Positions 1 through 64,000 of a stretch of DNA of 64,000 nt are shown one piece after another. The DNA comes from Sporocytophaga myxococcoides DSM 11118. GTDB lineage: Bacteria > Bacteroidota > Bacteroidia > Cytophagales > Cytophagaceae. Every line of letters begins with the position of its first letter. Position 1 is the first letter of the stretch. The notes under the pieces are model-generated. The model made no database searches, was not told the DNA's origin, and was given only the letters and a program-made list of their open reading frames with translations. The stretch spans positions 434,001 to 498,000 of the forward strand of contig NZ_AUFX01000004.1 in the NCBI RefSeq assembly GCF_000426725.1, written 5' to 3'. Made by a program: the position numbers and the translations under genes.

Positions 1-681
1 GATCTTCATTGCTGCGTTGTCAACGAACATGAAATCAAGCGTTACATCAGGATAGTTTTTTGCAAACTCTTTCACAACTTCTCTCCAAAGTCTTGAAGTT
101 GCAAGCACGTTAGCTTTGTCAACAAGCGTTACTCTTTTGTTTCTCTTCTGAGCAGCTTCAAAAGCCAGTTTGCTTATTCTTGTAATTTCTTCTTTTGAAT
201 AAGAGCAATTATCAAATGCTATGTTTCTGTCTTCGCTTCTTCCTTTCTGTCCGAAATAGATACCACCTGTAAGCTCTCTGAAAACAACAAAATCAACTCC
301 ATCAACCAGATCAGCTCTCAAAGGAGAAGAGTTTGCAAGAATTTTATAAGTGTTAATTGGTCTTATGTTAGCGAACAAACCAAGGCTTTTTCTCATAGCA
401 AGAAGGCCTTGCTCTGGCCTTACAGGAGCGTTCGGATCATTGTCATACTTAGGATGACCGATTGCACCAAAAAGAATTGCATCAGAAGCCTGGCAAGTTT
501 TGAATGTTTCTTCAGGAAATGGATTTCCTGTAACATCAATTGCAATAGCACCAATTAAAGCTTCAGTATAAGTAAATTCGTGGCCATACACTTCTTCAAT
601 GGCTTTAAGAGCTTTAAGAGCCTGATCCGTTACTTCCGGACCGATACCATCTCCTTTAAGGACTGCAATGTTCTTTTTCAT
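1..681 (-). CDS. leuB: 3-isopropylmalate dehydrogenase, C-terminus cut by window edge
   Basis: Third enzyme of leucine synthesis: NAD-dependent oxidative decarboxylation of 3-isopropylmalate to 2-oxoisocaproate in the cytoplasm. I translated the minus strand from the ATG at 681, which gives 227 open codons to the window edge, about two thirds of the usual 355 or so residues. Family motifs are visible in order: [10 protein letters not shown] at the N-terminus, [10 protein letters not shown], the substrate-arginine stretch [21 protein letters not shown] (R of each block binds malate), [11 protein letters not shown] and VDNAAMK near the cut. The start lies 4 bases after the end of the upstream beta-helix gene, so it should be co-transcribed with leuA-leuC-leuD. 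Confidence 0.95.
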
Positions 682-685
682 TTAA

Positions 686-2038
686 TTAATAAATAATTAT
701 TTTCTTATTAAAAATACCTTTATTCGTTTTTACAATAGCCGTCACTAGACCTTTAAAAGTGGTTTCTACTTTGTTGCCTCTGATTACTTCCTTTTGATTC
801 AATGCATTTACCAGGGTAATCTCTTCGATTGTGGAATCATCTGAATTAAAAGTTAGTTCTCCTCCGACACTTGGATTCGGGAAAACGTTTATTGAATTTG
901 TAATTTTATCATTTGGCTGCATCACAGAAGTTACAGTCCCAGCGAAACAATAAGCCGAATCATATACTAAAGAATCACTGCTGGTTGAAACAACTACTAC
1001 TTTAATTTTTTTACTGAAATCATCATCAAAATCCAAAATTGAATTTTCAATTTCATTTTCTGAAAGACCATTCCAATAATTATTTTCAATTTCTAAAGGA
1101 AGGAAGAACGTTCCCTCAGGGAGGGTAATCCAACAATTAAAACCATCTCCAATTGCTAAATTAGCTTTTGTATAATTAAGAAAATTATTTCCTTTTATGC
1201 TTTTAGGGATAAATGTACACCCTAAACTGATATTAGGACCTTTATTGTCTTTAAATGTATTACAATTTATTGCAATGTTTCTGCTGTCACCCTTTATCGA
1301 TGCATTATAATTGTCATGAAAGAAATTACCAATAAAATTATATGAAGAAGGTAAGTACTCATCATACTGTAAAATCCCTAATCCACTATGGTGAATTTCG
1401 TTATTTACAACATAAACATCTCCGACTGAAATATTAATACCAGCATCCCAAATTGCAAATATTTCATTTTCAACTATAGTAACGTTTCCTTCAACTGCAA
1501 GGCCTGTAAATCCCCCATAAATACGGTTATCAGAAATAGTTGAATTTATGGATAAAGCTTTAATTTTTATCCCATTACCACCACCTGCTATAGTATTATT
1601 TGAAATTTTAGGACTACAATCTACTATGTCAATAGCAGCTAAATCAGTAAAAAGCAACAACTCTCCAAGCTTAAATGAAGCAAATGAAATAATTGAGCCT
1701 TCTCCACTTTTGGGGTCATAACTTTCCGAAGTTCCAGAAAATTTTATACCATTCCAATTGGAGCCATTTTGTGCCAATTTAAAATAAATTGAATCCCCAA
1801 TAGTACCAATGGCTCTTAATGTACCGTTTACCTGAATAAAAAGACCTGACTCAACCACTACTTCAACTCCAGGATCAATAGCAACCCTTACACCTGAAGG
1901 AATAAGAACATTTTTTGTGATATGGTATGGGCTATTCTCTTTTGTAAGGGTCATATTTCCCAATATTCCCCCAATATCAGTAGCGCCAGACTTAATAGCC
2001 GCACAAACAATCAGCGCAAAAAGTAAATACTTCTTCAT
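686..2038 (-). CDS. secreted parallel beta-helix protein with T9SS sorting domain
   Basis: 450 residues. Residues 1-19 form a signal peptide (MKKYLLFALIVCAAIKSGA). Residues 60-300 contain repeated N-N-x-I-x-G / I-x-x-N-x-I turns typical of right-handed parallel beta-helices (NosD/PbH1 type). The last 75 residues begin with INVFPNPSVGGEL and end in a basic-hydrophobic strand (KKIIIY), the pattern of a type A T9SS C-terminal domain, so the mature protein should be exported across the outer membrane. No catalytic residue is recognisable, and a polysaccharide- or surface-binding role is only a guess. It sits between leuD and leuB with 3- and 4-base gaps, which is odd for an amino-acid operon. Confidence 0.8.
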   Translation of the reverse strand: MKKYLLFALIVCAAIKSGATDIGGILGNMTLTKENSPYHITKNVLIPSGVRVAIDPGVEVVVESGLFIQVNGTLRAIGTIGDSIYFKLAQNGSNWNGIKFSGTSESYDPKSGEGSIISFASFKLGELLLFTDLAAIDIVDCSPKISNNTIAGGGNGIKIKALSINSTISDNRIYGGFTGLAVEGNVTIVENEIFAIWDAGINISVGDVYVVNNEIHHSGLGILQYDEYLPSSYNFIGNFFHDNYNASIKGDSRNIAINCNTFKDNKGPNISLGCTFIPKSIKGNNFLNYTKANLAIGDGFNCWITLPEGTFFLPLEIENNYWNGLSENEIENSILDFDDDFSKKIKVVVVSTSSDSLVYDSAYCFAGTVTSVMQPNDKITNSINVFPNPSVGGELTFNSDDSTIEEITLVNALNQKEVIRGNKVETTFKGLVTAIVKTNKGIFNKKIIIY

Positions 2039-2041
2039 TGC

Positions 2042-2650
2042 TTATTTTACTAAACTCAGGTATTTACTTCCCTTTTCGTAAGCCTCGATTTTGTCTTTAA
2101 TGCTTAGAAGATAATCTATATCATCATAGCCGTTGATCAGACAAGTCTTTTTGTAGTCGTTGATCTCAAAAGACTCAGAAACATTGTGTCCAACGATTTC
2201 AATCTTTTGCTTCTCAAGATCTACATTAAGCTTTATGTTTTTATCAGCTTGTACTTTTTCAAAAACTGTATTTAAAAACTGCTGAGAAACCTGAACTGGC
2301 AAAAGACCATTATTCAAAGCATTGTTTTTAAAGATATCTGCAAAAAAGCTTGATACCACAACTTTGAACCCGGCATCTGTAATTGCCCAGGCAGCGTGCT
2401 CACGACTTGATCCGCAACCAAAGTTTTTGCCAGCTACCAGAATTCTTGATCCTGCATAATCAGAATTATTCAGAACAAAATCCTTCTTAGGATTATTCTG
2501 CTCATCATATCTCCAGTCTCTGAAAAGGTTGTCTCCAAATCCTTCTCTTGTAGTAGCCTTAAGAAATCTGGCCGGAATGATCTGATCTGTATCGATATCC
2601 TCAATAGCTAGAGGAGTTATATTTGAAGTAATAGTTACAAATTTTTCCAT
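2042..2650 (-). CDS. leuD: 3-isopropylmalate dehydratase small subunit
   Basis: Small (swivel) subunit of isopropylmalate isomerase, which with LeuC converts 2- to 3-isopropylmalate. The 202 residues match the usual length. Visible family signatures are [12 protein letters not shown] near residue 20 and the substrate-binding loop [16 protein letters not shown] near residue 75. It follows leuC with a 4-base gap, consistent with co-translation of the two subunits. Nothing in it is unusual except its downstream neighbour, a secreted beta-helix gene rather than leuB. Confidence 0.97.
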
Positions 2651-2654
2651 GGAA

Positions 2655-4061
2655 TTAATTCAGATTAAAGTCACGAACATCAACAATTTTACCGCTTACC
2701 GCTACTGCTGCTGCAGTTAATGGGCTAGCCAGCAATGTACGTGCCCCCGGCCCCTGACGACCTTCAAAGTTTCTGTTTGAAGTAGACACACAGTATTCTC
2801 CTTTCGGTACTTTATCTTCATTCATTCCAAGACATGCAGAACATCCTGGTTCTCTTAACTCAAAACCTGCTTCTGCCAATACTTTATCTATACCTTCTGC
2901 TATAGCTTGTTTCTCAACCTGCTTAGAGCCTGGTATCACGTATGCATTAATATTTGCAGCTTTTTTCTTTCCTTTCACAAACTCCGCTACCATTCTCAAA
3001 TCTTCGATTCTTGAATTAGTACAGCTTCCTATGAAAACATAATTAACCTGTTTTCCGATAAGACTTGCACCTGGTTGGAAATCCATGTATTCAAGAGATT
3101 TCTTAAATGAGAGTCTGCTTGCTGCATCGATTTCTGTTTCAGCAGGAATATGCCCACTTACTTTGATTCCCATCCCCGGATTTGTTCCATATGTAATCAT
3201 TGGCTCAATATCTTCAGCCTTGTATGTTAGAACCTGATCGAATTTTGCATCTTCATCAGAGAACAAAGTCTTCCAATAAGCAACTGCTTCATCAAACTTC
3301 GCACCTTTAGGAGCAAACTCACGGCCTTTGATATATTCGAAAGTAGTCTCATCAGGAGCAATCATTCCACCTCTTGCACCCATTTCAATGCTCATGTTGC
3401 AGATGGTCATTCTTGCCTCCATAGAAAGAGATCTGATTGCAGATCCTGCAAATTCCACAAAGTAACCGGTACCACCAGCCGCACTGATTTTAGAGATGAT
3501 ATAAAGAATGATGTCTTTAGAAACAACACCTTTCCCTAATTTACCATTGATTTCAATTTTCATGGTTTTAGGCTTGCTTTGCATCAGGCATTGTGTTGCC
3601 ATTACCTGCTCTACTTCGCTGGTTCCGATACCGAAAGCAATTGAACCAAAAGCACCATGTGTAGAAGTATGGCTATCTCCGCATACCATAGTCATTCCAG
3701 GAAGAGTTACTCCCAATTCAGGACCAATTACGTGAACGATACCTTGGTAAGGATGCCCTAAACCATAAAGTGTAACTCCGAATTTATCACAATTTTCAGA
3801 CAGCTTTTCTACTTGCTGTCTTGATAAAGCTTCTTTTATAGGTAAGTGCTGATCTTTTGTAGGAACATTGTGGTCAGCAGTAGCAAGTGTATTTTGTAAT
3901 CTGAAAAGAGAGATACCTCTTTTCTCAAGACCTGCAAAAGCCTGAGGACTTGTCACTTCGTGAACAAGATGTTTATCAATGTACAATACACTAGGGCCAC
4001 CTTTTATTTCGGTTACCACGTGTGCATCCCAGACTTTGTCAAATAAAGTTTTAGCAGCCAA
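2655..4061 (-). CDS. leuC: 3-isopropylmalate dehydratase large subunit
   Basis: Aconitase-family large subunit carrying the 4Fe-4S cluster, partner of LeuD. 468 residues, full length. Visible motifs are [13 protein letters not shown] at the start, [18 protein letters not shown], and the three cluster cysteines in [14 protein letters not shown] (about residue 347) and [10 protein letters not shown] (about residues 407 and 410). The [12 protein letters not shown] motif near the C-terminus is also intact. It lies 63 bases after leuA and 4 bases before leuD. Confidence 0.98.
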
Positions 4062-4124
4062 GGCAATTAGGGTTTTAAAATTTTATACTCTAAACTTTTT
4101 ATTGATTTCTTTAACTAAAGATTC

Positions 4125-5273
4125 TTAGCAGTAAGGTGCCATTAATTCATTTAAATCAGCATCCTCAATCTGCTTTCTCTGATCAGCCATATCAAGGAAT
4201 TTTTTGTAAACCTGATCCAGTTGTTCTTTTGAAAGCTGATAGCCAATAGTTGTAAGACGGTGACTCAATGCTGCTCTTCCGCTTCTTGCAGTAAGAACGA
4301 TGGAGGATGCATCGGCTCCAACATCAGAAGGGTCGATGATTTCGTAGTTTTCTCTATGCTTAAGGAAACCATCCTGGTGAATACCTGATGAGTGAGCAAA
4401 AGCGTTTTTACCAACGATAGCTTTGTTTGCCTGAACCGGCATTCTCATTAAAGAAGAAACAAGGTCACTGGTTGGCACTAATTTTTTAGTATTGATACCC
4501 GTCTCAATTCCAAGAGAAGGATGGCTTTTGATAATCATCGCCACTTCTTCAAGAGAAGTATTTCCTGCTCTTTCTCCGATACCATTGATGGTACATTCTA
4601 CCTGTCTGGCACCATTTGCAATAGCTGCGATAGCATTTGCTGTGGCCAGACCAAGATCATTATGGCAATGGGCAGATATGATAGCTTTATCTACATTTTT
4701 AACATTGTCCATAAGATACTTGATACGCTCACCGAATTGCCACGGTAAAGTATATCCGGTGGTATCAGGAATATTAACGACTGTAGCACCAGCAGCGATA
4801 ACTGCTTCAACCATCTGGGCAAGGAAAACGACATCAGCACGTCCGGCATCTTCGCAGAAAAACTCAACATCGTCAACGAACTTGCGAGCATATTTAACAG
4901 CAGCGACACCCTGCTCGATAACTTTTTCTCTTGTTGTTCTCAGTTTATACTGAATGTGCATATCTGAGCTTCCGATACCTGTATGGATACGTTTTCTTTT
5001 GGCAAATCTAAGGGCTTCAGCTGCACTATCGATATCCATTTCTTTTGCTCTGGTGAGCGCACAGATAATCGGTTCTTTTACTGCCTTACTGATTTCAACA
5101 ACGGAGTTAAAATCTCCAGGGCTTGAAATCGGAAACCCTGCCTCGATAACATCAACACCAAGTTCTTCCAATGCTTTGGCAACCCTGATTTTCTCTTCAG
5201 TATTCAACTGGCAGCCTGGCACCTGCTCTCCATCACGAAGTGTTGTGTCAAAAATATAAACTCTTTTAGCCAT
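4125..5273 (-). CDS. leuA: 2-isopropylmalate synthase, short form without regulatory domain
   Basis: First committed enzyme of leucine synthesis: condenses acetyl-CoA with 2-oxoisovalerate. 382 residues. The HMGL-like TIM barrel is complete: [13 protein letters not shown] at residues 7-20, metal-binding [15 protein letters not shown] near 200, and NGIGERAGN near 230. A short linker region follows ([11 protein letters not shown]). The protein ends before the C-terminal LeuA dimer domain that carries leucine feedback inhibition in the roughly 520-residue enzymes. It is the first structural gene after the attenuator. A related synthase activity (citramalate or homocitrate) cannot be excluded from sequence, but operon context strongly favours LeuA. 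Confidence 0.92.
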
Positions 5274-5310
5274 AACTTTTTGTTTTCTCTACAAACGTAT
5301 ATTTTTAATG

Positions 5311-5347
5311 AAAAAGCCATCCTCAGTTGTTGAGAATGGCCTTTTTT
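5311..5347 (-). terminator. leu attenuator hairpin
   Basis: On the minus strand the stem AAAAAGGCCAT/ATGGCTTTTT with paired CTCA/TGAG closes a 5-7 base loop and is followed by T residues. It lies about 15 bases after the stop codon of the Leu-rich leader peptide and about 37 bases before the leuA start, the expected place for an attenuator. The A/T-flanked stem also reads as a terminator on the plus strand. Confidence 0.8.
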
Positions 5348-5362
5348 ATTCGTTTAAATGCC

Positions 5363-5431
5363 TCACCCAACTGAAAATTTGACTTTCAGCAGAAGGAGGG
5401 TTTTAAATAATATATTGAATGACTTAAACAT
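5363..5431 (-). CDS. leuL: leucine operon leader peptide (attenuation)
   Basis: Small ORF I read by hand: ATG at 5431, TGA at 5363-5365, 22 codons. It translates as MFKSFNILFKTLLLLK followed by VKFSVG. The four consecutive Leu codons (CTC CTT CTG CTG, minus strand about 5398-5387) are the hallmark of a leucine-sensing leader. When charged tRNA-Leu is scarce, a stalled ribosome would prevent the terminator at 5311-5347 from forming. Bacteroidota starts usually lack a Shine-Dalgarno site and none is obvious here. The arrangement promoter, leader ORF, hairpin, leuA is complete within about 230 bases. The symbol is by analogy with enterobacteria. Confidence 0.8.
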   Translation of the reverse strand: MFKSFNILFKTLLLLKVKFSVG

Positions 5432-5816
5432 TTCTAATCTCGTAACATTTAATAGTTCGCCACAATTCCACTTTTTTATGCGATAATAATTACAAATTTA
5501 CTAAATATCATCAGCTATATATCAATTTTTAATGTAAAAAATGCATATATATACGGTTTCAAATCAAAAGCGCGCTAAAACCAAAACAACAAACATGCTG
5601 AATTTAAACATTTTACATTAAATTCCCATTAAAAAAATTACAGTTTCAAAAAAGACCTCAAACATTAAAATCTCATGAGAATGGAGGAAGGAGCCTATTT
5701 GTGAGTAAATCTTAAATCTTTGAATTTGGGTAAAAATATTCTAAATTAATGGGCTCTCGAACATACAAACTTTTACTTTTCCACCCATGTTAAAAGGTTA
5801 ACTAGAAAAACTCCAA
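5432..5816. other. AT-rich intergenic region between leu leader and vWA gene
   Basis: About 385 bases between divergently oriented genes. Apart from the candidate leu promoter I see no open reading frame with coding character and no RNA gene. It should also contain the promoter of the vWA gene, which I could not place. Confidence 0.5.
5493..5525 (-). promoter_or_regulatory. candidate Bacteroidota-type promoter for the leu operon
   Basis: Minus-strand TAAATTTG at 5500-5493 matches the Bacteroidota -7 consensus TAnnTTTG. A TTG at 5525-5523 lies 22 bases upstream as a possible -33 element, slightly longer spacing than usual. A start near 5486 would put the leader-peptide ATG about 55 bases into the transcript. 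This is a pattern match in AT-rich DNA, so the call is tentative. Confidence 0.35.
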
Positions 5817-6917
5817 ATGAAGGGATTACGATTTTCAAAATTTACACCTCCGCCTAAGGGAGATTCAGGGTTTGACAACCTTTCAAAGGTTTTTTTCCAA
5901 TTGCTGAATTATACCTCAGGGGATGTTTCCGAAGCACTTAACTGGATGAATGACCTTGACCGTCAACATGGATTGACAGATGACAGCTATGGAATGGGTG
6001 ATTTTATCCGAGATTTGAACGACAAGGGCTTTATCAAAGAAGAAAGTTCTGAAAAAGGAACTTTTAAGCTTACAGGAAAATCAGAGCAAGTGATCAGAAG
6101 AAATGCCCTGGAAGAAATATTCGGAAAATTAAAAAAGAATCAGAAAGGGAATCATAATACTTCAAAAACCGGATTGGGCGATGAGCCAAGTGCAGACATC
6201 AGACCATACCAGTTTGGAGATGCTCTGGATTCGATTAACATTACCGATTCGCTTCACACTGCACAGATTAATCATGGTATTGATGAATTTAAGCTTACCC
6301 ATGAAGATTTGCAGGTTCAGGAAAAGGAACATAAATCTCAGACCAGCACTGTCCTGATGATAGACATTTCCCATTCTATGATACTGTATGGAGAGGACAG
6401 AATTACTCCTGCGAAAAAAGTAGCCATGGCTTTGGCTGAGCTTGTGAAAGTAAAATATCCTAAGGATACGCTTGATATAATTGTATTTGGTAATGATGCC
6501 TGGCCGGTCGAAATCAAAGATCTTCCTTATCTTGAGGTCGGACCTTACCATACCAATACATACGCGGGATTAGAACTTGCCATGGACATCCTCAGAAGGA
6601 GAAAAACCAATAACAAACAGATCTTTATGATCACGGATGGTAAGCCAACGTGCTTAAAGGTAGGAACAAAATATTACAAAAACAGTTTCGGTCTGGACAG
6701 AAAGGTTGTAAATAAGACACTTGAAATGGCGGGCCAGTGCAGGAGATTAAACATCCCAATAACTACCTTTATGATTGCTAAAGACCCTTATCTTCAGCAG
6801 TTTGTTCAGGAATTTACCAAGACAAATAACGGACGGGCCTTTTACAGTTCACTTACCGGACTTGGGGAATATATCTTTGAAGATTTTATTAGAAACAGAA
6901 AAAAAACAGTGAGATAA
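5817..6917 (+). CDS. vWA domain protein (partner of MoxR-type ATPase)
   Basis: 366 residues with no signal peptide or membrane segment, so probably cytoplasmic. The N-terminal 150 residues are helical and charged. The C-terminal half is a von Willebrand factor A domain with a complete MIDAS: MIDISHSM (DxSxS, about residue 181), a central Thr in YHTNTYAG, and TDGKPT near 275. It precedes a MoxR-type AAA+ ATPase by 14 bases; such ATPase-vWA pairs act as metallochaperones or complex-remodelling machines. No BatB-E or CoxE-type substrate genes are nearby, so the client is unknown. Confidence 0.85.
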   Translation: MKGLRFSKFTPPPKGDSGFDNLSKVFFQLLNYTSGDVSEALNWMNDLDRQHGLTDDSYGMGDFIRDLNDKGFIKEESSEKGTFKLTGKSEQVIRRNALEEIFGKLKKNQKGNHNTSKTGLGDEPSADIRPYQFGDALDSINITDSLHTAQINHGIDEFKLTHEDLQVQEKEHKSQTSTVLMIDISHSMILYGEDRITPAKKVAMALAELVKVKYPKDTLDIIVFGNDAWPVEIKDLPYLEVGPYHTNTYAGLELAMDILRRRKTNNKQIFMITDGKPTCLKVGTKYYKNSFGLDRKVVNKTLEMAGQCRRLNIPITTFMIAKDPYLQQFVQEFTKTNNGRAFYSSLTGLGEYIFEDFIRNRKKTVR

Positions 6918-6931
6918 TCACCTCTTAAACC

Positions 6932-8443
6932 ATGAATCCTAACAGTCAGATAAAAACACTCGGACAGCTGAAAGCTTCCGGGTATACTTCAAGAAGTGTA
7001 AAGGAAGAAATGCGGGAAAACCTGGTCCGGGCACTCAGGGAAAAGAAAAATCTGTTCGGAGAAATTAAAGGATATGAGGAAACTGTAATTCCTCAGTTAC
7101 AAACTGCAATTCTCTCAAGACACAACATCATACTTCTTGGATTAAGAGGTCAGGCAAAAACTAAAATTGCCCGATTGATGACCAATCTCCTTGACGAATA
7201 TATGCCAATTGTAGCGTTCAGCGAGGCAAATGACGACCCGTTGAACCCTTTAACTCGTTATGCAAAAGATGTTATCGATGAAAAAGGTGATGACACACCT
7301 ATTTCCTGGGTACACCGTTCAGAGAGATATACTGAAAAACTTGCTACTCCTGATGTTTCTGTTTCCGATCTGATCGGAGATCTTGACCCAATTAAAGCTG
7401 CCTCATTAAAACTGACCTATGCTGATGAAAGGGTTATTCACTTCGGTCTTATCCCAAGATCACACAGGAGCATCTTTGTTATCAATGAGCTTCCAGACTT
7501 GCAAGCAAGAATTCAGGTTGCACTATTTAATATTCTACAGGAAGGTGATATTCAGATAAGAGGCTTTAAACTGCGTTTGCCTTTGGATATTCAATTTGTT
7601 TTCACCGCAAACCCTGAAGATTATACCAACAGGGGTTCCATTGTCACGCCTTTAAAAGACAGGATAGACAGCCAGATTTTGACACACTATCCTAAGTCTC
7701 CTGACATTTCTAAACAAATAACTTTGCAGGAAGCGAAATTAACTCAGTTTCAGAAAGAGTGTATAAAAATGCCTGAGCTTCTCAAGGACCTTTTAGAAAA
7801 TGTGTCTTTTGAAGCCCGTGCGAGCGAATACATTGATCAGAAAAGCGGAGTATCTGCAAGACTTACTATATCTGCACTTGAAAACTTGTATAGCACAGCA
7901 GAAAGGCGCATGCTTATTAATGGAGAAAACAGTACTTCCGGTAGAATAAGTGACCTTTTCGGAACTATTCCTTCAATTACCGGAAAAGTTGAATTAGTTT
8001 ATGAAGGAGAACTGGAAGGAATCTCGAATGTTGCCTACTTTCTTGTCGGAAAAACAGTTAGAAAGGCATTTGAAAAAATCTACCCTTCACCGGAAAAGAT
8101 TAAAAAATCTAAAAAAGACAATCCTTATAAAAAGATCACAGACTGGTTTGGCGACGGCAACTATATAGACCTTGTTCAAAACATGTCTAATCTCGAATAT
8201 CAAAAATCCTTGGAAGGCATTCCTGGATTAAAGGAGACTGTTTTACATTATCAACCCGGGCTTAGTAAAGATGATCTCACTTTACAGATGGAACTAGTTT
8301 TACACGGACTTGCTGAGACAAGTCAGATAAGTAAACAGAAACTGGATGAAGGGATACAGTTTAAAGATCTTATGAGTACCATGTTTAACCTTGGTAATGA
8401 CCCTGATGCAGACGAGACTGACTATGGATTCGGAAGGAATTAA
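6932..8443 (+). CDS. MoxR-type AAA+ ATPase
   Basis: 503 residues. Walker A is GLRGQAKTK near residue 70, Walker B is the variant IFVINELPDL near 190, and a sensor-like FTANPEDYTNRG lies near 230, the magnesium chelatase/MoxR arrangement. A helical C-terminal region of about 200 residues (380-503) extends beyond the usual MoxR lid, making it longer than the typical 320-350 residues. It is probably co-transcribed with the preceding vWA gene and together they should form a chaperone-like pair. The strong inverted repeat at 8491-8530 ends the unit. Confidence 0.88.
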   Translation: MNPNSQIKTLGQLKASGYTSRSVKEEMRENLVRALREKKNLFGEIKGYEETVIPQLQTAILSRHNIILLGLRGQAKTKIARLMTNLLDEYMPIVAFSEANDDPLNPLTRYAKDVIDEKGDDTPISWVHRSERYTEKLATPDVSVSDLIGDLDPIKAASLKLTYADERVIHFGLIPRSHRSIFVINELPDLQARIQVALFNILQEGDIQIRGFKLRLPLDIQFVFTANPEDYTNRGSIVTPLKDRIDSQILTHYPKSPDISKQITLQEAKLTQFQKECIKMPELLKDLLENVSFEARASEYIDQKSGVSARLTISALENLYSTAERRMLINGENSTSGRISDLFGTIPSITGKVELVYEGELEGISNVAYFLVGKTVRKAFEKIYPSPEKIKKSKKDNPYKKITDWFGDGNYIDLVQNMSNLEYQKSLEGIPGLKETVLHYQPGLSKDDLTLQMELVLHGLAETSQISKQKLDEGIQFKDLMSTMFNLGNDPDADETDYGFGRN

Positions 8444-8490
8444 GTCCATATAAAAACCAGTAAGTCCTTCTTTAGATTTGCTAAAAATAA

Positions 8491-8530
8491 TTGGCTCCTG
8501 ACTATGACATCCATCAAAATCAGGGGCCAA
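8491..8530. terminator. bidirectional terminator hairpin between convergent genes
   Basis: Arms TTGGCTCCTGA (8491-8501) and TCAGGGGCCAA (8520-8530) pair almost completely around an 18-base loop. It lies between the plus-strand AAA+ gene and the minus-strand epimerase gene that converge here. Confidence 0.65.
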
Positions 8531-8562
8531 ACTTTATGCTTTGCACTTTTTACTTTCAGCTT

Positions 8563-9432
8563 CTACTGAACATCTATTGAATATTCGCATTTGAATGTTT
8601 TTCCTTTTACAAGAGATCTCATTGCTTCCTTGTCTTTAAATTGCCCTTCATACCCAACTTTGTCAGCAACTCCTAACCATGGCTCAAGACAAATAAAAGG
8701 TCCTGGCTTAGTCCAGATCCCAAGATACTGGAAGCCTAAAAAGTCCATCGTTATCTTATGTGACGATTTTTTACTCTTAAGACTTACAACACTGGATTTC
8801 AAATCTTTGAAGATGATTGCATCCTTTCCAGTGAAAAGATCTACTGATAGTGGCAGAATGTTTTCGTTATTCAAAACAGGCTCTGATTTACCATTAAGTA
8901 AACCATCTGTCAACAAATGTCTGTTAACTGTTTCATTCTTTTCAAACTCAAGATAGTAATCTGTAAACTCCTCTCCCTGTTCAATTGGACAACGCAATGC
9001 AGGGTGAGCTCCTATTGAGAAATAGATAGTTTTATCATCTGTGTTTTTTACCTCATAAGAAACAATCAGCTTGCTTTTTTGAAGCTTGTACTCAATGGTC
9101 AACTCAAATTTATACGGATAAAGCTTCAACGTTTCTTCTGAACTAGAAAGCTTATAAGTAAGAGATTGATCTTGCTGATCCACCAGGTCAAAATGCATAT
9201 CTCTTGCAAATCCATGCTGAGGCAATTCATATACCTCATCGTCTGAATGGTATTTATTTCCTGCCAGCTTTCCAACGATTGGGAACAATACTGGCGCTCT
9301 TCTTCCCCAGAATGCAGGATCTCCCTGCCAAAGGAATTCTTTGTTTGCCATTGTTTTTTTCAGACTTATCAGTTCTGCCCCTGAGCTTTTCACGCTTACC
9401 TTAAGGCATTCATTAATGAGGATTGCTACCAT
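8563..9432 (-). CDS. aldose 1-epimerase family protein (LacX/GalM-like)
   Basis: 289 residues, cytoplasmic. It shows the galactose mutarotase fold signatures: FLWQGDPAFWGRRAPVLFPIVG near 33-54, LPQHGFARD near 70 (His candidate), SIGAHPALRCP near 142 (second His) and CLEPWLGVADKVG near 248 (acidic residue). The length fits the shorter LacX-like branch of aldose epimerases, which interconvert anomers of hexoses or phosphosugars. The exact sugar cannot be read from sequence. It stands alone between hairpins, so it is likely monocistronic. Confidence 0.85.
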   Translation of the reverse strand: MVAILINECLKVSVKSSGAELISLKKTMANKEFLWQGDPAFWGRRAPVLFPIVGKLAGNKYHSDDEVYELPQHGFARDMHFDLVDQQDQSLTYKLSSSEETLKLYPYKFELTIEYKLQKSKLIVSYEVKNTDDKTIYFSIGAHPALRCPIEQGEEFTDYYLEFEKNETVNRHLLTDGLLNGKSEPVLNNENILPLSVDLFTGKDAIIFKDLKSSVVSLKSKKSSHKITMDFLGFQYLGIWTKPGPFICLEPWLGVADKVGYEGQFKDKEAMRSLVKGKTFKCEYSIDVQ

Positions 9433-9500
9433 TTCTTTTATTTTCGGATCCTGGAGGATCAGTTAGGGTTATTAATTCTTACCGAAATATACAAAATACA

Positions 9501-9541
9501 AGTTCCTGCAAAAAACCTTTTAGGGGTCACTTGCAGGAACT
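9501..9541 (-). terminator. hairpin downstream of the TerC-family gene
   Basis: Perfect 11-bp arms AGTTCCTGCAA and TTGCAGGAACT with a 19-base loop, 28 bases after the TerC-family stop codon. The following minus-strand bases are T-rich but not an uninterrupted run, so terminator strength is uncertain. Confidence 0.55.
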
Positions 9542-9568
9542 ACAAACTTAAAATTATTTTAATAATTA

Positions 9569-10357
9569 TCAGTGTTCTTTATGCAGCTTCTCTTCCTCTT
9601 CTTCCAGATCCGGATTATTTCTAAGTTTAACCGGCTTGGATTTTCTCTTCGCACGCATATTAAGCATTTCAACACCCAATGAGAATCCAATTGCGAAATA
9701 GATATAGCCTTTTGGCACATGATAGTGGAAGGCTTCCGCAACAAGTAAAATTCCTATAAGCAACAAGAAAGTAAGCGCAAGCATTTTAATTGTAGGGTGC
9801 GTATTGATGAAATGGCTAATGCTTTTTGCAAAAAGCAACATAACAATAATAGAAACAATTATAGCCGCAATCATAATTGGTAAATCCCTGTGAGGATTAT
9901 TAACAAGTCCTATTGCAGTCAGAATGGAGTCAAACGAAAATACTATATCCAACAATACGATTTGGATAACAGCAGATACAAGTGATAGTTTCTTTGTTTT
10001 AGCCGGATCCTCTTCTTCACCTTCAAGTTTTTCATGTATTTCTGCAGTACTCTTATAAATAAGAAAAAGACCTCCGGAAAATAAGATAATATCTCTTAAG
10101 CTGATATCTATCCCGTAAAAGTCTTCAATCACCGGTTTTGTAAAGCCAACGATGATTGAAATAATCATCAGCAGAAAGATTCTTATAATGAGTGCAAGAC
10201 TAAGACCAATTAGTCTTCCTTTTTTTTGATCTTCAGCAGGGAGTCTGTCAGAAAGAATGGAAATAAAGATAATGTTATCAATTCCCAATACGACCTCCAT
10301 AATTGAGAGTGTAAGGAAACTGACAATGCCTTCGGCAGTCAGGAATGGTTCAAGCAT
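9569..10357 (-). CDS. TerC family integral membrane protein
   Basis: 262 residues with about seven hydrophobic segments. The N-terminal EVVLGIDNIIFISIL and the internal repeat IVLLDIVFSFDSILTAIG carry the paired acidic signature of TerC/Alx-type transporters, linked to manganese export or metal handling. A cytoplasmic loop with EGEEEDPAKTKK lies near residues 112-124 and the tail is highly charged. Length is close to the YoaE/TerC short forms. The substrate is not determined by sequence. Confidence 0.9.
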   Translation of the reverse strand: MLEPFLTAEGIVSFLTLSIMEVVLGIDNIIFISILSDRLPAEDQKKGRLIGLSLALIIRIFLLMIISIIVGFTKPVIEDFYGIDISLRDIILFSGGLFLIYKSTAEIHEKLEGEEEDPAKTKKLSLVSAVIQIVLLDIVFSFDSILTAIGLVNNPHRDLPIMIAAIIVSIIVMLLFAKSISHFINTHPTIKMLALTFLLLIGILLVAEAFHYHVPKGYIYFAIGFSLGVEMLNMRAKRKSKPVKLRNNPDLEEEEEKLHKEH

Positions 10358-10423
10358 TTCTTAAAAGAATTTAATATAATCCTTAACGCAAATAACCGTT
10401 AAAAAGTGATTATTGCAAATAAA

Positions 10424-10873
10424 TCATAGTTTAAGCTCTTTTATCAAGCTATTCAAATCAGAGCATGCTTTAAAAAATGCGCTCTTATGTTTTATTACTA
10501 TAACTTTCAGTTTTTCAGGAATTTCCTCAGTAGATGCCGCTTCATAAACTTCTATTGCAGACCTTTCCCGATCAATACAACCCTCGAATAAACCCTTCTT
10601 GTCAACCAGTGTATTTCCTGATGCCACGTCCATCCATCCTTTGTATCTGACATTCAGGATAGTGATTTCCTCCTCTTCCATTTCATCTCTACTTTCAGAA
10701 AATGGAAGTAACTCAAGAAAAAACTTGCCGCTTTCTGTTGCAAATTTATTTAATATATCTGCAAGGTAAGGATCTTTAATGCTGTCAGCAGCTTTCTTAT
10801 AATCTGCTTCTCTGGCATTACAGGTCTCAATCAACTGATTGACTACTAATGCGGTGACATAATCTGTTTGCAT
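10424..10873 (-). CDS. PA2169-like four-helix-bundle protein (DUF2383)
   Basis: About 149 residues from the start I prefer at 10873; the frame remains open to an upstream ATG at 10909. The protein is all helical with the LNxLIExCxxxExxYxxAA-type opening (NQLIETCNAREADYKKAA), resembling the ferritin-like DUF2383 family, often stress-associated. The downstream start is favoured because the minus strand reads AGGGGAGGAG nine bases before that ATG, a rare clear Shine-Dalgarno match. Family assignment rests on pattern similarity and the function is unknown. Confidence 0.7.
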   Translation of the reverse strand: MQTDYVTALVVNQLIETCNAREADYKKAADSIKDPYLADILNKFATESGKFFLELLPFSESRDEMEEEEITILNVRYKGWMDVASGNTLVDKKGLFEGCIDRERSAIEVYEAASTEEIPEKLKVIVIKHKSAFFKACSDLNSLIKELKL

Positions 10874-11029
10874 GATTTCACTCCTCCCCTTTCTTAAGAA
10901 AACAAGCAAATAAAAGGTAAAGTTTAACAGGGATTATGCATTAAATAATTTGTCAATCTTAATCAAAACTCTGAGTTCTAGTAAAGCATTGATTAAAGGA
11001 TAGACAGAATCTTAATGGTTAATTTGGGC

Positions 11030-11530
11030 TTACAGGAGATTCTTATATCCTGATTGTTCAAGCTTTTGAACTGACTCTTCTACTTTTTCTTTCAGAAAAG
11101 TTTTATACTTTTTAAGATTAGCAGCAATTTCCTGATTATGAGAACCAATAATCTGGGCAGCCAGAATACCGGCGTTTACAGCACCATCAAGAGCTACTGT
11201 TGCAACTGGGACACCTGCAGGCATTTGCAGAATCGATAAAACAGAATCCCAGCCATCTATAGAATTGGACGATTTTACGGGCACCCCGATAACAGGAAGT
11301 GTAGTGATGGAAGCAACCATTCCCGGAAGATGCGCAGCCCCACCGGCACCGGCAATAATTACTCTAATTCCTCTGTCTGCTGCATTTTCAGCATATGAAA
11401 CCATTCTGTGAGGTGTTCTGTGCGCAGAAACTATTGTTACTTCATAAGGAACTTTTAATTCATCCAGAATTTCTGCAGCCTTAGACATCACTTTTAAGTC
11501 AGACTGACTTCCCATTATAATTCCAACCAT
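11030..11530 (-). CDS. purE: N5-carboxyaminoimidazole ribonucleotide mutase, class I PurE
   Basis: Purine synthesis enzyme that rearranges N5-CAIR, made by PurK, to CAIR. 166 residues. The signature motifs are intact: MGSQSDLKVM at residues 6-15, SAHRTPHRM near 40 (active-site His), and GAGGAAHLPGM near 61, with GVPVKSSNSIDGWDS completing the loop. It follows purK on the same strand with a 122-base gap. The presence of purK confirms the two-step class I route. Confidence 0.97.
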   Translation of the reverse strand: MVGIIMGSQSDLKVMSKAAEILDELKVPYEVTIVSAHRTPHRMVSYAENAADRGIRVIIAGAGGAAHLPGMVASITTLPVIGVPVKSSNSIDGWDSVLSILQMPAGVPVATVALDGAVNAGILAAQIIGSHNQEIAANLKKYKTFLKEKVEESVQKLEQSGYKNLL

Positions 11531-11652
11531 GTTTTCTTTGTTTTTTACCTCATCCTAAATCTTTCTCCTGAAGGAGTATGAACTTGAGATGGTAGTTTTA
11601 TGATTAATCTGTTATATCTTAGTTTCCCTAAAACTTAAATACTTTAAGCTTC

Positions 11653-12789
11653 TCAAGCTATCACTCTGAACTTTTCTTTAATAATATCAGCCTTTTGTTT
11701 TAACCCAGAAACTTCATCATCCAAAATTGTGATATGGCCCATTTTGCGGAATGGTTTGGTGATTTTCTTTCCATAAAGATGAATATGAACCCCCTCTAAA
11801 CCAAGGATATCATTTAAACCCTCATACTTTGCGAGCCCGGAAAATCCATCTGCTCCCAATAAATTAACCATGGCAGCTGGCTTCAATTGTTTTGTAGATC
11901 CAAGTGGAAGTCCAAGAATTGCTCTCAAAAGTTGTTCATACTGAGAAGTGAAATTGGCTTCTATGGTTTGATGGCCTGAGTTATGTGGCCTCGGAGCAGC
12001 TTCATTTACCAGAATTTTTCCATCTTTAGTAAGAAACATCTCCACAGCGAGCAATCCGACCATACCCAAAGATTCTATTACTTTTTCTGCAATTTCAACA
12101 GCCTCTTTTTCCTGTGCTTCAGTAATCTGAGCCGGAGCCATAAGATATTCTACCAGATTATGTACAGGATGAAAAATCATTTCAGTAACCGGAAAATGTG
12201 CTTTTTCACCTTTGCTGTTTCTGGCAACGATTACAGAAATTTCTTTTTCAAAATCAACTTGCTTTTCTATAAGAGAAGGACCATCCATAGCTTTAGACAA
12301 GTCCGAAACAGAATTTAACTGTTGGACACCTCTTCCGTCATAACCTGATTTTCCTAATTTTTGAAATGCAGGAAACAGCTGAGGAAATTTTGAAAGCTCG
12401 TCTATGTCATTTATAAGCTCAAAATGAGCTGTTGGGATCGAATTATTTCTGTAGAACTGCTTCTGAAGTCGTTTATCTTGAATGATTTTAATGCATGAAG
12501 GCTGGGGAAAAACAGTCTTCCCTTCATTTACAAGAGCTTGAAGCGCATCAGCATTCACATTTTCTATCTCAATAGTTATGAGATTTTTATCTTTTCCGAA
12601 ATTATAAACAGTGTCATAATCTGTAGGATCTCCAAGAACAAACTCATGCGCAATTTTTGCGCAAGGAGCCTCTTTATCAGGATCCAGAGTACAAACATAA
12701 AGGTTAAGGTCTACGGCTGATTGAATAAGCATTCTTCCCAGCTGACCCCCGCCAAGAATTCCTAATTTAAAATCCTGATAAAATTCCAC
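11653..12789 (-). CDS. purK: N5-carboxyaminoimidazole ribonucleotide synthase
   Basis: ATP-grasp enzyme that carboxylates AIR with bicarbonate to N5-CAIR. Nucleotide-fold start LGILGGGQLGRML, ATP-grasp core with KSGYDGRGVQ, LIEKQVDFEKEISVIVAR, and the metal-binding EAAPRPHNSGH near the C-terminus. The frame stays open to an ATG at 12840, but that ATG lies in the loop of the terminator of the upstream porin gene, so a GTG at 12789 (VEFYQDFKLG) is a better start and gives about 378 residues, the family norm. Confidence 0.93.
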   Translation of the reverse strand: MEFYQDFKLGILGGGQLGRMLIQSAVDLNLYVCTLDPDKEAPCAKIAHEFVLGDPTDYDTVYNFGKDKNLITIEIENVNADALQALVNEGKTVFPQPSCIKIIQDKRLQKQFYRNNSIPTAHFELINDIDELSKFPQLFPAFQKLGKSGYDGRGVQQLNSVSDLSKAMDGPSLIEKQVDFEKEISVIVARNSKGEKAHFPVTEMIFHPVHNLVEYLMAPAQITEAQEKEAVEIAEKVIESLGMVGLLAVEMFLTKDGKILVNEAAPRPHNSGHQTIEANFTSQYEQLLRAILGLPLGSTKQLKPAAMVNLLGADGFSGLAKYEGLNDILGLEGVHIHLYGKKITKPFRKMGHITILDDEVSGLKQKADIIKEKFRVIA

Positions 12790-12824
12790 TATTGAAATCT
12801 GTTTTTTCTCAAAATTACTAAAAA

Positions 12825-12860
12825 TAAAAACCCCGGCCATACAGACGCGGGGCTTTTAAC
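12825..12860 (-). terminator. Rho-independent terminator of the porin gene
   Basis: Minus strand: arms AAAAGCCCCG and CGGGGTTTTT around a 12-base loop, followed by TATTTTT. It ends the porin transcript (stop at 12945) and contains the furthest-upstream ATG of the purK frame in its loop, which argues against that ATG as a start. Confidence 0.85.
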
Positions 12861-12944
12861 TAACCAGATGAAAAAAATAAACCTGAAAAATTTAACCTAA
12901 CACATGATCATTTAAATTTTTAACATTTATTTCTTCTGAACTAA

Positions 12945-14168
12945 TTAGAATTTAAAGATTGCAGCTAAGCCGAATGTTGTTTGGTTATTTACTGCTTCTC
13001 CGTTTTTATCTTCATAGATTTTGGTTGGAGAAGTATCCATTCTGAACTCAGGCTTCAGGATGAAAGCGCCTTCTGCAAGAGTGATCGGAGCAGTGATAGT
13101 CAAAGAGTTGTTTGTGCTTTTCAAATATCTCATTCCATATTTATCTTTAAAGTGCTCATATCTAACACCGACACTTAGGAAATCTGTAATATCATAATGA
13201 GCATATCCGGCAATACCTCCCCAGGTAAGTGTTGATTTGTCTTCACCATAAGGAGCTGAAAGCGCTTTGAATGCTTCTTCTGTATTATTGTCAGCGGCTT
13301 TGTAGAAACCATATGCTCCGTTCAAACCAACATAGAATTTCTCAGTAAGCTGGTATCCTGCAGTAAGGTCGAATAAGTGTCTGTTGTAGTTAACAGACCA
13401 AGGAGTAGCTCCACCTGTTGTGTCAAGAGAAGTATCATCATTGTAACCACCGATCCAGTTTACATAAACATTCATTCCTTCAATCGGGCTTACAAATAAC
13501 TGAGCCACACCAGATTTTTGCTTGTTGTTGTCAAAAAGGTTATCCCAGTTGTTTACCAAACCTATCATTACACCCAGTTTGTCGCTGAAAGCATAATTTG
13601 CTTTTGCACCAACATGGTAGAATGGGCCATTATTGAATAGGTTTGATAAAGAGTAGTTATAGTTAACAGGGGCGTCAATTACTTCATAACCAATGTGCGT
13701 ACCGAACTGACCAACAGTAAATGAAAGTTTCTCTGTTGCTTTATAGGTTCCATATGCCTGCTTAATAGAAACCGATGAACCATAAATGTTTGAAAATGCC
13801 GGATTTGTATAGAGGTTTGCGCTGCCTGTAGTATAGCCTTGTGCATTTACGTTACCAAAGTTTCCCAATTCCGCATTCGGACCGAAAGTAAGATCAGCTA
13901 CGATATCAACTTTTTTGGATGAATACATGAATTTAGTCTGCACCAAGCCAAGCGCAATCTGATTTGTAGTTCTGTCAAATGCCCTTCCTGCAGCGGTGGA
14001 CCCAAGTAAACTTCCAGATTTAGGTCTGTTGAAAGCCCAGTTATAATAAGAATCGATGTAACCTGTGATTGTTAATTTTCCCGGCTCAGCAGCTGTAGAA
14101 TCTTGTGCTTTTGCTGTCAATACACTTAGTAAAAAAGTCAGCGATAGCAGTAAGTTAAATTTACGCAT
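12945..14168 (-). CDS. outer-membrane beta-barrel porin, BBP2 family
   Basis: About 407 residues from the ATG at 14168; an in-frame ATG 42 bases upstream would place hydrophilic residues before the signal peptide, so the inner start is preferred. Signal peptide MRKFNLLLSLTFLLSVLTAKAQ, then LTITGYIDSYYNWAFNRP and alternating polar/hydrophobic strands throughout, ending in the outer-membrane signature with terminal Phe (TTFGLAAIFKF). It resembles putative beta-barrel porin-2 (OmpL-like) proteins. The solute is unknown. A strong terminator follows at 12825-12860 and about 860 gene-free bases lie upstream, suggesting single-gene regulation. Confidence 0.85.
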   Translation of the reverse strand: MRKFNLLLSLTFLLSVLTAKAQDSTAAEPGKLTITGYIDSYYNWAFNRPKSGSLLGSTAAGRAFDRTTNQIALGLVQTKFMYSSKKVDIVADLTFGPNAELGNFGNVNAQGYTTGSANLYTNPAFSNIYGSSVSIKQAYGTYKATEKLSFTVGQFGTHIGYEVIDAPVNYNYSLSNLFNNGPFYHVGAKANYAFSDKLGVMIGLVNNWDNLFDNNKQKSGVAQLFVSPIEGMNVYVNWIGGYNDDTSLDTTGGATPWSVNYNRHLFDLTAGYQLTEKFYVGLNGAYGFYKAADNNTEEAFKALSAPYGEDKSTLTWGGIAGYAHYDITDFLSVGVRYEHFKDKYGMRYLKSTNNSLTITAPITLAEGAFILKPEFRMDTSPTKIYEDKNGEAVNNQTTFGLAAIFKF

Positions 14169-15004
14169 AGTACTTGTTTGTTTAGTTAGTAAATAATTTA
14201 TAAAGGTCAATTAATAAAGGTTGTGTTTTTGGTCTTTCACATTGAAATAATCATAATATAGCCTATGTAAACTTAGATAATTTTTATTTCCCTGTCAATA
14301 GCCTTAATAGAAAAATCCAAAATAAATATTAAATAATCGGCATATACGAGGCAATAAGAACACATTAAATTGAAATTGTCCAATTTTAAAGCTTAAGAAA
14401 GATAAAATTTAAATTTGACAAATATAGAAATAATACAATTTAAGACCTGTTTCTAAAAATATGATGAAATCAAGAAAAGCCGCAAAAATCAAAGAAAACA
14501 GCGTTTTTTAAAACATTAGTATTAGTTTTTAATACATGCCATACCTAAAATGTTATATTTATTAAAAACCTAGTTAAAATTTTAACCTATATTTTAAAAA
14601 AAACCATATTTTATCTGATTTGATGTGTAATTTTTAGGCTAAAAAGAATTCAATTTGATCAAACAGACTTAAAAGTTGTTAAAAATGATCCTCAGTGACC
14701 GATTTTTATGAATTCATATTAACCATGAATAAAAAAATAACATCAAAATTAAAAAAAGAGGAACTTTCATAAATTCATGCTTAAAATTTTAAGTCTAAAT
14801 CTGAAAACAGGCAATTTTTAGAATAAACCCCAAAATTGAGGAGAACAAGAGAAGAATTAAACCATTAAAAGAACCGAAAGAGCGAATCAGCAATACAAAA
14901 ACAAGTAAAATTGGGCTTATAAGCAGTCAGGGGGGACTTTTAATAGACCTATATATGGCCACTTTTAAAAAGTATCAACAAATAAGCTAAAGGGAAATTC
15001 CACT
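14169..15004. other. long AT-rich gene-free region
   Basis: About 835 bases between the porin start and the gpmI terminator. I find no convincing ORF, RNA gene or strong repeat. It presumably holds the porin promoter and upstream control sites, which I could not locate. Confidence 0.5.
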
Positions 15005-15042
15005 GAAAAAAAATAGGGTTAAACTATTAAAGTTCAACCCTA
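15005..15042 (-). terminator. Rho-independent terminator of gpmI
   Basis: Minus strand: TAGGGTTGAACT and AGTTTAACCCTA form a 12-bp stem with a 5-base loop and are followed by eight T residues. It begins about 30 bases after the gpmI stop codon. Confidence 0.9.
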
Positions 15043-15072
15043 TATACTCCTGAGAGAAAATTATCTTGAAAT

Positions 15073-16596
15073 TTACCCTAAAAGAGAAACGCCCGTCATT
15101 TCTTTTGGCTTTTCAACCCCAATCAGTTCCAGAACTGTAGGAGCCACATCACCGAGTTTTCCGTCTTTCAGCTTACCTTTATATGAGTTATCAACCACAA
15201 CAAATGGAACCAGGTTAGTTGTATGAGCTGTATTCGGACTTCCATCTTCATTGATCATAACATCTGCATTTCCATGATCTGCAAGAATCAAAAGAGTGTA
15301 TCCATCAGAAAGCGCTTGTTTTACAATCGCCTCAACACATTCGTTTACTGTTTCAACTGCTTTTACTGCTGCACTGAAAACACCTGTATGTCCAACCATA
15401 TCCGGATTGGCAAAATTCAGACATACAAAGTCAACTTCCTTCTTTTTAATTTCAGCAATAATTTTGTCTTTAATTTCAAAAGCACTCATTTCAGGCTGTA
15501 GATCGTAAGTTGCGACTTTTGGAGACTGACACAAGATTCTGCTCTCACCGGTGAACTCCTTTTCTCTTCCACCTGAAAAGAAGAAAGTAACGTGAGGATA
15601 TTTCTCAGTTTCAGCAATCCTGATTTGCTTTTTGCCTGCTGCAGACAATACTTCACCAAGAGTCTGATTAAGATTATCCTTGTCAAAAATAACTTTTACA
15701 CCTTTAAAGCTATCGTCGTAATTTGTAAGTGTTACATAATACAAATCAAGCTTTTTCATGTTTTGCTCAGGAAAATCTTTCTGAGTTAGCGCAATGGTAA
15801 TCTCTCTTCCTCTATCTGTTCTGAAGTTAAAGCAAAGCACCACATCACCTTCTTCAATAAGGGCAAGAGGCTGATCTTTGTCATTTACCACTACAAGCGG
15901 CTTGATAAATTCATCCGTCACGCCCTCTGCATATGAATCAAGAATTGACTTTTGAACATCTTTCGTTTTAGTACCAGTACCATTAACCAGAAGATCATAA
16001 GCAAGCTTAACGCGTTCCCACCTGTTATCTCTGTCCATAGAATAATATCTTCCGATAACCGAAGCAATCTTCCCAGCTGAAGCGTCAAGATGATTCTGTA
16101 GATCACGGATATAGCCTATACCACCTTTTGGATCTGTATCTCTTCCATCAGTAAATGCGTGTATAAACACATTTTCAAGACCTTTTTTCTTTGCAATAGT
16201 GCAAAGGCCTTTCAAGTGATTGATATGAGAATGAACACCACCATCAGAAACCAAGCCCATAAAATGGACTTTCTTGTTGTTCTTTTTAGCATAATCAAGT
16301 GCATCAACTAAAGCTTGCTCATGCTCCAATGTACACTCGTCTACTGCTTTGTTGATCTTGACAAGATCCTGATAAACAATCCTTCCGGCTCCAAGATTCA
16401 TATGCCCAACTTCACTGTTACCCATTTGGCCTTCCGGAAGCCCAACCGCAAGTCCCGAAGCTTCTAGTTTGCTATTGGGATAATTTGCATATAAAGAATC
16501 AACAAATTGAGTGTTTGCTTTGGCAATTGCGGAAACCTCAGGATTTGATCCTAGGCCCCATCCATCCATAATGATTAGGATTACCTTCTTATTCAT
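15073..16596 (-). CDS. gpmI: 2,3-bisphosphoglycerate-independent phosphoglycerate mutase
   Basis: Glycolytic/gluconeogenic enzyme interconverting 3- and 2-phosphoglycerate through a phosphoserine and two manganese ions. 507 residues, typical length. Alkaline-phosphatase-fold motifs are intact: IIMDGWGLG at residues 8-16, the nucleophile Ser in GQMGNSEVGHMNLGAGR near 62, DGRDTDP near 150, and metal ligands in NFANPDMVGHTG and LADHGNAD near the C-terminus. Monocistronic, with a strong terminator directly after. Confidence 0.98.
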   Translation of the reverse strand: MNKKVILIIMDGWGLGSNPEVSAIAKANTQFVDSLYANYPNSKLEASGLAVGLPEGQMGNSEVGHMNLGAGRIVYQDLVKINKAVDECTLEHEQALVDALDYAKKNNKKVHFMGLVSDGGVHSHINHLKGLCTIAKKKGLENVFIHAFTDGRDTDPKGGIGYIRDLQNHLDASAGKIASVIGRYYSMDRDNRWERVKLAYDLLVNGTGTKTKDVQKSILDSYAEGVTDEFIKPLVVVNDKDQPLALIEEGDVVLCFNFRTDRGREITIALTQKDFPEQNMKKLDLYYVTLTNYDDSFKGVKVIFDKDNLNQTLGEVLSAAGKKQIRIAETEKYPHVTFFFSGGREKEFTGESRILCQSPKVATYDLQPEMSAFEIKDKIIAEIKKKEVDFVCLNFANPDMVGHTGVFSAAVKAVETVNECVEAIVKQALSDGYTLLILADHGNADVMINEDGSPNTAHTTNLVPFVVVDNSYKGKLKDGKLGDVAPTVLELIGVEKPKEMTGVSLLG

Positions 16597-16836
16597 TTCA
16601 ATAAATATTTTTAAAAACGATCACTAGTTACTTAAAATTTAAAAAACTTAAAAGTTAACCAGGATTAACAATTAAAAAAAATGTAATTGTTAATGAATAA
16701 ATTATAAGATGCAAACAAGGCTGGAATTAAATGATTAACAGGATTTTTAATGGCTTATGCATAATTTGGTTAATTTCTTTTAACTTATTGGCATAATTTT
16801 AGCTTACATGAAAAATATTAAAATTCGAGTTAATTT

Positions 16837-17232
16837 ATGAGAAATCGCTCTTTTTTAATTCTTACTATACTTCTGGTGATATTTAGTAAGAATGCCATAG
16901 GCCAGTCCGATGTACTTGAAGGTACAAAAAATGCCTTGAAGGCCGGCAGCTCAAAAGACCTTTCAAAATATTTTAACGATATGGTAGAAATTGGCCTGAA
17001 CAAGGAGGATAAAAAAACCTACAGCAAAACACAGGCAGAATTCATATTAAGAGATTTTTTCAAACAGTACCCTCCGACAGATTTTCAATATGTGCACCAG
17101 GGATCTTCCAAAGAAGGGATGAAATACACAATTGGAAAATATATATATAGCGGAGGCACTTTCAGAGTAATAACAGTGGTAAAACAATTCCGCGGAAGTT
17201 ACCTGATAGATTCAATCGTATTTGAAGAGTAA
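16837..17232 (+). CDS. DUF4783-type secreted NTF2-like protein
   Basis: 131 residues. Signal peptide MRNRSFLILTILLVIFSKNAIGQ, then a compact domain with KAGSSKDLSKYFND, EFILRDFFKQYPPTDFQYVHQG and GGTFRVITVVKQF that matches the small NTF2/SnoaL-like DUF4783 proteins common in Bacteroidota. Probably periplasmic, function unknown. It is followed by a clear terminator and then nadC on the same strand, a neighbourhood I believe is common for this family but cannot verify here. Confidence 0.75.
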   Translation: MRNRSFLILTILLVIFSKNAIGQSDVLEGTKNALKAGSSKDLSKYFNDMVEIGLNKEDKKTYSKTQAEFILRDFFKQYPPTDFQYVHQGSSKEGMKYTIGKYIYSGGTFRVITVVKQFRGSYLIDSIVFEE

Positions 17233-17257
17233 ATAATAAATAACGCAAATTTCTCGA

Positions 17258-17293
17258 AGGCTCTGAAGATATTCAGAGCTTTTTTTATTTTTG
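17258..17293 (+). terminator. Rho-independent terminator after the DUF4783 gene
   Basis: Arms GCTCTGAA and TTCAGAGC followed by TTTTTTTATTTTT on the plus strand. It ends only about 5 bases before the nadC GTG, so nadC would rely on read-through or a very short leader. Confidence 0.85.
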
Positions 17294-17297
17294 TCCC

Positions 17298-18149
17298 GTG
17301 AATTTTCTTTCAGAACAAGCAATTTTTGAGTTTATAGACTCAGCCCTTGCGGAAGACGTCGGGAACGGCGATCATTCCACCTTGGCTTCTGTTCCTGCAG
17401 ATGCTATCAATAAAGCTCAGCTTTTAGTAAAAGACGAAGGAGTGCTGGCCGGTGTAGCGCTTTCGGAAATGATATTTTCAAGAGTGGATCCGGACCTCAG
17501 AATGGAAATCCTTATTCCGGATGGAATCAGAGTAAAGCCAAAAGATGTGGCTTTTAAAGTGCATGGCCGGGCCAGGTCTATTTTAACAGGTGAAAGACTA
17601 GTGCTCAACTGTATGCAAAGAATGAGCGGAATTGCAACGCTGACAACAACATACAACGAACTTATCAGAGATACAGGCTGCAAACTTCTTGACACAAGAA
17701 AGACCACACCAAACTTTCGCTTACCGGAGAAATGGGCGGTTGCAATCGGAGGTGGAGTTAATCACAGATTCGGCTTATATGATATGATTATCCTTAAAGA
17801 CAATCATATTGATTTTGCAGGAGGAATAAAACAGGCTATAGAATCTACAAAAAATTACCTTCAGAAGCATTCTTTATCACTAAAAATAGAAGTGGAAACA
17901 AGATCACTTAAAGAAGTGGAAGAAGTGCTTAATGTAGGAGGAATTGACAGAATAATGCTTGACAACATGAGCCCTCAGCTTATGAAAGAAGCAGTAGCAC
18001 TAATAGCCAGGAAATTTGAGACCGAAGCTTCCGGTGGCATCAATGAATCAACTATCAGGTCTTATGCATTAACAGGCGTTGATTACATCTCCTGTGGTGC
18101 TTTGACCCACTCATTCAGAAGTCTGGACCTTAGTCTTAAAGCATTTTAA
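17298..18149 (+). CDS. nadC: quinolinate phosphoribosyltransferase
   Basis: NAD synthesis: quinolinate plus PRPP to nicotinate mononucleotide with decarboxylation. 283 residues. Motifs seen: ALAEDVGNGDHST near residue 20, ERLVLNCMQRMSGIAT near 98, LDTRKTTPNFRLPEKWAV near 130, HRFGLYDMIILKDNH near 158, EVETRSLKEVEE, and the C-terminal EASGGINESTIRSYA. The start is a GTG at 17298; no other initiation codon lies between it and the conserved N-terminus, so it seems correct despite abutting a terminator. Confidence 0.96.
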   Translation: MNFLSEQAIFEFIDSALAEDVGNGDHSTLASVPADAINKAQLLVKDEGVLAGVALSEMIFSRVDPDLRMEILIPDGIRVKPKDVAFKVHGRARSILTGERLVLNCMQRMSGIATLTTTYNELIRDTGCKLLDTRKTTPNFRLPEKWAVAIGGGVNHRFGLYDMIILKDNHIDFAGGIKQAIESTKNYLQKHSLSLKIEVETRSLKEVEEVLNVGGIDRIMLDNMSPQLMKEAVALIARKFETEASGGINESTIRSYALTGVDYISCGALTHSFRSLDLSLKAF

Positions 18150-18178
18150 AAAATTTATATACAGAAGAATCAGGAATT

Positions 18179-18658
18179 ATGATTATCAAAACCAAAAAGT
18201 ACCAGTTACCTAAAAACACCTACGTAAAAATTGCTCTTACAAACCTTGTCAAAAAACAATGGTGGTATATTTTCGGACCAATACTGTTCGGATGTATTGC
18301 CATTTTTCTTCCGGATTACAAATGGTGGTTTATAGTGACTGCAATCATTGCAGTAGTTGGTTATATTCTATTCTGGGCAATACAGTTTACCGGAGTTACC
18401 CAACTGCCACAAAATCAAATTATGTTTGATAAACTTACTTATGAAATTGACAGCAGACAAGTACTCATCAAATTGAACCCAAAACAAGGAAGTCCGATAC
18501 AATGGAATATGGTGGTAGCTGCTGAAAAAACTAAAGATGCTTATCTGTTAATTATCAATAAAGCTCAGATCATTCACCTTCCTTTTAAAATCTTCAATTC
18601 GGACAATGATATTCGTTTTATGGATAGCATTTTGAAAAGGAAAGAGTACATTAAATAA
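18179..18658 (+). CDS. YcxB-like two-helix membrane protein
   Basis: 159 residues. Two hydrophobic segments lie at about 35-55 (WWYIFGPILFGCIAIFLP) and 58-78 (WWFIVTAIIAVVGYILFWA). A C-terminal soluble domain has the pattern LTYEIDSRQVLIKL ... WNMVVAAEKTKDAYLLII, as in YcxB-family C-terminal domains. It follows nadC by 29 bases and is probably co-transcribed. No function is established for the family. Confidence 0.65.
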   Translation: MIIKTKKYQLPKNTYVKIALTNLVKKQWWYIFGPILFGCIAIFLPDYKWWFIVTAIIAVVGYILFWAIQFTGVTQLPQNQIMFDKLTYEIDSRQVLIKLNPKQGSPIQWNMVVAAEKTKDAYLLIINKAQIIHLPFKIFNSDNDIRFMDSILKRKEYIK

Positions 18659-18678
18659 GTTGAAAGTTATAAGTACAA

Positions 18679-18716
18679 AGAGGGAAGACGATCTGTTAAT
18701 GATTGTCTTCCCTCTT
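18679..18716 (+). terminator. terminator of the nadC-YcxB-like unit
   Basis: Arms AGAGGGAAGACGATC and GATTGTCTTCCCTCT with a 7-base loop, followed by TGCATTTT on the plus strand. Confidence 0.8.
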
Positions 18717-18753
18717 GCATTTTAATAATTTAAGGTGTGACATAAAACAGAGA

Positions 18754-18778
18754 AAGGCCATCTTATTCAGATAGCCTT
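18754..18778 (-). terminator. terminator candidate of the GH9 cellulase gene
   Basis: Minus-strand arms AAGGCTATCT and AGATGGCCTT around a 5-base loop, followed by TCTCTGTTTT. It lies about 36 bases after the GH9 stop codon. One A-C mismatch lies in the stem. Confidence 0.65.
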
Positions 18779-18813
18779 CCATTATATTCAACTTTAAACT
18801 TTAAACTTATTAC

Positions 18814-21800
18814 TTAATTCTTTACCATCTTCAAATGATACGTCTTCCCATTTACAACAACCTTTAGAAGATACATACCAGAGCTTAAGGAAGCTCCGAT
18901 TTCAACTTTATCTTCAATACCAAGGTTCTCAATAGTTTCAACTATCATACCAGACAAGTCCACTACATATACAGAATAACTGCTGCTGTAAGGAGAAACA
19001 ACAGATAGCTGAGATGATTTTTGAAATGGGTTTGGAACAAGGCTTAACCTCGTCTGATCTTCATTAGAAATATAAACAATTTTACTTAATTCATGAGAAC
19101 CATCTATATCAACCTGTTTCAATCGATAATAAAACAAACCGTTTACAGGATAACTATCCTCGAATGTGTAATATATTACCGATGAACTTGTACCTGCTGC
19201 ATGAACCTGGCCAATTGCGTTAAAGTCTGTTCCGTTAGTTGATCTCTGGATTTCAAAGTAACTGCTGTTTTCCTCCGATGCAGTAATCCAGCTTAAAGAA
19301 GTCATATTGTTTTCACGTATTCCTTTAAACTCCAACAATCTTACAGGAGTCGTCATACATCCAGCACCGGTAGTTGCAATGACTGGAAGCCTGCTGCAGT
19401 TGTTTCCTGTTGAAATTTTCCAGTCATAGAAATACATGTAATCGTCAGTATCATTATTCCCGCCTGCTGAACCAGTAATAGATACTATTCCTGATGGATT
19501 TGAAACATATGGGTAACCTGCCCCTGTTGAATTCCAGAGTATATCGGCATTGATTCCCAGTGAAGAAACTTTCATTCTTAGATTTGGCCCCCAAGCTGCT
19601 TTAATGTCAAACCCTGTAAAATTAAAAGTAATCAGGCTATTGGCCATAGCCATTGTAATGTTTACAGGGTCCGAAGTAAACGTTTTAGCAGGAGTAAATG
19701 AATTTCCTGAGTTATTCAAAATTTCCACAGTGATAGTCGCAGACTTATTTTCATTAATATTTCCAAGAGGCACCTTGAAAGAATGAAGAGTAAAGTCACT
19801 AGTAACAGTAAACAGCATCATATTGGTTGCACTTACTCCCCAGTTAGTTCCAGAACCCAGAGATGTAACCTGTCCTACACTTCCTGTAGTGCTGCTCATG
19901 TCCTGTACATAGTAAGTTCCGGCAGCTGGCGCATTATAGGTAGTTACGCCTGTAGCCAGAGGAGTGGTAGAAGTTGAAGTTGCATACCAGTTGTATGGTC
20001 CCCCCGTAGCACTTGCAATGGAAAGATTAATAGGAGCAGTAGATGCACAACCATCAACTGCAATCGGAAGGCTCGATGTAATAGTAATACTAGACTCAGT
20101 AAAAGCGCAACCGGATATACTTGCTGTAATTTTATACACTCCCGCTTTTCGTACATTAAGTAAAGTTTTCGCTTCTTCACCCGTAATACTATTACCATCC
20201 AGACTCCATTGCCAGGTAGTTGACGCGGGGAATGCTGCACCATTAGAAACTGTGAGATCAACAGAAGACGGATTACACAAATTAATCGGGCCAGTTGGTG
20301 ATATTACAGGTAAAGGCAATGTGCTGCTGATTATAATAGTATCTGATTTGGTACAAGTCACTGCATTTGCAGCATCCAAAGAATCTCGTATGACAACATA
20401 AGTACCTGCTCCGTTTGCAGCTGTCACTGAATATTTATTATCAGCTGCATTACTACTATTATTAACCAGAACGGATGCTGCCGGACTAATTTTTTTCCAT
20501 GTAAATCTAATAGAGCTACCTCCAGATGTATTTGAGTTCAGCTGAAAAGGAAATGAAGAGCCGCATGTGTTTATGTCAGCACCAAGTGAAGGGATAGAAC
20601 AAGTTGGTGGATTGCCACAAAACTTATTTGTATCAATGGGAGCTACTCTTGAGTTAATAAAACCAAGTGCACCAACTAATCCAGCGTTGTAATCAATTCC
20701 AACCTCCGAATTAACATAATCGTCTCTATTGTCATTATATGTACCATCGCGTTTGCCGCCAACCAAGGCTCCCAATTGCTGATTTTTTATCGGTATCGTC
20801 AGACTATTATCAGTATTGGCTGGGTTGTCATCTCTCAGATAAGCATTCCGATGGTGAGGTTTTAATGGTGAAATATATCCCGTACCTCCAGGAACAAACC
20901 CTACTATATAAGATCTCTTATTAGCGTTCCCTCCCATTATATAATCAATGTCTGCATATAGCTTTGCCAAAACTGGTGCAGTATAATTGTTATTTAGTTT
21001 GCAGTATAAAGCTATCAGAAAAGAAGAATTAGCATTATAACGCAGCGCTCCCCAACCTCCTCCATATGCATTATAAACTCCCAGACCATTTCTGCTCCCA
21101 TTAGCCAGAAAGTGGCCTGTTATCCGATTATTAAAAGTTGTCAACGAAGTCGCGTCTCCTAGTACTGCCAAGTTATATAAGGCAATTTCCCCGGTATTTG
21201 CATAATCAAAAGTATAGCCCATGTTTGGAGTAATTGGGCCCTGACTAATTGCTTCAGTTCTGTAAGCAACATTTCCTGTAGCCCAATACAATTCAGCACA
21301 TAAAGTAGCAAAATCGTCCTTCCAGTTTGTTTTGGCACCATACTGGCCTCCTCCTGCAGAACCAACAGTACCAGGATTAGCCTTTGCATAATTATAGGCA
21401 TAGACAGCATGCTGGAGGCAAGTTGCTGCAAAAGTTGCATCAAACTTTTTATACACTCTGGACATCAAAGCTAATGTGGCTCCACAAAAAGACGGCATAG
21501 AAGCATCTTGAGGATTTTTATATATTGGTCTTGGTTGCCCACCATTATTTACATCATTGGTCTGCATTTTAACAGCAGTCTCCCACCTGCAATGATCCCC
21601 GGGGCACCCTCCCTTCCCAATTTGGTAATAAAAAGTAGTTGAATTTGGAATACATTTTATAAGAAACTCTGCTTCATGCTTCATCTCATCCAATACATCC
21701 GGAATACAATTCGGATCATGTGCATTGTCTTCAAAGTTCCATTTATTTGCTGCCTTGTAGCCTTGGTAATCAAAAGAATATCTGTCGTCATAACCGGTTT

Positions 21801-22128
21801 TAAATTCTGCATAACCTTTGAGAAGCAAATAAGCGGAGTAATACTGAGTTTGCCCGAACTTTACATGATCTCCGCAATCATGCCAACCTCCAGAAAGATC
21901 ATATGCTCCATCTGCATCGGCAATAAACGCTCTTCCTCTTAATGCTGCAGGAACGCCTGTAGGTAGATGATTGTATAAAAGCCAATTGTTCTCTCCTGAC
22001 CTTTGTGCACCATAAAACCTCGTGGTCATCCATAATGCTTTTTGATAATCTGCATTTGTGAGAGTTTGGGAAAACACTGTCTGACTGAGAAGGGTGAGGA
22101 TAAATAAAACTTGAGAAATCTTTTTCAT
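18814..22128 (-). CDS. GH9 cellulase with Ig-like modules and T9SS sorting domain
   Basis: 1104 residues. Signal peptide 1-20 (MKKISQVLFILTLLSQTVFS). A GH9 domain spans about 25-500: catalytic base region DLSGGWHDCGDHVKFG (Asp84/Asp87), the PHHRNAY histidine motif near 428, and the proton-donor motif NSEVGIDYNAGLVGALG near 480. Then come Ig-like/PKD-like modules (about 515-740), a beta-rich domain (about 750-920) and an FnIII-like segment. The type A T9SS C-terminal domain starts at LVPNPFQKSS. It should act as an extracellular or cell-surface endoglucanase. The accessory region is strikingly similar to that of the GH8 enzyme at 55.5-58.5 kb. Confidence 0.96.
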   Translation of the reverse strand: MKKISQVLFILTLLSQTVFSQTLTNADYQKALWMTTRFYGAQRSGENNWLLYNHLPTGVPAALRGRAFIADADGAYDLSGGWHDCGDHVKFGQTQYYSAYLLLKGYAEFKTGYDDRYSFDYQGYKAANKWNFEDNAHDPNCIPDVLDEMKHEAEFLIKCIPNSTTFYYQIGKGGCPGDHCRWETAVKMQTNDVNNGGQPRPIYKNPQDASMPSFCGATLALMSRVYKKFDATFAATCLQHAVYAYNYAKANPGTVGSAGGGQYGAKTNWKDDFATLCAELYWATGNVAYRTEAISQGPITPNMGYTFDYANTGEIALYNLAVLGDATSLTTFNNRITGHFLANGSRNGLGVYNAYGGGWGALRYNANSSFLIALYCKLNNNYTAPVLAKLYADIDYIMGGNANKRSYIVGFVPGGTGYISPLKPHHRNAYLRDDNPANTDNSLTIPIKNQQLGALVGGKRDGTYNDNRDDYVNSEVGIDYNAGLVGALGFINSRVAPIDTNKFCGNPPTCSIPSLGADINTCGSSFPFQLNSNTSGGSSIRFTWKKISPAASVLVNNSSNAADNKYSVTAANGAGTYVVIRDSLDAANAVTCTKSDTIIISSTLPLPVISPTGPINLCNPSSVDLTVSNGAAFPASTTWQWSLDGNSITGEEAKTLLNVRKAGVYKITASISGCAFTESSITITSSLPIAVDGCASTAPINLSIASATGGPYNWYATSTSTTPLATGVTTYNAPAAGTYYVQDMSSTTGSVGQVTSLGSGTNWGVSATNMMLFTVTSDFTLHSFKVPLGNINENKSATITVEILNNSGNSFTPAKTFTSDPVNITMAMANSLITFNFTGFDIKAAWGPNLRMKVSSLGINADILWNSTGAGYPYVSNPSGIVSITGSAGGNNDTDDYMYFYDWKISTGNNCSRLPVIATTGAGCMTTPVRLLEFKGIRENNMTSLSWITASEENSSYFEIQRSTNGTDFNAIGQVHAAGTSSSVIYYTFEDSYPVNGLFYYRLKQVDIDGSHELSKIVYISNEDQTRLSLVPNPFQKSSQLSVVSPYSSSYSVYVVDLSGMIVETIENLGIEDKVEIGASLSSGMYLLKVVVNGKTYHLKMVKN

Positions 22129-22388
22129 TAGCTGACAACTCTATAATCTATGAATTTACTAATAAAAAATTGCACTCAAAACGGGCTTGAGCACCCATTC
22201 AAAATCAACCATGTAATAAATCTTTAATGTTTTTTAATTTTTCACCTCTAATAGTTTACTACTATGTACAGAAACGCAACACTAATATTATATCCAATTG
22301 AATCTCAAAAGAATAGTAAAATCAAATTTTGCCTTAGATAAATCATATCACCAGACATAAAAAGATAAATTTAGCTGCTTAAAAGCAA
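22129..22388. other. intergenic region at the left edge of the accessory element
   Basis: About 260 bases of AT-rich DNA between the GH9 start and the terminator of the accessory gene cluster. It must contain the GH9 promoter. I see no ORF, no RNA gene and no recognisable attachment site. Confidence 0.45.
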
Positions 22389-22423
22389 AAGTGCTTTCCC
22401 TCGTTCTTCGAGAAAAAGCACTT
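22389..22423 (-). terminator. terminator ending the accessory minus-strand gene series
   Basis: Minus strand: outer arms AAGTGCTTT / AAAGCACTT and inner CTCG / CGAG form a two-part stem, followed by TTGCTTTT. It lies about 47 bases after the last gene of the accessory cluster. Confidence 0.75.
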
Positions 22424-22469
22424 AAACTTGCGGCGAACCAAAAAAAATGAAAAAAATCTGTACTGTGAG

Positions 22470-23108
22470 CTACTTTAAAAAACAATAATTAACATCTCTG
22501 CCAGCAATGTTTGAAAAATTGGGCCTCTGATAGGCAAAATTCGGGAACAAACAATAACACGTTCCTTTAGGTTGAAAATACTTTACAGATACATGATCCA
22601 ATGGCATATCCATTTTCTGAATTTTTTCAAGATAAGAATCATAGACACGTGAGTGTACTCCATAACAATGCAAGCAGTCTGCATTTGTAATCCTGAAAAT
22701 TCTGAAATTTACCTTTTCGGGGATCTCTTTGTGACAACATCCCAGCTGGAAAAATTCCCAGTCATCTGGTATCGTTGATTTATAGTCATCAAAGATTTCA
22801 TTTACCTGAGGATGAAACTCCACATCATCTTCTAATATTAATATCTTATCATAACCCTTTGCTTTAGCATCCAGAAGTATCAGTTCTGTTGTCTTCATCA
22901 ACCCAGCGGCTCCAAGGTTCCAGGCAATAGGGTCGATATTTCCGGGATTATGATACACAATATTATCTTTCCTGCCATTGATGGCAGGAAAGATTTCAGG
23001 AGTAAGTCCAACTGCTTTGCATTCCAGCAAAGACAACTCTTTTCTATCAACCCTTTCAGGGAGATTGATCAGATAACAGTGATCGAAAAATTCAGCTAGC
23101 ATCTGCAA
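22470..23108 (-). CDS. GT25-type glycosyltransferase, fibre-associated copy 1
   Basis: 212 residues, with no signal peptide or membrane segment. It opens with FFDHCYLINLPERVDRK (GT25 nucleotide-sugar signature) and has KILILEDDVEFH near residue 90, the acidic DxD-like motif. The C-terminus FAYQRPNFSNIAGRDVNY is almost the same as in the second copy at 42.2-42.8 kb. It belongs to the LPS/collagen-type GT25 family. It starts 28 bases after the 891-residue fibre-like gene, so glycosylation of that protein is a plausible but untested role. An alternative Met two codons downstream is possible. Confidence 0.85.
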   Translation of the reverse strand: MQMLAEFFDHCYLINLPERVDRKELSLLECKAVGLTPEIFPAINGRKDNIVYHNPGNIDPIAWNLGAAGLMKTTELILLDAKAKGYDKILILEDDVEFHPQVNEIFDDYKSTIPDDWEFFQLGCCHKEIPEKVNFRIFRITNADCLHCYGVHSRVYDSYLEKIQKMDMPLDHVSVKYFQPKGTCYCLFPNFAYQRPNFSNIAGRDVNYCFLK

Positions 23109-23136
23109 GAATATTTATTCATGTACTATTGCTTAA

Positions 23137-25812
23137 CTAAACCGCATACTCTTTCACAATGACAGCATTGATATAACCTGTTGTATTTCCACCAGTAGTG
23201 TCGGCAGCTACATTGATTACGATCTGCCCTGTTCCGTCAGGTACAACCTTGTCAAAACTTACAGTAGTATTGGTATTGCCATAGCATTCCAGATTTTTAG
23301 CCACGCCGCCTATCGTATAAATAGTTCCTTTAGGGGCAGTAGATCCTGAAGTAGCTCTGCTACCGTAGATGATAATATCATAGACCTTGGTTGGATCACC
23401 TTTAAAGGTCAAATTACGCGCATTCGGAGATGATACATAGAAATAGCTTTTCATAATATCCGTAGGAATACTATAGCCTGTTCCGGAATCCGGAGATGCT
23501 CCGGTTACCCCATTAATTGCGAATGATACAGGGAATACAACACATCCTGAGCTTGCGCCTGCTATATTGTTGAGTGCAAACGGACTACCGGAAGTATAGT
23601 TCGTTGTTACATAATTCCATGTAGTATCTGTGGTTGTAGCAGATGTTCCCAAGTCAATCTTGATCGTTTGAAGAAGCGTTGGACCGGTTGGTTCTGGTTC
23701 TTCTGGCTCTTCCACATACTCTGTTAATTTATGAAGTGTAACTACACCAGCGTTGTCTATAGTCTCATACCATAGAGAACCATCAGGAGAAACTTTGCTG
23801 ACAGTAGCATTTGGATAGGTACCATCAAAGACTTTATCAATATCTCCTGAAACTTCAAAGCGGAGATCATTTTGAGGGTCGAGGAATTTTACGTTTGAAA
23901 CACATACTCCAAAATGAATGCAGCTTGTGCCAAAGGCAAATTCATTGCCTGAACAGCCGGTGGACAGCACGATGTGATTTCCGCGAATAATATTATAAAG
24001 ATTCTCTTTACCTACATAATTATAATTACATGTATTCTCAGGGAGATCTGTTTCAAATTTAATGTTATAGCATCCAGATGAAACTTCATTATGCGAAGCG
24101 CCATTGTCAAAGGTTATCATTGTACACCCAGTGCCAATCTTATTATAATTGTTGTTTTCAGGCATTGAAATATTAAAACAATTATATTCAATTATATTTC
24201 CATTGCCATTAATAGAGATATAACTCCCTCCACCAATATGATTATTTAAACCACTAATTACAGAGTTTGAAATTCCAGACAAATAATTATACGAACCATT
24301 TTCTATACCAGACATAGTCCCACTAAACTCATTAGAAGAACTATCTGTAAGAGATAATGCCGCTCCTTTTACTTTGTTATAACTCGAGCGTTCAAATGTA
24401 GAATTATTACACTCTTTCACGACATTCCTTGAACTCTGATCAAAAGAGACATTGGTACAATCTCCCTCCAAAGTATTATGTTGGGAATCTGCCAAAAATG
24501 AATTATCAGAACATTGCATTCCCAGGTTATTATAGGGAGATGTATGAAAATTATTATTGCTTGAGTTATCTCCAATCTCACAACTCTGTGAATTATGAAC
24601 AACCGAATTATAGGAACAATTAGACCCAATTTTTACATTCTTTGAACTATAACCTATATTGTTCCCAAACGAATCAGATCCAATCTCAGAATTATCGGAG
24701 CTATACTCGATTTTATTACCATAGCTTCCTCCATGTAAGGTACAATTTGCTACCGAAGCTAATGTTGAATTATATGCACCACTCTCAATACAGTTACTTG
24801 TTGCAGAATAAACCAAAAATACATTGTTCACATTGCTTTTAATAGAATTATAACATGCACTATTACATACTACAACGTTATTGCAAGAGTCACCTATTAT
24901 GTTAGAATAAGCAGAGTTAAACAATAAAATATCACTGCTTTTATTTCCAATTATATTTCCATAAGACCCATATGCAAATGTTATATTTTTGGAGTCTTCA
25001 CCTATAGAATTACCATAACTGTGTAGTACAACAACATTATTATAACTTCCATCATTCATCCTACCTATAGAAATATCTTTTGAACTTGAATCGTTAAAAG
25101 TTAAATAATCCTCATATACGGAAAGATTAGCATTAATACTCACGCCCATCATGGATAAGGTAGTATTACAAGCCCATTTATTATTTGTATCGGTAACAAA
25201 AATAATTTGCCAATTATCGGAAGTGAAGGTAACACCAGAAGTATGCGATTTTACACATCTATAAAATAGCGAATTAAATAAAACTCCATCACCAACAGCA
25301 TAGGCATGAGAAGCCTGCCATGCAAGAGAAGCATTGGAAGCTGTATCCACCTGCCATCTCCTAAACCTCACATTCCTAAAATCATACCATGTCTCCAGAT
25401 TCCTATCGTAATCTTTTCTGTAAGTAATCTTACCTTCTCTAGAAGTAGTTCCATCTTCACATATCACATTACTCAAATCAAGAGCAATTACATCTTGAGG
25501 ATAACTTTCCGAATAAACAAAGCGTGAAACTGTAGAGCTTGTCAATGCATATAACAATAAATACTCCGTTGCACCTGTATTGACCACTGTAGTGTTGGAT
25601 ATAACATGTTTGGTCTGAAAAGGGATTCTGTATAAAGCTCCCTTTTTAAGACTATTTGCCGCCATCATGTTCCTGATATCACTGGCGTATACATTCAGAG
25701 AAGGCTCGCGTGCTCCTGCTTCCGCTATTGCATCTATCAGGGCTGAAAAATCTGTTTCCAATGGATTGTCACCATTCTGGAAACGGGCTTTTAAATCATT
25801 AAAATTTGCCAT
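23137..25812 (-). CDS. fibre-like beta-solenoid protein, long paralogue
   Basis: 891 residues, no signal peptide. Residues 1-70 are a helical N-terminus. Residues 70-200 contain a conserved module (CEDGTTSREGKITYRKD, then NLETWYDFRNVRFRRW) shared with the 579-residue paralogue. Residues about 230-650 are short repeats of 8-9 residues rich in N, S and G (NNIGYSSK, NVKIGSNCSY, NNLGMQCSD), predicted to stack as a beta-solenoid. An acidic linker (EEPEEPEPTG) then leads to a C-terminal domain of about 170 residues that also ends the SGNH hydrolase at 48.0-49.6 kb. Tail-fibre or adhesin role is inferred from architecture. Confidence 0.75.
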   Translation of the reverse strand: MANFNDLKARFQNGDNPLETDFSALIDAIAEAGAREPSLNVYASDIRNMMAANSLKKGALYRIPFQTKHVISNTTVVNTGATEYLLLYALTSSTVSRFVYSESYPQDVIALDLSNVICEDGTTSREGKITYRKDYDRNLETWYDFRNVRFRRWQVDTASNASLAWQASHAYAVGDGVLFNSLFYRCVKSHTSGVTFTSDNWQIIFVTDTNNKWACNTTLSMMGVSINANLSVYEDYLTFNDSSSKDISIGRMNDGSYNNVVVLHSYGNSIGEDSKNITFAYGSYGNIIGNKSSDILLFNSAYSNIIGDSCNNVVVCNSACYNSIKSNVNNVFLVYSATSNCIESGAYNSTLASVANCTLHGGSYGNKIEYSSDNSEIGSDSFGNNIGYSSKNVKIGSNCSYNSVVHNSQSCEIGDNSSNNNFHTSPYNNLGMQCSDNSFLADSQHNTLEGDCTNVSFDQSSRNVVKECNNSTFERSSYNKVKGAALSLTDSSSNEFSGTMSGIENGSYNYLSGISNSVISGLNNHIGGGSYISINGNGNIIEYNCFNISMPENNNYNKIGTGCTMITFDNGASHNEVSSGCYNIKFETDLPENTCNYNYVGKENLYNIIRGNHIVLSTGCSGNEFAFGTSCIHFGVCVSNVKFLDPQNDLRFEVSGDIDKVFDGTYPNATVSKVSPDGSLWYETIDNAGVVTLHKLTEYVEEPEEPEPTGPTLLQTIKIDLGTSATTTDTTWNYVTTNYTSGSPFALNNIAGASSGCVVFPVSFAINGVTGASPDSGTGYSIPTDIMKSYFYVSSPNARNLTFKGDPTKVYDIIIYGSRATSGSTAPKGTIYTIGGVAKNLECYGNTNTTVSFDKVVPDGTGQIVINVAADTTGGNTTGYINAVIVKEYAV

Positions 25813-25828
25813 AATTCAAAAAAGTTTA

Positions 25829-28800
25829 TTAATACAGATTGTATTTATTATTGATATAGTTAAAAATGTCTTCTACTTCGTGATCATTCAACGCTCGGTT
25901 GTAGACAATGATCTCTGCAATGCTTCCTTTCATAAAGGCTCCTGAAGTAAACACTCCTGCGCTTCTGGAAGCGCCTATGTAGAACAGATCTCCTGAGGTA
26001 TTAGGAACTGTTGTATCTGCAGATACTGAATTTTCAGTCAAGGAGGTATTATTCAGAAATGCCTGGTATTGGCCGTAATTAGCACCTTGAGCGTTTCTGA
26101 AAGAAACAGCATTGAATTCATCAAGAGCAGTTAATCCATTACTAAAAGTTCTGTATCCATTGTTGAAGCTTACTTTAAGGCTATCATTGGCTGCATAGAT
26201 TCTTGTTTTGGCATTTGTTCCTGCTGCATCACCGATGTACAATACAGTCCTATCACCGGCTGCTGATGCTTCAGCTACAAAGAAAATTGTAGATGCTTTT
26301 GAACCTGTAATATCTATAGAATCACTTGAAACAAGATATTGACTTCCCGCGAACTCAACAGCTGGATATCCACTACCTGCATCTTCCCTGTAAACAGGAT
26401 TATTCAACGGGTCTACTTCAACAGCATGATTTCTATTCAAAGATCTGTCCTGCCATTCGGCAACAGGATCACCGTCTTCCAGTCCTTCCAGCTTATCCGC
26501 AGAAAGCCACAGAGAGAGTCCTTCATACTGTGAAGGCAAAATCTCGTTCTGAATGGTGAGTGCCTTTTCTTCAGTATTTAAAAGTCCTGATGCGTTTTCA
26601 ACATCCACTTTATACCTGTGATAGACATTGCTATCTTCATCATCAAGCTTTTCAAGTGTTCCCGCATTGAATGTAATTTCTGCATCATTCGTTTTGACTT
26701 CATGGATTTTATTCCAGTTACCTGAGTCGGTCATCTTATACAGATAATACTTCCCATTGTGCGTTGTCTTCGACCATTTTAGCGTAACATCGATTAGCTG
26801 TGTTTCCGTAATTTCAGCTGCTTCAAAAGAAAGCTCCGGAGCCGCTGGATTTACCACATCAATGACACTGGCAAGAATCAGACCGGAAGCTTCGGATGGC
26901 ACCAATTCTTCTTCATCAGATTCATTGAGGATGTTTCGCAAAGCTACAATACGGTAATAGATGTTTTCACCGAATGGTGGGAAATCAAGATTTGTAAAGG
27001 TATCCTCCAACTGATCTGTTGCATTGATCTCTGCAGCAAGATCCATCGTTCTAACCGAAGTTGCTTTACCTCTGTCGGTTGTTCTGTAAATTCTGAATGC
27101 AGTTATATTCTCAGCTTCCAGATAAGGGTTTACTGTAAACCTCACTGCTGTTGATTCCCCGATAACAGGATTCTCTGGCCGACTAAACACTCCCGTTACA
27201 GCTGGTGCTGCAGGTGCATAAGCATCTATCAATCTTACAGGGCCCAGCATATCTGAACCACCTCCTTGTACAAGAGCATCCGTAATTTCTTTGACAAAGT
27301 AAAAATACCAAGACTCAGTTGCCGCACCGTCAATCTTATAATCTGTAAAGCGAACCTTATCTTCTCCCGGAAGTTTCACAACCATCGGATAGGGATCATA
27401 TTCAGCATCTTCTTTCGAAAGACGTTCGTCATTGCTGTTTCTGATTTTTGGTGGACGTTGAGAAGTTTGTTTCCCTTCTTTAATATGTGAATACAATACT
27501 GGCTGTTCAGTCAAAGGAACGAAGACGGATTCTATGGCTCTTCGTATAATGTCCTTTGCTTCTTCAATGTCGTAACTTCCTGCAAATGGATAAACAGGTA
27601 AAGCATTTGGATCCTGAGAAGGAATTCTGTAAGCTGGGTTATCCGGCTTTTGAAAACCATAACCATTCACCACCTCAAATCCTTCGCCACTTTCATCACT
27701 ATAAGTTTTTACATTTACCAGATTTCTCCACCTCTCTGCAGCAGTAGCCATAGTGTCATCGACTATTTCATTTAAGTCAATAAGAATTTGAGCAACTGTT
27801 TCACGCTTGTATAATACATCAAGAATCGATCTATGATTTCCTCTGTAAAAAACAAGAGCAAAAGGCTTTCTTCCATCCTCAACATTCATCGGAGTATCGA
27901 AGGTATAAGTTGATTTACCATAAAAATCAGGACGCGTTGCAAATGATGGTCCTTCTGGGTTCTCCGGTATTGCAGCTTTTATAATCCTTCTTCCTATAAC
28001 AGGAACAGGGGAACTGATGTAAGACGTCTGACCATTTCTTGCATCTACTGCCCTCGCAGCAAATACAGTAGTTCTCAGACTTTCATCACTGCCTGATGAG
28101 GGAACAAGGTTACTATTAACGAAATCACTGTCCCTTTCTGCATTCAGATAAAGTCTGTAGCCTGGGTGAAAGTTTACGAATACAGTACCCGTCTTAATTG
28201 GCTCATAGCCATTAATAGGATTATAGGTAGTAGGATCAACTTTAAAGTCAGCATCATAAACAGTAATTACGAGGTCAGCTCCACTGTTATTAATATTTAT
28301 TACCTGAAGCTCTTTCTTCTCAGCACTATCATTTTCCTTTTCTATTCTGACTACACCCTGATACCATTCAAAGTCAGGATCCGCATGTGCAGTTAGTGGA
28401 TTGCCGTCAAAAGTAATTGTGAACACACCTGTTCTCGATTCTTCAATTTCCGCCTCCACATTTACCTTCAATGAATCGTTATAGACCCATCCTTTATCCT
28501 TCTTTTCTTCAATTAGTGCAGGTTCGGCAATACCACCCATCAGGTAGTTTGTCTGATTTCCATCACTGTCAGTGACAAGTTCGGTATGCTCAGAAAAATA
28601 ATGAATAGCAACTTCCTTATTCAAAGTATAATTCCACGATTCCTTTTCAGCCATATTTCGAGGAACCAGGAACCTGTCTCCAACCTTAGGCAAGAAGCTC
28701 TTGATCGGAGAAATAATCGTATTATCATTATCTGGTTCCTCTATTGTTCTTTCTTCCTTTTTTGCAAGATAGAATACCGGTCCTTCACTTGAAAAATAAG

Positions 28801-31105
28801 GGGTTTCAACATCTTTGACGATAAAGTCAGCCTTATCGATCACCATTACACTTCCTTTGAAGAAAGGATAATCCTCAGGGGCTAAAACAGGATTTACCGA
28901 TGCATCGTTGCCAGAGCTATAAAGTTTGTAACCTTCTGTAGTTACTTTTATTCTTCCGTCTTCCAATTGTAAAACACTTTTCACCTTGCCCCGCACAGAC
29001 TCGGGTAGTGCCTTATGGAATAAGAACTGAACCTTAGTTGCTTTATTCGGAACACCATTGGTTTTGGTCATAGCCTGGTTCATATTATTAATATGATTCC
29101 AGTTAAATGTAACTCTCAACAATGTTGAATCTTCATTAAGTGCAGCCAAAGCAGTTTGTTCGGATGCAGTTGTAAACAGTAACGGAGTCCCTTCTTCCTG
29201 AACAAGATGTGCTGCAAGATTTAAAGGCGGAATAATAGTATTCCTAGATGGAAAATCAGTGTTGTTCGTTTGATTCGTAACTTGCGAAGCAGAGATTCTT
29301 GAAAACGTGTTGATTCCATATACCGCATACTGGTGAACTCCTTCTTCAATCTCTTTATGAACGTATAATGGATTTGATCCACCAAATAAAACAGGAACTG
29401 GTTCTGGATTTTCATTGGCATCCAGGAAGTCCTCATCATGGGAAATTTCTGGAACAACCCAGTCTGGTTGACCTTCGGGAGTAATTCTTTTATATTCAAT
29501 ACCAAAACCCACAGACTCGCTTTTATCATGAGTTGTGAATTCCGGACCTATAAAAAATGCTTCAGGCTCTTCGTATATAGCAGGATCGTCAATATTGATA
29601 TTGATATAACGAATTGCTTCCTGCTGTGCATAACCTTCCTCATCAGTAAGGTTTATTTCCTGTCCTGTTCCCGTATCAAATTTCAACCCATATGTAATTG
29701 GAAGCACTTTAGGTACTTCAGGATATCTGAAATCAGCTTTTGAAGTGGGAAGGCACATAGCAGCATGATCCTTGGTTACGCTTGTTACGCCATCTTCAGC
29801 ACTCATTAATGTGGTATAAACAGCCAGATAAATGTATTTCGTTGAAGTTCCGCTTGCAAGTCCAGTGTTGTCAATATGTCCGAAGCCCAGCATTCTGGCC
29901 ACATGAAAGTCCACTGCAGCCATGCGAAGCATTGATTGCATGCTTACTTCAAACTGCTGACCGTCTGCCCTTCTCGCTCCGTTTCCGATGATCCAGCCTT
30001 CTTCATCAGGAGGATTTTGTGAAATCTTCAGATCAGGTAAAGCTTTGTCGCCCCCAAGCAACCTTGATACGCGAACATTGTCAGGATCCATACTACCCAA
30101 AAGGTATGCAGTTACACCATCTTTTAGATCTTCATCTCTGTATGGATCTAAAAGATTTTTCCCCGGACGCTCCCACTTGTCTTTATAATTATTGACTTTT
30201 ACTTTAGCCCCTCCATTGTACTTTGGCCAGCGACCATCCACCAGCAATGTTGAACTATCTAACCTGTTATGAACTTCTGTATTATCCAGAGACAAAGAAA
30301 GATCTTTTACACTTGTCCAACCGCCAGATTCATGGTTTACACCGCTTATATAGTGAAAATAGGTTTCAAGTTTTACTATTACAGGATAACAATTATCAGT
30401 GGTAAAAGTAACAGTACGAATTCTCTCGGATACAATATCATGGAAAAATACAGCACTGGTAGCCTCCTGACTCTGGCTCTTCCTATATGTTACCGCGTCA
30501 TTTTCTTCAGAAGCCTGATCAACTCCTGAAATTGCTTCCACCCTTAATAGAGCTGAAGCAGAAGTATTAATGGACTTCATCTCCAGTTCTGCGCGAAAGC
30601 ATAAATGTCCGTCTGCAGTGATCTGGATAGCCCCTCTGTAACTCTTTAAAAAATTAACAGCATTGTTGACTGGATTAATTAGAGCACGAGCATCGTCATA
30701 AAGGAAAGTGTCCAGGAAACGGACTTTAACATAGCATTTTTCCAATGACTCCTGACTAACAGGTGTAGTGTTAAAGGTCCATTCTCTTATCTCACCACTT
30801 TCAACCAGTTGAGAACTGTTTGTGAGCATTGAGGAAAAGTCTACAGTTGCTGCATATCTGTTTGTATATGCACTTCTGTATATTTTTACAAAGTCATTAC
30901 TTTTGTTAAAGCCAAAATCAGCGGGGAATCCTCCTGTAGGGCCTGCATAATTTCCTTTGGGAATATGCTGCTCTCCTAAATAACCATCAAACTCCCACCT
31001 AAGGTGTATACCTTCGGAAGTACCGTCTGAACCATCGGATCCAGCTGCCTGCAGATACAAGTACGGCGACGCTGTATACAGATTAGTTTTTGAAATGTTA
31101 CTCAT
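25829..31105 (-). CDS. giant LamG/FnIII-containing protein of the accessory cluster
   Basis: 1758 residues, no signal peptide and no T9SS domain. The N-terminal 1300 residues match no family I know; they begin with LYTASPYLYLQAAGSDGSDG and are rich in predicted beta-strands. FnIII-like segments lie around 1330-1520 (RPENPVIGESTAVRFTVNP, then SFEAAEITETQLIDVTLKW). The last 230 residues are a concanavalin-like LamG domain (LSLWLSADKLEGLEDGD to IAEIIVYNRALNDHEVEDI). It follows the 1875-residue gene by about 130 bases and precedes the 891-residue fibre gene by 16. A cargo, adhesin or structural role is open. Confidence 0.7.
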   Translation of the reverse strand: MSNISKTNLYTASPYLYLQAAGSDGSDGTSEGIHLRWEFDGYLGEQHIPKGNYAGPTGGFPADFGFNKSNDFVKIYRSAYTNRYAATVDFSSMLTNSSQLVESGEIREWTFNTTPVSQESLEKCYVKVRFLDTFLYDDARALINPVNNAVNFLKSYRGAIQITADGHLCFRAELEMKSINTSASALLRVEAISGVDQASEENDAVTYRKSQSQEATSAVFFHDIVSERIRTVTFTTDNCYPVIVKLETYFHYISGVNHESGGWTSVKDLSLSLDNTEVHNRLDSSTLLVDGRWPKYNGGAKVKVNNYKDKWERPGKNLLDPYRDEDLKDGVTAYLLGSMDPDNVRVSRLLGGDKALPDLKISQNPPDEEGWIIGNGARRADGQQFEVSMQSMLRMAAVDFHVARMLGFGHIDNTGLASGTSTKYIYLAVYTTLMSAEDGVTSVTKDHAAMCLPTSKADFRYPEVPKVLPITYGLKFDTGTGQEINLTDEEGYAQQEAIRYININIDDPAIYEEPEAFFIGPEFTTHDKSESVGFGIEYKRITPEGQPDWVVPEISHDEDFLDANENPEPVPVLFGGSNPLYVHKEIEEGVHQYAVYGINTFSRISASQVTNQTNNTDFPSRNTIIPPLNLAAHLVQEEGTPLLFTTASEQTALAALNEDSTLLRVTFNWNHINNMNQAMTKTNGVPNKATKVQFLFHKALPESVRGKVKSVLQLEDGRIKVTTEGYKLYSSGNDASVNPVLAPEDYPFFKGSVMVIDKADFIVKDVETPYFSSEGPVFYLAKKEERTIEEPDNDNTIISPIKSFLPKVGDRFLVPRNMAEKESWNYTLNKEVAIHYFSEHTELVTDSDGNQTNYLMGGIAEPALIEEKKDKGWVYNDSLKVNVEAEIEESRTGVFTITFDGNPLTAHADPDFEWYQGVVRIEKENDSAEKKELQVININNSGADLVITVYDADFKVDPTTYNPINGYEPIKTGTVFVNFHPGYRLYLNAERDSDFVNSNLVPSSGSDESLRTTVFAARAVDARNGQTSYISSPVPVIGRRIIKAAIPENPEGPSFATRPDFYGKSTYTFDTPMNVEDGRKPFALVFYRGNHRSILDVLYKRETVAQILIDLNEIVDDTMATAAERWRNLVNVKTYSDESGEGFEVVNGYGFQKPDNPAYRIPSQDPNALPVYPFAGSYDIEEAKDIIRRAIESVFVPLTEQPVLYSHIKEGKQTSQRPPKIRNSNDERLSKEDAEYDPYPMVVKLPGEDKVRFTDYKIDGAATESWYFYFVKEITDALVQGGGSDMLGPVRLIDAYAPAAPAVTGVFSRPENPVIGESTAVRFTVNPYLEAENITAFRIYRTTDRGKATSVRTMDLAAEINATDQLEDTFTNLDFPPFGENIYYRIVALRNILNESDEEELVPSEASGLILASVIDVVNPAAPELSFEAAEITETQLIDVTLKWSKTTHNGKYYLYKMTDSGNWNKIHEVKTNDAEITFNAGTLEKLDDEDSNVYHRYKVDVENASGLLNTEEKALTIQNEILPSQYEGLSLWLSADKLEGLEDGDPVAEWQDRSLNRNHAVEVDPLNNPVYREDAGSGYPAVEFAGSQYLVSSDSIDITGSKASTIFFVAEASAAGDRTVLYIGDAAGTNAKTRIYAANDSLKVSFNNGYRTFSNGLTALDEFNAVSFRNAQGANYGQYQAFLNNTSLTENSVSADTTVPNTSGDLFYIGASRSAGVFTSGAFMKGSIAEIIVYNRALNDHEVEDIFNYINNKYNLY

Positions 31106-31238
31106 AAGTTAAAAATCTAAACTTGTTTTATTTTTATAAAAATATAGGTTGATAACAGCAGGTAAATGGCTTTACCTGCTAATCATGAAAATAAGTGTGT
31201 TTTATCCATTCAGCTCTTCTTTAAGAACTGTTTAAGAC

Positions 31239-34200
31239 TTACTGAACCTGAACTTCAAAATTGGTCACTGAACTCTTCTGAACATATGCCTTTCCATTCC
31301 ATGTCAGGTATTTGAAATCGAAGTACAGATAACCAGGCTGAATCACAGGACCGTTATCATTAAAAGTTATAAAGGCACTTGAACGATCTTTGGACAAGAA
31401 GATTTCACTCGCTTGATTGGTTCTTGTTATAGTTCCCCCCTGTGTGGCTGAGTATTTCATCTTAATACTTCCAAGCAATTCGCTTTCTGGTATCTTAGGA
31501 TCATTAAACGGTTCAGGGCTTCTGACAATAACTCCAACTATGCGTTCATTTTCTGCAGTTATATTCTTGATGATGTTAATCTCCATACTATCTGCAGGTG
31601 CAATTGCAGGAAGCTTAAGGAAACCAGTTACGATACGGTCATATCCATTTGCATAAAGACCTTTTAACTGATCAAATGTCTCAGGTGCGCTTATCAGAGA
31701 TGAAACTTTACTCAAGTCTGCACTTTCAAATTCCTTCTCTATGCTGAACAAGGACTTAGTTACTAATTCTTCAGTAGAATTTTCGCTTTCTTTATATTTA
31801 ACAAAGAAACTGTTGATCTGATCTGCAAAGTCCTTATACCTGGATGTTCTGAAAACATAAGAATGCACTTCTGCGGTTTTTTCACGTCCATTAATACTTC
31901 CGTTGAATGCAGACTGGAACAGTGCTGTGTATAGCTTATCTGGCAGCAAAGTATCCGTAACGAAAGTACTCTTTATATTAAGAGGATTTTCCAATGGCGT
32001 GCTTGAACAGTTTCCAGGATTTTCTGGATTCAACAGATTCTGCAATGCCTTTACATCTCCTCTTATAATCGGCGCTACTTTATCCTCTTCACTTCCTGTC
32101 TTACTTGTCTCTTTCCATTCAGAATCTGTTGCTTGCTGCTGCCCGCTTGAATTTGAAGGATCAAGAATCAATGCCTGAAGTTTAGAAGTCACAGGAGTAT
32201 TGCCTTTGTAGGTTCCGAAATCCTGGAACATCGTATATACAAAATTGTATTTGTAGAACAGGTTTAGTTCAGGATCTTCATAGAACAAAGGTTTGGCATC
32301 TGTAAGCTTTCCGTCTGCATTAGGATAACACTTGCTATAATCGATATAGTGGCCCAATGACCTTAGCTTATATTGTTGGGTTTTATCCTCTTTTTCCAGC
32401 CTTTTATATTCTTTGCTGAAATCATGGAAGTGACCGACAGGACCAGCAGTTCTGAACATAAAAGTATGCTGATGATCATAGTCTTTCGTTTCATTTCCAA
32501 CCAAATGGTCTTTGGTAACAAGCTCAATTCCAAAGATAGAATCAGGTCTCCACACAGGCTGAACAGTTGTCTCCAATGCTTGCTTTAACAGATCGTTATC
32601 CGCATCAACAGCTGCCTGATTTGCAGGAAGCGTCTTATTGAACTGATAATCCGTTTTATCTTCCCAACGCATTTCGAATACAGAGGTAGTGCAGGAGTTT
32701 CCATCTTCCAGAAGCAGATTGCCCAGGTCTTCTTTTAACAAGTCAAATCCGTCTTCTACCAATAACCATGCAACCTCCGTGCAAGTCCCCAAACCTTTGA
32801 TAACTATCTTATCAACACAATTGCTTAGATCACTATTTGCTTCAAATGAAATAGCAGCTGTAAGATCTTCAGCATCTACAATTGCAGAAGGTGCAGCTTC
32901 CTGCCATTGACTGCCCGGAATCAGTTTAACAAAGTGATCAGGAACTTTTACCTTTTTAAGATACTTTACTTCTACCTGTGATATAAGAGTCTTAAGCTTG
33001 AGATCTATCTTTGCCGCTGGTTGTTCAAACAAAAGCTCAACCTCAGACCCGTTAGGAAGGACTAATCCATTGGTAAAACCAAATGTATTGCTTTCACTGG
33101 TAACCCTTCCGTCTCCGTCCAGCATTCGTACAAGAATTGTATTTTTGTAAAAATTAAACTCATTACTATTTCTAAATATGGATACAGGTGAGTTTTCAAA
33201 GTTTACAGATTTAAATCTTCTTGGCTCAAGACAGCTCATGAAGTTATCTCTGAAGCCAAGTGTCTCCGTAGGAAGCGGATTGGCTTCCATGTAACTTAAC
33301 GGGTTCTGGCAAAGAAGACGCAACCTGTTATAGTTATTAGGCTGATAAGCCTGCCATGATCCATATTTTAAGTCTGCAATATTTCCGCTAAAGTTCACCA
33401 CTGTATTTGTGAGTGCAGGAGCCATTGCCTGATATGGTTCATAGTCTTCCCAACTTCTACTTGTTGGATTCCATATTTTTATATTGAGCTGCGAAAGGAG
33501 ATAACTATGCTCTACCTGTTTTGACTTTCCTTTCTGCGGAGGATAAAGCTCCGTATAACTTGCTCCGTATGGAGGACGATAGAAATTGGAAACTGTAGGT
33601 GACGAAGGATCAAATCCCATTCCACGCAAGAACTCAATCTCCACAAAGCTATCCACCGGAATGACGTGGTTTTCAATCAGAACATCAGGAGGAGTTGCTG
33701 GTAAACCATTCGGACTATATAAAAGATCAAAAGTCTCGCCGCTCATAATGTTCAGCGCTTTAGCTTTACCAGGCTCAAGGATCTGAATCTCGTCCATGTT
33801 AAGCTCTCTGTCAAGCGTCCATGTGAAATCAATGGTTTCGTTGATCGTTTTTCCTCCACCTTTTTTCTTTCTGAAAATGCTTGGTTTAGGAACGCTGATA
33901 CCTACAGCACCTGTAACCATCAATGGTTTAGGAGCTTCAGCAGCGAGGAAGGCAAATACCTTTAACCCCAGCTTTATAAAAAATACCTGTATTGCAGCTT
34001 CACCACCCAATGCTATTGAGCCGCCCAGCTGTGCAGGTCTGAAGCTTAATCTTCCTGCCATATCCATGTAGGCTGAAAGCTTAACTCTTAAAGGTCCTAT
34101 GCCTTTGTCAAAACCAAAGCTTACACCTCCACCAGCTTTTATCCCGCTTCCTGATATCATCAGATAAGAGTACATGTTAAACAAGCTCAACACTCTTGCC

Positions 34201-36866
34201 TGCAATCTCTTATCATTCGGAGTTTCACGACCAAAGTTCATGTACCACGCACCGGCATCTTTAAAGAAGAAGCCCATTTCTATGAGACCTTTGCCGTCAA
34301 ATACAGCACCTGATTCGGGAATGCGAAGATTAACACCGAACTCAGAGGTTACAGACTCTTTGGTAATGGCAAGGAACAGACTGAACGGAGGATCCGTAGT
34401 AGAATCTATACCGATTCTTTCTTTTAGCAATGCTGCCTGTCCCTGTATTGCGAACAATTCAGGAATAGAAAGCAACAAGAATACTTTGCTTGAGAATGTT
34501 CTACCGCTGTCTGTAGCTGTTGCAAAAGAAACCCCAGCCCCAATAGAGAAGCCATCTTCCAGTTCAAACTTGGAAACTTGTATACCTTCTTTAAAATCCG
34601 GTGCCTGTTTCTTTTTATAGTATTCATACCAGGAGCCGCTTTCAGGAACGCCTGCTGCATTTTTGGTGGCAACATAATGCTTACCTACCAGACCTCTGAA
34701 ACCATAGATACCAAGACCTGTTGGACCAAGTGGAATAGGAGCAGGAAGTTCAAGACCCACATCTATCAAGAATGCAGGGACATCAGGGTTCAAGCGCATG
34801 GCAGCACTTCCGGAAAGACCGACTTTAGGAAGAGAGAAGGTAACACCACCAATGTATTCAGTTCCCGTGTATTTGCTTCCTTCAGCAGGATCCTTCATTG
34901 ACAAGTAACCGCTCAACAATAAGGCAGCCTGTTCTGGGCTGGACCCGCCGGGAATAATGAGATCTATTGCGATACTCTGAATACGCAGGAAGAAATGTGG
35001 TTCTCTACCTTGTGATTTGTTATTATCGACAGTGAAATAAAACTTGATACCATCTCCTCTTGCATCTACACCACCTGGGTTAATGCTTACACCACCATCA
35101 AATCCGAAGTACCAGTATTTCCTCATCTGGTTATCATGCATCTGCTCATGAGTACCATAGTGGATGGCTGTAATGGTAAGCTTAACTGGACCTATCGTTA
35201 ATGTTTTAGGACTCTTCAGTTTGGTTGTACCACCTGCAGCAATCTCCACCTGACCATCGCTCCAGATTCTGAAACGCTGAATATCGATCTTCTCGGGAAG
35301 GAACTCACCAATGGCTCCACCCATGTCCTGGAACTTCAGCCCACCTGTGATCTCAAAGTAGAACCTATCATCCTCTTTACCGATCTTTCCTGAGTTGATG
35401 TAAACATCAAGAAGACCAGGAAGAGTGATTTTCAAAGGTTCCGGAATTGCAGCAGATATCATGAACTCACCGTTTCCAAAGGAAACACTAACATCTAGTA
35501 CTGCAGGCTCTTTATCATTACCATCTTTACTGAATTTCGGAATGGTCATGCGGCCATGGATATTGCTGCCGGTAATAACATTCTGTTTGAATGTCATCTC
35601 AAAGGTATCTAGAGCTAAAGAGAATCCTGATTCACCTCCGAACTTTGTCTCTAACAATACTGGATTTGGATCTTTAGGATCGATAGCCTCCATACCAATT
35701 GTACCACTGAAACCACCAGTTCCTACAATTAGATTCCGACCATATATTTCGACCTTGTCAGTACTGCTTTTAGTCCAAAAAGCGGGAAGACCTATAGTCG
35801 CTTTCTCAATGAAAACGCCAACAAAGTTATCTGGACGACCATCGGCTGCTGCCTCCGGAATATTTAGAGTTCTGCTTAAGTCTAACTTAGCTCCTTCGAA
35901 ATCAATGGTTAATCCAGTATTCCCAATTAAAGATTTTTGGAAACTAAGGTTGTTCTCTCCTTTAAACTCCAAACCTTTATCTGTACTATACGAAAAAGAT
36001 CCAACATTAAATGTAAGTAATGTCCTAGCTGAATCTGGCAAAGGCTTTCCATAGGTAGGTGAATTTTTATCATCATCTAGTGGGGTAAATATAGATCTTG
36101 GGAATTCCAATGCAAGATCTATGTTATCCAAGAATAGCGAAACTTTAGGAATGAAAAGCTCTTTGATGTTTTCTTGAGTAAAATTACCCATAAACTTTGA
36201 GAAGAGAGTTTCAATTCGTCCTGTTACATCTCCCAGCTCAGCAGGAATGCCCAGAAACATATCGAAAATTACAGTATAAATGTCAACTGAAATTGTATTG
36301 TTCACATATAAATCTGTAATCTGATCGATAAGATTTAAAATTACCAAAGTATCATCTTGGTTGGTACTTTTTGAGAGAGGATTTACCGGACGATATTTTG
36401 CGTTAAAATCATCTACAAACTTCTGAATGGGATCAGGATTATCTATTAAACTATTTATTGATTCTGTTAATAGATCTTCTACAGTTACTCCAGAAATCTC
36501 CAGTAAAATATCAAAAATAGATTTTGGCGACCAATCAAATGTTGCAAGTTCGAAGCTTTTGGAATACTTTAAAATAGGCCAGGTATAATCCAAAGATATG
36601 GGAATTTCTGTACTAGTCCCATCAAAATTAGGATTCAGAAGTAAGCCCAATCCACCAGTACCAGGAATTTCCAAAGCAAGCTTCTTGTAGGTTTTAATTT
36701 TAAGGCTGTAAAATGCACTATCGCAATCAACACTCCTTTCAATCTGGAGATTCTTATAATATAAATCAGAAAAGACAGAACCTATACCGTCTTTAAAGAC
36801 ACCAAAATTTTCCGGCATGTTTTCTACAGGAAACAATGTGGAAAGTGAAGGCAAAAAATCTGACAT
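31239..36866 (-). CDS. giant beta-rich protein, possibly DUF6603-like
   Basis: 1875 residues, the largest gene here, with no signal peptide or T9SS domain. Residues about 290-1050 are a long series of amphipathic beta-strands with glycine turns (for example LGPTGLGIYGFRGLVGKHY near 720, and GSIALGGEAAIQVFFIKLG near 985) that recalls the DUF6603 family. I hold that name as a possibility only. The C-terminal 800 residues are mixed alpha/beta with no recognised domain. It ends 133 bases before the 1758-residue gene. Two lysine-rich stretches (FRKKKGGGK, YYKKKQ) flank the beta region. Function unknown. Confidence 0.6.
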   Translation of the reverse strand: MSDFLPSLSTLFPVENMPENFGVFKDGIGSVFSDLYYKNLQIERSVDCDSAFYSLKIKTYKKLALEIPGTGGLGLLLNPNFDGTSTEIPISLDYTWPILKYSKSFELATFDWSPKSIFDILLEISGVTVEDLLTESINSLIDNPDPIQKFVDDFNAKYRPVNPLSKSTNQDDTLVILNLIDQITDLYVNNTISVDIYTVIFDMFLGIPAELGDVTGRIETLFSKFMGNFTQENIKELFIPKVSLFLDNIDLALEFPRSIFTPLDDDKNSPTYGKPLPDSARTLLTFNVGSFSYSTDKGLEFKGENNLSFQKSLIGNTGLTIDFEGAKLDLSRTLNIPEAAADGRPDNFVGVFIEKATIGLPAFWTKSSTDKVEIYGRNLIVGTGGFSGTIGMEAIDPKDPNPVLLETKFGGESGFSLALDTFEMTFKQNVITGSNIHGRMTIPKFSKDGNDKEPAVLDVSVSFGNGEFMISAAIPEPLKITLPGLLDVYINSGKIGKEDDRFYFEITGGLKFQDMGGAIGEFLPEKIDIQRFRIWSDGQVEIAAGGTTKLKSPKTLTIGPVKLTITAIHYGTHEQMHDNQMRKYWYFGFDGGVSINPGGVDARGDGIKFYFTVDNNKSQGREPHFFLRIQSIAIDLIIPGGSSPEQAALLLSGYLSMKDPAEGSKYTGTEYIGGVTFSLPKVGLSGSAAMRLNPDVPAFLIDVGLELPAPIPLGPTGLGIYGFRGLVGKHYVATKNAAGVPESGSWYEYYKKKQAPDFKEGIQVSKFELEDGFSIGAGVSFATATDSGRTFSSKVFLLLSIPELFAIQGQAALLKERIGIDSTTDPPFSLFLAITKESVTSEFGVNLRIPESGAVFDGKGLIEMGFFFKDAGAWYMNFGRETPNDKRLQARVLSLFNMYSYLMISGSGIKAGGGVSFGFDKGIGPLRVKLSAYMDMAGRLSFRPAQLGGSIALGGEAAIQVFFIKLGLKVFAFLAAEAPKPLMVTGAVGISVPKPSIFRKKKGGGKTINETIDFTWTLDRELNMDEIQILEPGKAKALNIMSGETFDLLYSPNGLPATPPDVLIENHVIPVDSFVEIEFLRGMGFDPSSPTVSNFYRPPYGASYTELYPPQKGKSKQVEHSYLLSQLNIKIWNPTSRSWEDYEPYQAMAPALTNTVVNFSGNIADLKYGSWQAYQPNNYNRLRLLCQNPLSYMEANPLPTETLGFRDNFMSCLEPRRFKSVNFENSPVSIFRNSNEFNFYKNTILVRMLDGDGRVTSESNTFGFTNGLVLPNGSEVELLFEQPAAKIDLKLKTLISQVEVKYLKKVKVPDHFVKLIPGSQWQEAAPSAIVDAEDLTAAISFEANSDLSNCVDKIVIKGLGTCTEVAWLLVEDGFDLLKEDLGNLLLEDGNSCTTSVFEMRWEDKTDYQFNKTLPANQAAVDADNDLLKQALETTVQPVWRPDSIFGIELVTKDHLVGNETKDYDHQHTFMFRTAGPVGHFHDFSKEYKRLEKEDKTQQYKLRSLGHYIDYSKCYPNADGKLTDAKPLFYEDPELNLFYKYNFVYTMFQDFGTYKGNTPVTSKLQALILDPSNSSGQQQATDSEWKETSKTGSEEDKVAPIIRGDVKALQNLLNPENPGNCSSTPLENPLNIKSTFVTDTLLPDKLYTALFQSAFNGSINGREKTAEVHSYVFRTSRYKDFADQINSFFVKYKESENSTEELVTKSLFSIEKEFESADLSKVSSLISAPETFDQLKGLYANGYDRIVTGFLKLPAIAPADSMEINIIKNITAENERIVGVIVRSPEPFNDPKIPESELLGSIKMKYSATQGGTITRTNQASEIFLSKDRSSAFITFNDNGPVIQPGYLYFDFKYLTWNGKAYVQKSSVTNFEVQVQ

Positions 36867-36907
36867 GTGATTAAAAATTTAAAAGTTGTTTATTATAAAA
36901 AATGCTT

Positions 36908-37828
36908 TTACTTATAATAAGTAAATTTTAGCATACTCACCTTTCGGTTTGGAAAAATCATCTCAATTGTATTGATAGTTCCATCGACATTGTATGTGTA
37001 TTTTTTTATTGTTTTTGTGTGAGATATAAGGTTTATCATCTCTGATACTAGAAGTTTATTTAAGGAATTGTATGTATAAATATATCTGACATCCTTAGTT
37101 TTATATTCTATTAACCTTTTTTCTTGATCAAATACTTTTTCACTAGACACCTCAATCAATTTTCCATCAAAATTAAAATACCTTTCTATTACAGATGAAC
37201 TGCTGTCAGTGTAACTATACAAATAATCAAAATAAGTATTTGAATGATTAGTACGCTCGTTTATTCTTATTAATCTATTAGAAGAATCGTAGATGTATTT
37301 ACTAACTAAATAAAGCCTTGGAGTTATGACTTTCTTTTCCACTAACAGGCCATTTTTCCCATAGTTATATATAGAACTATCAAAATATAGCGGGTCGGAC
37401 GCATCAGATTTTACGATGATTCTTGTACGCCCTGATTTTGATTTAATATATCTAGTGACATACCGTTTTTTGATATCCAAAGCATAAATTGTTGAAATTG
37501 TAAGAGTGTCATTAATGTATTTATATTCTTCTTCTTCTATATTCTGAAGATGCCTACTTACAAGTTTACCTGTAATCAGATCATATGTATAATCAGTAAC
37601 TCCCAAAGCAGAGGAATCTTGGATCAATTCACAATTATCATTAAATAAATACTTATTCACCAAAATACTTTTTTCAATGGTCAAATTATCTCCAATTCTT
37701 TCTGATAAAATCTTTTTTATTCCAAGTTGACATACTAAAGCCGAGTCATAATGATTTTCAGCTACCTGCCCTTTTAGGATATAAGGGAGAAAAATAAAGA
37801 CAAAAATGTAAATTCGATTTCTTTTCAT
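36908..37828 (-). CDS. secreted YD-repeat-like protein
   Basis: 306 residues. Signal peptide MKRNRIYIFVFIFLPYILKGQ, one of few export signals in this cluster. The rest is made of short beta units with Y-x-Y-D and K-Y-x-Y patterns (YTYDLITGKLVSRH, YIYDSSNRLIRINE, YTYNSLNKLLVSE, YTYNVDGTINTIE) resembling degenerate RHS/YD repeats. It starts one base after the end of the 781-residue gene and lies 41 bases before the 1875-residue gene. It is probably periplasmic or outer-membrane associated; no function is assigned. Confidence 0.65.
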   Translation of the reverse strand: MKRNRIYIFVFIFLPYILKGQVAENHYDSALVCQLGIKKILSERIGDNLTIEKSILVNKYLFNDNCELIQDSSALGVTDYTYDLITGKLVSRHLQNIEEEEYKYINDTLTISTIYALDIKKRYVTRYIKSKSGRTRIIVKSDASDPLYFDSSIYNYGKNGLLVEKKVITPRLYLVSKYIYDSSNRLIRINERTNHSNTYFDYLYSYTDSSSSVIERYFNFDGKLIEVSSEKVFDQEKRLIEYKTKDVRYIYTYNSLNKLLVSEMINLISHTKTIKKYTYNVDGTINTIEMIFPNRKVSMLKFTYYK

Positions 37829-37829
37829 T

Positions 37830-40175
37830 TTAGTTCCTAGAATTATACCAATTACGCATTACACCCCTAACATATCCATTGTTTAGTACACCTCCTTGTC
37901 CACCCAAATTTCTTAATCTTTCTTGAGAAGTCCCTCCACCATTATGCCTTCTGGCAGTGCATGCGGCAATTACCGCATCAGCATCTAATATGTTATTCAA
38001 ATAGGTTGGGTTTTCGGATATATATTGATCTACTATTTGCTGAGTTTGTGCATTTGTATTATATTCTGTCCTTACACTATTAAAAGTTGACCTTACAACT
38101 AACTTACCAATTGCAAGACCGCTATTATCAGTCATGGCATTTCTGATATTTTGACCAATTGATGAACTTAGAATTGATTTCGTAACAAAACCATTTCTTA
38201 TTTCACCTTGTTGACTTGGTGACTGGGAATAAAGATTCACGTCACTTCTTCTAAGGCCCAATAAATTAGTTATATAATTGAAATAACTACCTGGTGTATT
38301 GGCAGCACCACCTCGACCATATATTTGTGCAGCAGTGTTGATGGTAAGCATCTTTCGTAAGATGTTAACTTCAATCATATTACTGAGATAAACAATATCA
38401 AGACCTGTAACTAAGGAAAAAGCATTCCAATATGTTGTATCTTGAGAAATTCTTTCATTAGTTAGTCTAATTACAGCTCTATTATAAATAGGAGTACTAA
38501 TTGCTTCACTAGTTAATATATTTACAACTCTGTCATAAAGAGTGGCATCAACAGCACCATCATCTTCGTCCAGTACAATATCTTCAATCCTAAAATAAAT
38601 GGATTCCGTGTCTCTAGCGATTCCATTAACTAGAGATAATTCATCACTATCTAACCCATAATAATTCCTTAAAACCGTGTCGCTTATAATATGTGATAAT
38701 GCAGTCGACCCAATAGTTTGTACTTTCCCAAAAGAAGTGGGGGTGTAAGATCCATTTCTTAAGCGAGCAGGAATTTCTCCATTACCATCAGATTCACTAC
38801 GAATTATCGCTGTATATATTCTTTCCTGGTCTGGAGTTAAATCTCCTGTTGGAGCAGTTGCCATAGGATTAAGTGCATTGGGGTTGACATATGTGCCAGA
38901 TCCGTATGTAGGATCGAAGAGAGCAAAAACCGTTCCTACTATTGTTTCCCAGATCGTTGTGTTATTCATCAATCTGTCATTACTATTAGGAGTATTAAGT
39001 TCAATAATACCAGTTGGCACATTCAAAGAAGCATTGGCCTGAAATTCCCTTAAGGCTTCTCGTGTTCTTGGGATACTAGATTGATTAATTGTGGCAGGAG
39101 TGCCAATACTAGAAACCTTTTCCCTCACATAATGCTCCGGCTTTAAGAACCCAAGTTCATGAAGTCTATCTTGGATAACTCTAACATCTGCCCTATTATT
39201 CTGAGGCACGGTCCCTCTTCTTGTGCTTCCTACAGAGTCTTGAATAAAGATCCCTTTGCTATTCGGTAATAAAGGATTTGACAAAATTCTAAGAGCACTG
39301 GACCTTGGCGCAATTATCCCTGCAGCCAAAGAGGTAAATCCTCTTATAATCTTAAATTCTTTAAGAGCTACAATCGTTTTAGGAATTTGAGATACATTAA
39401 TAGTTGAAGTTCCTGTTACAGACACAAGTTCGTTATTAAAATCGGAAGTTGAAAGATAGCCCAACTCATTTAACCTTGTCTGAACTGCTGCTACATCTGT
39501 ATTTTTATTTCCAGCAGGATTATTAGTAATTTCTCCAACTTCATTTTCAAGATTGATTAAACTTGGCCTGAATCGAGGTGGCTTATTAAGAACCTCTAAC
39601 TCAGGACTATTCGGTCTGATTCTATTGAAACTCCCCATTACCATTTTAAAATTAAAATCTTTTATAGCATTGGTCAATGTATCCATGTTGTTTGGACTAT
39701 CTAAAGGCAAGAAACCAAGGACTCTTAATCTATTTCTTACTAATTCAACGTCTGTCAGATTATTTGTAGCATTGGTGATATTCGGTATTACCCCACCGAC
39801 ATCTCCTGACAAAGCTATATGAGATATTTCGCCACGTCTCGGACGATTCATATTTAAAAATTTCAGCTCTGTTGATTTGGGACGAATTTGAACAAGGCGT
39901 ATTCCTAATGCCATGCGGGTAAAATCAGAAATCGCACCAATTGTTTGCTCTAAACTTGTATCTGCTATTTGTGTAATTACTCCAGTGCCAGGATACTCTT
40001 GACCTAATTCGTTCTGGCTTAAAAAGCCCAGATTAATTAACCTATTTTGTAAGGCTCTTACATCATTAGCATTGTTAACACCATCGAGTCCAACAGTATT
40101 ACTTAAGACGCAAGGACCATCGACAAGAACATTTTGGAAAACCTGAAGAGCCTCTGTTGTATTAAAGATTGCCAT
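37830..40175 (-). CDS. peptidoglycan-binding repeat protein with lysozyme-like C-terminus
   Basis: 781 residues, no signal peptide. Four imperfect peptidoglycan-binding repeats lie at about 30-115, 130-205, 225-300 and 325-395, each with the pattern D-V-x-x-[LV]-Q-x-R-L-x-x-L-G-[FY]-L (DVRALQNRLINLGFL, DVAAVQTRLNELGYL, DVRVIQDRLHELGFL). The C-terminal 340 residues are helical with YTAIIRSESDGNGE and TSFGKVQTIG, which recall lytic transglycosylase/lysozyme active-site regions. Catalysis is uncertain. It overlaps the preceding 653-residue gene by 14 bases, indicating coupled translation. A muralytic role for release or delivery fits the context. Confidence 0.7.
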   Translation of the reverse strand: MAIFNTTEALQVFQNVLVDGPCVLSNTVGLDGVNNANDVRALQNRLINLGFLSQNELGQEYPGTGVITQIADTSLEQTIGAISDFTRMALGIRLVQIRPKSTELKFLNMNRPRRGEISHIALSGDVGGVIPNITNATNNLTDVELVRNRLRVLGFLPLDSPNNMDTLTNAIKDFNFKMVMGSFNRIRPNSPELEVLNKPPRFRPSLINLENEVGEITNNPAGNKNTDVAAVQTRLNELGYLSTSDFNNELVSVTGTSTINVSQIPKTIVALKEFKIIRGFTSLAAGIIAPRSSALRILSNPLLPNSKGIFIQDSVGSTRRGTVPQNNRADVRVIQDRLHELGFLKPEHYVREKVSSIGTPATINQSSIPRTREALREFQANASLNVPTGIIELNTPNSNDRLMNNTTIWETIVGTVFALFDPTYGSGTYVNPNALNPMATAPTGDLTPDQERIYTAIIRSESDGNGEIPARLRNGSYTPTSFGKVQTIGSTALSHIISDTVLRNYYGLDSDELSLVNGIARDTESIYFRIEDIVLDEDDGAVDATLYDRVVNILTSEAISTPIYNRAVIRLTNERISQDTTYWNAFSLVTGLDIVYLSNMIEVNILRKMLTINTAAQIYGRGGAANTPGSYFNYITNLLGLRRSDVNLYSQSPSQQGEIRNGFVTKSILSSSIGQNIRNAMTDNSGLAIGKLVVRSTFNSVRTEYNTNAQTQQIVDQYISENPTYLNNILDADAVIAACTARRHNGGGTSQERLRNLGGQGGVLNNGYVRGVMRNWYNSRN

Positions 40176-42123
40176 GTGAAAAAATTTTTATACCTGTAGA
40201 AAATTCATTTATTAAAATTTGCTGACTCTGTTCGATATAACCTCGTAAAGCAAGTTCAGCTACCGTGTAGCTTATGCCGTTATTATCCGTTTCATTAGCT
40301 TTATTAATTAGCCCTAGGTAAACTCTGTATTTAGGGATAAATCCAGTGACAATATTATTTAAAGAATTCCACTGAGAAGTCGTTAGTATAATAGAAAAAT
40401 ATTCTGAACTATCACAGCTTGAAAAATCCTCTGAGAAATCTGTCTCAAGAGTCAAATATCCAGCAGATAAAGTTTGATCCGCTAAATTTAAAGGTGTCTT
40501 AAATAATCTAACCCCCTTTATAGAATCTACAATACTTTCTAAAAACGCCTTAGACGTTTTATAAGCAATACTTTTTTGAGGAAACCTTTTATGCTCCTTT
40601 TCCTCAGTATTTCGCACATTGGAAGCAGAATAGAATAATTCAACAGCCTGGTCATATTTTGCAATACCTATACTGGCTGCGAAATCCTTTTTCAAATTTT
40701 GCCTAAAATCTATATAAACCTCATCATCATAAATCTTTGATTTCAGATTAGAATCACCTGCAAAAGGAATTACAAGACTAAATGGTGAAATAATATTATC
40801 AAGGTAATTTTGTGATCGTAATACGGTGCCTGAAGAAGCAGGATTATGACTTGGATCAAACCTCTTGTTATACTTCAATTTTATATAGCATGATACAGAA
40901 GTCGTTGCCCCCCCATCCCTATTAAGAGTTGTTAACGAAAATTCATTTGTGTGACCTGAAGTAACCGTCAGATCATAAAATCTACCTTTCCCCTTTGGCT
41001 CTTTAGGATATGTTTGGCTTGGATAACCACTGCATACATACATTAAGGGAAGGGTATTATCACCACCTCCATCTGGCATTTGAATTCTTATCAAATTTCT
41101 TTTTAAAGTATTGCCCACAGGGAAATCAGAATTTTCAAGAATCAATATTGGCCACCCATTTCTATAATAGTTGATAGACGAAGGAGTTGAAGATACATCG
41201 AAAGCAGCATTAATTGTTGTACCATAATTCTTAAAATAATTGAATGAATGATTAAATTCATTTCTTATATCAAGATAGATCCTATTCTTATTGTTAAACT
41301 TCGCAAGTATAGTATCATAAACTTCGTTTCCTCTTAATCTGTCACTATTATCAGAAGTGGACCTTTTCACTCTAATCTGAGAATGACTAAAACAACCAAA
41401 AAACGCACAAGGGTCAATGTAATTTAAAATCTCCTCTTTGTCATGCCAGTGCTCAAACATCTGAGCCTGCGTTGGACTAACTGGAAGTGTATTTACTTCG
41501 ATGATATTTTTGTTTGCTCTCGCAACACTTAATTTCGGATCAAAACCAATAGACTCTGTTAAGATTTCAATACCAAAAGATGATGCATTAAATTTTCCAA
41601 TTTTCCATCCGGACTTTACAACCGGGAATTGATTGGCAACATTGTCTCTATAGAAGATATCATCGATTGAACCACTGTCAGGGAAAGCTGGAGCTTTTAA
41701 ATCTATTCCTAAAGCCTCTTTAGGAGGATTTTCGGAAGTCCCAGTGCTAGCATTTTTTGCTGTTTGAGATTCCCAGATGCTTTTGGTTAAATCATTGCTC
41801 GTTGAAACTGCAATTTCGTTTCCATTGAATAAACTATCTTTCTTAATACCTCTGTAAATGATAAATTTAATTTTAGAAAAAGCGAAAGGCGGTTGGCTTA
41901 GAGGCTTAAGAATAAGATTTACCAAGTTCGCATTTGAACCATCTTCCTGTACACAAACAACTCCATCAGAGATTGCATAAGCATTTGAATCTGAACTGGA
42001 GCTATGTATACTTGTTACCTGGTACTTATCTTTCCCTCCCGAAGACCCTGCAGGGCCAAATGCACCAATCTGTGCCTGGCTGCTTAAAAGATCTATATCA
42101 GTAAAAAAATAAAAATTAGCCAT
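40162..42123 (-). CDS. uncharacterised 653-residue protein of the accessory cluster
   Basis: I do not recognise this family. 653 residues, no signal peptide, no transmembrane segment, mixed alpha/beta. Notable stretches are a glycine/serine-rich N-terminus (GAFGPAGSSGGKDKYQV), a Cys/His patch (YIDPCAFFGCFSHSQ near 235-250), and aromatic-rich segments around 270-330. It overlaps the start of the peptidoglycan-binding gene by 14 bases and follows the second GT25 gene by 38 bases, so it belongs to the same transcription unit. Co-function with the 781-residue protein is likely from the overlap. Confidence 0.6.
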   Translation of the reverse strand: MANFYFFTDIDLLSSQAQIGAFGPAGSSGGKDKYQVTSIHSSSSDSNAYAISDGVVCVQEDGSNANLVNLILKPLSQPPFAFSKIKFIIYRGIKKDSLFNGNEIAVSTSNDLTKSIWESQTAKNASTGTSENPPKEALGIDLKAPAFPDSGSIDDIFYRDNVANQFPVVKSGWKIGKFNASSFGIEILTESIGFDPKLSVARANKNIIEVNTLPVSPTQAQMFEHWHDKEEILNYIDPCAFFGCFSHSQIRVKRSTSDNSDRLRGNEVYDTILAKFNNKNRIYLDIRNEFNHSFNYFKNYGTTINAAFDVSSTPSSINYYRNGWPILILENSDFPVGNTLKRNLIRIQMPDGGGDNTLPLMYVCSGYPSQTYPKEPKGKGRFYDLTVTSGHTNEFSLTTLNRDGGATTSVSCYIKLKYNKRFDPSHNPASSGTVLRSQNYLDNIISPFSLVIPFAGDSNLKSKIYDDEVYIDFRQNLKKDFAASIGIAKYDQAVELFYSASNVRNTEEKEHKRFPQKSIAYKTSKAFLESIVDSIKGVRLFKTPLNLADQTLSAGYLTLETDFSEDFSSCDSSEYFSIILTTSQWNSLNNIVTGFIPKYRVYLGLINKANETDNNGISYTVAELALRGYIEQSQQILINEFSTGIKIFSHGNL

Positions 42124-42161
42124 TTTAAAAATTATATTTAAATTATAAATATTGAATATTA

Positions 42162-42794
42162 CTACCTCAAAAAACTATAATCTACTTTTCTCTCTGCAAT
42201 ATCAGAATAGGATGGACGCTGGTAGGCCATATTCGGAAAAAAGCAATAGGTCTTTCCTCTCGGCTGAATAATATCCATCGTTATGTGATCTATAGGCATG
42301 TCCATCTTTTCAAGCTGTTCGAGATAAAAATCATAACAAGTCTCTTTGATTGCATAGCAGTGAAGACAACTTGATTTTTGAACTCTATAAATATGAAAAT
42401 TGATCTTCATAAGATGTTCAAGATGTGCTCCCCCCATTAGGATCATCTCCCAATCGGAAGGTATAGTATGGAAATTATCTGCGAGACGTTTTGATAAACC
42501 ATTATTAAATTCAACATCATCTTCCAGTATCAGAATTGACTTATATCCCTTTAGCTTTGCATCTTGAATAATCTTAGCGGTTGTCATCGAAAGACCCATG
42601 CTACCAGAGTTCCATGCATACTCAGGTATACCATGTGGATTGATAAATTTATCCAAATGATCTTTACCATAAACTGCTGTTATAATTTCCGGCTCAAAAT
42701 CAAAATTTTTGCACTCTGATAATGCTCTATCTAACCTATCCTTTCTGTGCTTTAGGTTGATGAGATAAGTATGATCGAAATAGTTTTGAAACAT
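42162..42794 (-). CDS. GT25-type glycosyltransferase, fibre-associated copy 2
   Basis: About 210 residues from the ATG at 42794, chosen because it aligns with the paralogue at 22.5-23.1 kb; the frame also opens 63 bases earlier but would overlap the preceding gene. Motifs: FDHTYLINLKHRKDRLD at the N-terminus, SILILEDDVEFN near residue 90, and AYQRPSYSDIAERKVDYSFL at the end. It lies 14 bases after the 579-residue fibre gene, repeating the fibre-then-GT25 order seen at the other end of the cluster. Probably glycosylates a protein or surface glycan; substrate not known. Confidence 0.85.
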   Translation of the reverse strand: MFQNYFDHTYLINLKHRKDRLDRALSECKNFDFEPEIITAVYGKDHLDKFINPHGIPEYAWNSGSMGLSMTTAKIIQDAKLKGYKSILILEDDVEFNNGLSKRLADNFHTIPSDWEMILMGGAHLEHLMKINFHIYRVQKSSCLHCYAIKETCYDFYLEQLEKMDMPIDHITMDIIQPRGKTYCFFPNMAYQRPSYSDIAERKVDYSFLR

Positions 42795-42808
42795 ATTAAT
42801 GTTAGATT

Positions 42809-44476
42809 TTAAGAGAAAGTCACTAAACTTGCCACGCCCGCAGAACTTATGGACCAATACTTTAGCTGACCGTCTGGTTGAATCAAATTAACTGTCCGAC
42901 CTGAATAATTAGATGTTATTGTCATTGACGTAATAGTAGGTATCTCAAGTCTGAACGAAGTGAGGACAACAGCACTAAAGTCTTTATTCTTTACTCCAGG
43001 AGCTAGATAAATATCCTCGCTATTCGCTCTAAACTGATTTCCTTCACAGCCCACATCTAAAATTATTCTGTTCCCTCGGATTTTGTTAGATTTACACAGT
43101 GCACCTAAAGTGTTCGAGCTAAATGCTCCGTAAGAAGAATATCCTGATCCAGCATCCAAAAATTCATTATTCGCACAACCATTTCCCAAAGTATTATTAT
43201 TTGCGCCTGAACCTATAACATTGTTAAAGCAGCTATTATGCAAAAAATTATAACCACTTCCATGAAACGAGTTCCATTTACATTCGTTCAACAACGTATT
43301 CGCAGTAGAACTAAACATAAAATTACCAGCGCAAGAGTTTCCAAAATTATTATTGTAAGAACCTCTTAAAACATTATACGAACATGATGTCCCGAAAGAA
43401 TTTCCTAAAGAGGACTCCAGGTATAACGCCGAATTCCATGGACCAACGATATTATTATTAGAACCATTGAGTGAAATATCTGAACAGTTATCACCAATTA
43501 CATTCGAATAAGATGTATCTATCCTAATGTTTTTACAACCATGCCCGATTTCAAAGTTATAGCAACTACCTGCAAACGTCATATCAGAAGAACCTTCACC
43601 TATAGTAATATTTTTAGAGCCCTCTTTAAACACAATATTATTGTATTTCCCATTCACATCTCTACCGATTGAAATATTTTCACAGCTCCCATTAAAGGTC
43701 TCAAAATAATTAACCAAAGTATCACCAACTGCATTGATCAATTTTCCAAAAACAAACAACAATCTTTCCGATGCAAAATCCAAAAAACTATTAAACATCA
43801 GTCTCGTCCAATAGATCTCGTTATTGATTGAAATCACCTGAGCTGCGTTGTGAGCTCTCCTACATAAATAAAATTGGTTACTATCCAAAACAATATCATT
43901 CAAGTTATAGTTTTTGGAAGAACTCCAGACTAAATCTGGGTTGACAGCTGCAGTAATACTTCTCCACCTTCTAAACCTTACATTTCTGAAATCATACCAT
44001 GTTTCAAGATTACGTTTAGTATCTTTTCTATATGTAATTTTTCCATCTCTGTCTGTAGTGCCATCTTCGCATTTGGAGGCTTGGGCACTCAAAATGTCTA
44101 TGTGAATTATATCCTCGGGAAAATATACAGAATATGCTGATGGTGACAACTTATTCTCTGATATAGCAATCACAATTAGTCTTTCCGGAGCTTCTGTTCT
44201 AATTTCTCCATAAGACACACCTTCTACTCCTGTGTTAGGGACAATATACTTCGTTTGAAAATCAAACGCATAAACAGTCCCCGGCTTTAACTGACTATTC
44301 GCAACCATAGTCCGAAGATCTGCCACCGTCGTATCAATCTTCCCTGCATACTGAGGCAGCTGATCAAGACGAACTTTTCTGGTGACCTTTGAATTAGTGC
44401 CCTGAACTATAGGAAGAACATCACTTCCATTTACTGAAGTAACCTGATCCAGAGCGGAAATTTTAGAATTTGCCAT
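42809..44476 (-). CDS. fibre-like beta-solenoid protein, short paralogue
   Basis: About 555 residues from the ATG at 44476. That start is preferred because MANSKISALDQVTSVNG followed by DVLPIVQGTNSKVTRKV is the classic N-terminus of phage tail-fibre-like proteins; the longer frame adds an unrelated hydrophobic stretch. Residues about 140-180 carry the shared module CEDGTTDRDGKITYRKD / NLETWYDFRNVRFRRW. Residues about 250-500 are 8-9-residue repeats (NNIVGPWN, NNNFGNSCAGN, NNTLGNGCANN) forming a probable beta-solenoid. It stops where the 891-residue paralogue continues into an extra domain. A receptor-binding or fibre role is inferred. Confidence 0.75.
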   Translation of the reverse strand: MANSKISALDQVTSVNGSDVLPIVQGTNSKVTRKVRLDQLPQYAGKIDTTVADLRTMVANSQLKPGTVYAFDFQTKYIVPNTGVEGVSYGEIRTEAPERLIVIAISENKLSPSAYSVYFPEDIIHIDILSAQASKCEDGTTDRDGKITYRKDTKRNLETWYDFRNVRFRRWRSITAAVNPDLVWSSSKNYNLNDIVLDSNQFYLCRRAHNAAQVISINNEIYWTRLMFNSFLDFASERLLFVFGKLINAVGDTLVNYFETFNGSCENISIGRDVNGKYNNIVFKEGSKNITIGEGSSDMTFAGSCYNFEIGHGCKNIRIDTSYSNVIGDNCSDISLNGSNNNIVGPWNSALYLESSLGNSFGTSCSYNVLRGSYNNNFGNSCAGNFMFSSTANTLLNECKWNSFHGSGYNFLHNSCFNNVIGSGANNNTLGNGCANNEFLDAGSGYSSYGAFSSNTLGALCKSNKIRGNRIILDVGCEGNQFRANSEDIYLAPGVKNKDFSAVVLTSFRLEIPTITSMTITSNYSGRTVNLIQPDGQLKYWSISSAGVASLVTFS

Positions 44477-44787
44477 AATTAAAATTTTTTTAAAAGTTTT
44501 TATTAAAAATCGATATGAAAAAAGAAACTCATCTATGAACAATAGCATCTTGCATTGCCATCATCTTCTTCTGAAAAGAAAGTTTCTTATTGAATATAAC
44601 TACTAAACACAGATCTCATTATCACGCTTGCTCTATTAATAATAACTCAAACATAGAAGCTATTGTCGCAATTCATTTGCGAAGCAAGAAACAAAGTGAT
44701 AATTATAATATGATTTTAAACTATCCATCAATAATCAACTGATATACATCTTTCTTTAGATAGTATTAACTACAGGTATTGCAAGGC

Positions 44788-45342
44788 TTATCGTATGACT
44801 ATCAAACTCGTAAACAAAAGCCCTCCAATAACAAAACCTCCAGCACCCCAAAGAATCTTTGAACCAATACTTTTCCACTTCTCAGCTTTGATCGTTTGTC
44901 TGGCTTCATTTAAATCTTTCTTCATTGACTCCATGTTCTTCAACAACTTATCATTGTCATTACTTAATACATCAAGCTTAACTTTTGTATCTCTTTCATA
45001 GCCTTTGATAAAAGTTGTTACTGACTTCATGTTTGTATACATAGAATCAACATTGCTCTGAATCACAGATAAGTCGAAAGACAAACCATTGAGAGAGCCT
45101 GATAGATTTTTTACTTTATTAAGGTCGTTTGCACATCTCACAAATTCTATAAGTCCCGTTTTATTTATAATATAAAGCGTATCATACTCGAACCTCAGCG
45201 TCTTATTCTTTATACCAATCAAGGTATCAACATCAACCAAACCATTATCGGACTTTTCTCTGATTATGATATCCTGTGATGGCTGCCCTAACAATACTGA
45301 ATATATTCCGCAAAAAGTCAGTGTAAAAATTATTGCCTTCAT
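44788..45342 (-). CDS. coiled-coil membrane protein, spanin-like partner
   Basis: 184 residues. N-terminal signal peptide (MKAIIFTLTFCGIYSVLLGQ), an extracytoplasmic domain with heptad-like helices at about 75-155, and a C-terminal hydrophobic segment (ILWGAGGFVIGGLLFTSLIVI, last 21 residues or so). It lies 2 bases after the 115-residue membrane coiled-coil gene. The pair resembles phage spanins in topology and size, though no lipobox is present and no family match is recognised. A membrane tether of another kind is equally possible. Confidence 0.55.
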   Translation of the reverse strand: MKAIIFTLTFCGIYSVLLGQPSQDIIIREKSDNGLVDVDTLIGIKNKTLRFEYDTLYIINKTGLIEFVRCANDLNKVKNLSGSLNGLSFDLSVIQSNVDSMYTNMKSVTTFIKGYERDTKVKLDVLSNDNDKLLKNMESMKKDLNEARQTIKAEKWKSIGSKILWGAGGFVIGGLLFTSLIVIR

Positions 45343-45344
45343 AA

Positions 45345-45692
45345 CTAGTGAATTTGAATTGACCTGATACCATCAACGGTTCTTCTTATTTCGTTAATTG
45401 TTTTATTTGCATTGTTAAAATTCGCGTCAAGATTTTTTTTAATAACAGTATTCATTGAGTCTACCTCGTTCACTTTCAACACCAATGCTTTACTTTCTTT
45501 TTTAAGATCTTCAATTGTCACTCTTTGTGCTTCAATAATGTCTCTTGAGGCTCTCACTTCATTTAATACATGAGTCAATATTTCTCTTGACTCTCTAAGA
45601 TTGCTTGATTGCTTTAAAAGGAAAAAGCCCTGGATACATATCAATGCTACTGCAGCACATAAGACATATAGAATTATATTTCTATTCTCCAT
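45345..45692 (-). CDS. single-pass coiled-coil membrane protein, i-spanin-like
   Basis: 115 residues. One transmembrane helix near the N-terminus (IILYVLCAAVALICIQGFFLL, residues 6-26), then about 85 residues of uninterrupted predicted coiled coil (ESREILTHVLNEVRASRDI, VNEVDSMNTVIKKNLDANF). This is the topology of an inner-membrane spanin (Rz-like). It lies just downstream of the IS110 insertion and upstream of the 184-residue partner. No sequence family is recognised, so the role rests on size, topology and nearby lysis genes. Confidence 0.55.
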   Translation of the reverse strand: MENRNIILYVLCAAVALICIQGFFLLKQSSNLRESREILTHVLNEVRASRDIIEAQRVTIEDLKKESKALVLKVNEVDSMNTVIKKNLDANFNNANKTINEIRRTVDGIRSIQIH

Positions 45693-46000
45693 AATTATAA
45701 ACTAATGAACGACTTTGTAAACACAACAACCAATGGCTTTGTCATCCTGAGTCCTGCGAAGGATCTGATATCAAAAGATAATTTGCAATTTCAATTGACA
45801 ACTTAACAGATAGTCAAATTTCATTCTTTGGGAAAGCCCAGATGTTTCGCAAGCTCAACATGAACTGTGTTCATTTCAAAATTTCCCTTAATATTTTGCA
45901 GAATAATATTTTGTTGTTTTTCTATTAATCAAAATATTGTCAACCTTCCGCCCTGAATTAAAGGTTTACATTTTTTAAAGTAGCACACAGCGGTTGGAGC

Positions 46001-46079
46001 TTTTGTCAGAACAATTGAACAGATCACAACTTCTTTAAATCTTCACATCTATGTTAGTTGTTCAATTGTTCTGGCAAAA
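46001..46079. repeat. 20-bp inverted repeat at the 3' end of the IS110 transposase
   Basis: TTTTGTCAGAACAATTGAAC at 46001-46020 pairs with 46060-46079 at 19 of 20 positions around a 39-base loop. The right arm encodes the last codons of the transposase. It may be a transcript-ending or recombination-related structure. Confidence 0.7.
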
Positions 46080-47031
46080 GTAGGTTTGTAATCATGCTGA
46101 TATTCAATCCCACTTTTGGCTATTGCAAATGCTTGTTTTATAAGCTTATTTACTACTGCTATCATTGCTACTTTGAAAGGCTTCCCCTTCTCTCTGAGTC
46201 GTCCATATAATTCTCTACATGCCTTGTTACATCTAATTGCTGACCAACCAGCCATATACAATATTTTGCGGACTTGGGACATTCCTAATTTGCAAATACG
46301 TCCTCGACCTTTTACAGATGTCCCTGACTCAAATATTCTTGGTGCGACTCCATAATAAGAGATAACCTGTTTATAATTATCAAAATCACGAAACCCATTA
46401 GTCGTAATGATAAATAAACTTGCAGTTCTAGGACCTATTCCTGGGATAGATTGTAGATTGTGAACCAATTCTCTGTTTTCCTTATCCAGAAGATCTTTTA
46501 TCTCTTTTTCCTTCCTGGCTATCTTCTCATCATAGTCTGCTATTTCTTCTTCAAGCTCTTTCTCCAATTCTTTGTTGAGTATTCCTGTATGTCTGAATGA
46601 ATGAAGTTGATTAGTTACCATCGTTCTTCGCTTTTTTAATCCCTCAAGGTAGGTTTCTAATTGTTGTGTCATTAGAATTATCTCTGAAGTAGGTTCCCAA
46701 AGCTGGGGTGTTTCTGACTCCCCATAACGAGCTATCATCATTGCATCCTTCTTATCGGTTTTCGCCCTGACGAGCTTCATCTGACAATATCTTTTTATAA
46801 CCAGAGGATTTACTACAGATACAGAAACTCCTCTTTCTTTAAGAAAATATGCCAAGGCATGTAATAAGGCCCAGAGGCTTCCATAACTACAAGACGGCTT
46901 GATTTTGCCAATTCATAAATTCTCATAAATCCAGTCGGATTATTTAAGAAACTTCCCAAAGATTTAGCCTTGCCTCCTTCAGATTTGCCAACGTCTAGTG
47001 TTGCTTTTGAACAATCGATTCCTATAACCAT
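46049..47031 (-). pseudogene. IS110-family transposase, frameshifted
   Basis: Two frames together make one DEDD/RuvC-type transposase. The N-terminal part (47031-46813) starts MVIGIDCSKATLDVGKSEGG. The C-terminal part (46855-46049) holds the Transposase_20 helix-hairpin region LVHNLQSIPGIGPRTASLF and SYYGVAPRIFESG. Around 46850 the first frame reads YYMPWHIFLKKEE and the second AYFLKERGVSVSVV, so a single-base change is enough to explain the break. The original length would be about 325 residues. A programmed frameshift is unusual for IS110, so decay is more likely. Confidence 0.85.
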
Positions 47032-47210
47032 TTTATATCAAATTTTTTCAAGCACATCTTATGTTTAACTTATCTATCGTATAAACAGGTTCTAGACCTA
47101 GTGAACTGTCCAAGTTTTAATAAGAAGTGAAGGGGGCTTGCATGCTGAAGAGTCTTATTTGACTAATGACAAAACTTAGCCTTTATCCTTCACTTTTGCT
47201 TGTAGCTTGC
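47032..47210 (-). ncRNA. candidate bridge-RNA region of the IS110 element
   Basis: Non-coding stretch upstream of the transposase start, about 180 bases, the position and size of bridge RNAs described for IS110-group elements such as IS621. A perfect 9-bp stem (AAGTGAAGG at 47125-47133 with CCTTCACTT at 47187-47195) encloses 53 bases with further small pairings. No covariance check could be made. Confidence 0.35.
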
Positions 47211-47381
47211 AAAATAATATTTTGTTTATATTTCTTTTCGGATTCTTTTCTCAAACTTACGATGACAAAAAGAAAGATACTCTTGACGCTCTCCTCCCAG
47301 GGATGAGAGCCTTCCTCCGTCTTTAAGAGATTAGTACCTATGCATACTTAAAACAGATCTACCAATGACTTATATATCGCT

Positions 47382-47930
47382 TTATTCTTCGTTGCTTGAA
47401 ATAAGACCAGAGCTGTTTAGTAACACTCTTCTCACATTAGATGGTTGCGCAATATAATCCGCTCTTCTCGCTGTATATAATCTGTTCTTTTCTATCCTGG
47501 TGATACATACTCTATCACTCTGATTACCTCCGAGAACATGGAAACATGAATTGTCTTCCCCAACATAAAGGCCAACGTGACCTGCAGATTTTCCATCCTT
47601 AGTTTTTCTTACAAAAACAAGCACATCACCTAACATAGGCACATCTGTTGCTTTCCCGAACGTTCCCCAATTCAAGGCCCACAATGGGTCCTTCACAACT
47701 TGTTTTGAACTTCTCTTCGCCACAACTGCCATAAACAGTCCACACCATGGTATCTCATCGGCCTTGTATACATCTGATACACCACCTCCTATTTCCTTTG
47801 CCCATTGAAGAATTACCGGATTATTTGCAGTCCCAGGTTTTTCCATTGTGCCGTAAAGCGCAAGTGCATTTTTTAACATCACTGGCCCCTGCTCTTCAGT
47901 AAGCCAACTGTATTTTGGTTCGATTGTCAT
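47382..47930 (-). CDS. CHAP/NlpC-P60-like amidase (TIGR02594 type)
   Basis: 182 residues, no signal peptide, as in many phage endolysins. Catalytic candidates are Cys63 in EIPWCGLFMAVVAKR, His118 in SAGHVGLYVG, and Asn136 in LGGNQSDRV, the Cys-His-polar triad of papain-like peptidoglycan hydrolases. The pattern matches the TIGR02594 family often found in prophages. It follows the SGNH hydrolase and lies just upstream of the IS110 insertion, within the lysis-type cassette. Predicted to cut peptide or amide bonds of peptidoglycan. Confidence 0.8.
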   Translation of the reverse strand: MTIEPKYSWLTEEQGPVMLKNALALYGTMEKPGTANNPVILQWAKEIGGGVSDVYKADEIPWCGLFMAVVAKRSSKQVVKDPLWALNWGTFGKATDVPMLGDVLVFVRKTKDGKSAGHVGLYVGEDNSCFHVLGGNQSDRVCITRIEKNRLYTARRADYIAQPSNVRRVLLNSSGLISSNEE

Positions 47931-48043
47931 AAGTATGCTAGTACTATAAAAACAAATGGATGAAAAAAGGAGATTTTTAGTCTCTCACCATTCTATGATA
48001 AAAATGAGTTATAATATATAAAATCAGGTTTCACAAAGTCCTA

Positions 48044-49570
48044 TTAAGGCGTTCCATATTCATAGAGTACACCACAATTGGTATATGCCTGTCCACCTGC
48101 ACCTGGGGTAACTGTTACAATAAACTGATCACTTCCATTCAATGCAATCCTTGTTGATTCAGTTGCTCCAAAGGTTACTGTCTGTGTTTTATTCTGAAAA
48201 CATTCCAGACTATGTGTCTCACTTCCGATTGTCCAAATAGTTTCTCTTGGCGCTGTGGCAGATGAAGCATTTGACCGGGAGCCGAATAATACCAGTTTAT
48301 ATTTCTTCCCTGCCCTTCCGGTAACTGTTATACTCCTTGCTGCAGTATTATTAAGTGCTGTTCTCATTGCTTCAGATGGAAAGCTATATCCAGTCCCCAT
48401 GTCTACTGTTTCACCATTAGAAACGGTTGAAAACGAAGGTGTTTTTATTTTTAAACCTGATGATGTTCCCAGACTATTTAATAATGATATGTCCGCTGAG
48501 GATATGCCGATATTATTGTATTGAGGTACTACTATTGTGCTTGCACCGAAGTTAAAATACACTGTTTGTAGCAACTGAATCCCCGGAACCATACTGGAAA
48601 CTACTGTCGAATAATAAGAATCCAATCTGGGAGCTAAAGCCTTTGCTTTGATCCTATAGTAATAAGTAGTATTTGCAACTGCACTATTGTCCTGATAAAT
48701 AGTCTGAAACGGTGTTAACGTAGTTAGCTCTGTGTAACCGCTAACAGCAGTCTGAGATCTTTCAATGACATATTCATCAACCCTTGCCGTCTCATTAATA
48801 ACTGATGAAATCACTGCAAGCGCCTGCTCAAACATTATCTGATGTCCTGCGTCATTAAAGTGTGTATCATCATACCTCAGATTGGTGAGTGCAGTTAAAT
48901 TGGTAGTTGTGTTTTCAGGAGTCCTCCAAACCAGATTATCGAAAAAGTTAATATATGTATCAAAATTGCTTTTAACATACTCTGATAATGTTTCCAGGTT
49001 TGTGCGCCTCACAATGTTAGTGCCAGTTCTAGGTTGTGTTGTAGTAGGAATAAACATTGCACCTGAAGCTTCAACAAGGGTTTTTATAGCCTGATAGTTA
49101 GGAACTATCTCAGTTGCTATATCATAACCACCTGTGACTATGTCATTACCTGCATTGGCGAATATTACAATGTCAGGATTAAATGACAATGCCTTTGTTA
49201 CGTTACATTCAGGATCCGGAAGAGGATAACCTGCTGGTGGAACAAAGCCTGTTTCACGGAACTGGTAACTTCCGTAGCCACCATGAGCTATATTCTGAAC
49301 ATCGATGCTTGCGCTATACGCTGGTAGCGACGCTTTTAATAATTCAACCCATGAGTGCGCCAGATCAGAAGCTCCTTCGCCTTTAGCAGACGAGGATCCG
49401 ATCACAACAATTGTTAATTTTCGTCTGAGTGTTTCATTTGTATCACCCAGGGTTAATTTAAGTCCGCTAGGCGCTTCACTAGGGTATGGAGATACAGTTA
49501 GTGTGGGAGTTGCAAGATTTTCCTGATCTTGAGTAAATCCCATCATTGAAAAAAGTCCAGCTAATAGCAT
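48044..49570 (-). CDS. SGNH/GDSL hydrolase with FnIII and fibre-type C-terminal domain
   Basis: 508 residues. A short hydrophobic N-terminus (MLLAGLFSMMGFTQ) may be an export signal. The SGNH domain covers about 50-255: block I VVIGSSSAKGEG (nucleophile Ser60), block II GGYGS near 97, block III NAGND near 142, and block V YDDTHFNDAGH with Asp234/His237. An FnIII-like unit lies near 262-330 (YVIERS to YYYRIKAKA). The final 170 residues are homologous to the end of the 891-residue fibre-like protein (TGYSFPSEAM; FGSRSNASSATAPRETIWTI; LECF). It may be a polysaccharide deacetylase/esterase sharing an attachment domain with the fibre. Confidence 0.82.
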   Translation of the reverse strand: MLLAGLFSMMGFTQDQENLATPTLTVSPYPSEAPSGLKLTLGDTNETLRRKLTIVVIGSSSAKGEGASDLAHSWVELLKASLPAYSASIDVQNIAHGGYGSYQFRETGFVPPAGYPLPDPECNVTKALSFNPDIVIFANAGNDIVTGGYDIATEIVPNYQAIKTLVEASGAMFIPTTTQPRTGTNIVRRTNLETLSEYVKSNFDTYINFFDNLVWRTPENTTTNLTALTNLRYDDTHFNDAGHQIMFEQALAVISSVINETARVDEYVIERSQTAVSGYTELTTLTPFQTIYQDNSAVANTTYYYRIKAKALAPRLDSYYSTVVSSMVPGIQLLQTVYFNFGASTIVVPQYNNIGISSADISLLNSLGTSSGLKIKTPSFSTVSNGETVDMGTGYSFPSEAMRTALNNTAARSITVTGRAGKKYKLVLFGSRSNASSATAPRETIWTIGSETHSLECFQNKTQTVTFGATESTRIALNGSDQFIVTVTPGAGGQAYTNCGVLYEYGTP

Positions 49571-49685
49571 GTTTTTAGATGTTTTATGAAATTATTAAAA
49601 AAGATCTCATAACCTCTTCTCTTAATTTCTTGGATTTAGTTTAATTACATTAATTATATTTTTTAATAATAGCCTATAAAGCTTA

Positions 49686-50231
49686 TTACCATGTCATACT
49701 TTGCTCCCACACGTCAGGGTGTGGTTTGGAATGGAATGGTTTACCTTTGGCATAATATTCAGGACAAACATCAATATGTATAAAAGACTGATCTGCCTGC
49801 AGGTATTCTTCATAGCCTATTCTGATTTTTATTCCAAGCTTAGAAGAAACCTCTTTCAATTTCTTTACACGTTCCCTTGTCTGGATGATAGAATCGGTAT
49901 CTATGTCAACAGCCATTTTTGCAACATGTGGCGAAAATTTAGCTGCCCGGTATCCTGCTCTTCTCAATTGTTCCTGCTTCGCATTGCTTCTATTGAAAGC
50001 ATTGATCTTTAAAGGCACTCCCAAAGTTTCTCTCAAACCATCCATAACCCGGATTAACTGTTCATTCACAATAAGCTCACCGTATTCTTTAAGATCCTGC
50101 ATAAATTTTGGTTCTTTAAGACTGAAATGCTTACCTATCTGATCTGACCCAGCTTTCAGATCATATTTTTCATGCCATTCTTTCAATGTGGTGAACTGGC
50201 CATTCTTTAATATTACAGTGATTGCATTCAT
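49686..50231 (-). CDS. M15-type peptidase, endolysin-like
   Basis: 181 residues, no signal peptide. Zinc-ligand pattern of Peptidase_M15_3 (VanX/VanY-like): His102 and Asp109 in FSPHVAKMAVDID and His152 with Asp154 in SFIHIDVCPEYY. INAFNRSNAKQEQLRRAG upstream resembles the conserved substrate region. Such enzymes cleave L-Ala-D-Glu or D-Ala-D-Ala bonds and serve as phage endolysins; lack of a signal peptide fits holin-dependent export. It lies 82 bases after the holin-like gene. Confidence 0.85.
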   Translation of the reverse strand: MNAITVILKNGQFTTLKEWHEKYDLKAGSDQIGKHFSLKEPKFMQDLKEYGELIVNEQLIRVMDGLRETLGVPLKINAFNRSNAKQEQLRRAGYRAAKFSPHVAKMAVDIDTDSIIQTRERVKKLKEVSSKLGIKIRIGYEEYLQADQSFIHIDVCPEYYAKGKPFHSKPHPDVWEQSMTW

Positions 50232-50313
50232 AATATTGATAAAAAATTTTAAGCTTTCTGATGATCCATGTTATCGCACAGTATATAAATGTTCACAGTA
50301 AAAAAATAGAGCG

Positions 50314-50823
50314 TTATAAAGTATTACCTATTCTGGATTTTATTTTATCAATCCAATATGTTTTTCTTTTGCCTTGGATAATCGCGGCATTCTCAAGGAT
50401 GCTTATGATGTGCTCTGCAACAATCTGAACAACAAAGAACAAGTGAAGCCATTCAAAAATTTCTGCCACTGTATCGCTTCCCCTCTCTCTGTAAGAGTTT
50501 GAGAAGACATAGGGAACTGCTATCAGAATAAGATAACAAGCGGACTTCACGGTAAATCTTGCAAACTTCTGACTGCTGAAATTTTGCCTTCTTATATGAG
50601 ATGCATAGACTCCACTCAGGATTTCTATGATCATGGCAATTATCAAAGCTCCGAATGCCAATTCATCAAGTCCGAATATTTTGTTTATAACTGAAACCGG
50701 AATGCCCAGGATCATAAAAAAAGTGAGGAGATTGTACTTAATGGTAGGCAATAAGCTTTGTACAAATTCGAATGAGTTGTTAAATTCAAATCCTGCTAAA
50801 ATGTTTGATAGGTAATTTTTCAT
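50314..50823 (-). CDS. holin-like membrane protein (holin family 4 type)
   Basis: 169 residues with three to four hydrophobic segments: LLTFFMILGIPVSVI (about 34-48), AFGALIIAMIIEILSGVYA (56-74), SACYLILIAVPYVF (92-106) and LHLFFVVQIVAEHIISIL (125-143). The pattern MIIEILSGVYAS followed by KFARFTVKSACYL resembles toxin-secretion/lysis holins of the phage_holin_4 group. It directly precedes an M15 endolysin-like gene, the classic holin-endolysin order. It has a structured GC-rich leader. Confidence 0.78.
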   Translation of the reverse strand: MKNYLSNILAGFEFNNSFEFVQSLLPTIKYNLLTFFMILGIPVSVINKIFGLDELAFGALIIAMIIEILSGVYASHIRRQNFSSQKFARFTVKSACYLILIAVPYVFSNSYRERGSDTVAEIFEWLHLFFVVQIVAEHIISILENAAIIQGKRKTYWIDKIKSRIGNTL

Positions 50824-50844
50824 AATTAAAACTGTTTTTATTTT

Positions 50845-50906
50845 AAGCCGTCCTCCGGCTTTTGTATGCTAAACAAATGCCGCAGCCTTACGGGGCGTAT
50901 AGCATT
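50845..50906 (-). promoter_or_regulatory. GC-rich structured leader upstream of the holin-like gene
   Basis: In strongly AT-rich surroundings, 60 bases are GC-rich and contain two potential stems: AAGCCG/CGGCTT (50845-50861) and ATGCTA/TAGCAT (50866-50905) with GCC/GGC pairs between. The minus-strand copy would lie in the 5' leader of the holin-like transcript. It could be a regulatory RNA element; no known class is recognised. Confidence 0.35.
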
Positions 50907-51370
50907 ATAAATGGATCGGAGAAGACATGAGCATTTTTTTCTGTTTAAACAATAAGCTAAAAATATGTCTCCGTTTCCCAGCTCGTAAATCTTCTGCCAA
51001 TCCTAAAAATGTTCTTGTGACGTCGATTATGATACAAATGTGCACTATGATTTTTCAGATTACAAATTGCCTTTTGGCCTTACTAACACTGATGCAGAGC
51101 CAGATGTATCTATGTGCGGTATGATACTTTTTCAATTCTGATTTTCTTAATAAGTAAGCTCTGAAACTTAAAGACATGTAACTCACAAAATATTTTTTTG
51201 CAGGTCAACCAAAATATCTTTTGCAAAGCTGAAGTTTACATAAAAATTTAACTCAATCTGGAACGCTTATGAAACAAGTGAAGACGCATTCTTTCATTTT
51301 GAGATAAGAAGACTTATACAAAATCATTTTATCCTCAGGTTTCAAATGTTTAACAAGAAAATTCATTAAT
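50907..51370. other. gene-free region between late and early parts of the element
   Basis: About 460 bases with only low-complexity short frames; a plus-strand frame at 50927-51124 lacks coding character. The promoter for the lysis and fibre genes should be here or in the GC-rich leader, but I could not identify it. Confidence 0.4.
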
Positions 51371-51396
51371 AAAAAAAAGCCCTGCTATTGAGGGCT
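51371..51396 (-). terminator. terminator after the 104-residue early gene
   Basis: Minus strand GCCCT/AGGGC stem with a 7-base loop followed by TTTTTTTATT. It lies about 108 bases after the stop of the 104-residue gene and separates the early from the lysis/fibre genes. Confidence 0.8.
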
Positions 51397-51503
51397 TCAT
51401 TGAAAATACGTTTAGAAACTTAGATAGAACTCTTATCTCACTCAAAGATGGTTGTTCTTAATAACTGTATTAGTAATTATTTATTTAAAAATTAATGTTT
51501 CGC

Positions 51504-51818
51504 TTACCAGTTTAAATGAGCATACTTTTTTACAAAAAATATTTTATTAGGCCTATCATCCTTAAGATGTTTTAGAATATGTATGTTATCCTGAATTATA
51601 TCAGGTATCGTTGCAGTGCTTAAGAAGAATTCATTAGCCAGAGCCTCTATAATGGCCGTGTAGCGCATGTCTGAAAAGTTTCCGTAAAAATAGTAACGAT
51701 GAATTAAGCACTCATTTCGTTTTGCATGAAGTTCAGAGCTGCGTCCTTTCTTTTTTGTCCCCGAGGTTGTAGAAGACTCTTCAAAGATATCTGTAAACAA
51801 GGTTAGTGATCCGCGCAT
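51504..51818 (-). CDS. small phage-type protein, possible regulator
   Basis: 104 residues, basic and mostly helical. The stretch ELHAKRNECLIHRYYFYGNFSDMRYTAIIEALANEFFLSTATIPDIIQDN has the look of a small DNA-binding module that I associate with Bacteroidota Mu-like phages (key residues R-N-E, YYFYG, EFFLS, IIQ). I cannot confirm the family. Position at the end of the early block and before the lysis genes would suit a late-gene activator, but this is speculation. Confidence 0.5.
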   Translation of the reverse strand: MRGSLTLFTDIFEESSTTSGTKKKGRSSELHAKRNECLIHRYYFYGNFSDMRYTAIIEALANEFFLSTATIPDIIQDNIHILKHLKDDRPNKIFFVKKYAHLNW

Positions 51819-51899
51819 AATTGTATACTAGTTTTTAATGTTGGCATGAAAGCGCCTGAAGTTTGAATAGGGATAGAAATAATTTTAAAAGGTTTTGGA

Positions 51900-52094
51900 T
51901 TATAAGTCCGATAAAAGGTCGATTAATATTACAGCATGTTGTTCATCTCCATGCCTCTTGTCTGGCGAAAGGGCATACCACCTCAGAGCGCTGGCCAAAG
52001 CTGACTTTATGTACCTTCGTCTTTCTTCAGCATCCTTGGCGAAAATTGTAATTTTGTTTTCGAGGGCAGTAGTTAGGGGCTCTGTTCTTTTCAT
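51900..52094 (-). CDS. small hypothetical protein, 64 residues
   Basis: Short helical, charged protein (MKRTEPLTTALENKITIF; ending AVILIDLLSDL). A neighbouring ATG one codon upstream is an equal start. It lies 81 bases before the 104-residue gene on the same strand. Coding status is moderately supported by its regular residue composition and position within the early gene series. No family recognised. Confidence 0.4.
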   Translation of the reverse strand: MKRTEPLTTALENKITIFAKDAEERRRYIKSALASALRWYALSPDKRHGDEQHAVILIDLLSDL

Positions 52095-52097
52095 CAT

Positions 52098-52882
52098 TTT
52101 ACAAAAATTAAATAGTACTATAAAAATTTTATCAAGTTACTGGTAAACGGAAAATCATATCATTGTATTTTCCTTCAACTAAATAAAAACAATATTTATG
52201 CCTGTTTTAATTTAGTTGGTCTCACTAAACTATCAAATATGCTCGCAATTCATTTGCATTACTGAATAATTGTAAAGCAATATTTGCCATATCGACATAC
52301 CATCCTTTAACTCAATCATATAGGATGATGGTGATATCAATCATTCTATATTGCCATTGCTTTATAGCACATGATGAGTTTCAGTCACTTTGATTTCACT
52401 GGCTTTGCTGTAATCTGATATTGAGCTGGTTCTTTCTGTCTCAATCAAAAATGCTATATATATATTTAAGTATCTATTTATAATTTGCTACAGCAATGCT
52501 GCTTATTCATTGTCATACAAGTCTTATATAGTTGTATCTCTACAACTCAATTCATAACAAATTAATATACAGCCTTCTCTAGCCACTGTATTCATTGATA
52601 GAATAACATCTGTCTTTGCTTTGAAAAATGTGTGGCATTGTCCCCAAGATTAATTTTAAGAAACAGGAATCTCAAAAAAAAAAATATCAAAGCTCTTCAA
52701 AGATTCAGTATCAAATGATTCCATTACATAGCCCTTTATAATCGTTTAAAAATCCTTTGTAACATATTGATTCATGCTGCCATGAGCCTTGATACTGTTG
52801 CTTTTCTATTAAGAAAATGTTGAAGGAATTAACAATTTAAATCTTATCTAAAAATCAATTACTTAATCAAACACCTTTATGA
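52098..52882. other. gene-poor gap in the early region
   Basis: About 785 bases with no frame of coding character, several homopolymer runs and short degenerate inverted repeats. In a Mu-like early region transposase genes would be expected nearby, so this could be a deletion scar or decayed sequence, but I found no recognisable remnant. Confidence 0.4.
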
Positions 52883-53248
52883 TTACACCATTTGCATAGA
52901 TATCTGCTTTACTATTTTTCCTGCAAGGATATTATGAAAAGGGTGTTCAAAATCAATTTCGTTGAACCATAAGAATAATGTACGGGCCTGTGATCGTGAT
53001 AATTTTATAGTTGTATTATCTGAACAGGTTTGGAATTTTTTCTCTAAGCTTTTCTTTAATTCTTCCAATATCAGAATCTCCAATTCATGCTCATCATCAA
53101 CAGGTTGAGCTGACAGACATATGAAAATCATAATTCCGATATCACTCAGATCGGACTTCTTAACTTTTATCAAATAACAATCTCTCGCTACTGCTGTAAA
53201 TCTTGCATTCGATAAATCATTGGTGGGTGAAAATATACTAGTACGCAT
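52883..53248 (-). CDS. hypothetical early-region protein, 121 residues
   Basis: I do not recognise the family. 121 residues, no signal peptide, with a hydrophobic stretch IGIMIFICLSAQ near residue 37 and a charged helical middle (ELEILILEELKKSLEKKF). The C-terminal half contains TIKLSRSQARTLFLWF. It lies between the 76-residue coiled-coil gene and the gene-poor gap, on the strand of the early series. Confidence 0.55.
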   Translation of the reverse strand: MRTSIFSPTNDLSNARFTAVARDCYLIKVKKSDLSDIGIMIFICLSAQPVDDEHELEILILEELKKSLEKKFQTCSDNTTIKLSRSQARTLFLWFNEIDFEHPFHNILAGKIVKQISMQMV

Positions 53249-53339
53249 CTTTGAACTGCTTTATAAATTTGTTCAGATTTAATTTATTAGAATGTATGTT
53301 TTGTATCCTGACCATATTGGTAGTGTGAAAATGAATTAT

Positions 53340-53570
53340 CTAAGAATCCTTTTTATATCTTTCCAACTCTTCATTGATTTCATTAAGCTTTCGCTGCGAT
53401 TTAAGATACTCTTCATGTATCTCTTCTATCATCTCATTAATCTTTAATAGCGACTTAAAATGCTCTTCGTTGAGCTCTTGCATCTTATATTCTATCAATC
53501 TTTGTTCCTTTAACAGTCTCTGTATTTTTATAAGTCGTTGAGTTTCCCTGCAGAATGTATTTGCTTCCAT
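53340..53570 (-). CDS. small coiled-coil protein of the early region
   Basis: 76 residues, almost entirely predicted coiled coil (RLIKIQRLLKEQRLIEYKMQ and IHEEYLKSQRKLNEINEEL), highly charged with no membrane segment. It lies between the Gam-like gene and the 121-residue gene. No function known; an oligomeric phage accessory protein is possible. Confidence 0.6.
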   Translation of the reverse strand: MEANTFCRETQRLIKIQRLLKEQRLIEYKMQELNEEHFKSLLKINEMIEEIHEEYLKSQRKLNEINEELERYKKDS

Positions 53571-53665
53571 TGATATAAATTTTTATATGTTCTTAGAATA
53601 TGATCATTGAGGACCGTTTGTGTAAGTAGTGTTTTGATCAGGCAACCAAAACACTATATTTAAAA

Positions 53666-54178
53666 TTATTGACTTAATCCCTTCTTTGTGTTGATATAAA
53701 AGGTCTCATCTTGATCAACAAATATTCCAATCTTATCAAACATCTGTTTAACTTCGGGATCATTGCGATCAGCCAATAATCTATCCTTTGCAGGTTCTTC
53801 AATCTTTCTGATATAATCTGGTAGAAATTCCTTTAAAAGATTAGTAACACTACTCCAAGTATAACCCTTTCTGGTCTTGAGTTTTGGAGCTCCTGTACGA
53901 AATCCTAAAACACCATCCTGGAACTTTATACTTTTTTTACCTTTAAACTCTTCTCTATGGCTCTCTGCATAAGAGTGAAGTGCCTCAAAAGCAATTTTCT
54001 GTTGTTCCTGCAATTGCTGGATTTCCTCTTTATACTTTTTCTCTATAAAAGAAATTTCTTCATTCTTCTTTGCTAAAAGCTGATTGTGCCTTGTGCTAGC
54101 CAGTGCGAAATCTGCAAAGATTTCCTCTGCGGCTGTCCTATTTACAGGGCCGCTAAGCGTTTTCTTAATTCTTGTCAT
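53666..54178 (-). CDS. Mu Gam-like host-nuclease inhibitor
   Basis: 170 residues. N-terminus KKTLSGPVNRTAAEEIFAD, then a long coiled-coil hairpin helix (residues about 35-85), and a C-terminal domain with DGVLGFRTGAPKLKTRKGY, FLPDYIRKIEEPAKDRLLAD and GIFVDQDETFYI. This is the layout of phage Mu Gam (PF07352), a Ku-like protein that binds double-stranded DNA ends and blocks exonucleases. It is the clearest sign that the element descends from a Mu-like transposable phage. Confidence 0.85.
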   Translation of the reverse strand: MTRIKKTLSGPVNRTAAEEIFADFALASTRHNQLLAKKNEEISFIEKKYKEEIQQLQEQQKIAFEALHSYAESHREEFKGKKSIKFQDGVLGFRTGAPKLKTRKGYTWSSVTNLLKEFLPDYIRKIEEPAKDRLLADRNDPEVKQMFDKIGIFVDQDETFYINTKKGLSQ

Positions 54179-54279
54179 TGTTGATTTATTTAAATGATGC
54201 TATAAAAATTCTGTATATAAAAAATAGACTTACACATGTTGATATGATATAAAAAATGAATACCAGCAACTTCCATCTA

Positions 54280-54720
54280 TCAATTGTCTGCATAACACAG
54301 TTCCTTTTTTCTAACAACTTCCTTAATTAGCAGATGAATGGCTTCATTGATATAGTCATGCATCTGACAGTAGACAGGGTTTAAGGAAGACAATAAAAAT
54401 TCAGGACTATTGCTTTCTATATATAGTTGCTCTGCTCCATGACGATCAGGATTTTTCTTTTCAAGGAAATTAGTGAAGTGGATGTCTCTATAGGACCATA
54501 ATATATTCCAGCACTCCCAAAAGAATTTACTTTCTCTTAATTCCTTATGAAGATCCATTGGTGCATTTTGGAATTTTATATTCTCGATAAACAGACTTCC
54601 TTGTAAAAATTGATGTTGACAGTATCTCTCTTCTGTCCATCCCAGGTAGTTTGTAATTGCCAATTTTAAAGAGTCAATCTCTTGTTGAGACATATGGCTA
54701 ATTAGTGAATTATAATTCAT
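54280..54720 (-). CDS. hypothetical early-region protein, 146 residues
   Basis: 146 residues, no recognised family. The N-terminus SHMSQQEIDSLKLAITNYLG is helical, followed by aromatic-rich segments (FFWECWNILWSYRDIHFTNF near 70-90). No signal peptide. It is the first gene of the minus-strand early series and faces the XRE regulator across a 226-base divergent region, the position of an early phage gene under repressor control. Confidence 0.55.
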   Translation of the reverse strand: MNYNSLISHMSQQEIDSLKLAITNYLGWTEERYCQHQFLQGSLFIENIKFQNAPMDLHKELRESKFFWECWNILWSYRDIHFTNFLEKKNPDRHGAEQLYIESNSPEFLLSSLNPVYCQMHDYINEAIHLLIKEVVRKKELCYADN

Positions 54721-54918
54721 AAAAAATCAAATTACTTTTATACATATTTCCTTTTTTACCATTCAATATTGAGCGAAACATCATGCATTTCAGCGACTAT
54801 CACAGAAGTATCATGTCTTTTTCCGGAGCTTTTTATTGTTTTTATGTCCATCCTCATTACTTTTGCTGTTGTTCCACTTAATGGTACAACAAAGAAATCC
54901 GAAAAAACCGACAAATGC

Positions 54919-54939
54919 AAATATTTTCGGAAAATATTT
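54919..54939. promoter_or_regulatory. 21-bp perfect palindrome, candidate XRE operator
   Basis: Arms AAATATTTTC and GAAAATATTT around a single G, perfectly symmetric, ending 7 bases before the preferred ATG of the XRE regulator. Position and symmetry fit an autoregulatory operator. I found no second exact copy in the divergent region. Confidence 0.55.
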
Positions 54940-54946
54940 TATTTAT

Positions 54947-55417
54947 ATGATCTATTTTGGAGAAAATCTATATTTATTAAGAAAAGAAAAAGGCTTAAAC
55001 CAAGCAGAACTATCTGAAATTATTGGTGTTGGGAGAAATACACTGTCTGACTACGAAAATGGAAAGAGTGAGCCGAATTTGTCGACATTAATAAAAATAT
55101 CCGAGTTTTTCGGCATTAACATCCATACTTTACTTGTTGAGGCTTTAAATAATGTCCATTCAATTAAAGAAACAGAGAATGGCAAAAAAGTAGAAAAAAA
55201 TCAACTTAATGATTCTCGTAATCAAGGAAATACCAATTCTGGGGGCTCAGAAAAAACTGAAGAAAGTAAATCTGGAAATGATGATTTGATTGCAGCCCTT
55301 CGTATGGTCATTGAAACTCAAAAAAATCTCATAGAAAGCTTAAATTCACATAATTCTATTCTTCAGGAGCGCCTCAGTGAAGTGGAACAAAGGAATAGTA
55401 TAACTAACAAAAAATAG
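54947..55417 (+). CDS. XRE-family transcriptional regulator
   Basis: About 156 residues from the ATG at 54947; the frame opens further upstream but that part is poor in coding character and would contain the palindrome. Residues 1-65 are an XRE helix-turn-helix (LYLLRKEKGLNQAELSEI, then VGRNTLSDYENGKSEPNLST). A polar linker rich in N, S, E and K follows, then a C-terminal coiled coil (MVIETQKNLIESLNSHNS). It is divergent from the early genes, the usual place of a phage repressor, and probably represses them and itself. Confidence 0.85.
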   Translation: MIYFGENLYLLRKEKGLNQAELSEIIGVGRNTLSDYENGKSEPNLSTLIKISEFFGINIHTLLVEALNNVHSIKETENGKKVEKNQLNDSRNQGNTNSGGSEKTEESKSGNDDLIAALRMVIETQKNLIESLNSHNSILQERLSEVEQRNSITNKK

Positions 55418-55485
55418 ATAAGGATTAAATATTTATTCTGAGGTGTAAGTAATACCTACCTCTCAATAATAATAGAATGCTAATA

Positions 55486-55526
55486 AAAAGAGGGAGGCCA
55501 GACTTATAAGTCCGGCCTCCCTCTTT
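55486..55526. terminator. strong bidirectional terminator
   Basis: A 19-bp near-perfect stem: AAAAGAGGGAGGCCAGACT with AGTCCGGCCTCCCTCTTTT around a 3-base loop. It lies between the convergent XRE regulator and GH8 cellulase genes and would serve both, and marks the right side of the accessory element. Confidence 0.9.
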
Positions 55527-55543
55527 TCAATTTATACTTAATT

Positions 55544-58480
55544 TTATTGCTTAACAAGCTTACATCTGAAGTTGCCTCTATTTGTAATCAGTTCAACAAT
55601 ATAAAAACCTGCCGGATAATCTGCCCCAATAGTTACCTGAGCACTGGAGAATACTTCTTTCTGATCAATCAGAAGATTAGAATTCAAATCATAAACTTTT
55701 ACCAATGCTTCTCCATTAAGCGTTGACAAATCCATTAAGAATTCATGATTAGAAGGATTTGGGTAAATTTTAATTGATTCAGCCTGGCCGTCATTGATTC
55801 CTGCCGGACGAACATCAACTAACTTGGCCGGAGAAGGTGTTGTTCCGCCTGAATTTGAAGCCACAACAGAAACGCTAGCATCGTTATTGCCAAACTTAAT
55901 AACAACAGTATTGGTACCTTGACCGGATACTATCTGAGCATCGCCACTTACAGACCAGGTATATGTTACACCCTGAACCTGAGTAACTGTATAAGTACCA
56001 TTTGCACCCTGTCCGATATTATCGGGACCTGATACCTGAGGCTGAGTCGGAGGTGTTGATGTACATGAAGCATTGATCGTTGCAACTACAGGCAACCTCG
56101 CACATCCATTTCCTACACTTACACTCCAGTTATAGTAGTAAAGATACCAGCCTTGTCCAACAATCCAATCAGGATCTGTACCCTTTATTGACACAACACC
56201 TGAAAGAGTATAAGGATAAGTTGCACCTCCTCCATTTATATTCAATTTAGCTCCTCCGGTAACCTGGCCGTCCATGTAGTAATCTGTACCTTGTGGTATA
56301 GAAAATCCCAGATCTAAAACCTGCGAACCTCCAGGGCCTGAAAGAGTAAATGATTTAGATGCAAGAACAGTAGTCTTGTCACTTTTTAGGACTCTTACCG
56401 TCAGAGTACCTGCTGCATTTGGGTATACGGTAACAGAATTAAGTGTAAACGCACTAAGTGCGTCAAATTTTAACTTATAGGCATAATCATTTCCATCCCA
56501 AATAGTTCCTATAGAATTATTTGCTGGTCCGACGTTGCCTTTTGTTCCTCCACCTGATGCATCCTGCACATAGTAAGTTGTGGTGGAAGAAATTGACGGA
56601 GTAGTGAATGTATTGCCTGTCGCAAGGGCACTACCGCCTGAAGTGCCGCTATACCAGCTATAAGGCGCCGTGCCACCAGTAACACTTAAGGTAACTGTTC
56701 CTGCAGAAGATCTGCATCCATTGACAGGAGTTGGCAGGCTGGATGTTAATTTAATCTCGTCAGACGTTGAAGCACATCCTGAGATGCTAGCTGTAAGTTT
56801 ATACGTTGCAGCTTCATTAACATTGGCCAAAGTGCTGCTGGTTGCTCCATTAATGTTGGTTCCACCTTTCTGCCATTGCCAGGTCGTTCCGGAAGGAAAA
56901 GAAGAAAGGTTAGAAGGTGAAAGGCTGTAACTTGCCGGATTGCAAAGAACTTTATCTGCGCCTAACGCAGGAGTTTGTAGAGTTGCAGAAATAACAATTT
57001 CATCTGTTTCTGTGCAGACCACTTTACCAGAACCATCCACAGAATCACGAACGACAACATAAGTACCTGCGCCATTCGATGCTGTTACACTATAGTTTGC
57101 ATCTGCAGCATTGCTTGAACTGGTTATAAAAGTAGCAGCAGAGGGACTGGTTCTCTTCCATGTAAATCTGATATTTCCGCCACCGTTTGTTTTTGACTGA
57201 AGGGTTACTGGAAAAGAGCTTCCACACATACTGATATCCGCTCCAAGATTTGGTTTTTTGCAGCTTGAAGGAGGAGTAACATTTCCACAAGGATACCACA
57301 TGTTACCTGTTGCAAGCAATACATAGATAGTTCTTAAAGAATTCTGAAAATATGGAGCATCGTCCAATCTCGAGCCAACATTACCAGAAGTAACAGAATT
57401 CTGTGTCCACCAGTTGAAGAAAGAATTTGCATCATCCTGGCTGGATGCCATTGCTGCTAAAGCAAATGCACCTGTAAATGCTGAGTTTCTATAATCCACA
57501 TTTTGAGAACCATCTCTTTTGTAACCAGCTTTGATACCACTGATTCCCGGACCACTTTTAACCCAACCTGTAAGCTTAGTTAGCCATGTCTTTGCACTAG
57601 GAGTTCCCCACCATAGATAGTCGATAGCAACTCTCCATGGTGCTCTTGCAGCATCAAACTGATAATCAGATCTTGTACCACCGCCGTTTTGTTGAATCTT
57701 ATCACAGTCTCCTGATCCTCCAATTCCACCATCTGAATCACTCCATGCGGGAATCAATCCAGTTGTAGTGTGAGCAGATTTCAGTAATACAGTATAGCTG
57801 TCATCAGCAGCTTTTAACCAAAATGAAGATTGATCCGGAACAAACTGAGCGAACGCTCTATAATAACCAGGTGAAAAATAAGAAGGGTTTGTACAGTTAC
57901 AACCTCCCAACCAGTCCCCAGCTTTTTGAACTGTTAAACCGCTACAAGTTGTAAACTCCCAGTTTTTGATATTAGTGATTAATGTTTTCGCGTCTGCAGC
58001 ATAAGAACCGGAAGGCCACTGGCAACTAGCTATAACCAGACCCATTGCCGCATCCAGGTCCCCGTCTGTTGCACCATTATCTCCGCAAGAACCACCACCG
58101 CAACTAGTCCGACACCAGTTCATCAATCCATGGTTGTTCATGTTATTTTTATAATAGGCCCATAAACCATCAAAAAGCGTTTTGTCACCTCTATATACAG
58201 CCAAAAGCATTCCATAGCCTATACCTTCAGAATAAGTTTTACCATCTCCATCTTTTACTCTCGCTGAGCTTCCGCAGGTTTCCACCCATCTTGATTTCCA
58301 GTCATTATACCAGGAATCCGCAATAGCAGAAGCTTCTGTTTTGGATTTAACATTTTGCTGAAATCCAAAAGGATAACTCCTGTTTTGAGGATAAGCATAG
58401 GTTGGCGTTTGAGCCTGCAATACCTGTATCTGAAAAACAGAAACAAGACAAAGTAGCAATAGGGTAAATTTTCTCTCCAT
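55544..58480 (-). CDS. GH8 endoglucanase with Ig-like modules and T9SS sorting domain
   Basis: 978 residues. Signal peptide 1-24 (ending VLQAQ). GH8 catalytic domain about 27-395: proton donor Glu85 in TYSEGIGYGM, ATDGDLDAAMG at 137-147, and the catalytic-base region DYQFDAARAPWR near 262. The Ig-like/PKD-like array and beta-rich domain (about 405-800) match those of the GH9 enzyme at 18.8-22.1 kb. A PKD-like unit (about 815-890) then precedes the type A T9SS domain (IKIYPNPSNHEF to KLVKQ). Expected to be an extracellular endo-beta-1,4-glucanase acting on cellulose. Confidence 0.96.
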   Translation of the reverse strand: MERKFTLLLLCLVSVFQIQVLQAQTPTYAYPQNRSYPFGFQQNVKSKTEASAIADSWYNDWKSRWVETCGSSARVKDGDGKTYSEGIGYGMLLAVYRGDKTLFDGLWAYYKNNMNNHGLMNWCRTSCGGGSCGDNGATDGDLDAAMGLVIASCQWPSGSYAADAKTLITNIKNWEFTTCSGLTVQKAGDWLGGCNCTNPSYFSPGYYRAFAQFVPDQSSFWLKAADDSYTVLLKSAHTTTGLIPAWSDSDGGIGGSGDCDKIQQNGGGTRSDYQFDAARAPWRVAIDYLWWGTPSAKTWLTKLTGWVKSGPGISGIKAGYKRDGSQNVDYRNSAFTGAFALAAMASSQDDANSFFNWWTQNSVTSGNVGSRLDDAPYFQNSLRTIYVLLATGNMWYPCGNVTPPSSCKKPNLGADISMCGSSFPVTLQSKTNGGGNIRFTWKRTSPSAATFITSSSNAADANYSVTASNGAGTYVVVRDSVDGSGKVVCTETDEIVISATLQTPALGADKVLCNPASYSLSPSNLSSFPSGTTWQWQKGGTNINGATSSTLANVNEAATYKLTASISGCASTSDEIKLTSSLPTPVNGCRSSAGTVTLSVTGGTAPYSWYSGTSGGSALATGNTFTTPSISSTTTYYVQDASGGGTKGNVGPANNSIGTIWDGNDYAYKLKFDALSAFTLNSVTVYPNAAGTLTVRVLKSDKTTVLASKSFTLSGPGGSQVLDLGFSIPQGTDYYMDGQVTGGAKLNINGGGATYPYTLSGVVSIKGTDPDWIVGQGWYLYYYNWSVSVGNGCARLPVVATINASCTSTPPTQPQVSGPDNIGQGANGTYTVTQVQGVTYTWSVSGDAQIVSGQGTNTVVIKFGNNDASVSVVASNSGGTTPSPAKLVDVRPAGINDGQAESIKIYPNPSNHEFLMDLSTLNGEALVKVYDLNSNLLIDQKEVFSSAQVTIGADYPAGFYIVELITNRGNFRCKLVKQ

Positions 58481-58904
58481 AATAATTAATTGAATGGTTT
58501 TCCAAAACCGGTTTATAAATTTATAGATACAAAATAGGATTTAACAATTATTGTTCAGCCAAGTTATAAATTTCATGTAATATAAATACAAAAAAATATG
58601 GTTTTTTTCCAATAAGATAGTTATAACAGTCATTTTCAAAATAGTATTTACCCGTCAGTATGAAATTTCAAACTACCCAAAACACAATTTTTTATATGAA
58701 AGATGTAATTATAAAGACTTACTAAAAGTGGGTTACGCAGCTTGGGAAAATAAACTTTTACTCAAATAATCTAAAAAATGCAGGTAATGCTTTTGAATAA
58801 TTTCAAAAAAATTAAGCAATGTAGCGTTTTGAGGAAACTAACGTTAAAAATGGATTAAAAATGAAAAATCATTTAACAGAGATTTTTTGATTTTGGAAGG
58901 ATCA
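58481..58904. other. AT-rich intergenic region upstream of GH8
   Basis: About 425 bases between the GH8 start and the feoB hairpin. No ORF or RNA gene seen. It should contain the GH8 promoter; no Bacteroidota-type -7 element matched well enough to call. Confidence 0.45.
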
Positions 58905-58930
58905 AATCCTGCAATTTGTCATGCAGGATT
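58905..58930 (-). terminator. hairpin after feoB
   Basis: Perfect 9-bp arms AATCCTGCA and TGCAGGATT with an 8-base loop, 15 bases after the feoB stop codon. The downstream T run is short (GGATTTGATCC), so termination strength is uncertain. Confidence 0.5.
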
Positions 58931-58945
58931 AATAAAATGTCTATT

Positions 58946-61069
58946 CTAGCTAAATAAATGATAAGTAATAAAACTCAAGCCGTAAGCAAGGCCGGTCATA
59001 TATATTAATTGTAACATTGGCCATGTCCAGCCTTTAGTTTCTCTGCGCACTATCGCGAGTGTACTCATGCATTGCATGGCAAACAAATAAAATATCAGCA
59101 ATGAAAAAGCAAGAGCTGGAGTATACATTGGTCCTCCGGTTTTAGGATTGATCTCCTCTTTCATCCTTTGCTTAATTGTTGCTTCGTCATCACCGCTGTC
59201 TCCGACACTGTATATTGTAGACATAGTTCCGATAAAGACTTCTCTTGCTGCAAAAGAAGTGATGAGTGCCACTCCGATTTTCCAGTCAAACCCTAGTGGT
59301 CTGATAACTGGCTCTATAAAATGTCCGAACTGACCTGCATAGGACATTTCAAGTTTTTTACCCGCTACGGCATTGTCAAAATCGGGAGTTGATTCTACAA
59401 GCTCAGGTTGTTCCCGCCTAATCTCAGTCACAGCATTCGTTTCTATATCTCCTGGACCATAACTTGCAAGCACCCAAAGCACAATAGAAATCGCTACGAT
59501 TACCTTCCCAGCTTCAAGAACAAAGGTTTTAACTTTTTCATAAATTGTTAAACCAACATTTTTCCATCTAGGAATTCTATATGAAGGAAGCTCCATTATG
59601 AAAAAGCTTCTCTGCTTATTTTTCAGAATTTTATTCATTACAAATCCTGACAGTATAGCAGATAGAAAACCGATAAGGTACAACCCCATCAAAACAATTC
59701 CTTGCAGATTAATAAATCCAAGCAAATCAACTTCAGGCACAACCAACGCAATAAGAATTGTGAAAACCGGAATCCTTGCAGAACAACTCATCAAAGGCGT
59801 TACAAAAATTGTAATGAGCCTTTCTTTCCAATTTTCGATGCTTCTTGTAGACATGATTGCTGGAACTGCACAGGCGACACCTGATATAAGAGGAACCACG
59901 CTACGCCCACTCATCCCGAATGGTCTCATGAGTTTGTCCATGAGAAACATCACTCTGGACATATATCCCGACTCTTCTAAGACAGCAATAAAGGCGAATA
60001 AAATAGCAATCTGAGGAATGAAAATAAGTACGCCGCCCAGCCCGGCAATAAGGCCATCTGTAAGAAGATCAGTAAACGGACCAGAAGGAAGATTCTGTTT
60101 CAAAGCTCCGTTTATCCATGCAATTCCGCCGTCTATCAAATCCATCGGAAAGGATGCCCACGCAAAAATAGACTGGAACAGCACCAGTAAAATAAAGAAG
60201 AATATAAGATAACCGAATACTTTATGAGTGAGTATCCTATCTATCTTAGTTGAAGTTAATTCTTTATCGTCTACGGATTTCTCTTCAACAGTCTCTTTCA
60301 GAATACGTGTAATTACATCATACCTGGCGATTGTTTCCTTTGATTGAAAACCTTTAGAATCAAAGCTCCATTTTTTGACAAGTCTTGCGAGCTCTTCTTT
60401 TTCCTTTTGGGGAAGCCCACGCATGTTGTCATACTGATGTGCCAGCAAAATTGCCTGATAATCATTTTCAAGAGAAAAGCTCTCTTTTACTTCAGATATA
60501 ATTCCTGAAGCCAATGGTCCAGGTTTATAATAACTTTCAGGAGGTGTGTGTACCGGACAGGCAATGGCTGCCTTAAGCTCACGGATACCAGCACCAGTTC
60601 TCGCATTGATTGCGACTATCGGTACATTAAGTTCTTTTTCAAGTTTAAGGGGATCTATCTTTATCCCATGCTGCTCTGCAAGATCAAGCATATTCAGGAC
60701 AAGAATGACGGGAAACCCAAGATCCCTGATCTGGGTGAATAAAAGCATGTTCCTCTTAAAAGTAGAGGCATCTATAACAACAAGAAGAAGGTCAGGAGAA
60801 GCGGGGTCCTTTTTGCTATGCAATAGATCAAGGACTATCTGTTCATCGAGTGATTTGGGATAAAGACTATAAGTGCCCGGAAGGTCAATTATTTCAGCAT
60901 ATAGATTGTCACTGATTTTACTCGTGCCAACTTTTTTATCTACAGTGACCCCGGGAAAATTTCCGATTTTTTGATTTAAACCGGTAAGGTGGTTAAAAAG
61001 AGAAGATTTACCGGCATTAGGATTACCCAGAAGGGCAACTTTTAACCTCGTTGTTTTTTCAATAGACAT
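58946..61069 (-). CDS. feoB: ferrous iron transporter FeoB
   Basis: Inner-membrane Fe(II) importer with a cytosolic G domain. 707 residues. G1 GNPNAGKSS (15-23), G2 region NFPGVTVDKK, G3 DLPGTYSLY, and G4 LNMLD near 125 are all present. A helical spacer domain lies near 170-270. The membrane core has the GLGGVLIFIPQIAILF and SGVACAVPAIMSTR signatures, and a second gate half follows (FAAREVFIGTMSTIYSVG). Length is normal. It follows feoA with a gap of about 90 bases. Confidence 0.97.
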   Translation of the reverse strand: MSIEKTTRLKVALLGNPNAGKSSLFNHLTGLNQKIGNFPGVTVDKKVGTSKISDNLYAEIIDLPGTYSLYPKSLDEQIVLDLLHSKKDPASPDLLLVVIDASTFKRNMLLFTQIRDLGFPVILVLNMLDLAEQHGIKIDPLKLEKELNVPIVAINARTGAGIRELKAAIACPVHTPPESYYKPGPLASGIISEVKESFSLENDYQAILLAHQYDNMRGLPQKEKEELARLVKKWSFDSKGFQSKETIARYDVITRILKETVEEKSVDDKELTSTKIDRILTHKVFGYLIFFFILLVLFQSIFAWASFPMDLIDGGIAWINGALKQNLPSGPFTDLLTDGLIAGLGGVLIFIPQIAILFAFIAVLEESGYMSRVMFLMDKLMRPFGMSGRSVVPLISGVACAVPAIMSTRSIENWKERLITIFVTPLMSCSARIPVFTILIALVVPEVDLLGFINLQGIVLMGLYLIGFLSAILSGFVMNKILKNKQRSFFIMELPSYRIPRWKNVGLTIYEKVKTFVLEAGKVIVAISIVLWVLASYGPGDIETNAVTEIRREQPELVESTPDFDNAVAGKKLEMSYAGQFGHFIEPVIRPLGFDWKIGVALITSFAAREVFIGTMSTIYSVGDSGDDEATIKQRMKEEINPKTGGPMYTPALAFSLLIFYLFAMQCMSTLAIVRRETKGWTWPMLQLIYMTGLAYGLSFITYHLFS

Positions 61070-61158
61070 ATCCCAACAGAGACCAGGAATTTAAAGCAGG
61101 ATAACCGGAATATCCGGCACTCAAATTCAGAGGTTAATTTTACTTGAATGTTAACTAA

Positions 61159-61389
61159 CTATCGCAGCATTACAGTTGCTGCTTCTTCTAATCGTAAAGA
61201 AAGATTATATCCGGAAACTTTTATACAAATAGGATCACCTAAAGGAGCTTTATTGCTCAACTCCACCATACAACCCGGCAAACAACCCATCTCAAGCAGC
61301 TTCAGAGACATTTCTTCGTCATTGAAACAACAGACGATTCCTTTTTCTCCGATTTTAAGATCTGCAATGCTTTTTTTGGGTTCGCCCAT
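61159..61389 (-). CDS. feoA: ferrous iron transport accessory protein FeoA
   Basis: 76-residue SH3-like protein that modulates FeoB. Characteristic motifs: SIADLKIGEKGIVCCF, LKLLEMGCLPGCMVEL and APLGDPICIKVSGYNLSLR, the last being the family's signature loop. It precedes feoB on the same strand, 89 bases apart, and is probably co-transcribed. No FeoC-like gene is visible. Confidence 0.95.
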   Translation of the reverse strand: MGEPKKSIADLKIGEKGIVCCFNDEEMSLKLLEMGCLPGCMVELSNKAPLGDPICIKVSGYNLSLRLEEAATVMLR

Positions 61390-61552
61390 GCTTATTTAGA
61401 CTGATTTCAAACAAATTTACTACCTAAACGTGAAGCAAACAACAATGATATTGCTTTTACAAAAATAAAAATTCTAATATAAGATTAACTAAAAGTAAGA
61501 AAAGTCAGGGGACTATTACAAAAAAAATAATTGGGACCTAATAAAGACTCCT

Positions 61553-62275
61553 TTAGCTAAAGTACTTTTCAAGATCCTTTAATTTAATCATACCTTCATA
61601 ATACGCTTTGGCGAATATCACTCCATAAACCCCAAGATCCTGAAGCTTATCAATATCTTCTACAGATCTAACACCGCCGCTTGCCATTAATTTAATATCA
61701 GGAAATTTATTAAGTATCCTTTTATAAAGGTCAAATGGAGGACCAGCAAGGGAATCATCACAGGTAATATCCGTACATTTTACATACAAAATTCCCTGAT
61801 TATGAAAATAATCCACTAAGTCGAGCACATCAACTTCAGTACTTTTGGACCAGCCTCTGGTAGCTATTTTGTCATTATTGACATCTGCTCCCAGGATTAT
61901 TTTATTTCTACCATAGGAAATAATCCAGGAAGAAAATAAATCCTTGTTGTTCACTGCGATAGTAGAGGCATGGATAGCATTTGCCCCATGTTCAAAGGCC
62001 AGTCTGATATCATCGTCATCATTGATACCTCCACCGAAGTCAATAGCAAGATCCGTATAACCAGCTATCGTTTCAATGACCTCCTGATTCATTATCCTAC
62101 CCTTTCTTGCCCCTTCAATATCAATCAGGTGAATTTTTTTAATGCCATGATCCTGAAATTTCAAAGCCATATCCAGAGGTCGCTCATCATAGATTTTAAT
62201 GTTATCAAGGTTTCCGTTCTGAACCCTTGCTACTCTGAGCTTTACAACTGATATTGCCGGAATTATCTCGATCAT
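61553..62275 (-). CDS. HisA-like TIM-barrel protein, catalytic Asp replaced
   Basis: 240 residues, a full (beta/alpha)8 barrel of the HisA/HisF superfamily: IIPAIS at the first strand, IDFGGGINDDDDIRLAF near 77, ILGADVNNDKIATRGW near 125, and LMASGGVRSVEDIDKL near 197 (phosphate-binding loops). In true HisA the first strand reads PAID and this Asp is a catalytic acid/base; here it is Ser9. The DGT loop is also altered (CDDSLAG). It follows trpA by 26 bases, so a role linked to tryptophan is possible, but it may also be inactive or have new activity. Confidence 0.8.
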   Translation of the reverse strand: MIEIIPAISVVKLRVARVQNGNLDNIKIYDERPLDMALKFQDHGIKKIHLIDIEGARKGRIMNQEVIETIAGYTDLAIDFGGGINDDDDIRLAFEHGANAIHASTIAVNNKDLFSSWIISYGRNKIILGADVNNDKIATRGWSKSTEVDVLDLVDYFHNQGILYVKCTDITCDDSLAGPPFDLYKRILNKFPDIKLMASGGVRSVEDIDKLQDLGVYGVIFAKAYYEGMIKLKDLEKYFS

Positions 62276-62301
62276 GGCAGTATATAAAATTTAAAAACGT
62301 C

Positions 62302-63090
62302 TTATCTGATACCTTTTATAAAAACGTCGATATCCTTCTCCAGGTTTTTGCTTCCTGTAATCGCCTTTACAAATGCACTTCCTATAATTGCACCTTTAGC
62401 ATAATTCGTTGCAAAGGCAAATGACTCTTTATCCCTCACATTGAATCCAATCATTAAAGGATTCTTCAGTTTGGATCCTTTTAATCTGGAAAAATATTCT
62501 TCCTGCTGCTTGATATCTTTTGTATTTCCAGTAGTACTGTCTGTAGAAACTGCGTAAATAAATCCAGTTGCATGATCATCAATGAGTTTTAAACGCTCTG
62601 GTGAGGTATGCGGAGTTACAAGGAAAATATTCGAAAGGTTGTTCTTTTGAAAGATCTCTTCGTAATCCTCCATATATTCTCTAACTGGTAAATCCGGGAT
62701 AATTACTCCGTCAATACCCACAGCAGCAGCATCTTCACAGAACTTTTCAATACCATATCTCAAAACAGGATTGATATAACCCATTAGCAACACAGGTATA
62801 TGAATCTCTTTACGCATGTCTTTGATCTGCTCGAAAAGTCCTTTAATGGTCATTCCGTTTTCGAGTGCAATTTCGCTGCTTCTCTGAATTACAGGACCAT
62901 CAGCCAATGGATCAGAAAACGGCATTCCGATTTCCACCATATCCACGCATGCATTCTGTAAAGCCCTTAAAACAGGAAGAGTGTCATTCAAAGCAGGATA
63001 ACCCGCTGTGAAATAAATATTAAGCAATGGCTTTTGATTCTCGCTGAAAGCCGCAGTCAATCGGTTTTTTACCTGAATTTTAGTATCCAT
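62302..63090 (-). CDS. trpA: tryptophan synthase alpha chain
   Basis: 262 residues. Splits indole-3-glycerol phosphate into indole and glyceraldehyde 3-phosphate; indole is channelled to TrpB. Motifs: YFTAGYPALNDT near 27, VEIGMPFSDPLADGPVIQ near 52 (catalytic Glu and Asp), DGVIIPDLPVREY near 126, and VSTDSTTGNTKDI near 180 in place of the common SRxGVTG. It starts 4 bases after trpB and precedes a HisA-like gene. Confidence 0.96.
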   Translation of the reverse strand: MDTKIQVKNRLTAAFSENQKPLLNIYFTAGYPALNDTLPVLRALQNACVDMVEIGMPFSDPLADGPVIQRSSEIALENGMTIKGLFEQIKDMRKEIHIPVLLMGYINPVLRYGIEKFCEDAAAVGIDGVIIPDLPVREYMEDYEEIFQKNNLSNIFLVTPHTSPERLKLIDDHATGFIYAVSTDSTTGNTKDIKQQEEYFSRLKGSKLKNPLMIGFNVRDKESFAFATNYAKGAIIGSAFVKAITGSKNLEKDIDVFIKGIR

Positions 63091-63094
63091 TACC

Positions 63095-64000
63095 TTAGTC
63101 TTTTAAAAATTCTTCTTTTCTGGTTATATATGTCATCAGATCTTTATCACCTCTACCTGAAAGGTTCACTACAACAGTATCTGATGGTTTAAGATTTAAT
63201 TTTGCCATAGATGCTATCGCATGTGAAGATTCAAGAGCAGGAATAATTCCTTCCAGCTTGCTCAATAAGACTGCAGCTTTAAATGCTTCTTTGTCAGTGA
63301 TTGCTAAAAACTCAGCTCTTCCTGTTTCAAATAAATGACTGTGAATTGGTCCGATCCCAGGATAGTCAAGACCTGCAGATATTGAATGTGCTTCTACGAT
63401 CTGACCATCTGCTGTCTGCATCAATAAAGTTTTGCTTCCATGCAACACTCCTGGTTTTCCAAGAAAAGTCGTTGCAGCTGAATAACCTGAATCTATGCCC
63501 ATTCCTGCAGCTTCTACTGCCACAAGTTTAACATCCTTTTCATTCAGATAATGGAAAAATGCACCTGCAGCATTACTACCTCCACCAACACATGCAATTA
63601 CATAATCTGGATTTTCTGAGCCAGTCTTTTCTTTCAACTGAGCTCGAACTTCTTTACTTATTATAGCCTGGAATCTTGCAACCATATCCGGGTACGGATG
63701 TGGTCCTACTACAGACCCAATGATATAATGTGTATCGGAAGGGTTATTGATCCAGTCCCTGATAGCCTCATTGGTAGCATCTTTTAATGTTTTGCTGCCG
63801 GAAGTAGCTGGCACAACTGTTGCGCCAAGCATTTTCATACGCTCTACATTGGGCTTCTGACGTTCCATATCGATTTCGCCCATGTAAACGATGCAGTCAA
63901 AACCCATTAAAGCACAAACCGTAGCTGTTGCAACACCATGCTGTCCGGCGCCGGTCTCTGCTATAATCCGTCTCTTCCCGAGTCTCTTAGCAAGAAGGAT
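63095..64000 (-). CDS. trpB: tryptophan synthase beta chain, N-terminus cut by window edge
   Basis: PLP enzyme joining indole and serine. I extended the frame to the window edge, giving 301 visible residues and a complete C-terminus; about 95 residues including the PLP lysine lie outside. Visible features: [20 protein letters not shown] (catalytic Glu), [28 protein letters not shown], the phosphate-binding [22 protein letters not shown] and LSGRGDKDL. It is followed by trpA with a 4-base gap. Confidence 0.97.

Follow-up and report, generated by a model that had tools for sequence, protein, structure and literature searches.

The DNA upstream of leuA in Sporocytophaga myxococcoides DSM 11118 has the organisation of a ribosome-mediated transcription attenuator, which would sense charged tRNA-Leu and control the operon leuACD-x-leuB-ilvD-ilvB; we put the probability of this reading at about 0.92. 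Together, a leader peptide and a transcription stop signal most probably keep the operon off until leucine runs low. All coordinates refer to the window, the whole stretch of 64,000 nucleotides that was analysed, and the leader carries the following features in the order of transcription:

5500-5493, minus strand: Bacteroidota-type -7 promoter box TAAATTTG (TAnnTTTG), predicted from sequence and conservation
5431-5363, minus strand: leader peptide open reading frame, read from the sequence, with the predicted product MFKSFNILFKTLLLLKVKFSVG
5399-5382, minus strand: segment 1, the Leu-codon region, which pairs with segment 2 (1:2 hairpin, -15.2 kcal/mol)
5398-5387, minus strand: putative regulatory codons CTC CTT CTG CTG (four Leu), read from the sequence and also within segment 1
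5371-5360, minus strand: segment 2, the antiterminator 5' arm GTTGGGTGAGGC, which holds the leader stop codon TGA
5346-5311, minus strand: intrinsic terminator (segments 3:4) with a 15-bp stem, loop ACAAC and a T-run, -19.7 kcal/mol

The leader open reading frame lies exactly where the sequence-only reading had placed a 22-codon minus-strand peptide with CTC CTT CTG CTG in a row. Its codons (ATG TTT AAG TCA TTC AAT ATA TTA TTT AAA ACC CTC CTT CTG CTG AAA GTC AAA TTT TCA GTT GGG TGA) specify 22 residues, five of them Leu and four of these adjacent, the fifth Leu codon being the TTA located 5' of the run. By itself the Leu run is a weak and not very rare feature, since LLLL is present in 9 of the 646 ATG open reading frames of 10-40 codons in the 64,000-nt window. 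What goes beyond chance is the combination of the Leu run, the terminator, the place before leuA, the conservation in relatives and the complementarity between the stop-codon region and the terminator arm.

The terminator hairpin, AAAAAGGCCATTCTCA-ACAAC-TGAGGATGGCTTTTT, follows the leader stop codon after about 16 nt and precedes the leuA start at 5273, confirming the earlier claim of a hairpin some 15 bases past the stop. A simple terminator scan missed it; direct inspection and folding show it plainly. The whole leader RNA is more stable than all 200 of 200 dinucleotide shuffles (z -3.65), and a motif search of the organism's own genome for further copies of the terminator pattern finds the single match at 5346-5311. 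The gene next upstream of the leader is divergent (5817-6917, plus strand) and no minus-strand gene has its end there, which leaves the leuA transcript as the one target on which the terminator can act. The TAAATTTG box has a TTG about 22 nt upstream and is identical in all four Sporocytophaga genomes, the DNA farther upstream having diverged; TAnnTTTG is given as the Bacteroidota -7 promoter consensus in passages of PMC9723704, and transcription is predicted to start near 5486. A second TAnnTTTG-like box, TACGTTTG, is peculiar to this genome and lies at 5299-5292 between the terminator and leuA. It is without TTG at -33 and is changed in all three congeners; a weak transcription start at this box is possible.

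The competing antiterminator sought by folding is present. Segment 2, GTTGGGTGAGGC, is complementary both to the terminator 5' arm and loop, which together form segment 3 (GCCATTCTCAAC), and to the Leu-codon region, so that the leader has the 1:2, 2:3 and 3:4 pairings that make up the set of a trp-type ribosome attenuator. The duplex between segment 2 and the terminator 5' arm reaches -13.0 kcal/mol (shuffle p 0.02) and is the best of all windows in 450 nt; the alternative hairpins have energies of -15.2 (1:2), -10.2 (2:3) and -19.7 kcal/mol (3:4). Antiterminator and terminator are mutually exclusive, and the antiterminator arm overlaps the leader stop codon. A point against attenuation is that the terminator is the more stable of the two by about 10 kcal/mol; the antiterminator would therefore have to win by forming first during transcription.

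These elements suggest the following course of events. RNA polymerase would start near 5486, with a ribosome trailing through the 22-codon leader. With ample leucine, the ribosome would arrive at the stop codon (5365-5363) and place its footprint over segment 2; with segment 2 covered, segment 3 would be free to form the 3:4 hairpin and transcription would terminate before leuA. Under leucine shortage, the ribosome would stall on the four Leu codons, breaking the 1:2 hairpin and exposing segment 2, which would pair with the terminator 5' arm and permit read-through into the operon. If the leader is not translated, the 1:2 and 3:4 hairpins would form, making termination the default. From the known size of the ribosome footprint, a ribosome stalled with the last Leu codon in its A-site (5389) would extend to about 5376, leaving segment 2 exposed, and one that has reached the leader stop codon would hide all of segment 2. 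The earlier reading had derived leucine attenuation from the trp/leu model; the open reading frame, Leu run, terminator, antiterminator, 1:2 hairpin, promoter box and leu/ilv operon bear this out, and the leucine response itself we infer.

The promoter box, open reading frame, segment 2 and terminator are kept in three congeners, with about 90% identical columns vs 42% upstream of the promoter. One congener has a clean in-frame 3-nt deletion that removes one Leu codon, and in one a Leu codon has changed synonymously from CTT to CTG; the Leu run and hairpin, whose conservation in close relatives had been proposed as a check, are thus both kept in all three, with a single Leu-codon loss in one. 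The nearest named records are Sporocytophaga metagenome-assembled genomes (MAGs), in which LeuA is 99-100% identical. Across related Cytophagales the expected conservation held in part: the antiterminator is kept in other Cytophagaceae, but several genera are without the element. At L009, L010, L011, L022, L044, L064 and L076, the terminator motif CATTCYCRAY is accompanied by a short open reading frame ending in or near GTYGRG, and the GTTGRG of segment 2 is conserved across Cytophagaceae. An alignment of 11 sequences from Cytophagaceae and near relatives, small and with a nearly invariant helix, has the antiterminator paired in 91% of cells vs at most 62% when slid. The sole fully compensatory pair is GTCGAG/CTCGAC in L022, the other variants being GTTGAG/CTCAAC and GTTGGG/CCCAAC. 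Because the helix is nearly invariant, covariation in this alignment is modest, the count being reached by 54 of 500 shuffles. Several Cytophagaceae genera (e.g. L013-L021 and L023) have no such element at leuA, and it is therefore dispensable. At L012, another Cytophagaceae locus, the region from -280 to -50 before leuA holds the conserved terminator but no clear sign of a Leu leader or of segment 2, and is possibly a decaying attenuator.

Other Cytophagales families have different terminators and different Leu-rich leaders upstream of leuA, such as MQSKSLNIALLLQLLLGVV (L191), MISTSTRKNEQLLSLLLA (L218) and MNALELNLNLLNLLIP (L172), each ending at a stop codon. We compared 18 representative leaders, almost all of them from Cytophagales and many unrelated in sequence. 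Of all upstream windows in the 450 nt, it is the stop-codon region (from 12 before to 24 after the stop-codon start) that pairs most strongly with the terminator arm, in 18 of 18 leaders. Measured against dinucleotide-shuffled versions of this region, its pairing has a mean z of -2.5, with 15 of the 18 below -1.64. Leu makes up 26% of the in-frame codons of these leaders vs 12% and 8% in the other two frames, the start codons being uncertain in some (L022, L064, L155, L171). The stop codon is in or close beside segment 2 in all leaders compared. The covariance model R1, run over 390 Cytophagales genomes, gives strong matches confined to the window's own family; its weaker matches in Cytophagales resemble background terminators and were set aside. 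No convincing Leu leader with a terminator is found in 40 leuA upstream regions, 39 from outside the order and one (L247) from within it, and in these regions leuA may frequently lie inside an operon. On a contig labelled Candidatus Roizmanbacteria (L087), which is probably mis-binned, a Leu-rich leader and a terminator accompany the gene for a Bacteroidota-like LeuA (72% identical).

The same genome carries a trp leader, MKLNVHMSWWWSIS, with three Trp codons (WWW) and its own stop codon, upstream of trpE at locus L148, which lies outside the window, near 503 kb of contig C2. It is followed by the strong terminator GCTTGCTGTTCAACAACAGCAAGCTTTTTT, and TGTGAACA, directly after the leader stop codon, is complementary to the trp terminator arm. 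The WWW is kept in five other genomes of three genera (L219-L223 in relatives). A His leader at hisG is not found in this genome. As judged from its sequence, the trp attenuator strengthens the view that classical attenuation operates in these bacteria.

The pairings could also belong to an attenuator that is independent of the leader peptide and is switched by a protein or small molecule, through a riboswitch, a T-box or an RNA-binding protein, the open reading frame being incidental. The stricter conservation of antiterminator and terminator than of peptide sequence across genera would suit such a switch, as would the terminator of L012, with its lack of a clear Leu leader. However, Leu enrichment is limited to the leader frame in the 18 leaders, the stop codon is always in or close beside segment 2, indels within the genus preserve the frame, and the trp leader of the same genome carries Trp codons instead. 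An Rfam search over 4900-5900 likewise returns no T-box or riboswitch and chance matches only, and we regard a peptide-independent switch as very unlikely.

An ordinary constitutive terminator or a chance hairpin, with leuA driven by its own promoter downstream, would draw on the TACGTTTG box between hairpin and leuA, but the alteration of this box in all congeners and its missing -33 TTG speak against such a promoter. Nor is there a minus-strand gene upstream for which a terminator would be required, and the leader, segment 2 and terminator show specific conservation, which makes this arrangement exceedingly improbable. The small peptide, being short, hydrophobic and conserved in the genus, might instead be functional in itself as a membrane peptide or toxin; outside the genus, however, the leaders have little in common except Leu codons and the residues that segment 2 encodes, and the peptide has no NCBIfam match, so that a function of its own is scarcely to be expected. 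The ribosome-mediated attenuator remains our preferred reading, and its likely target is the operon that begins with these genes:

5273-4125, minus strand: leuA, 2-isopropylmalate synthase of 382 aa that has no LeuA_dimer regulatory domain
4061-2655, minus strand: leuC, aconitase family, large subunit
2650-2042, minus strand: leuD, aconitase C-terminal family, small subunit
2038-686, minus strand: 450-aa predicted secreted protein of no assigned family, inside the operon

The operon order is leuA-leuC-leuD-x-leuB-ilvD-ilvB, with leuB, ilvD and ilvB past the window edge. Gaps of 3-4 nt separate the genes from leuC to leuB, followed by gaps of 39 and 20 nt, and a terminator stands after ilvB. 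Through leuA, leuC, leuD, leuB, ilvD and ilvB the operon serves the synthesis of Leu, the amino acid in which the leader is rich. The 450-aa protein starts with a signal-like N-terminus, is repeat-like in the middle and ends in a tail that resembles type IX secretion cargo; it has no Pfam or NCBIfam match.

In typical LeuA, the LeuA_dimer domain carries leucine feedback inhibition. This domain is found nowhere in the present genome and is present in all 14 of 14 control genomes. Because LeuA here is without the feedback domain, attenuation may carry more weight in leucine control. A general link between short LeuA and the attenuator is not claimed: most attenuator loci have a short LeuA, but there are exceptions both ways, with attenuator loci in genomes with long open frames (L153, L191) and many short-LeuA loci without an attenuator. 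It is a tentative and rather doubtful proposition that the leucine attenuators of Cytophagales represent a widespread, fast-evolving design, with the stop codon in or beside the antiterminator arm and a logic that persists as the sequence is replaced, and that this design replaces allosteric feedback as the main leucine control where LeuA is without the regulatory domain.

The enterobacterial leu leader (leuL) has four adjacent Leu codons, a terminator before leuA and 1:2, 2:3 and 3:4 pairing, and the Sporocytophaga leader resembles it in all of these. The sequence-only reading had described the locus as the enterobacterial layout; it appears to work likewise, but has no match to Rfam RF00512, even with E allowed up to 1 in a search of 4900-5900. 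Unlike leuL (RF00512), the Sporocytophaga leader is compact, with its stop codon inside the antiterminator arm, and it differs further in its Bacteroidota-type promoter box and in the addition of ilvD and ilvB to the operon. The Staphylococcus aureus ilv-leu attenuator likewise has a Leu-rich leader and a terminator ahead of a joint ilv-leu operon, and genetic evidence there identifies leucine as the effector (PMC5794164). The S. aureus leader, however, is of 26 aa and also has Ile codons, its terminator lies 52 nt from the stop, and its proposed antiterminator pairs with the U-tract, whereas that of Sporocytophaga pairs with the terminator 5' arm (PMC5794164). The actinobacterial LEU element shares a Leu-codon leader open reading frame upstream of leuA, but is a pseudoknot with the Shine-Dalgarno box and has no obvious terminator, in contrast to the classical terminator/antiterminator of Sporocytophaga (PMC1262725).

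Within Bacteroidota, passages on Flavobacterium psychrophilum, from the same phylum but a different group, speak of 'strong clues' of leader-peptide attenuation before amino-acid biosynthesis operons, and the main-text passages describe no leu leader (PMC9723704). Leader-like small open reading frames are reported in B. thetaiotaomicron (PMC7366714). In 2010, one group knew leader-peptide systems only in Proteobacteria and Actinobacteria and then added Firmicutes (PMC2965389). The literature searched yielded no description of a leu attenuator in Cytophagales, though the survey by Lopatovskaya et al. 2010, as cited in PMC4833913, may predict Bacteroidota leaders. The mechanism class is old, and the leu attenuator described here is a further member in a group where little has been documented.

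The best-known cases of trp/leu-type attenuation come from Proteobacteria, Actinobacteria and some Firmicutes, and the literature searched has only brief mentions for Bacteroidota. A leu attenuator with a recurring antiterminator, together with a conserved trp attenuator, suggests regular use of ribosome attenuation in Cytophagales. The leuA leader offers a concrete and easily tested case of it, sharpened by the missing feedback domain of LeuA.
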